Virus record (IMG/VR): IMGVR_UViG_3300033182_000750
Location: 1 to 23,518 of that record
Length of the DNA: 23,518 bases
Reading direction: 5' to 3' (one strand)
Source of the DNA: a virus
Shown: one piece after another, positions 1 to 23,518 of the stretch
Layout: every line of letters starts with the position of its first letter
How positions within the stretch are numbered: the stretch's first letter is position 1
The notes under the pieces: model-generated
Seen by the model: the letters and a program-made list of their open reading frames with translations, nothing else
Database searches by the model: none
Told to the model about the DNA's origin: nothing
Translations under genes and position numbers: made by a program

Positions 1-969
1 CTGATCGGCTGGCCGTGCAGGGCTATGCCGCTTCATCTTCTCGCCGTCCATGTAATACATACACAGCTTTGAAGAATCGAGGATGTAGCAACGCTTCGAT
101 GGGTCTTGGGTTGCGATGGTCAAGTCATCGAGGGTTGGGTCATATACAAAGGTCAGACCGTTGTAGCTGATTTCGCCCATTGCGATGTTTTGACCACGCC
201 CAAAACCTGTCTGGCTGTAGTTACCGTTGCGGCGCAACTCGTCCGCCAGGCGGTCGAGGAACGCTGAACCACAAACAGCGATGTCGGGCTTGCCGCCATA
301 CCGCTTCAGCTGACGCATTTCGGTATGAAGCAACTCGATCAACTCTTGGCCAGTAGCGGTTGTTGCAATAGCCACGTTGGCGCGGTTTCTCCACCAGGTA
401 TTAGTCTGGCAAGAAAGGCCACCAACTGTTGCGCCAATAGCTGTCGGATCATCGAGAACGATGGTCTGGATACCAGCAAGAGCGTCAGGGTCGGCTGTGC
501 CGTCACCAAACAGAAAGTCATTCATTCCGCGTGAATAACCTTCCATCATGTCATCGAGCTTGTCCTGGAACAGATTGACCAGGACAGTCGCATCGCGACC
601 TGAGTGGTTTTGGACAGACGCACCGTTCATGCTGTCGCTAACGCTGATACCGTCCTTTTTGAGTTCGGTCAGAGTCAGCGAAATGCCAGCATGATGCTCT
701 TTCCAAGCGTAGTTAGCACGCTTGATGTTCGCTGGGTTCGCGTATGAAACAGTAGCGTTGTGGGTATAGCCATCAACCGTAGTTGTGTATGTACCCTTAA
801 CTGCTACAGAAAGTTCACCCTTACCGCCAGGAAATGTCTTTGCCCCTGCATCCATCTTTTGCAGAAGTGGCTTATCCTGGAGGCTTTGGGAGTAGACGTT
901 GCCCTTATCGATGTAATAATCGAGGGCGGCGTTGGCAATGTTGTCCAACTCAGCTTGTGTAAAAGCCAT
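1..969 (-). CDS. Phage major capsid protein, partial (C-terminus beyond window)
   Basis: The reading frame is open from an ATG at 969 to the window edge (323 codons), so the C-terminal part is missing. It begins MAFTQAELDNIANAALDYYI and contains the segment NDFLFGDGTADPDALAGIQ near residue 150, a pattern I associate with podoviral major capsid proteins of the HK97-fold gp13-like group. A motif of the type KRYGGKPDIAVCGSAFLDRL follows near residue 225. It would form the icosahedral head. A good ribosome binding site (AGGAG, 6-7 bases upstream) fixes the start. It lies 18 bases after the acidic scaffold-like gene, the usual scaffold-capsid order. The family call rests on recalled motifs and gene order; no search was run. 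Confidence 0.85.
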   Translation of the reverse strand, partial: MAFTQAELDNIANAALDYYIDKGNVYSQSLQDKPLLQKMDAGAKTFPGGKGELSVAVKGTYTTTVDGYTHNATVSYANPANIKRANYAWKEHHAGISLTLTELKKDGISVSDSMNGASVQNHSGRDATVLVNLFQDKLDDMMEGYSRGMNDFLFGDGTADPDALAGIQTIVLDDPTAIGATVGGLSCQTNTWWRNRANVAIATTATGQELIELLHTEMRQLKRYGGKPDIAVCGSAFLDRLADELRRNGNYSQTGFGRGQNIAMGEISYNGLTFVYDPTLDDLTIATQDPSKRCYILDSSKLCMYYMDGEKMKRHSPARPADQ

Positions 970-987
970 ATCTCGCTCCTATTGCGA

Positions 988-1950
988 TTAGGTAGACCCT
1001 TGCGCCAAAGCTGTCTGCACTGCTTCCATCAGGCTATTAGGCTCTGGAGTAGGTGTTCCACCAAGTTTGCCACCAGATGCCGTTTTCATTGGGCGCTTGC
1101 CGCCGAACCTTTGAGCGAACCGCTTGTTGACAGTATCATAAGCCTCTTTGGCCATAGCCACCGCCTCTTGCGCTGTATTCGGTCTTCCGCGTTCTGCAAC
1201 TAACACCCTTACACGGTCATCAATCTCAGCTTCCTTGAGGTGATAGTCGGGGTCAGATTCTCGGATTTGAGTTTCCCAGTCCGTGACAGTAGCAGCCAAC
1301 TGATTACGTTGCTCGGTCTGCTGTGCTTCCACTTGTTGCTGGCTTTGACGGTCAACGGCTTGGCGTAGCCTTTCGTTTTCCGATCTCTGCCGCGCAAGTT
1401 CGCGACCAACATCTTCGTCCATATATCCGTCATCAACTTTGGAGCGAATATCGTCTGGTAGTGTTTGACCAGTCTGTAAAGACAGCTGCTGCACATACGG
1501 ATAAAGGGCTTTTAGCGCTTCCTCTGGGTTGTTTTTCATCAACGCCATGATCTGGAAGCCCTGGGCCGCTTCTTCAGCTGATAGATCGTTCTTCGACAAA
1601 AAGGACGTAATCTGCTCAAACTGCGCCGCACCTTCGCGATATTTGTTCCGCTGCTCAATAACTTCTTTGAAACGCGGATGTTTGTGGAATGGGACATCTG
1701 CAAAAGACTCTTCCGACTCATCATCGGACTTTTCGCCATCTGCTAGATACTCACCCTCGTTATCTTCTCCTTCATCATCCTCAAACTCGGATTGCGAATC
1801 CGTATCATCCGAGGGCTGCATTGCGTCTTGAACGACACTCAACAAGTCCTCTTCAGTTTCGCTTTCTGCGCTTGACGACTGCGCTTCTTCTTCGTCCTGG
1901 TCGGTTTCCAAGATGGTGGACGGTTCCATCTTGTCAGCTTCTTCAGCCAT
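988..1950 (-). CDS. Scaffold-like capsid assembly protein
   Basis: This 320-residue protein has an extremely acidic N-terminal third (runs of D, E and S up to about residue 80), a charged helical centre rich in Q, E and R (about 195-220, likely coiled coil), and a basic C-terminus with KRPMKTASGGKLGG. This matches phage scaffolding proteins, which fill the prohead and bind the coat through a basic C-terminal end. It sits between portal and major capsid genes, as scaffolds usually do. AAAGGA lies about 8 bases upstream of the ATG at 1950, and a strong promoter lies just upstream (1986-2014), so this gene probably begins a capsid transcript. No protease domain is visible. The function is inferred from composition and position. 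Confidence 0.75.
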   Translation of the reverse strand: MAEEADKMEPSTILETDQDEEEAQSSSAESETEEDLLSVVQDAMQPSDDTDSQSEFEDDEGEDNEGEYLADGEKSDDESEESFADVPFHKHPRFKEVIEQRNKYREGAAQFEQITSFLSKNDLSAEEAAQGFQIMALMKNNPEEALKALYPYVQQLSLQTGQTLPDDIRSKVDDGYMDEDVGRELARQRSENERLRQAVDRQSQQQVEAQQTEQRNQLAATVTDWETQIRESDPDYHLKEAEIDDRVRVLVAERGRPNTAQEAVAMAKEAYDTVNKRFAQRFGGKRPMKTASGGKLGGTPTPEPNSLMEAVQTALAQGST

Positions 1951-1965
1951 ATTATCGTCCTTTCT

Positions 1966-1980
1966 TACGGCAATGCCGTA
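1966..1980 (-). other. 5'-terminal mRNA hairpin before scaffold gene
   Basis: TACGGC-att-GCCGTA forms a perfect 6-bp stem with a 3-base loop. The -10 box ends at 1986, so transcription should start near 1979-1980, placing the hairpin at the very 5' end of the transcript. It is followed by the AAAGGA ribosome binding site of the scaffold gene. Such 5'-terminal stems can protect mRNA from decay; this role is inference. Confidence 0.5.
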
Positions 1981-1985
1981 TCTCT

Positions 1986-2014
1986 AATATACCGATGTTT
2001 GTCGCATCTATCAA
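1986..2014 (-). promoter_or_regulatory. Sigma70-type promoter for scaffold/capsid transcript
   Basis: On the minus strand there is TTGATA (2014-2009, 5/6 to consensus), a 17-base spacer, and TATATT (1991-1986, 5/6). It lies in the 80-base gap between portal stop and scaffold start. The spacer holds CGACAAACA, which recurs in the same place in the promoter at 12941-12969. It would boost capsid and scaffold expression relative to the portal. Confidence 0.65.
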
Positions 2015-2030
2015 CAAACACAGTAATTTG

Positions 2031-4097
2031 TTACTGGTTCGCACCCATTGGCGCTAATCCTCCGCCGCTGGGCAACTGTCTCGGCGCATTATCTGCACCA
2101 CCTCCTGGAGCGCCCTGCAATGCGGGATCACCAGTACCTGGCCGTTGCAACTGGTTCATAGCTACAATGGACGGGATTTTTTCAGCAAACGCTGTTGTCA
2201 AGTCTAGCTTGTCATCCAGGCGTTTCAGCAATTCTTTAGCAAGCCACTTTGGATCGATGCCTGGGATCTGCAACAAGAACGGCATGATCCGCTCGATGTT
2301 CGCCAGTTCGGCGGCTCGGTTAGGCTTACCTGTCGAGCCAGCCTCGATCTCAAGGAATACCTCTTCCATGATCTCTTCCCTGGTCATCTCAGGCCAGACA
2401 GCCCCAGGGCCAGCAATCTTCTTCACTTCGTCAATCGACATTTCCAAAAGAAGCACTTGGCCAGCTGCTCGTGCAACTTCGGACATAAAACTGTCCAACT
2501 CATCGACATTTGCGCCCATGCTCGACATTCTTGCGGATTCAGCAATGCTGGTTTCCGTAGCTGTCGCCCTGGATAAACCGCCGAATTGCGCTTCTTGAGC
2601 GCCTACGACCAACTGAATGTCATCAAAAATGGTTCTGACTTCGTACAGATTTGGGTCAATTCCGATCTGGCCTACAGGCTGGATAACGTCATTTACCTTC
2701 TGGCCAGCAGCCAGGGCTTGCAACTCAATAACGGCATTGGCCGGATGCGTAGCCAGCTTTTCCTTATCAGCATCCTCGAGGACACCAGCTGGCGCTGCAT
2801 ACTTAGGCCGATTAGCGCGGCGATGCTCTCGCAGCCCCTGCCTTGCCCGATTGTATTCGTGCTGCATCGGGAGCAGCAAACTAACATCTGACGGCGGGTA
2901 TAGGTGATCCTTATGCTCAACTTCGTTAAAGACTAGGGCAAAAATAGGCCAGAAAGTCTCAACGCGAACATCCGGCGACATAGGCTCACGCAAGAAGTCT
3001 TCGTATCCGTCTGCTATACAATACTGCAACCCAGACTTTCGGTCATACACTTCGTAGACCTGGACAAGACCATCTGGCGCACCTTCGCCGTTTATTTCAT
3101 CATATGAGGTGCGCTGCTTGTAAGGGTCGTTAGGCCCAGTCAAGCGGCCCTTCATGTCGTATGAACGGTATTGGTCTTTTAGATCCACATTATAGATTTC
3201 CTTTACCTCATCTGGGGTAAGGAACAATTCGTGCGCGACCCAGGCAGCGCCTACAAAGCCCCGCAACTGGCGGCACATTGGGTCAATGATAACGCTTGCA
3301 GACTCTGGGAAATCAAACACCAAACCTTCGCGCAACGTTATCATCGGCTCTTCCATCAAAGCCTTTAATGATAACGCTAGTTCTTCGATCTGATGATCGT
3401 CTTGCTGGATCTCGCCTTCTGCCGCCTCTTTTGCGATACGGCGCAGATAATCAAGTTGTGCCTGGACATCTGATATTTTAGCCGCAACCTCGGGGCTACG
3501 GTCCATGTCCCGCTGGAACCCAACCTTTACATAACCCACGCCTGTAGTAATAACGCGGCGGACAAGAGCCTTCATTTGCGCCTTAAAATTAGGCTGTTGC
3601 TCTTTCATGTAATAGTCGAACAATCGTTCTAATGTTTTGGCGACATTATCCAGCATCTTCTGATGCGTGTTTGCCTGGGTGTAGTCCTGGATAATCGCGG
3701 AGGCTTCCATCGGGACAGGCATACCTGTAGTCGATGCAGCCTGGGATGCCTGGTAGGCCATCATCAATGTTTCGGCGTTACCATCCCATACCTGGTGTTC
3801 CATCCTGGTGCGGCGCTGGGCAATGGCTTTAGGGTTTTTCGCGTAAAGCGCTGCTGTACGCTGCTGAACGTGACGCTGCAAAATGTTTGCTACATACTGG
3901 TCTTCCGTCCAGTTCTTGTCGTCATAACCATTTAACGCTGCGTCCATATCGCGGCGCATTTGCTTATATGCTTTTTCGTGGAAATTTTTAGCCTGTTTGA
4001 CTTTCGCCATCCAAGCCTTGACTAGCTTTTTACGGCGCTCTGTTGGCTCGGGCTTCTCTGCGCTGTCTGTCGCAACAATCAACATATCATTGTGCAT
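2031..4097 (-). CDS. Portal protein (podovirus type)
   Basis: At 688 residues this fits the long portal proteins of P22-like podoviruses. The portal is the dodecameric ring at one head vertex through which DNA is packaged and ejected. The N-terminus is charged and helical (residues 15-55), followed by NILQRHVQQRTAALYAKNPKAI, typical of the region after the clip in such portals. A long helical stretch with RANRPKYAAPAGVL lies near residue 430, and the C-terminus is Pro/Gly-rich. The start ATG (4097) overlaps the terminase stop by one base (TAATG), and GGTGG lies upstream. Position directly after the large terminase and before the scaffold supports the call strongly. Confidence 0.88.
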   Translation of the reverse strand: MHNDMLIVATDSAEKPEPTERRKKLVKAWMAKVKQAKNFHEKAYKQMRRDMDAALNGYDDKNWTEDQYVANILQRHVQQRTAALYAKNPKAIAQRRTRMEHQVWDGNAETLMMAYQASQAASTTGMPVPMEASAIIQDYTQANTHQKMLDNVAKTLERLFDYYMKEQQPNFKAQMKALVRRVITTGVGYVKVGFQRDMDRSPEVAAKISDVQAQLDYLRRIAKEAAEGEIQQDDHQIEELALSLKALMEEPMITLREGLVFDFPESASVIIDPMCRQLRGFVGAAWVAHELFLTPDEVKEIYNVDLKDQYRSYDMKGRLTGPNDPYKQRTSYDEINGEGAPDGLVQVYEVYDRKSGLQYCIADGYEDFLREPMSPDVRVETFWPIFALVFNEVEHKDHLYPPSDVSLLLPMQHEYNRARQGLREHRRANRPKYAAPAGVLEDADKEKLATHPANAVIELQALAAGQKVNDVIQPVGQIGIDPNLYEVRTIFDDIQLVVGAQEAQFGGLSRATATETSIAESARMSSMGANVDELDSFMSEVARAAGQVLLLEMSIDEVKKIAGPGAVWPEMTREEIMEEVFLEIEAGSTGKPNRAAELANIERIMPFLLQIPGIDPKWLAKELLKRLDDKLDLTTAFAEKIPSIVAMNQLQRPGTGDPALQGAPGGGADNAPRQLPSGGGLAPMGANQ

Positions 4098-5677
4098 TAA
4101 AATCCACCAGTCGCACTAAGCAACCGCTCCTGTTTATCTCGTTGTGACGCATCCCATTTAACCCATGCAAGCGTACCAACCTTTGGCGTCATATCCTGTT
4201 TAGCTGCCATTCCACCAGGCGTAGCAAGCCTCGAAAGACCCATGCCTACCCAGGCTATTGTATCAACAAAATCATCATGGCGCGAGTTCGGGAACTTTAA
4301 TAATTCGTCAACCGCTTTTTGCGTCCAAAACGATGATTTTGGCAGCTTCACTTTTTTCATAGCCATCCGGCCCATTATTGACTGCGCTCGCTGCACTTTA
4401 TTATGGACAGGGGTGACTTCCTCGATGCGGCAATATACCCGCTCTTCTGCCATTCTTTTCCGCAAGAACGGCCCAATCGCCTTACTGATATGGCCTTTCT
4501 CAGCCCACCAGATCAGCGGTTTATGCTTTTTCATCAGATCCAGCATCGCGTTTACCACTTTGTCGGCTGGCTGTTTCTCCCACCAGCAATCAAGAAGGTA
4601 TATGTCGTCATGCTTATCAACGCCCACTATCAGTAAGCACGTTGCATCATTCCTGGTCTTGTCAACGCCAACAGCATGATCTGACGCAGCATAAATACGC
4701 AAATCATCCGGCAGCTGACGCTTATCATAGAACACCAGGTTATCGCGCTGGAACAGATCTCCGTCCTCTGGCGTTGGCTTTCCCTGGTAAAGAGCAGCAA
4801 AGCCTCGAGGATCTAGCCGCCGTTGCGCTTCCATAAACTCTGTGTCAAATCGCTCTGGCCACAATAGTTCGCCAGGCTTACGGCCCAGCGGATCATCGTC
4901 TTCTGCCAGGGCTGGCAAGTTAATGATCTTCCACTTCGCCGCTTCTTCCTCAGAATAGTGCGGGTTTGTGGGGTCTGTTAGACGGCCAATCAGGTCATCT
5001 TCATGCCACCTGGTCTGCACAATGACGATAGACGCCGATGCCGTCATCAGTCGTGTCATCAACACCTGGGTAAACCATTGCCACAGTTGTTCGCGCAACG
5101 TAGGGCTATTTGCCTCGATACTGTCTTTGATCGGGTCATCGAGGATAACAAAGTCACCGCCACGGCCAGTAATAGAGCCGCCGCGCCCAACAAACACGGA
5201 CATACCACCAGCGGCGGTCTGGATTCTGGACTTAGACGCACCGCCTTTACGGAAACCAAACCTGGGGAAAATCTGCTTATATTGAGGCGTGGACATGATG
5301 TTGCGAACGTCCGCGCCAAAGTCTTTCGCGAAATCTTCGTTGTATGTAGCAAAAATCACGCTGCGGTAAGGATCTTTGCCCTGCAACCAGGGGACGAACC
5401 GCCTGGAAATCAACTCTGATTTGCCATGCCTTGGCGGCATCGACACAATTAACCGAGGGATATGGCCTTTTTCGACCTTCTCTAGCACTTTAGCCAGGGC
5501 GCGATGGTGTTTTGCGTCTTTGAAAAGCGACAGATCTAGGTCATCTGGGTCATCTGGGTCAGGCATCGTGAATTTTGTGAATTTAAGAAAGTCATCACGG
5601 CACTCAATGGCCAACTTTTGCCGCCTTGCAGCCGCAATCTTCTTTTCTAGGTCTGTTAGCTGCTTCTCTTTGTTCAT
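4097..5677 (-). CDS. terL: Terminase large subunit
   Basis: This is the 526-residue DNA-packaging motor. The N-terminal ATPase has the Walker A variant SMPPRHGKSE (about residues 79-88) and Walker B DFVILDDP (about 177-184). The C-terminal RNase H-like nuclease shows AASDHAVGVDKTRNDAT, WWAEKGHISKAIG, and a late acidic site in RHDDFVDTIAW. Packaging takes place at the portal, whose gene follows with a 1-base overlap. I chose the ATG at 5677 because it overlaps the stop of the muramidase gene as ATGA, the pattern used throughout this operon. An in-frame ATG at 5731 would add 18 residues and overlap the upstream gene by 58 bases, with AGAGG placed too close to it. The small subunit is not adjacent (13120-13605). 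Confidence 0.95.
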   Translation of the reverse strand: MNKEKQLTDLEKKIAAARRQKLAIECRDDFLKFTKFTMPDPDDPDDLDLSLFKDAKHHRALAKVLEKVEKGHIPRLIVSMPPRHGKSELISRRFVPWLQGKDPYRSVIFATYNEDFAKDFGADVRNIMSTPQYKQIFPRFGFRKGGASKSRIQTAAGGMSVFVGRGGSITGRGGDFVILDDPIKDSIEANSPTLREQLWQWFTQVLMTRLMTASASIVIVQTRWHEDDLIGRLTDPTNPHYSEEEAAKWKIINLPALAEDDDPLGRKPGELLWPERFDTEFMEAQRRLDPRGFAALYQGKPTPEDGDLFQRDNLVFYDKRQLPDDLRIYAASDHAVGVDKTRNDATCLLIVGVDKHDDIYLLDCWWEKQPADKVVNAMLDLMKKHKPLIWWAEKGHISKAIGPFLRKRMAEERVYCRIEEVTPVHNKVQRAQSIMGRMAMKKVKLPKSSFWTQKAVDELLKFPNSRHDDFVDTIAWVGMGLSRLATPGGMAAKQDMTPKVGTLAWVKWDASQRDKQERLLSATGGF

Positions 5678-6189
5678 GCCGCCGCCATGCCCAACGCGGA
5701 TTCTCGCGTTTCTTTGTTGCGGCGCAGCCATCCTCTGCCAAAATGGTCAAAATCTTTCAAAGCGCGGTAAAACAACTCACGCTCTTCAGCCATAGCCTCA
5801 ATAATTTCTTTCGGATCTCGTTCAGCAACAGCTGCTAGGGTCTTAGGGCCAATAGCGCCATCCGCGCTGGCGTTTACAGCCCTCTGGAGAGCCTTTGCGG
5901 CCCTGGACGGCCCAGAGTTCACCGCCCAGTCAAAGACGCACCAATCAACGCCAGACGGCAAATGATCGGCTTTCACCTTATCCCAGTATAGTTGCTTATA
6001 TACTGGCATAACGTCATCAGGCGTCAGACCCCGCATCTCTTGTTCTGTCACTTCTCGGCCCCGAACCATCTCGAGAACAGATTTAGTGACGCCGAGATTG
6101 GTCATCCCGCCGCTATCTCGCTCATCATTCACGAATCCACCTTCGTGCTGGAGCAGCATATCAAAGCATTTGCTGAAATTGTCGTTCAT
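5674..6189 (-). CDS. Endolysin: GH108-family N-acetylmuramidase
   Basis: This 171-residue lysozyme cuts peptidoglycan at the end of infection. The N-terminus has LLQHEGGFVNDERDSGGMTN (residues 12-31), the glycosyl hydrolase 108 signature, with E16 of HEGG as the expected catalytic acid. The C-terminal half (ALQRAVNASADGAIGPKTLAAV, about 101-122) is the peptidoglycan-binding domain usually fused to it. There is no signal peptide, so it should depend on the holin for export. Start and stop both overlap neighbours as ATGA (holin at 6189, terminase at 5677). Length is typical for the family. Confidence 0.93.
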   Translation of the reverse strand: MNDNFSKCFDMLLQHEGGFVNDERDSGGMTNLGVTKSVLEMVRGREVTEQEMRGLTPDDVMPVYKQLYWDKVKADHLPSGVDWCVFDWAVNSGPSRAAKALQRAVNASADGAIGPKTLAAVAERDPKEIIEAMAEERELFYRALKDFDHFGRGWLRRNKETRESALGMAAA

Positions 6190-6569
6190 TTTGTATCCGT
6201 CTTTTTCAGCTTGTCGAAACTTCTCATGCCGCCGATGCCCAACATTCCGAGTAAAAGAGGCATCATAACGCTCATGTCAGCCTGGGGGATATCAACACCA
6301 AACCCAGCACATATCGGGCTAATCAAAAAGTTGACGGCCATTCCAAGGACAGCAACGTAGCCAGCCAGGGGACGCCAGGATGCCTGGAACCAGTTTCCCT
6401 TTGCATCCGCTTTCAGCACCTCGATTTGCGCCAACATGGCTTCTTGGGCATGGCGCTGTGACATCGTTGCGATTTCGTGAGCCAGGGCTGCTTTCTGGTC
6501 CTTGTCTTCAATAAACTTATCCAGGATGCCAGTAACTGGGCCAATAAGGCTGCCAATCAAATTCATCAT
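6186..6569 (-). CDS. Holin of the gene-transfer-agent 3TM type
   Basis: At 127 residues, it begins with a glycine-rich hydrophobic patch (MMNLIGSLIGPVTGILDKFI), then a charged helical segment, then WFQASWRPLAGYVAVLGMAVNF and a second hydrophobic stretch (MMPLLLGMLGIGGMRSFDK). The W-x3-SWRPL motif followed by two membrane helices and GxGxxRSFDK is what I recall of the family 'holin of 3TMs, for gene-transfer release'. It would form the membrane lesion that frees the muramidase encoded immediately downstream. Start and stop overlap neighbours as ATGA. A second ATG directly follows the first and could be the true start. Confidence 0.85.
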   Translation of the reverse strand: MMNLIGSLIGPVTGILDKFIEDKDQKAALAHEIATMSQRHAQEAMLAQIEVLKADAKGNWFQASWRPLAGYVAVLGMAVNFLISPICAGFGVDIPQADMSVMMPLLLGMLGIGGMRSFDKLKKTDTK

Positions 6570-6772
6570 GTGTTTTTCCCCTCATGGTTAATCCAAACGG
6601 CGAACATCCCGCTGAAGCAGCCGCAAATCGTAGAAACGAACGCGGTTTGCTGAGTTGTCGCGGACGCCCCCAACGCCATAAACCAGGACGCACAGTTCCA
6701 CGCCATTAGCGTGGATGCCGCCATCATTATCCTGGGTAAGATCTTTAATTTAAGAAACTGCTCGGCTGTCAT
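6566..6772 (-). CDS. Small two-helix membrane protein, possible second holin or antiholin
   Basis: 68 residues with two hydrophobic segments (about 12-33 and 42-62) and charged ends (KLK near the N-terminus, NHEGKNT at the C-terminus). I do not recognise a specific family. Two short transmembrane helices right before the 3TM holin suggest an accessory holin or antiholin. A clear GGAGG lies about 9 bases before the ATG at 6772. The gene overlaps the upstream nuclease-like gene by 23 bases and the downstream holin by ATGA, so all three are likely coupled. Confidence 0.6.
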   Translation of the reverse strand: MTAEQFLKLKILPRIMMAASTLMAWNCASWFMALGASATTQQTAFVSTICGCFSGMFAVWINHEGKNT

Positions 6773-7181
6773 GCTGCGTTACCTCCAAGGCGTCGAACCA
6801 AGTTCGAGCCTCTTCTTTATGATCGAGGAAACGTGCTTCAGTGATGCGGGTCGTAACAGTCGTGATATCGCACCATGGGAGAAACACGCAGCGCCTGTGG
6901 TTGACCGCAACAAGCGAAAATATATCAACTTCGCCAGCGCCATATAGCTTTTTGCTTTTGACACCATGCGCCGTCCTAAATGAGTAAGTAGAAGCGTGAA
7001 AGACTGACGCTTCCTTTTGTAAGGATGCTTTAACTTGGACTCGTATAAATTCGCTACCACAGTCAACCAGCAAGTCATATTTTCTGTTTTCAACGGCAGT
7101 TGCTTGAAACCCTAGTAGTTCAAGGGCAGCAGCGGTTATCAACTCACCCGACCTTCCAATAGACAGGGCGGACAACTTCAT
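6750..7181 (-). CDS. PD-(D/E)XK-fold nuclease-like protein
   Basis: 143 residues. The N-terminus has GRSGELITAAALELLGF (E13 in a helix), then YDLLVDCGSEFIRVQVKAS with D36, Q49 and K51. This E...D...QxK layout is that of small PD-(D/E)XK endonucleases (PDDEXK_5-like, Holliday-junction-resolvase fold), in which a strand-turn-strand carries the metal-binding residues. It would cut DNA, but the substrate cannot be told. Its place inside the lysis cassette, overlapping a membrane-protein gene by 23 bases, is unusual. The ribosome binding site is weak (AAGGA well upstream of the ATG at 7181). Confidence 0.7.
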   Translation of the reverse strand: MKLSALSIGRSGELITAAALELLGFQATAVENRKYDLLVDCGSEFIRVQVKASLQKEASVFHASTYSFRTAHGVKSKKLYGAGEVDIFSLVAVNHRRCVFLPWCDITTVTTRITEARFLDHKEEARTWFDALEVTQHDSRAVS

Positions 7182-7184
7182 CCG

Positions 7185-7646
7185 CTAGGCAGAGTCCTTC
7201 AACACAACGACCCACCAAACAAAGCCAATTAAGGCAAGTGCCAATGCCAGAATAGCAACCCCAGCTATTGTATATTCGATGATGTCTGCGCGGCGCTTCT
7301 CCGCTAATTCCTTTTGCCGTTGCCTCTCCTTTCTCGCTTCCGCCTGGAACCTTTGCCAGTCTGACCAAAGCCCTGGGCGGCCTACCCAGATCATGGCTTC
7401 CTGTAATGACTTTTCGGCTTCATTTATGGATTCGAGGGCCATAAATTCCTCGAAATCGTTTGCCGTTTCGCCTCTTACCTTCGCTAGAAAGCCGTTTTTC
7501 TTTTTATTAACCTTCTGTTCTAAATCCTGCTTTATCCCTACTATCTGCCCGATCTGCTTTGCGCACCTGGCCAGATCGCCAGAGTTCGATACTGTCTGCT
7601 TCACCACCGCAAAAGCGGCATTGAAAGCTGCTAATTCCGCCAACAT
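7185..7646 (-). CDS. Membrane-anchored coiled-coil protein of unknown function
   Basis: 153 residues, not recognised. The first 120 residues are helical and charged, including KQDLEQKVNKKKNGFLAKVRGE and a strongly basic stretch RKERQRQKELAEKRR (about 105-119). A single membrane helix follows near the C-terminus (about 125-149). A C-terminal anchor with a long cytoplasmic helical domain does not fit a classical inner-membrane spanin, which is anchored at the N-terminus. It lies between lysis genes, ending 3 bases before the nuclease-like gene. A GGAG lies about 12 bases before the ATG at 7646; an in-frame stop a few codons upstream rules out a longer version. Confidence 0.6.
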   Translation of the reverse strand: MLAELAAFNAAFAVVKQTVSNSGDLARCAKQIGQIVGIKQDLEQKVNKKKNGFLAKVRGETANDFEEFMALESINEAEKSLQEAMIWVGRPGLWSDWQRFQAEARKERQRQKELAEKRRADIIEYTIAGVAILALALALIGFVWWVVVLKDSA

Positions 7647-7701
7647 AGCTTTCTGCTCCGCTTATGTGTTGGCCTCCCCCTCCTATGTCAGTCGTATCTC
7701 C

Positions 7702-7782
7702 CTACTTATGAAGCAAAACAACGATCACCACTAAAAGCATACCCATCTGAATTGCATCGAACCAAGGTATGCCCAGCATCAT
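7702..7782 (-). CDS. Tiny membrane peptide (26 aa)
   Basis: A 26-residue reading frame, beginning MMLGIPWFDAIQMGM and then a run of ten almost wholly hydrophobic residues (LLVVIVVLLH) before a final Lys and TAG. AGGTGGGA sits just upstream of the paired ATG codons at 7782/7779. It begins 1 base after the stop of the 21-residue peptide. A single predicted membrane helix suggests a small lysis-associated or membrane-modulating peptide. Function is not known. It is supported by ribosome binding site, spacing and composition only. Confidence 0.5.
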   Translation of the reverse strand: MMLGIPWFDAIQMGMLLVVIVVLLHK

Positions 7783-7783
7783 T

Positions 7784-7849
7784 TCATCCCACCTTAAACA
7801 ATACATTTGCCAGCATCGGCACTCCGGCAAGAGGCAAAACCCAGTTCAT
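7784..7849 (-). CDS. Tiny hydrophobic peptide (21 aa)
   Basis: A 21-residue frame beginning MNWVLPLAGVPMLANVLF whose ATG (7849) overlaps the stop of the upstream 75-residue gene as ATGA, the same coupling seen at real junctions across this operon. The sequence is almost entirely apolar, long enough for one short membrane helix, and ends in Lys-Val-Gly. It is followed at once by a second tiny membrane peptide. No family is recognised; it could be a translational coupler rather than a functional product. Confidence 0.45.
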   Translation of the reverse strand: MNWVLPLAGVPMLANVLFKVG

Positions 7850-8073
7850 TTTGCACCCTGCAAGACTTTATCCAGCTTGTCCTCGACACGGTGCAGCGCA
7901 TCCATCACGCGATTCATATCATCTCGCAGTTCCAGCTTAGTCGCGTAGTGTTCGCGCGTCTGATTGACCAGAATTGTAACGCGCTTCAACTCGCCAAAGA
8001 GGTAGTTTAGTATCCACGCAGCCGCTGCGAACAGTGCGCCAAAGCCGATATCTAGGAGTTGTGCTGTTTCCAT
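7846..8073 (-). CDS. Small N-anchored coiled-coil protein, possible spanin-like or lysis accessory
   Basis: 75 residues: one membrane helix at residues 8-27 (IGFGALFAAAAWILNYLFGE), then a basic turn and a heptad-like helix (residues 40-72, with RVMDALHRVEDKLDKVLQG). An N-terminal anchor followed by a coiled coil resembles the topology of inner-membrane spanins, though it is shorter than usual and no partner lipoprotein is visible. Similar small proteins occur next to phage lysis genes. It has a strong ribosome binding site (TAGGAG about 9 bases before the ATG at 8073), and its stop overlaps the start of the next tiny gene. Confidence 0.6.
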   Translation of the reverse strand: METAQLLDIGFGALFAAAAWILNYLFGELKRVTILVNQTREHYATKLELRDDMNRVMDALHRVEDKLDKVLQGAK

Positions 8074-8084
8074 TGTCTAAACTC

Positions 8085-8420
8085 CTATTCTGGCTTGTCT
8101 GGCCAGACAACAGTGTCTAGCGATTGATATGTGTCAGTGATGTCGCGTAATGCTTGGCGGTAGGCTGCTTGCTCAGCTGTCATTGTCAAATCAGAAGACG
8201 CCCACCAGTCAGTTTCAGCAATCAATCGGCTGCGCTCTTCACGCAATAGACGCAACGGCTCCGCGGCTTGCATCTCAGCAAGTTTATCTAAGATTTCCTG
8301 ATTGCTGGGTTGCTGAATATCATCAGACAACCAAGTGATTTCATCAACACTCTCATTGCCAACAGAAAAAGACGCATTAGGTGCGAGGCGCAAAATAGCT
8401 TCTGTAATATTTACAATCAT
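8085..8420 (-). CDS. Tail-assembly-chaperone-like protein
   Basis: 111 residues. The C-terminal half carries LRLLREERSRLIAETDWWAS (residues 52-71), then TMTAEQAAYRQALRDITDTY and a final VVWPDKPE. This ERxRLLxxTDWW...YRQALRD...WPxxP pattern is that of the phage tail assembly chaperone-like family found at the C-terminus of, or next to, tail-fibre proteins. It probably helps fold or trimerise the adjacent fibre. I chose the ATG at 8420 because it overlaps the upstream stop (ATGA) and has GAGGTG 5 bases upstream; a longer start at 8444 has neither. Confidence 0.8.
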   Translation of the reverse strand: MIVNITEAILRLAPNASFSVGNESVDEITWLSDDIQQPSNQEILDKLAEMQAAEPLRLLREERSRLIAETDWWASSDLTMTAEQAAYRQALRDITDTYQSLDTVVWPDKPE

Positions 8421-9346
8421 TGCGACACCTCTTGTAGAATACAAGTCGAGACAAAAGTTCCAGCCTCTGCCGAGTTAGCGGCGGCATAATTAAAGTAAGT
8501 GGGCCTTGTGGATACCGCGCCCTGCCTAAACAAAAGGCGATACCGCACCGTTACCCCAGACGCCTGATTAGGCTCATGCAAATACGAAATATGAACTGGC
8601 GTTTGGCCGTAATCACTCTCTGCGCGGGTTCTAAAGCCGTTATACACTCGCGTCCTACTTCCGTTGACATCACCTACCAGAACATTGGCCCAGCCGCCGC
8701 CGTTAATTGAGCGTTGTAGCTGTATTAACAAGAATGGGTCTGGCCCAGATGTGCTGGTTGATATCGCATAATGAACAAGCACCTTTGAGTAAGGCGAGAT
8801 AGTTATTTGTGGAAACCAAGCGACACCAGAACTAGACGCCATCTGATAATCAACATTTGAAACACCAGCGATAGAGTGGTTGTATGTATTGTTCGATGAG
8901 ACAACCTGTAAAACCTTTCCAGCCCCAGCAATGGAACCAGAAACATTAAGGTCACCTGTTACGGATACGCCTGTGGATGTGGTGGCGAGTTTAGAACTGC
9001 CGTTGTGATATAGGGTTGACGCACCAGTTTCAACAAAAGTGGCCATAGGCGCATTAGCGGTGCTGTTCACATTGATTTGATTTGATTTAAAAACAAGGAT
9101 ACCTGTTCCCGCGTCTTGGAGATAACTGTTACTCCCATCGTGATAAATCTGAAGGTCATTGCCCGCACCAAAGACGGCCTTGTCGTTGTCGGCAAAGGTG
9201 ATGTTGTTGCCATTAGTCCCCAGCGCACCGCCTAGTTGGGGGGTAGTGTCATTCACCAAGTCTGCCGCAGGGACATTATCCAATGCCCCCGCCACAATGT
9301 CCCCATTGGCATCAACGAGGTTTGCTATGTCTCTTGCTCGTGTCAT
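8417..9346 (-). CDS. Tail fibre / receptor-binding-like structural protein
   Basis: 309 residues. It begins MTRARDIANLVDANGDIVAG, then DTTPQLGGALGTNGNNITF and NDLQIYHDGSNSYLQDAGTG (about 83-102), a repeat-like element common in marine phage fibres. A phase-variable-looking beta region follows (GVSVTGDLNVSGSI). The last 150 residues form a beta-rich domain of unknown specificity ending in CILQEVSQ. It probably forms a distal or side fibre together with the 1005-residue fibre, with which it shares the DTTPQLGG module. Start and stop overlap neighbours as ATGA. Adsorption role is inferred from sequence style and place. Confidence 0.75.
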   Translation of the reverse strand: MTRARDIANLVDANGDIVAGALDNVPAADLVNDTTPQLGGALGTNGNNITFADNDKAVFGAGNDLQIYHDGSNSYLQDAGTGILVFKSNQINVNSTANAPMATFVETGASTLYHNGSSKLATTSTGVSVTGDLNVSGSIAGAGKVLQVVSSNNTYNHSIAGVSNVDYQMASSSGVAWFPQITISPYSKVLVHYAISTSTSGPDPFLLIQLQRSINGGGWANVLVGDVNGSRTRVYNGFRTRAESDYGQTPVHISYLHEPNQASGVTVRYRLLFRQGAVSTRPTYFNYAAANSAEAGTFVSTCILQEVSQ

Positions 9347-9648
9347 TCAACACCGCCTTGGCTTTCGTTAAAAGCCGCTTCAGCCGCCGCCCTGAGTTCT
9401 TCTTGACGAGCCGCATTGGTCTTCACCCAATCACGAGCAAAAGCATCCGTAACAATTTCATCGCGAGTGGTGGGAATTTGTACGCCTTCGTCCAATGCTC
9501 GCGCAGTGTAGATTTGGACGATTTCTTCAACGGCAATTCTGGCTCGTTCCGTAGCCGCGTTTTCTACCCAATCAGAGGGTGAAAATGCCGCATACTCCAG
9601 ACCCTTAATCTGGGTGTCTGTAAGTGTGATATTTATTGTTTGTGACAT
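9343..9648 (-). CDS. Small conserved-looking protein between tail-fibre genes
   Basis: 101 residues, helical and acidic: begins MSQTINITLTDTQIKGLEYA, then DWVENAATERARIAVEEIVQIY and a C-terminal Ala/Glu-rich helix. I do not recognise a named domain. It sits between the large fibre and the second fibre-like gene, so a role in fibre assembly or as a structural linker is plausible. A good ribosome binding site (AGGAG, about 7 bases) precedes the ATG at 9648, 9 bases after the large fibre stop, and its stop overlaps the next start as ATGA. Confidence 0.65.
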   Translation of the reverse strand: MSQTINITLTDTQIKGLEYAAFSPSDWVENAATERARIAVEEIVQIYTARALDEGVQIPTTRDEIVTDAFARDWVKTNAARQEELRAAAEAAFNESQGGVE

Positions 9649-9657
9649 TCCAGTCTC

Positions 9658-12600
9658 CTAACCAAGTAATTTGAAGCTAACGAAAGAATCCGAAAGCGTT
9701 TGTGTTGATTGGCCATTAACATTCTGAGTGCCAACAGCAAGGGTGTCGTTAGCCGCGCAGTTGATGATTGCGCTCATAGAATTTTGGTAATGGCCCGAAT
9801 TGTTGTCTGGGTTCCAGTGCAGAGAATCAAAGACCCCGCCATTGTGGAATATCGCCAGCCAGTTGTAGCCAACTGAGTAACCAGTTTGGGTGAAATACAA
9901 AATCTCGTACCTACCAGCGACAGGACAAGTAAACGTGCCTGTCGAGTTGTTGAAGTGGTTTCCAACATTGTTACGAACAGTGACAAAGTTATCCAAAACC
10001 TGTGTTGCGGAGGAAGATGTCGAGCCGTTTTGTGCGGACGCAATCGGCTGATACGGTGTCGTGATATACCCCTCTGGGTGTATCCTCATCCGCTCTGCAT
10101 GAGAAACACCAGTGTCGTGCGTTTCAAAAGCAATCGCTTCGTGTCCAGCAGTTGGACGATGGAAGCGGATAGCCGCGCCACCAGATGCGTTCAAAGCATA
10201 ACTTGCAGTCGGGCTATATAAAAACTGAATACGAGCATCATCTGTCCCAGACAGACGAATGTTTCCACCGTGTAGATTAACTTTCTCAATCGGTGACGTT
10301 TGTGTGTTGATAGCCAAAGAGCCAGATGCCGTAATACGCATCCGCTCGGTGGCAGCATTTGAAAATGCAATCGTGTTAGCAGCTGGACTAAACATACCGT
10401 TGTTGCCAAGTGCGCCGCTAGAAATCGCAAAGTTTGGTGAAGCGGCGCTGCCTGTGTTGCTCGTTATTATTTGGTCATCGGATGTAACCGAACCTGTAAT
10501 GTTAATGTTACCTGTTCCAGTAATACTGCTGGAATTAAGGTCAAGGTTGCCACCAAGTTGCGGAGTCGTGTCCGCCACAAGGTCTGTCGAAACCGTGTCA
10601 GGAACCCAATTTGTGCCGTTGTATTTCAGAAACTGACCGCTTGTGGCGGCTGCTGAACTTACGTCAGAGAGATTATCTAAAGTTGTCGCGTTCAAGTTAA
10701 ACGTGCCATAAGCAACAATATCTACAGTATCGCCAGCGGTGGCCCCAGAAGACAGCGTAACGGAAGTCCCATTAGTGGCCGTAAAGTCCGAACCATCAAT
10801 CAGCTTGACGCCATTGAGATACACATCAACAAAGCCAGCATCGTATGTTGCGGCAAACACAGTCTGGCCGCCAGTTGCAGTATATGTGTTCCGGCTTGAC
10901 GTACCGTTGACGCTCGATCCAGCGTTCTGCCAACCAGAAGCCCCATATACCTTCATCGTTTCAACGCCGACATTACTGTCGAACCACAGATCACCTGTTG
11001 TCGGGCTGGCGGGTGCTGTCGTCCCAACAAAGTATGTGTCGGCAAAATTGTTCACATCGGCAATATTCGCGGCAACGCTGTTGACGTTCGCTATATTCGT
11101 CCCAACCGCGTTGACGTTAGCAATATTGTTCGCGACAACATCAATCTCTGATGTCACCTCATTCAAATCGTTAGCAACATCAACAACCGCCTGGATGTCT
11201 GCGGCAACGGTTTGCAGATTGTTGTTGGTAATTTCAGCCGCAACTGTATTTACATCGGCGATGTTCGCGCCAGTCAAATTCACATTGGCAATGTTAGTCG
11301 CTGCTGTGTTGACGTTTGAAATCGATGCCGCAACAGTGCCGATTGTGTTTAACCCGCCGATATCAGCCGAAACAACCCCAATATCAACCGCGTCAGCTGC
11401 CACAGCAGAAACGTCCGCCGAAATGCCGCTTACTGTCGATACCGCGCCAGAAATCGCGTTTACGCCTGTGACATCGGCGCTAATCCCGCTCACATTCTGA
11501 ATTTGCGTTGAAATGCCAGCTGTCGTTGTCACATTGGCCTGGATGCCAGCAACCGTGGTCACATTGGCCTTGATCGAATTGACGCCTGTAACGTCCGCGC
11601 TAATCGCGGCCAGGCTGTTCACATTGGCAATGTTTGTCGAAACAACACCAATATCCGCCGCGTCAGCGGCAACCGCAGTCACATCCGCCGCAATCCCCGC
11701 AACCGTACCCACATTATTGGTCGGGCTAATCTGACCAGCAACCGTGTTTATATCACCAATGTTGCTCGAAACCGTAGCAACCGTGCCTGTCGTAGCCCAG
11801 TGTTTCGCTGAATAATCGCCAGAATTTCCTACTGTGCCAGTGGTTTTCGTTGCCCAGTCCTTCGATGACCCTGCGCCAGCGTCAACGCCTGTGCCGCCTA
11901 CAGCATACGCTTTAGACGAATACTCGCCGGAGTTATCAACGTCACCAGTCGTAAGATTGGCCCAATCCTCGGCCTCATCCGCAAACCCGCTTGCGTTAGC
12001 CTCGGCTGCTTCGGCTGCCTCTTTAGCCGCCTGGGCGACAACCGATGCCCCCCAAACGATCACATTCTCGTTGCCCTGGACGGCTGGGGACGATGGAGCC
12101 GTGACAAAGGTGATCTGGTTGCCCGATATTGTGTAATCGTCACCAGGATTTCTCAAAGCACCGTTTACAAAAACCAGGGCAGATGTGTCGGCGGCATACT
12201 GGTACTGAAGCGTGAAAACGGTCGTGTTGCCGTCACCCTCGTACTTGTCAACAGCGGCAGCCGTTGTCGCGATGGCCGCGTTTGCCAGCAAAATCCATTT
12301 ATCGGCTGCCAGATCTGTCGTAAATGCAGAAGAAGCAGTGTGCGCAACGGTCGCCAAATATGTCGCGCCGTTAAAATCAACCAGGTCGTTTACTGCATAT
12401 ACGGTTGTTGTCGCCCAGTCACCGCGTGGATTAAAGCTATCAGCGTTAATCAGCGCCAGTGCGCCAGCATCAAAAGCATCCTTGTGGACAGCCTGGTTGC
12501 GCAAAAGTCCGTCATCGCGCTGGATCAGGCCAATGTTTTCGTTCAAATCATCAAGCGTCAGCTTGACAGCGTTCAACTCTGCATCAACTTGAGACCCTGG

Positions 12601-12675
12601 GAGCGGATCGTTGGGGGCTGTTGTTTGGTAGTCGTCAAAGTTATATTGCCGAGTGTAATCGCGTGGTTGTGCCAT
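9658..12675 (-). CDS. Tail fibre with T7-type N-terminal attachment domain
   Basis: 1005 residues. Residues 1-75 match the T7 gp17 N-terminal domain that docks the fibre to the tail (DYTRQYNFDDYQTTAPNDPL and GLIQRDDGLLRNQAV). At about 85-130 there is a carbohydrate-binding-like module (GDWATTTVYAVNDLVDFNGA). Two related beta segments at about 145-210 and 595-665 share the pattern VFVNGALRNPGDDYT / VYLNGVKLIDGSDFT. Between them, about 290-545 is a long array of short degenerate repeats of the type ISADVTGVN/ANIADVN. The C-terminal 130 residues resemble a C1q/TNF-like trimeric head (GTFTCPVAGRYEILYF). It binds the host surface. The start overlaps the upstream stop by one base (TAATG). Confidence 0.9.
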   Translation of the reverse strand: MAQPRDYTRQYNFDDYQTTAPNDPLPGSQVDAELNAVKLTLDDLNENIGLIQRDDGLLRNQAVHKDAFDAGALALINADSFNPRGDWATTTVYAVNDLVDFNGATYLATVAHTASSAFTTDLAADKWILLANAAIATTAAAVDKYEGDGNTTVFTLQYQYAADTSALVFVNGALRNPGDDYTISGNQITFVTAPSSPAVQGNENVIVWGASVVAQAAKEAAEAAEANASGFADEAEDWANLTTGDVDNSGEYSSKAYAVGGTGVDAGAGSSKDWATKTTGTVGNSGDYSAKHWATTGTVATVSSNIGDINTVAGQISPTNNVGTVAGIAADVTAVAADAADIGVVSTNIANVNSLAAISADVTGVNSIKANVTTVAGIQANVTTTAGISTQIQNVSGISADVTGVNAISGAVSTVSGISADVSAVAADAVDIGVVSADIGGLNTIGTVAASISNVNTAATNIANVNLTGANIADVNTVAAEITNNNLQTVAADIQAVVDVANDLNEVTSEIDVVANNIANVNAVGTNIANVNSVAANIADVNNFADTYFVGTTAPASPTTGDLWFDSNVGVETMKVYGASGWQNAGSSVNGTSSRNTYTATGGQTVFAATYDAGFVDVYLNGVKLIDGSDFTATNGTSVTLSSGATAGDTVDIVAYGTFNLNATTLDNLSDVSSAAATSGQFLKYNGTNWVPDTVSTDLVADTTPQLGGNLDLNSSSITGTGNINITGSVTSDDQIITSNTGSAASPNFAISSGALGNNGMFSPAANTIAFSNAATERMRITASGSLAINTQTSPIEKVNLHGGNIRLSGTDDARIQFLYSPTASYALNASGGAAIRFHRPTAGHEAIAFETHDTGVSHAERMRIHPEGYITTPYQPIASAQNGSTSSSATQVLDNFVTVRNNVGNHFNNSTGTFTCPVAGRYEILYFTQTGYSVGYNWLAIFHNGGVFDSLHWNPDNNSGHYQNSMSAIINCAANDTLAVGTQNVNGQSTQTLSDSFVSFKLLG

Positions 12676-12845
12676 TATGCGCTCCTAGTACGCCGTTTAG
12701 ACTTATAACTGTCTGCGGCGCTTGCTAATTGCATTGCCCTGGCCAAGCTGCGCTTCTTAGCCGTGTTGCGCTTGCTTAGATTTGCCTCTCGCTCTTGCTG
12801 CATAGCCAGACGTTCGGCTGATAACTTTTTGGCCTTATTCCGCAT
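12675..12845 (-). CDS. Small basic protein upstream of tail fibre (56 aa)
   Basis: A 56-residue protein, very rich in Lys and Arg: it begins MRNKAKKLSAERLAMQQERE and ends YKSKRRTRSA. No family is recognised. GAGGT lies about 7 bases before the ATG at 12845, and the TAA overlaps the tail-fibre ATG by one base, so translation is probably coupled. The composition suggests nucleic-acid binding, or a role as a charged helical assembly factor; neither can be told from sequence. It is the first sizeable gene after the promoter at 12941-12969. Confidence 0.65.
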   Translation of the reverse strand: MRNKAKKLSAERLAMQQEREANLSKRNTAKKRSLARAMQLASAADSYKSKRRTRSA

Positions 12846-12849
12846 CAAG

Positions 12850-12918
12850 CTACCTCTTTTGCTTTGGCGAGCCTGGCTTCCCTGGCCTCGTTCTTCTTAT
12901 ACTTTGCTCATTTGCCAT
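12850..12918 (-). CDS. Possible leader peptide (22 aa)
   Basis: A 22-codon frame starting MANEQSIRRTRPGKPGSPKQ begins about 16 bases after the predicted transcription start of the promoter at 12941-12969 and ends 4 bases before the next gene's ATG. The ribosome binding site is weak. Its basic Pro/Gly composition is unremarkable. It might be a leader or a chance reading frame. Confidence 0.25.
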   Translation of the reverse strand: MANEQSIRRTRPGKPGSPKQKR

Positions 12919-12940
12919 ATTTAGTTCTCGCGTTGATCCG

Positions 12941-12969
12941 ATTATATACCTGTTTGTCGTGTCGTTCAA
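12941..12969 (-). promoter_or_regulatory. Strong sigma70-type promoter for tail-fibre/lysis/head operon
   Basis: On the minus strand: TTGAAC (12969-12964), a 17-base spacer, and a perfect TATAAT (12946-12941). The spacer contains CGACAAACA followed by GGTATA, matching the promoter at 1986-2014. It lies between the small terminase and the tail-fibre genes, so it should drive the long late transcript from 12845 leftward. Confidence 0.7.
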
Positions 12970-13119
12970 CAAAGTGGCGGCGAGATTGAGTTTCCCGAAA
13001 AATTTGTATCGCTTGCCGTAACAGTAATAGTGCCAGGGCGCGGACTAGGCCAGGGGGTGGGTCGGGTCGATGGCTCGCGCGATCACCGCGCCGCCAGGCA
13101 AATGGTCCCCGCCCGACTA
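12970..13119. other. Non-coding GC-rich gap after small terminase
   Basis: No reading frame with a convincing ribosome binding site was found here. The left part (around 12990-13010) is AT-richer; the right part holds a short GCGCG-gtgat-CGCGC stem (around 13077-13093 region) without a T-run, so it is not a clear terminator. A packaging (cos/pac) site is possible next to a small terminase gene but nothing identifies it. Confidence 0.3.
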
Positions 13120-13605
13120 TTAAATGTCGCCGCTTTCCTGGCTTTCTTCGATCTTTTGCGCTGTTTTGCCTGGCGTTATGTCTTTTGCCAGGCTGCTGCG
13201 CTCGTCTTCCCACCGATCAATCAGCCTGGCCAGTTCGTCCGGTGACATTTCCGCCAGGCTTTTCCCCGCTGCCATGTCATCCGCTGCCCTGCCCAAGTCG
13301 CCAGCAAGTTCAAGCGCCGTCCTGGCAGCCGAAACCTTGGCCGCAGCCGGCGCGTCCTGGTCGATCATCACCTGGCGCAGCGTATCTGCTGCCAAACTGG
13401 CGAGTTCGCCCTGGTAGGTCGTTTGTCTCGCTTGCCGCATAGCCGCCACAACGACAGGGTTCCTGGTCAACACATAGGCGCTTTGTTTAGGGTGGGCATA
13501 GCCAGCAAGCCTGGCTGCCTCTGTGGCGTTCTTGTTTTCTTTGACCAGGTAATTCACGAAATCTTGCTGCTGGTCAGATATGGTCCGCTGCCTGATGTTT
13601 GCCAT
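13120..13605 (-). CDS. terS: Terminase small subunit-like protein
   Basis: 161 residues. The N-terminus QQQDFVNYLVKENKNATEAA followed by RLAGYAHPKQSAYVLTRNP (residues 12-51) is the helix-turn-helix of small terminases, which recognise the packaging site (pattern: FVxxLV...NATEAARxAGY...A..L..NP.V). The central helix region is Ala-rich and the C-terminus acidic and disordered-looking. A GGGAGGGA ribosome binding site lies about 10 bases before the ATG at 13605. It is the outermost gene of the minus-strand late block, separated from terL by over 7 kb of fibre and lysis genes, whereas the two are usually adjacent. A generic HTH DNA-binding protein is the alternative. Confidence 0.8.
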   Translation of the reverse strand: MANIRQRTISDQQQDFVNYLVKENKNATEAARLAGYAHPKQSAYVLTRNPVVVAAMRQARQTTYQGELASLAADTLRQVMIDQDAPAAAKVSAARTALELAGDLGRAADDMAAGKSLAEMSPDELARLIDRWEDERSSLAKDITPGKTAQKIEESQESGDI

Positions 13606-13741
13606 GCCGGATAATCCCTCCCTGTTGCCTGGGAAAGCATAACAAAACTTAGCGCTTTACAATATGCGGACGTTTCGGCAGTATGATTGTCAAGCGCTGT
13701 TGGTCGCAGCGCCCTACATTAACCAAAAAGGAGTTGACAAC
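13606..13741. promoter_or_regulatory. Divergent intergenic region with weak promoter candidates
   Basis: This gap separates the minus-strand small terminase from the plus-strand accessory genes, so promoters in both directions are expected. Leftward: TTGTAA (13662-13657) and TATGCT (13641-13636) with a short 15-base spacer and a TG extension. Rightward: TTTACA (13656-13661) and TATGAT (13682-13687), spacer 20, which is poor. The palindrome AGCGCT occurs at 13651-13656 and 13693-13698, exactly 42 bp apart, and could mark operator sites. Confidence 0.35.
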
Positions 13742-13963
13742 ATGACTGCATATCAAAACCACCTGGTGGCAAGCCTGGGCATGGCCAGCACACGCGCCCG
13801 CAGCCTGGACGAAGCAATGGATGCGCTGCACTCATCTATTGGCGCAATGGATGCCTGGCACCTCAAGACAATGTGGCAACGGATGCCTAGCCTGATGGAA
13901 GTGGTCGCACAATACGCCGACCAAAACCCAGGCCTGAATGACTACCGCAGCAGCAGAGGGTGA
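13742..13963 (+). CDS. Small protein of unknown function, first gene of plus-strand module
   Basis: 73 residues, helical, begins MTAYQNHLVASLGMASTRAR, with SSIGAMDAWHLKTMWQRMPS in the centre. No domain recognised. I place the start at 13742, since AAAGGAG lies 8 bases upstream; the frame could run back to 13664 but nothing supports that. It heads the only plus-strand block of the window and ends 4 bases before the next ATG. Confidence 0.6.
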   Translation: MTAYQNHLVASLGMASTRARSLDEAMDALHSSIGAMDAWHLKTMWQRMPSLMEVVAQYADQNPGLNDYRSSRG

Positions 13964-13967
13964 AGCC

Positions 13968-14189
13968 ATGAAAACGCTAAAAACAATTAGCCTGGCATTG
14001 TCCGGCTTATTCCTGGGCGGGTTTATTGTATCCGGCTGCATCTGCCTAGTCCTGTCCTGGAATGGCCACAACCTGGAAGCGATGGCCTACCTGCTTTGCG
14101 GGTTTCTCTCGATCATGCTTTCTGGTGGGGCTTTAATGTTGGCTGATGCGACAGACAGCATCATTGAGCGCCGGAGGTGGGAACAGTGA
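13968..14189 (+). CDS. Small two-helix membrane protein
   Basis: 73 residues with two membrane helices: about 4-30 (TISLALSGLFLGGFIVSGCI) and 40-60 (AMAYLLCGFLSIMLSGGALM), then an acidic-basic tail DSIIERRRWEQ. No family recognised. GAGGGTGA, which also holds the previous stop codon, lies just upstream of the ATG at 13968. A longer frame from 13938 overlaps the upstream gene and lacks a binding site. Its stop overlaps the next start (GTGA). Confidence 0.6.
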   Translation: MKTLKTISLALSGLFLGGFIVSGCICLVLSWNGHNLEAMAYLLCGFLSIMLSGGALMLADATDSIIERRRWEQ

Positions 14190-14425
14190 TCTATTACCAC
14201 ACCCAAGACTTTGCCAGCCGGATTGTCATTTGGTCACAGGCAAAAACATTGCGCGAGGCTGGGCAGCGCCTGGCCAAAAACAACCAAATCTGGCCGGACA
14301 AATCAACGGACGGCCAGATCATCACGATTGGCAAGCGGCAGCGCGGCAGCCGCGACATCATGCCAACCAGGCTTTACCGCCTGGAAGGCGACAAGTTGAA
14401 ACTCGAAGCAAACCTGTTTTTTTAG
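14186..14425 (+). CDS. Unknown small protein, GTG start
   Basis: 79 residues, begins (M)IYYHTQDFASRIVIWSQ and continues with EAGQRLAKNNQIWPDKSTDG; basic, no recognised domain. Two in-frame GTG codons are possible (14177 and 14186). GGAGGTGG at 14173-14180 places the 14186 GTG at a 5-base spacing, and that GTG overlaps the upstream TGA, so I prefer it. The frame ends in LEANLFF before a new ribosome binding site. Confidence 0.55.
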   Translation: MIYYHTQDFASRIVIWSQAKTLREAGQRLAKNNQIWPDKSTDGQIITIGKRQRGSRDIMPTRLYRLEGDKLKLEANLFF

Positions 14426-14436
14426 GAGGCAGACCA

Positions 14437-14721
14437 ATGACACCAGAAGAAAAGCAGCACATCGAGCAGCGCACCTATGGCATCACCATTGCCCAGGTCG
14501 CGCAATTAGTGGCGCAGCGCAACGGAGATTGCAGCGCTTATGCGGCATCGACCGCCAAAATCGCATTAAACCGCCTGGCCGCAACCGTGGCCAGGCAGCG
14601 CTTCACAGCGGATCAGATCCAGGAACTGGAAGCAATCCGCATTTATCTAAACCGGATCAGGCTGGCGCTTACAGACCTGGACGCAATCGAAATCCCAACA
14701 GCCCTGGAGGCAAAACAATGA
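14437..14721 (+). CDS. Unknown helical protein
   Basis: 94 residues, starting MTPEEKQHIEQRTYGITIAQ, mostly helical, with repeated Ala/Gln/Arg (ALNRLAATVARQRFTADQIQ). No domain recognised. AGGAGG lies about 6 bases before the ATG at 14437. The frame is open further upstream, back to 14146, but that part overlaps two other genes out of frame and is not needed. The stop overlaps the next ATG as ATGA. Confidence 0.6.
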   Translation: MTPEEKQHIEQRTYGITIAQVAQLVAQRNGDCSAYAASTAKIALNRLAATVARQRFTADQIQELEAIRIYLNRIRLALTDLDAIEIPTALEAKQ

Positions 14722-15140
14722 AATATTTTGTAATCGATCCGAGAACGGAAACCATCGAGGCCGGAACATTCCACAAAGGAAGGACAGGCAGCGACACGAC
14801 AACAACCCTGGAACGTCTGCAAAACCTGGTCGGCTGCCGACTGATAGAGGCGTCACCATTTACCAGCAAACACGATGCCGAGGGCGTCTATCATGATCTG
14901 ATCGTGGACGAAGAAGGCACATTTCCAGAAGATCAATATTTTTTCTGGTCAAAAGTGATTGGGCAGCCCCTGGCTGGTCGTGCCGTTGTGGTGGGCTTTG
15001 ATCCAGAAACTGGCGAGCATACAGACTGCAAGTTGACCAAGGCCCAGATCCAGAAACGGATGGCCTGGATGGGCGACAGGCACACAACGCAATTTATCTG
15101 CCAGATGCTGGCCGCAAAAAAACAGGCGGCAGCGCAATGA
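14718..15140 (+). CDS. DUF3846-like phage protein
   Basis: 140 residues. It begins MKYFVIDPRTETIEAGTFHK and then LQNLVGCRLIEASPF, later LIVDEEGTFPEDQYFFW and GRAVVVGFDPETGE. The pattern, an N-terminal strand with FVIDP, then LQxLVGxxIE, DEEG and a GxAVVxGFD motif near the end, is what I recall of DUF3846, a family of unknown function in phages and plasmids. The C-terminus (KAQIQKRMAWMGDRHTTQF) is extra and basic. TGGAGG precedes the ATG at 14718, which overlaps the upstream stop. The biochemical role is unknown. Confidence 0.6.
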   Translation: MKYFVIDPRTETIEAGTFHKGRTGSDTTTTLERLQNLVGCRLIEASPFTSKHDAEGVYHDLIVDEEGTFPEDQYFFWSKVIGQPLAGRAVVVGFDPETGEHTDCKLTKAQIQKRMAWMGDRHTTQFICQMLAAKKQAAAQ

Positions 15141-15301
15141 ACCGCGAGGGCTTCCAGTCCTGGGCGGACGAGCCAGAACACTGGCAGCAGCGGGAAGACT
15201 TCCGCGAGGAACTAACGCCCGAGGGGATCCAGTTGGTTATCCCTGGGGCCGAACGCACCACACAACCCACCGAGACAGAAAGGCAGGGCAAGTTATGGTA
15301 A
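15137..15301 (+). CDS. Small acidic protein (54 aa)
   Basis: A 54-residue frame starting MNREGFQSWADEPEHWQQRE and ending ERQGKLW. Its ATG at 15137 overlaps the upstream stop as ATGA and its end overlaps the next start by 7 bases, so it fits the packing of the block exactly. It is rich in Glu, Gln and Trp, with no recognised domain. Confidence 0.55.
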   Translation: MNREGFQSWADEPEHWQQREDFREELTPEGIQLVIPGAERTTQPTETERQGKLW

Positions 15302-15564
15302 AAACCAACGTGATCCGATACCGAGAATTTCCCCACGATGGCGAAGCCTGGGAAATTTTCGCGTCCGACAATATCCACAAAGCGCGGCGACAGTTGGCCA
15401 GGCTTATCCGCAAGCGCCGCCAAGATGGCTGGTTTGCCGATGTTTTGAAGATGCGAAACCACGGCGGCCAATTAGTCCAGCACTGGTCATTGTGGAAGCC
15501 TGGGCATCCTCGCCTGGCGGAGTCGTATTTTATCCAGAGTGTTGAGAGACACGCCCAACAATAG
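15295..15564 (+). CDS. Unknown basic protein
   Basis: 89 residues, with a mixed strand-helix look: VIRYREFPHDGEAWEIFASD, then KARRQLARLIRKRRQDGWF, strongly basic, then a short strand region (QLVQHWSLWKPGHPRLAESY). Nucleic-acid binding is possible from charge but not shown. It overlaps the previous gene by 7 bases, and AGGCAGGGC lies upstream. A hairpin at 15570-15591 follows just after its stop. Confidence 0.5.
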   Translation: MVKTNVIRYREFPHDGEAWEIFASDNIHKARRQLARLIRKRRQDGWFADVLKMRNHGGQLVQHWSLWKPGHPRLAESYFIQSVERHAQQ

Positions 15565-15569
15565 CCGAA

Positions 15570-15591
15570 ACGCCAGGCAATGCCCTGGCGT
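15570..15591 (+). other. Intergenic hairpin without T-run
   Basis: ACGCCAGG-caatgc-CCTGGCGT is a perfect 8-bp stem with a 6-base loop, 6 bases after the stop at 15564. There is no following T-run, so it is not a standard rho-independent terminator; an mRNA stabiliser or processing site is possible. Confidence 0.4.
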
Positions 15592-15654
15592 CATCCTGGA
15601 GCGGGTTTCCAGGGTCTGACGATGGCAGCCCACCCATCACACGGAGTTGAACCG

Positions 15655-16104
15655 ATGAACCAAAATAGCGTTATCCGCAAGGGTATGTATGAGGCAGCAC
15701 AAGAGCAGCATCGCGCTGGCAGCGCATGGCGGCAGGCTGGCTACCAGTTTATGGAGATCTTAAGACTTTACCAGGAAAGCCTCAGAGCCGAGCGCAACGG
15801 CCACAGCATCTTGCATGATGTGATCCGCGACAAGGTACTGGCAGAGGCTGCCGGAGGCACTGCCGTCCGTTCTGGCTGGGATTGGGGCCAGGGACTAGAG
15901 CCGGAGCATTTCCTTATTAGCCTGGCTGGTGGCGGCCCTGCCGTCCGCATCACTGGCAACCTTAATAGGTACGGAGGCGCAGAGGATCCTGTCCTGGAAT
16001 ATCAGGATTGGGGGACGTCCTGGCTTGAGTTCCGGCTGCTTAACGACATAGAGCGGAACGCCCTGGATTGGTTTTGCAATCAGTTTTACTGGCCTGGAGC
16101 ATAA
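15655..16104 (+). CDS. Unknown protein of plus-strand module
   Basis: 149 residues starting MNQNSVIRKGMYEAAQEQHR. The N-terminal half is helical (YQFMEILRLYQESLRAERNG), the C-terminal half beta-rich and aromatic (FLISLAGGGPAVRITGNLNR, then WGTSWLEFRLLNDIERNALD). No domain recognised. GGAG lies 9 bases before the ATG at 15655; longer starts at 15580 or 15622 would begin inside or right after the hairpin and have no binding site. The gene ends 3 bases before the next ATG. Confidence 0.55.
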   Translation: MNQNSVIRKGMYEAAQEQHRAGSAWRQAGYQFMEILRLYQESLRAERNGHSILHDVIRDKVLAEAAGGTAVRSGWDWGQGLEPEHFLISLAGGGPAVRITGNLNRYGGAEDPVLEYQDWGTSWLEFRLLNDIERNALDWFCNQFYWPGA

Positions 16105-16107
16105 CCA

Positions 16108-16245
16108 ATGGATGAGTTCCGCGAAGCGCTGCGGTACTACTTGCGGCATCCGTTTAAGTTTATGGTCGAATTGCTGGCCTGTTTGTCGGTGTTCTTCCTT
16201 TGCTATATCGCGCTGCTGTTTGGCTATGCGATAGGACTCTATTAA
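16108..16245 (+). CDS. Small single-helix membrane protein (45 aa)
   Basis: A 45-residue protein: a charged N-terminus (MDEFREALRYYLRHPFKF) followed by one membrane helix (residues 20-43, with LLACLSVFFLCYIALLFGYA). The positive N-terminal face before the helix suggests an N-in topology. GGAG lies about 8 bases before the ATG at 16108. It is the last gene before the double-hairpin terminator. Function unknown; a host-membrane-directed early protein is one guess. Confidence 0.55.
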   Translation: MDEFREALRYYLRHPFKFMVELLACLSVFFLCYIALLFGYAIGLY

Positions 16246-16307
16246 CCAAAGCCTGGCGGCTTTGGTTTGCGCCCGATTGCTTCCGGCTGGCAATCGGGCG
16301 CTTTTTT
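16246..16307 (+). terminator. Tandem-hairpin rho-independent terminator of plus-strand module
   Basis: Two hairpins in a row: CCAAAGCC-tggc-GGCTTTGG (16246-16265, 8-bp stem) and GCGCCCGATTGC-N9-GCAATCGGGCGC (16269-16301, perfect 12-bp stem) followed directly by TTTTTT (16302-16307). The second is a textbook terminator for the plus strand. It starts at the stop of the 45-aa gene and lies between converging transcripts; in the other direction only the first hairpin, followed by TTAATA, is a weak terminator for the minus-strand early block. Confidence 0.88.
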
Positions 16308-16722
16308 ATTTCTTAGGACGCCCGCGCTTCTTTGGCTGCTGCGCCTCGATCACCTCATACGCAATAGACGCATACCCAGCGACGTCCCGCCAGTTATCCA
16401 GGCTGTTTGGGTTATGCGCGACTCTACCCAATTTCAAGATGATCCCGAACGCTGCGATATCCTGGGCGGCTATATCCTGGCCGGATCTGTTGCCCAGGTA
16501 TCCACGCATCATGGCTGCCGTCCGTGCCATGTTCTCGCCTGGCTCGCCGTATTCACCGTTTCGCTCGATCCCGACCAGTTCCTGGACGTCCGCCAGCATC
16601 CTGACCCTTATAGGCGTTGAATCCAATCGCTTGGAATCCAATCGCGTAGAATCCAATTCGACAATTTTAGAATGGGATTTCGTCATCGAAGAACGTGTCT
16701 TGTTTTTTGCTGCTCTTGCCAT
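16306..16722 (-). CDS. DUF6378-like phage protein
   Basis: 138 residues. The core ADVQELVGIERNGEYGEPGE, then MARTAAMMRGYL, then DIAAFGIILKLGRVAHNPNS and DNWRDVAGYASIAYEVIEA, matches what I recall of DUF6378, a small helical family common in phages, of unknown function. The N-terminus is extended and basic and contains three tandem LDS(T/K)R units. The C-terminus ends in the AT-hook-like tail KKRGRPKK. I chose the ATG at 16722, since AGAGG lies 6 bases upstream; starts at 16773 or 16686 lack this. It overlaps the upstream gene by 56 bases. Confidence 0.7.
   Translation of the reverse strand: MARAAKNKTRSSMTKSHSKIVELDSTRLDSKRLDSTPIRVRMLADVQELVGIERNGEYGEPGENMARTAAMMRGYLGNRSGQDIAAQDIAAFGIILKLGRVAHNPNSLDNWRDVAGYASIAYEVIEAQQPKKRGRPKK
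16619..16660. repeat. In-frame 15-bp tandem repeat (about 3 copies)
   Basis: GAATCCAATCGC recurs with an exact 15-base period at 16619, 16634 and 16649 (the last is slightly changed). On the minus strand it encodes LDSTR-LDSKR-LDSTP in the DUF6378-like gene. Because the period is a multiple of three, copy changes would not break the frame. Confidence 0.8.
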
Positions 16723-17308
16723 CTTTTTCCTCTTTCGGTTTGATGCTCTGAATTTCAGCCCCTGGGAAAACATCTTTCACTGACTTGACCAGTGGGCTGT
16801 TCTCTTCCCAAAAATTTATGATCCGGCATAACTCATCGAGCGTGTATGTCCGGCTCACTGATTCTGGGTCTACTAATTTGGCAACGCCGCTATCCTGGAT
16901 GATCGCGTATGGTTTTCCACCAGCGTTATCGGGGGCAATCGCGTACCAAATACGTTCATCGGCTGGCTGGTGCCCATTCTTTTCGGCGAACCGTTCCAGG
17001 GCGTTCCATCCAGCAATCATATTGTTTGCTTTTTGCACCAGGTAATTGTGGTCATCGTTGTTCGCTGCATCGTTGAGGTTTTGCCTGGCCTGTTCAAATT
17101 TCACTGCGAGATCGGGCGGCGCTAATCGTTCCAACCTACCAATGCCCCATCGTTGTTCGAGTCTCCGTGCCACCTCATCGACGCTATCCATCGCTGCACG
17201 GACTATCGCGTATCGGCTATCGCTCCACATTGCTGGCGGATACCAGGCATCCTCACCTCTCGCTTTAGGCTTTGCCGTTGTTTTGATGTACCGTCCTTTA
17301 TATCCCAT
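16667..17308 (-). CDS. Unknown early protein with SSB-type C-terminal tip
   Basis: 213 residues. The body is helical (WSDSRYAIVRAAMDSVDEVA, about 28-47, then a long charged region to 110) with a beta-rich part around 118-150. The C-terminal 30 residues are a low-complexity Lys/Ser linker ending in FFDDEIPF, practically identical to the conserved tip of bacterial single-stranded DNA-binding proteins. No OB-fold is evident, so it is not obviously an SSB itself. The tip would dock with proteins that normally bind host or phage SSB (recombination, primase, exonuclease factors). GAGG lies about 8 bases before the ATG at 17308. It follows the repeat array at 17364-17577. Confidence 0.7.
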   Translation of the reverse strand: MGYKGRYIKTTAKPKARGEDAWYPPAMWSDSRYAIVRAAMDSVDEVARRLEQRWGIGRLERLAPPDLAVKFEQARQNLNDAANNDDHNYLVQKANNMIAGWNALERFAEKNGHQPADERIWYAIAPDNAGGKPYAIIQDSGVAKLVDPESVSRTYTLDELCRIINFWEENSPLVKSVKDVFPGAEIQSIKPKEEKDGKSSKKQDTFFDDEIPF

Positions 17309-17320
17309 CGAGTTACCTCA

Positions 17321-17344
17321 CCATCGCTCCATCGTTCCATCGCT
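17321..17344. repeat. Three tandem 8-bp repeats upstream of the SSB-tip gene
   Basis: CCATCGCT-CCATCGTT-CCATCGCT lie end to end, 12 bases before the ATG at 17308 (minus strand reads AGCGATGG). They would fall in the 5' untranslated region or promoter of the gene and may be operator sites or a small slippage array. Confidence 0.6.
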
Positions 17345-17363
17345 CCCACATACCAGCCGAATA

Positions 17364-17422
17364 CCATACCCCGCCTGACGCCTACTTTCCGTTCCAGCGG
17401 AAGTAGTGCGTAAGGGGTATGG
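17364..17422. repeat. Long imperfect inverted repeat (possible cruciform)
   Basis: Nested arms pair across a 6-base centre: outer CCATACCCC with GGGGTATGG, middle ACGC with GCGT, inner CTACTT(t)CCG with CGGAAGTAG. The inner arms are inverted copies of the 11-bp repeat that follows at 17428. No T-run follows in either direction, so it is not a terminator. Together with the repeats it suggests a replication origin or protein-binding locus. Confidence 0.7.
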
Positions 17423-17427
17423 GGTAC

Positions 17428-17577
17428 TACTTCCGCCCTACTTACCGCCTACTTCCGCCCTACTTCCGCCATTTTAGAAGCAGAGAACTATTTACTTCCG
17501 CCGTTTTTGCGGGTTCACCCCCGCCACTTCCGCCCTTTTCGGCTATTCCCCCCTGTCACTTCCGCTGGCGGAAGTAA
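17428..17577. repeat. Phased iteron-like array, TACTTCCGCC units
   Basis: Units of TACTTCCGCCN start at 17428, 17439 (variant TACTTACCGCC), 17450 and 17461, four perfect 11-bp steps, then at 17493, 17525 and 17557, three steps of exactly 32 bases. An inverted copy (GCGGAAGT, 17568-17575) closes the last unit into a palindrome. An AT-rich stretch (17471-17493) lies between. Helical phasing (11 and about 3 x 10.7) suggests that one protein binds along one DNA face. Iterons with an AT-rich patch are typical of origins; operators are the alternative. Confidence 0.75.
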
Positions 17578-17932
17578 TTTGCGCTGTTAGGATTTGCTTC
17601 ATTTCTTTATGCGTATAGCCTTGTTCGGCTGCGCCTTTGATAAAGTATTTCAGCTGCTTTCCTCTGATGTGGATGCCAGGGATATTGATAAGCCAGACTG
17701 TTTTGCGGATATGCGCTGCGATGTACCGCTTACCCCATGTGATGCCGTAAACCTTGTTCCAGGTTCGGCCAAGGCGCTGGTATGAGAATATTTTACGGTT
17801 GAAGACATACACCTGGCCTTCGCTTACAAGGGGGATCAGCGGGACATTTTTCGGACTCCAATAAAAATACCCCATGCCGATTTCGACATTCGCTTGTTCG
17901 GCGAGTGCGACTAACTTTTTACTCATCATCAT
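17543..17932 (-). CDS. Unknown basic protein next to the repeat array
   Basis: 129 residues, basic, not recognised. The centre is beta-rich and aromatic (YFYWSPKNVPLIPLVSEGQV, then VYGITWGKRYIAAHIRKTVW), and the last third is helical with KGAAEQGYTHKEMKQILTAQ. The C-terminal 10 residues are encoded by the last repeat units and their palindrome. I chose the first of three ATGs at 17932, since GGAGG lies 7 bases upstream. A DNA-binding role at the adjacent array is possible (initiators often lie next to their own iterons) but no known initiator motif is visible. Confidence 0.55.
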   Translation of the reverse strand: MMMSKKLVALAEQANVEIGMGYFYWSPKNVPLIPLVSEGQVYVFNRKIFSYQRLGRTWNKVYGITWGKRYIAAHIRKTVWLINIPGIHIRGKQLKYFIKGAAEQGYTHKEMKQILTAQITSASGSDRGE

Positions 17933-18134
17933 TTCCCTGCCTCCTGTTTTTAGTTTGGCGTCCAATCAGCGCCTGGATCCCCTTGTTTAAGTTGCTTTGA
18001 GCCTCCATCAGCTGGCTTATCGCTGCATCGAGCGCTGATTCCGTGCTATCGCTGTACGTTTTTGAGTCGCTGAGTTTATTCATCAGCACGGCCAGGTCTG
18101 TTTGCACATCGATTAACAGCTGGATCTCTCTCAT
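17919..18134 (-). CDS. Small helical protein
   Basis: 71 residues, begins MREIQLLIDVQTDLAVLMNK, continues with heptad-like SALDAAISQLMEAQSNLNKG and a basic-acidic end. A coiled coil is likely; no domain recognised. The ATG at 18134 overlaps the zinc-finger gene's stop as ATGA, which I prefer over a start at 18179. GGAGG lies very close upstream. It overlaps the next gene by 14 bases. Confidence 0.55.
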   Translation of the reverse strand: MREIQLLIDVQTDLAVLMNKLSDSKTYSDSTESALDAAISQLMEAQSNLNKGIQALIGRQTKNRRQGNDDE

Positions 18135-18313
18135 TCCTCCGGCTCCGTTTCCGCCTGGCACACCTCGCCCTGGCAGCAATCGTTGACCCCTTTATGGCAA
18201 ATGCTGCATTGGTCTTGGCCACGCACATTGATCGGCTTCCAGGCCGACATACAGAAGGGGCAGCGGTTATTCGCTATCCTTCTGGCGATTTCGCCGTCAC
18301 CCATTTCAATCAT
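18131..18313 (-). CDS. Small zinc-finger protein
   Basis: 60 residues with two CxxC pairs, C18-P-F-C21 and C36-S-I-C39, plus H40, forming a probable zinc ribbon, and further cysteines at 46, 47 and 52. The C-terminus is acidic. It begins 8 bases inside the end of the primase-helicase gene (ATGATTGA overlap), so it is probably made with it. Small zinc-ribbon proteins of this kind often bind DNA or replication enzymes; the exact role here is unknown. Confidence 0.65.
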   Translation of the reverse strand: MIEMGDGEIARRIANNRCPFCMSAWKPINVRGQDQCSICHKGVNDCCQGEVCQAETEPEE

Positions 18314-20483
18314 TTCTTCTACCCCATGCTGGTTGATCGTCTGGCGTTCGGATCACGCGGATGCCTTTTGTCTTTGTCTTGCTGTCGTGAACCGTGTTTT
18401 CGATAAACCCCTGCTCGGACCAGGCGACTATGTATCCCCTGGCTGCGCGTTTCGGCATCCCATACTCGTTGACAAGCCAGGCTTGTAGGCTGCGAGTCGT
18501 GTTTGTCGCCATCGCAAACGGCTCATCCGTACCCCAGCGCCTGTTGATCTCCGTGAATATCGCTTGTGTTTGGACTCGATCCAGCTTGGCTGACGCCTCG
18601 AGGATTCCATCCACCTCCATCGTGCGATCTATCAGCAGCCCAGACTCATCGCGTATAAACGCCCTGGTGCTGTTGTCCGCTGCGTCATTGACCTTGACAA
18701 TGCCGCCCATGACACAATTACCAACACCCGCCTCAAAGCCCATCTTCTGCGCTACAACGATCTCATCGGACTCCGGCATCTGCCATAGGCCATAGACCCA
18801 CCTTGCGCCGTCTACGAGCGCTGTAGTGCCTCTAATCGCTTCCCTGGCCTGGACAGACTTGCGGATGCTGAACGTGCCTTCCTTGCGCATATGGTGGGCA
18901 ATCAGGACGTTCGCGCCAGCGGCCACACATAACTCACTCATCAGCGACCACCAGAATTGAGCAGCAGCCGGATCTGTGTTGATGTCGGCATGAGCAAAGG
19001 CTTGCAGCGGGTCGATGATAACCAGGGCTATGTCGCCCATATCTTGCAGCTGCTTGCGGATGTCCTGGTATTCCGGCGATATGCTGTATTGGCCCATCAC
19101 GTTCTGGATAAAGGGGATCGGGCCACCAGCATCCGGCATCGGAACCACAAACAGATTCCCAGCCGCTCTCTCACGCAGATTAGGGCCGCTGATATTCGCG
19201 ATCCGGCGGTGCATACTGTTTGCAGAGTCTTCCGCCCCCAGGAACACCACCTTGCCATTGTGAACAACCTTGCCGCCGAGCGCTGTTTCCTGGTGCATAT
19301 TCTGGTCGCCGCCAGCAACCTTCATCGCTAGATCGAGCAAGATAAACGACTTGCCGAGTCCACCGACAGCCGCGATCAGCCCAGGTACTCGCCTGGGCAA
19401 TATGTTTTCGATAAGCCATTCCTGTTCTGGCGCTTCGCCAGCATAGCGGCTCATGCCCCAATCGGCGATGCGGAGGGAACGCTGTTCGGGTGGCGTACCC
19501 ACGTTCCCCCCGCTGACCGAACCCTGGTCGTGATGCGGAGTTGAAAGCATCGTTTGGGTCGGTTTCTCAGAGCCAGGCTCTACACCTTGTAGAATCCGCA
19601 GTTCGTTATTTCTAGCCCTTTTTAACTGATAGTTGGCTTTGTATTGGAATAACTCTATCCCGCGCCCATCTGATGCCAGATCGCTGCCCCTTGCCTTCGC
19701 TTTAGCGGCAAAGGTAGGCCAGGCATCCTCGACTAACTCCTCAACAGTTGGCAGCACACCTTTTTGCGCCCACCAGGTGCGGATTGTCCCCAGGATCAGC
19801 TGCACCATGTAGCCTTCACGGCCATCAACAAGGTCGCCCCAACGGTCAGTCGTCGTGCCTTGTATGACAGAAGTGGACATACTTCCGTTTTCAGCGCCGA
19901 TCTTAACCATCTCGCGCAGCCAGTCAGGACTTTCCTCGATGATATCCCGATGCGGCGAGACAATGTAATTATGGCCAGATTTGTGGTTGCTGGGAGCGAC
20001 AACCACAAATCCGCCTTCGCCCCTGGTGTCCACACCGTCACCAAGGGTATTCTTCCCAGTTAAAATCTCGGTGTCTGGCGGCGCTCTGAAAAAATAATGC
20101 CGCCCTCCAGACCCTGTGATCTGCTCAAGAGTCTCGGGCAGATCATCATTAGCCATCTGTAAATCGTCTAAAGTGTCCGGCCCTGGCTTGCCTTCACCAA
20201 TGTCAACATCAACAACAAAAATGTTCCCGCTAATCTTGCCAGTAACAACACCCAGGTTGTAATCGGCGAACCGACCATCGAACCACATTTCAAGCGTATG
20301 CGTGTCAGCCTTCTTTTCCTGGTAGGCTTTCCAGCGGCTTGGCGCTGGGTGTTTGCCAGGGCTTGGGCAGTCCCTCCCCATCTTGCAGCTGCACACCCCA
20401 TCCTTAACGTAATGGACAGGGATCACGCTAAACCCTTTTTGAAACCAGAATTTGGCCCAATCTGTTTTTGTTTGTAATTCCAT
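18306..20483 (-). CDS. Bifunctional primase-polymerase / RecA-fold helicase
   Basis: 725 residues. The N-terminal 200 form a Prim-Pol (AEP-type) domain: a cysteine cluster CSCKMGRDCPSPGKHP (about 31-46), the metal site VVDVDIGEG (about 90-98), then GSGGRHYFF and GDGVDTRGEGGFVVVAPS (about 148-165). The C-terminal part is a RepA/AAA_25-type hexameric helicase: Walker A AAVGGLGKSF (about 371-380), Walker B LVIIDPLQAF near 485, and NVLIAHHMRKEGTFS. It primes and unwinds the phage DNA. I used the ATG at 20483, as the longer GTG start at 20516 falls inside a terminator hairpin. It follows that terminator, so it may have its own promoter or depend on read-through. Confidence 0.93.
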   Translation of the reverse strand: MELQTKTDWAKFWFQKGFSVIPVHYVKDGVCSCKMGRDCPSPGKHPAPSRWKAYQEKKADTHTLEMWFDGRFADYNLGVVTGKISGNIFVVDVDIGEGKPGPDTLDDLQMANDDLPETLEQITGSGGRHYFFRAPPDTEILTGKNTLGDGVDTRGEGGFVVVAPSNHKSGHNYIVSPHRDIIEESPDWLREMVKIGAENGSMSTSVIQGTTTDRWGDLVDGREGYMVQLILGTIRTWWAQKGVLPTVEELVEDAWPTFAAKAKARGSDLASDGRGIELFQYKANYQLKRARNNELRILQGVEPGSEKPTQTMLSTPHHDQGSVSGGNVGTPPEQRSLRIADWGMSRYAGEAPEQEWLIENILPRRVPGLIAAVGGLGKSFILLDLAMKVAGGDQNMHQETALGGKVVHNGKVVFLGAEDSANSMHRRIANISGPNLRERAAGNLFVVPMPDAGGPIPFIQNVMGQYSISPEYQDIRKQLQDMGDIALVIIDPLQAFAHADINTDPAAAQFWWSLMSELCVAAGANVLIAHHMRKEGTFSIRKSVQAREAIRGTTALVDGARWVYGLWQMPESDEIVVAQKMGFEAGVGNCVMGGIVKVNDAADNSTRAFIRDESGLLIDRTMEVDGILEASAKLDRVQTQAIFTEINRRWGTDEPFAMATNTTRSLQAWLVNEYGMPKRAARGYIVAWSEQGFIENTVHDSKTKTKGIRVIRTPDDQPAWGRRND

Positions 20484-20495
20484 TGTCGCCACCCG

Positions 20496-20523
20496 AAAAA
20501 GGGGGGCGGCGTTCACCGCCCCC
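20496..20523 (-). terminator. Rho-independent-type terminator before primase-helicase
   Basis: On the minus strand, GGGGGCGG-tgaacg-CCGCCCCC (20523-20502) is a perfect 8-bp GC-rich stem followed by C and TTTTT. It lies between the putative SSB gene (stop 20532) and the primase-helicase start (20483), so it would lower expression of replication genes compared with the upstream ones. Confidence 0.7.
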
Positions 20524-20531
20524 AGTGCCTC

Positions 20532-21122
20532 CTATATTTCTCCGAAATCAACGTCATCAGAGGCGGCAGCGGCAGCGACAGTCGCTGCTTCTACCTTTGG
20601 CTCAACATCGGGATTTGCATCCGCTGATAAGGCATCAGGGCGATCAACCCATTTGACGATTTCAAAACTAGGGATACGGCTTCCTCCCTTCCCCAGTTTT
20701 ACCCTAACAGCATCGCCGATCTTGATTGCTGGGACTTGACCATTGCCAAATTTAGACTCGGCTTCGTTGTAGAGTTTCTTCACAAACTCCAAAACGCCGA
20801 CCTGGCTTGAGCAAAGTTCCCGAACAGGCTCATCGCCGAACAGTTTAGTGCTGTAGAATTTCACAGAAATGCCCTGTCTATGGGCATCAGATGGCTTTGG
20901 ACACTTAGTCACATCATTGCCAGGCCACTCGATCCAATCACGGCCACCTTGCAAATTTAACCAGCCCTGTTGAATTTGCTCGATATCGACCACGACAGGC
21001 GCAGATTCCATATCAACATTCACCAGGTCGCCATCAGGCGTTGACCGCAGCCAGCAGTTATCTTCGACAGAGAAGCGGACGAAAGGGCTACCGCCCCCAG
21101 AGTTTACAAAATTTAACGGCAT
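20532..21122 (-). CDS. Putative single-stranded DNA-binding protein
   Basis: 196 residues. The first 165 residues are beta-rich with WLNLQGGRDWIEWPGNDVTK, then HRQGISVKFYSTKLFGDEPV, VRELCSSQVGVLEFVKKLYN, and a short basic loop (KLGKGGSRIP). The last 35 are an Ala/Val linker ending in acidic SDDVDFGEI. An OB-like body plus an acidic tail is the layout of phage SSBs such as T7 gp2.5 and of several SSBs annotated in marine phages. The call rests on that pattern and on its position between recombination nucleases and the primase-helicase. AGGAG lies about 6 bases before the ATG at 21122. Confidence 0.5.
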   Translation of the reverse strand: MPLNFVNSGGGSPFVRFSVEDNCWLRSTPDGDLVNVDMESAPVVVDIEQIQQGWLNLQGGRDWIEWPGNDVTKCPKPSDAHRQGISVKFYSTKLFGDEPVRELCSSQVGVLEFVKKLYNEAESKFGNGQVPAIKIGDAVRVKLGKGGSRIPSFEIVKWVDRPDALSADANPDVEPKVEAATVAAAAASDDVDFGEI

Positions 21123-21131
21123 ATCAGTCTC

Positions 21132-21494
21132 CTAATTTTTCCGTTTTTTAGCGCCACCCTTTCTACGGCGGGGGGCGAACACCGAGCCGAGGAGTTCGGC
21201 TGAGTACCGCGTATGCAACCATTGCAGTACGCGAGGTCTGAACCAGTCAGGCTCAACACCAGCGTTGAGACAGACCGTTTCAAAGTCTTTGTAATCACGC
21301 ATCAGCCAACGGATGGCGTCCTTTGCCTGGTTGCGTTTGGTGACATTCGAGTCTTGCAGATGCTCGGCATCGACAATGGCTTGCCAGAGGACTCGCCACC
21401 AAAGGTACTGGTAGACGTTGAGTCCGTACTCCTCGATTGGAGTTTCAAATAGCGCATCCCTATCCGTAATATTGTGCCGCGATGTCTTGGGCAT
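21132..21494 (-). CDS. Helical early phage protein, family recognised only by pattern
   Basis: 120 residues. The centre AKDAIRWLMRDYKDFETVCL then NAGVEPDWFRPRVLQWL (about 57-93) matches a frequent phage pattern in which a helix with ARxWL...D..SFxxVCxxxGxDPxxVR is found in small proteins of unknown function. The C-terminus is strongly basic (RRRKGGAKKRKN). It overlaps the RecB-like gene by 35 bases and ends 10 bases before the SSB-like gene. The ribosome binding site is weak, so translation may depend on coupling. Confidence 0.6.
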   Translation of the reverse strand: MPKTSRHNITDRDALFETPIEEYGLNVYQYLWWRVLWQAIVDAEHLQDSNVTKRNQAKDAIRWLMRDYKDFETVCLNAGVEPDWFRPRVLQWLHTRYSAELLGSVFAPRRRKGGAKKRKN

Positions 21495-22290
21495 CTGACC
21501 AGTAAAAGGAATCAGGATTATGCGGTAGTGCCGCTATGATCTGCCTAGCGTCACCCGAAAGTCGTAATAAAGCCTCCATTTGTTTTACGGTTCGCTTGAA
21601 CGAGGCCAGGTAATAATCTGGGTCGTCCATCTCCAGCCAAATCCAGGGATCTTTTTGCCTGGTCAGGCAGTAAAGGAATTTCACGCCAGGGCGCTCGCCA
21701 GTCATCGATTGCACCGCTCTCTGGTAGACAGCAGCCTGGATGCCGTGGGATAGCGACCATTTGCTTGGCGCTTTTGAAGTTGTCTTGAGGTCAACGATCA
21801 GGTTGTGCTGCGGATACCAGAAGTCCAAGTATCCAATCAGCGGCACAGTTCCGTTGTCGCCGTCCGCAAATCTCACATCGATACCAACGCTATGCTGGCG
21901 CTCGCCTTTCGCTGGCTCTTCTGGCCGTCCAAGCGGCATCAGCTGCTCGAGCGCCGTTTCAGTCATGCGCTTGACAACCGGGACACGTTTCTCGATTTCT
22001 TCAGCGTAGCCCTTCATCATCGCGCCACGTTCTTTCAGTTGCTCGATGGAGCGCTCAACACACTCGGGAATGTCCACGCCATTGAACACGCCCCATTCAA
22101 CGCCAGCCTCAACAGCGAATCCTTGTATGGCCGCCCACCCAGCAACGAACTTAGCGCCTCCCAAATACTGAGTTGCCCAGGCATCTGGCGCTTCACGAAA
22201 CTTGTTCACGTTGCTGACACTTATTCTGTTGATGCCGTGCGTCTGGAATCCATTTTTTGATGTTGGTTTTACTGTCTGTTTGTCTGTCAT
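21460..22290 (-). CDS. RecB-like PD-(D/E)XK exonuclease
   Basis: 276 residues. The catalytic core is GYLDFWYPQHNLIVDLKTTS (153-172), with D156, D167 and K169, the D-x10-D-x-K arrangement of RecB/Cas4-type nucleases, followed by the helix HGIQAAVYQ (182-190), which has the QxxxY motif of this superfamily. The N-terminus NRISVSNVNKFREAPDAWAT is also typical (S-x-S-x-x-x-x-F). It probably acts as a DNA exonuclease in phage recombination or host DNA breakdown. I chose the ATG at 22290; longer starts at 22332 and 22311 overlap the resolvase gene, which ends 2 bases upstream. Confidence 0.88.
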   Translation of the reverse strand: MTDKQTVKPTSKNGFQTHGINRISVSNVNKFREAPDAWATQYLGGAKFVAGWAAIQGFAVEAGVEWGVFNGVDIPECVERSIEQLKERGAMMKGYAEEIEKRVPVVKRMTETALEQLMPLGRPEEPAKGERQHSVGIDVRFADGDNGTVPLIGYLDFWYPQHNLIVDLKTTSKAPSKWSLSHGIQAAVYQRAVQSMTGERPGVKFLYCLTRQKDPWIWLEMDDPDYYLASFKRTVKQMEALLRLSGDARQIIAALPHNPDSFYWSDAQDIAAQYYG

Positions 22291-22291
22291 A

Positions 22292-22759
22292 TCAATCAAC
22301 ACTCGCGCCATGAGAAACGGCGTAGTAGGCAATCAAAGCCGCATCTGCCCTGCCGTCGTCTTTCTTTCTGGAAAAATATTGAGCGTATGCTGGGAGCAGC
22401 TGACACGCCCTTTCGCGGCTACCGTCCTTGCCAGGCGGCACTTTCAATGCTCGTTGCCAGGTTATGGGGGGAACAGTAGTAATTGGCATATCGAGTCCGG
22501 CTGCTACGCCCAACAATACACCGTATGATTTGCCAAAGTTAAACATGGATGAGACACCCTGCCCTGGCATCGCGCCTACACGCTCAATGCAAACAGGGCC
22601 GTGGCTGTCTCGAAGGATGTTAGCAATAAGTTGAGGGGATACAGTCTTTTTCCCGCGTACTTCCATAATGGGCATATCATGGATATCAAGTACGCCTTCA
22701 TTGACGTCGAAGCAAACCAGAGCGCCGTTAAGCCCTGGGTCTATTCCCCATACAACCAT
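22292..22759 (-). CDS. RuvC-like Holliday junction resolvase
   Basis: 155 residues, the usual length of RuvC. The four acidic residues of the RNase H fold are present: D7 in VVWGIDPGLNGAL, E59 in VCIERV, and D135 and D139 in KKDDGRADAALIA. The helix with GVSSMFNFGKSYGVLLG (68-84) is the typical RuvC segment after motif 2. It would resolve branched phage DNA before packaging. AGGTG lies about 8 bases before the ATG at 22759, and the gene overlaps its upstream neighbour by 19 bases. Confidence 0.9.
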   Translation of the reverse strand: MVVWGIDPGLNGALVCFDVNEGVLDIHDMPIMEVRGKKTVSPQLIANILRDSHGPVCIERVGAMPGQGVSSMFNFGKSYGVLLGVAAGLDMPITTVPPITWQRALKVPPGKDGSRERACQLLPAYAQYFSRKKDDGRADAALIAYYAVSHGASVD

Positions 22760-23019
22760 TCCGACACCTGCTCTTTATCAATTTTCCCGCTAAACAGCTT
22801 CTCTACTGTTAGTCTACCGTCAGCGTGTTCGTAAATCATTCTTGCTGCGCGAACCCTTGTGTGAATTTCTAAAGATTCATCATTCGCAATCATATCTATT
22901 AAGTGAAGTGCGCGGGTTTTTTCAGCCGACCACGGCTCCGCTGCCTCTAACCAATTTTGAAAATCGTCCAGGTCTGTATCAAAACGATTAAAACAAGGAC
23001 GAATAACATCCGCTTTCAT
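22741..23019 (-). CDS. Small acidic helical protein of unknown function
   Basis: 92 residues, starting MKADVIRPCFNRFDTDLDDF, then LEAAEPWSAEKTRALHLIDM and ANDESLEIHTRVRAARMIYE, mostly helical and acidic. No domain recognised. The ATG at 23019 overlaps the HTH regulator stop as ATGA, and the end overlaps the RuvC-like gene by 19 bases. The position between regulator and resolvase suggests an early accessory role. Confidence 0.6.
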   Translation of the reverse strand: MKADVIRPCFNRFDTDLDDFQNWLEAAEPWSAEKTRALHLIDMIANDESLEIHTRVRAARMIYEHADGRLTVEKLFSGKIDKEQVSEWLYGE

Positions 23020-23243
23020 GCCGCCTCCTCAATAATGTAATCGAGCAATTCAAAACGCTGGCCACGCTTTTTGGCGATCAAGGCAAGTGCGCATAAATGC
23101 GGTGATGGGACGCGACCGTTCCTTCTCCATTTATCAACGGCGTCGCGTGTAATTGGCACACCTGCTTCCGTTAATGTTCGCGCAGTAGCCGTCATCCCAC
23201 CAAAATCTTTAACGATCTGCTTTGCGTTAATCCGATATTTCAT
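23016..23243 (-). CDS. Cro-like helix-turn-helix regulator
   Basis: 75 residues. GGMTATARTLTEAGVPITRD then AVDKWRRNGRVPSPHLCALA (about 15-54) is a helix-turn-helix of the Cro/CI type, as in small phage regulators. It is the first gene of the leftward early transcript and most likely binds operators in the intergenic region 23244-23434, which holds two opposed promoter candidates. GAGG lies about 12 bases before the ATG at 23243. It may set the balance between leftward early genes and the plus-strand gene beginning at 23435. Confidence 0.75.
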   Translation of the reverse strand: MKYRINAKQIVKDFGGMTATARTLTEAGVPITRDAVDKWRRNGRVPSPHLCALALIAKKRGQRFELLDYIIEEAA

Positions 23244-23352
23244 GTTTTGTCTGCCTCGTGTTGGGCGCTACTTTCAACTGCTGCCAACATTGCCACGGAC
23301 GATTCGGCAGTGCAAGCAATTTTTTTGCGGCGTGAAACGGAAAGAATTTATG

Positions 23353-23380
23353 TAGACAAAATATACGCATGGTGTATTGT
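23353..23380 (+). promoter_or_regulatory. Candidate rightward promoter
   Basis: TAGACA (23353-23358, 5/6), a 16-base spacer and TATTGT (23375-23380, 4/6) would start transcription near 23387, upstream of the plus-strand gene at 23435. It shares most of its DNA with a leftward promoter candidate, so the two could not both be used at once. Confidence 0.45.
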
Positions 23381-23388
23381 TTGGTCAC
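23360..23388 (-). promoter_or_regulatory. Candidate leftward early promoter
   Basis: On the minus strand: GTGACC (23388-23383, 4/6), a 17-base spacer and TATATT (23365-23360, 5/6). It would give a leader of about 110 bases before the HTH regulator at 23243. TTTTGTCT (23245-23252) near that gene's start is the inverted form of AGACAAAA at 23354-23361 and may mark operator half-sites. Confidence 0.45.
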
Positions 23389-23394
23389 ACAACC

Positions 23395-23424
23395 AACTTC
23401 TATCAACAGAACTTCTATCAACAG
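23395..23424. repeat. Perfect 15-bp tandem duplication in 5' leader
   Basis: AACTTCTATCAACAG is present twice end to end (23395-23409, 23410-23424), ending in the ribosome binding site AGGAGG of the plus-strand gene. It could be a regulator site or a recent slippage duplication. Confidence 0.85.
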
Positions 23425-23434
23425 GAGGCTAAAC

Positions 23435-23518
23435 TTGTCATCACATTTGACGTCCCGATTAGGGAGGGGAATTGACGGCACAATAGATTTATCAAAGCGA
23501 GTTTTGCAAAAGCAAGAA
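23435..23518 (+). CDS. Start of a plus-strand gene, TTG start, partial
   Basis: A frame open to the window edge (28 codons) begins at a TTG, with a perfect AGGAGG 7 bases upstream. It reads (M)SSHLTSRLGRGIDGTIDLS, not recognised. The strong ribosome binding site and rightward promoter candidate at 23353-23380 support it. It would be the first gene transcribed away from the HTH regulator; in many phages that position holds a repressor or an early protein, but nothing here says which. Confidence 0.5.
   Translation, partial: MSSHLTSRLGRGIDGTIDLSKRVLQKQE

Follow-up and report, generated by a model that had tools for sequence, protein, structure and literature searches.

Results

The window, by which we mean the whole 23,518-nucleotide stretch analysed here (IMG/VR record IMGVR_UViG_3300033182_000750), derives from a marine phage. 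Early genes on its minus strand encode, among others, a RuvC-like resolvase, a PD-(D/E)XK nuclease, a Prim-Pol/AAA_25 primase-helicase, an orphan 213-aa protein termed c2 and a DUF6378 protein; small ORFs and a repeat array belong to the same segment. The primase-helicase gene (18306..20516, minus strand) lies upstream of the array in gene sense, and its helicase half is a sequence relative of the RSF1010 helicase RepA (PDB 1g8y, E 4.6e-13). The C-terminal ~125 residues of this protein (18309..18683, minus strand) look winged-helix-like by inspection and form a candidate unit-binding domain. The next gene after the array encodes c2 (16667..17308, minus strand), which ends in the SSB-like tip FFDDEIPF; the DUF6378 gene (16306..16773, minus strand) follows c2 in nearly all relatives. 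Those small early genes of the window that were scanned gave no Pfam match, and no RepC homologue was recognised. Near the overlap of the c2 and DUF6378 genes (16613-16665), short GAATCCAATCG repeats encode LDSTRLDSKRLDST; L003, L025 and L029 also contain LDS repeats of this kind. A strong terminator-like hairpin (16269-16301) lies near the point where the minus-strand early genes converge with plus-strand ORFs.

The array comprises nine copies of the unit TACTTCCGCC/GGCGGAAGTA within 181 bp (17396..17576; gene sense is the minus strand, on which the unit reads GGCGGAAGTA), accompanied by a 59-bp cruciform. A cluster of four units at 11-bp spacing (17428..17470, minus strand; starts at 17428, 17439, 17450 and 17461) is followed by three units at 32-bp spacing (17493..17566, minus strand; starts at 17493, 17525 and 17557), giving successive spacings of 11, 11, 11, 32, 32 and 32 bp. 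On the plus strand, TACTTCCGCC is exact at 17428-17437, 17450-17459, 17461-17470 and 17493-17502. The initial annotation had described the cluster as four end-to-end 11-bp units; three of them are perfect copies, but the imperfect unit at 17439-17449 (TACTTACCGCC) carries one extra base. Likewise, the 32-base spacing that it reported for three further units is exact, whereas the last two copies are degenerate (17525-17534, one mismatch; 17557-17566, two mismatches). The 9-mer word of the unit occurs six times within 160 bp of the array, as against a maximum of two in 200 mononucleotide shuffles of the region.

Two inverted units complete the element. One, exact at 17567-17576, stands head-to-head with the degenerate direct unit in slots 0/11, so that the last unit is indeed closed into a palindrome (17557..17576) as first proposed; the other, with one mismatch, lies at 17396-17405 within the hairpin. 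The last units had also been placed inside the end of a coding gene. The 129-aa ORF over the outer end of the array (17543..17932, minus strand; 17543-17932/17965 in full) is real as an ORF, but it is an accessory gene and its overlap with the array is incidental, since the closest relative (L001/L002, 94% identical) lacks both this gene and an 86-aa gene, likewise next to the array, and keeps the whole array.

Comparison with related phage genomes, a check suggested at the outset, revealed that unit and spacing are kept as a cis element beside replication genes. More than 50 related IMG/VR loci, 21 of them non-redundant, share the layout; of 113 further units in these 21 loci, 85 sit no more than 1 bp away from one of eight fixed slots. 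Measured from the terminal inverted unit, the unit positions in 18 lineages follow a best period of 10.67 bp (R=0.785, compared with R 0.31 for the best of the random sets), which bears out the earlier proposal that the units face the same side of the helix. Such a single helical phase suggests that double-stranded DNA is read by a cooperative protein. The slots are unchanged in relatives whose helicases are 69-85% identical to that of the window. A scan of IMG/VR by DNA pattern alone found more contigs, and those with a clear array encode c2 just downstream; a c2 profile scan yielded 74 loci, some on contigs already found and most with an array. Several c2 loci without the standard unit carry another unit in the 11-bp tandem layout, followed by the C-rich box described below. 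Where a relative is long enough to include the helicase gene, the array almost always lies downstream of it, often only 15-60 bp from c2; another ORF stands between array and c2 in the L005/L006/L016/L017 clade. Each of the seven records tested for array loci contains one.

Beyond these records, neither isolate phages nor plasmids gave a DNA match to the window. Among GTDB genomes, no relative was found with the c2 profile (searched with one peptide pattern), and the DNA pattern returned 10 stretches with a single match each, as by chance. A literature search on the letters of the unit gave nothing that looks relevant among the part of the matching papers covered. In six loci (L074, L081, L105, L107, L109 and L113), an extra gene that by inspection resembles a DNA adenine methyltransferase (YPTP and NPPY motifs) is inserted between helicase and array, marking this gap as a site of gene turnover.

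The hairpin, an imperfect 59-bp inverted repeat already noted to the left of the array and located exactly at 17364..17422 (minus strand), has the arms CCATACCCC and GGGGTATGG around the terminal inverted unit. In 16 aligned sequences, its nine-pair helix contains 20 double-changed cells and no one-sided change, with only one G-U among the counted pair cells. None of 500 shuffles reached the covariation score of the stem, which drops sharply when the partner columns are slid, and RNAalifold agrees with the stem on the same alignment. Because related sequences inflate such covariation counts, we read them as strong support for a stem maintained by compensatory changes in the relatives and attach no probability to them. 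In a second clade (L106-L116), the inverted unit sits in a different hairpin. The gene-sense RNA also folds better than shuffles (z -2.97); no Rfam match was obtained for the element and no terminator was called at the hairpin.

Between the last direct unit and the hairpin lies a C-rich box, CCCCATACCCC in gene sense (17414..17424, minus strand), which is near-invariant even in loci with other unit sequences and which in some loci can pair with a purine-rich stretch ahead of c2. The AT-rich patch noted in the array corresponds to the spacer at 17471..17492, a candidate unwinding element that is 70% AT in the window; across 21 loci its mean is 63%, compared with 54% for the neighbouring spacer, and many relatives carry an ACAGC plus A-tract motif within it.

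Loci with variant units proved informative, for in these all units change together while spacing and C-box are kept. Two lineages (L010-L013; L114-L116/L120) carry GGCGAAAGTA in place of GGCGGAAGTA, and the units ATCCGGTGGTC, TCCGGTGGGTG, TGCGGGTGGTA and ATCCGGAGGTA, of CCGG- or GCGGG-type, were found in L077, L082, L085 and L086. In L119, where the helicase is of VapE type and the unit is GGGAAGATA, the arrangement before c2 is retained and c2 ends in an IPF tip. To judge from the sequences, this concerted change is the pattern expected of sites that co-adapt with their binder. L082 and L085 constitute a natural experiment for unit specificity: their units differ at two positions, whereas the last 110 residues of their helicases are 98% identical, their c2 proteins 90% and the HTH proteins encoded after the helicase 74%. 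The helicase ends differ by a T to R change in a wing-like loop, which as an explanation of the unit difference is only a lead.

A second pattern scan recovered the 9-mer of the window in much more distant phages. One group, of which L154, L144 and L138 are examples, combines 13-14 units with a Prim-Pol helicase; many of its members also encode a c2 relative, which in L154 ends in DDDIPF. In the other group (L135, L143, L149 and L152), the array starts right at the 3' end of a RepA-type helicase gene, the product of which, where scanned whole, contains DnaG-zinc/Toprim plus AAA_25 in place of Prim-Pol. No c2 was found beside these four arrays; in L143, L149 and L152, the gene after the array encodes an SSB with a DDVPF or DEVPF terminus, an assignment backed by Pfam for L143 and L152. 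Helicase, array and c2 are all present in L150 and L151. L056 carries a GCGGAAGTA array (4275-4450) lacking the C-rich box, together with a very distant c2 relative (hhalign E 1e-6) lacking the SSB-like tip. Common to these loci are the array and a RepA-type helicase homologous in its C-terminal domain; an adjoining protein with an SSB-type tail is usual as well. In the arrays of L135, L143, L149, L150, L151 and L152, an IHF-like consensus, WATCAANNNNTTR, occurs between units, exactly or with one mismatch; these sites exceed shuffles in five of the six arrays and are nearly absent from window-type arrays.

We next consider which protein reads the units. Every helicase aligned from the neighbourhood of a GCGGAAGTA array has a homologous C-terminal domain and, given the common denominators above, we rank the helicase ahead of c2; that this domain is the unit-binding part is a tentative assignment with a little under an even chance of being right. 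Against the helicase stand the nearly identical helicase ends of L082 and L085 with their differing units, and the usual dependence of RepA-type helicases, that of RSF1010 among them, on a separate initiator. For c2, the case is doubtful. Residue 42 is Ser in every locus with CGGAAGT units and Thr or Ala in the other unit classes, a tracking with a random-overlap p of about 0.05 and with similar columns in the primase; together with the lack of c2 beside the L135, L143, L149 and L152 arrays, this led us to reject c2 as the sole binder. The 129-aa protein, initially put forward as a candidate cognate binder, was discarded because L001/L002 keep the array and lack its gene. A 120-aa protein (g120) was also rejected, as loci with identical units differ in its putative recognition helix and the protein was not found in L119. 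Since many of the records are fragments, the binder may be encoded by a gene outside them, or it may be a host protein.

The c2 protein itself has no Pfam match, including to the SSB domain PF00436, no PHROG match and no match among isolate phages. AlphaFold2 models (mean pLDDT 77.5 and 82.4) are helical and include a small sheet; they gave no significant fold match in the PDB, and nearly all matches in a viral library are uncharacterised. The SSB-like tip is present in 59 of 71 complete proteins. Four further proteins continue past the tip with GNIID, an extension that would spoil an SSB-type tail; c2 of L103 ends in KEIPF, that of L105 looks broken and the most distant c2 proteins have no tip. 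With the tip present and the OB-fold SSB domain (PF00436) absent, c2 is not a canonical bacterial SSB.

Discussion

The conserved array, its phasing, the hairpin and the helicase neighbourhood keep a replication origin, one of the two functions first suggested for this locus, as the leading reading. On sequence evidence, it is quite probable that the element serves as the phage's origin, and the whole iteron-type explanation is probable as well: phased repeats, an array beside the helicase gene and kept with it, and concerted unit change are all found here. A switch in GC skew, proposed initially as a check, is seen neither in the window nor in a 42-kb relative; skew follows gene orientation in these genomes and is therefore uninformative, and we dropped it as origin evidence.

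In the mechanism we propose, the helicase, alone or together with a partner, would use its conserved C-terminal domain to bind the phased units cooperatively and would wrap the DNA. The AT-rich spacer, the cruciform or both would then open, and the fused Prim-Pol would enter or prime at the extruded hairpin. The protein with the SSB-like tip, c2 in the window and a true SSB elsewhere, may cover or signal the exposed strand and dock partner proteins.

Other readings of the array must be weighed against an origin. The most serious of them, although improbable, is an operator: a transcription regulator of phage or host would occupy the phased units and govern expression of c2 and DUF6378 within the early operon. 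The position of the array close upstream of c2 would fit this, phased sites suit a DNA-bound repressor, and in one small clade the differences in the unit are accompanied by differences in the HTH protein encoded right after the helicase. This alternative is weakened by the lack of a sigma-70-like promoter in the region, by the extra ORF that splits array from c2 in the L005/L006/L016/L017 clade and by the differing downstream genes, SSB rather than c2 following the array in L143, L149 and L152; moreover, 181 bp and a structured hairpin are large for the control of one downstream gene. A very unlikely role is that of an RNA element of the early transcript, acting as a terminator, in translational control of c2 or as a sponge for an RNA-binding protein. 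RNA folding, the compensated hairpin and the C-box pairing speak for it, whereas the 10.67-bp phasing is a property of the double helix, neither a terminator call nor an Rfam match was obtained, and G-U pairs are nearly absent from the stem. A CsrA-type sponge is excluded where the units are GGCGAAAGTA, which lacks GGA.

The array might instead be an attP, with arm-type and core sites for the phage tyrosine integrase, or a partition centromere (parS/parC-like) of a plasmid-prophage; we give the former scarcely any probability and the latter the least of all. Nine of 11 related contigs encode a tyrosine integrase, so these phages are probably temperate, and the 11-bp spacing of the array resembles the 10-11 bp arm-site spacing typical of attP. 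The array is tied to the helicase instead, and arrays occur without an integrase match in the contigs of L083 and L119, which may be incomplete. In the 42-kb relative, ~6 kb separate the integrase from the array, and the repressor-integrase region has its own repeat cluster directly after int, which makes the array an unlikely attP. That int-proximal ACAGCGCAAA cluster, three exact copies in both orientations over 217 bp (L128:11888-12170; G001 31.9-32.2 kb), is the probable attP. As to partition, parC arrays bound by ParR-type proteins have similar phased 11-bp direct repeats, which is the likeness in question; against it, these phages carry an integrase instead, and a search for ParA-type ATPases (PF13614; 0 of 10 contigs) and ParB_N (PF02195; 0 of 8) was negative.

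An origin of this composition has partial counterparts. Phage satellites possess repeat-containing origins (PMC7145576). The origins of P4-like and SaPI-like satellites and of iteron plasmids likewise combine short direct and inverted repeats, an AT-rich patch and an adjoining replication gene, and their repeat sequence is element-specific, as here; they differ from the present element in its fixed 181-bp layout, two spacings in one helical phase, C-rich box and conserved cruciform. Satellites and iteron plasmids use SF3 or Rep initiators, as opposed to the RepA-fold helicase found here. The oriV of RSF1010 (IncQ) is similar in that it comprises iterons plus hairpin-type priming sites. RSF1010 RepA is related in sequence to the helicase half described above, but that plasmid has a separate RepA helicase, RepB' primase and RepC initiator, whereas primase and helicase are fused here and no counterpart of RepC was seen. 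Replication of the Sulfolobus plasmid pRN1 needs a stem-loop directly downstream of its Prim-Pol/helicase gene, and the stem is conserved by structure more than by sequence (PMC4234260). The Prim-Pol-helicase fusion (ORF904) and the stem-loop directly 3' of its gene are shared with the phage locus; the pRN1 helicase is of SF3 type, in contrast to the AAA_25/RepA-type helicase and the phased array besides the hairpin here. In Rhizobium phage RHph_Y3_1, a cluster of nine GTTCCCA copies in both orientations immediately follows a related RepA-type helicase gene, a similar placement with a different unit and layout and with no c2 seen.

These comparisons leave room for a broader, tentative proposal, about as likely to fail as to hold or slightly more so: the loci may represent a replicon family not described before, from tailed phages that are mostly uncultured, in which the RepA-type primase-helicase reads its own one-face origin through its C-terminal domain beside a conserved cruciform, and the orphan SSB-tail mimic c2 stands where other phages with this origin encode a true SSB. 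The origins of most uncultured phages are unknown, and here a DNA pattern alone would find one. As the putative origin occurs across phages sharing only the RepA-like helicase half, co-adaptation of origin and initiator becomes testable with natural variants, and the linked c2 family would give an orphan protein with an SSB-like interaction tip its first role. In both the window (17578) and L002, a single exact copy of the ACAGCGCAAA 10-mer lies next to the array; given the copies elsewhere, its position there may be due to chance.
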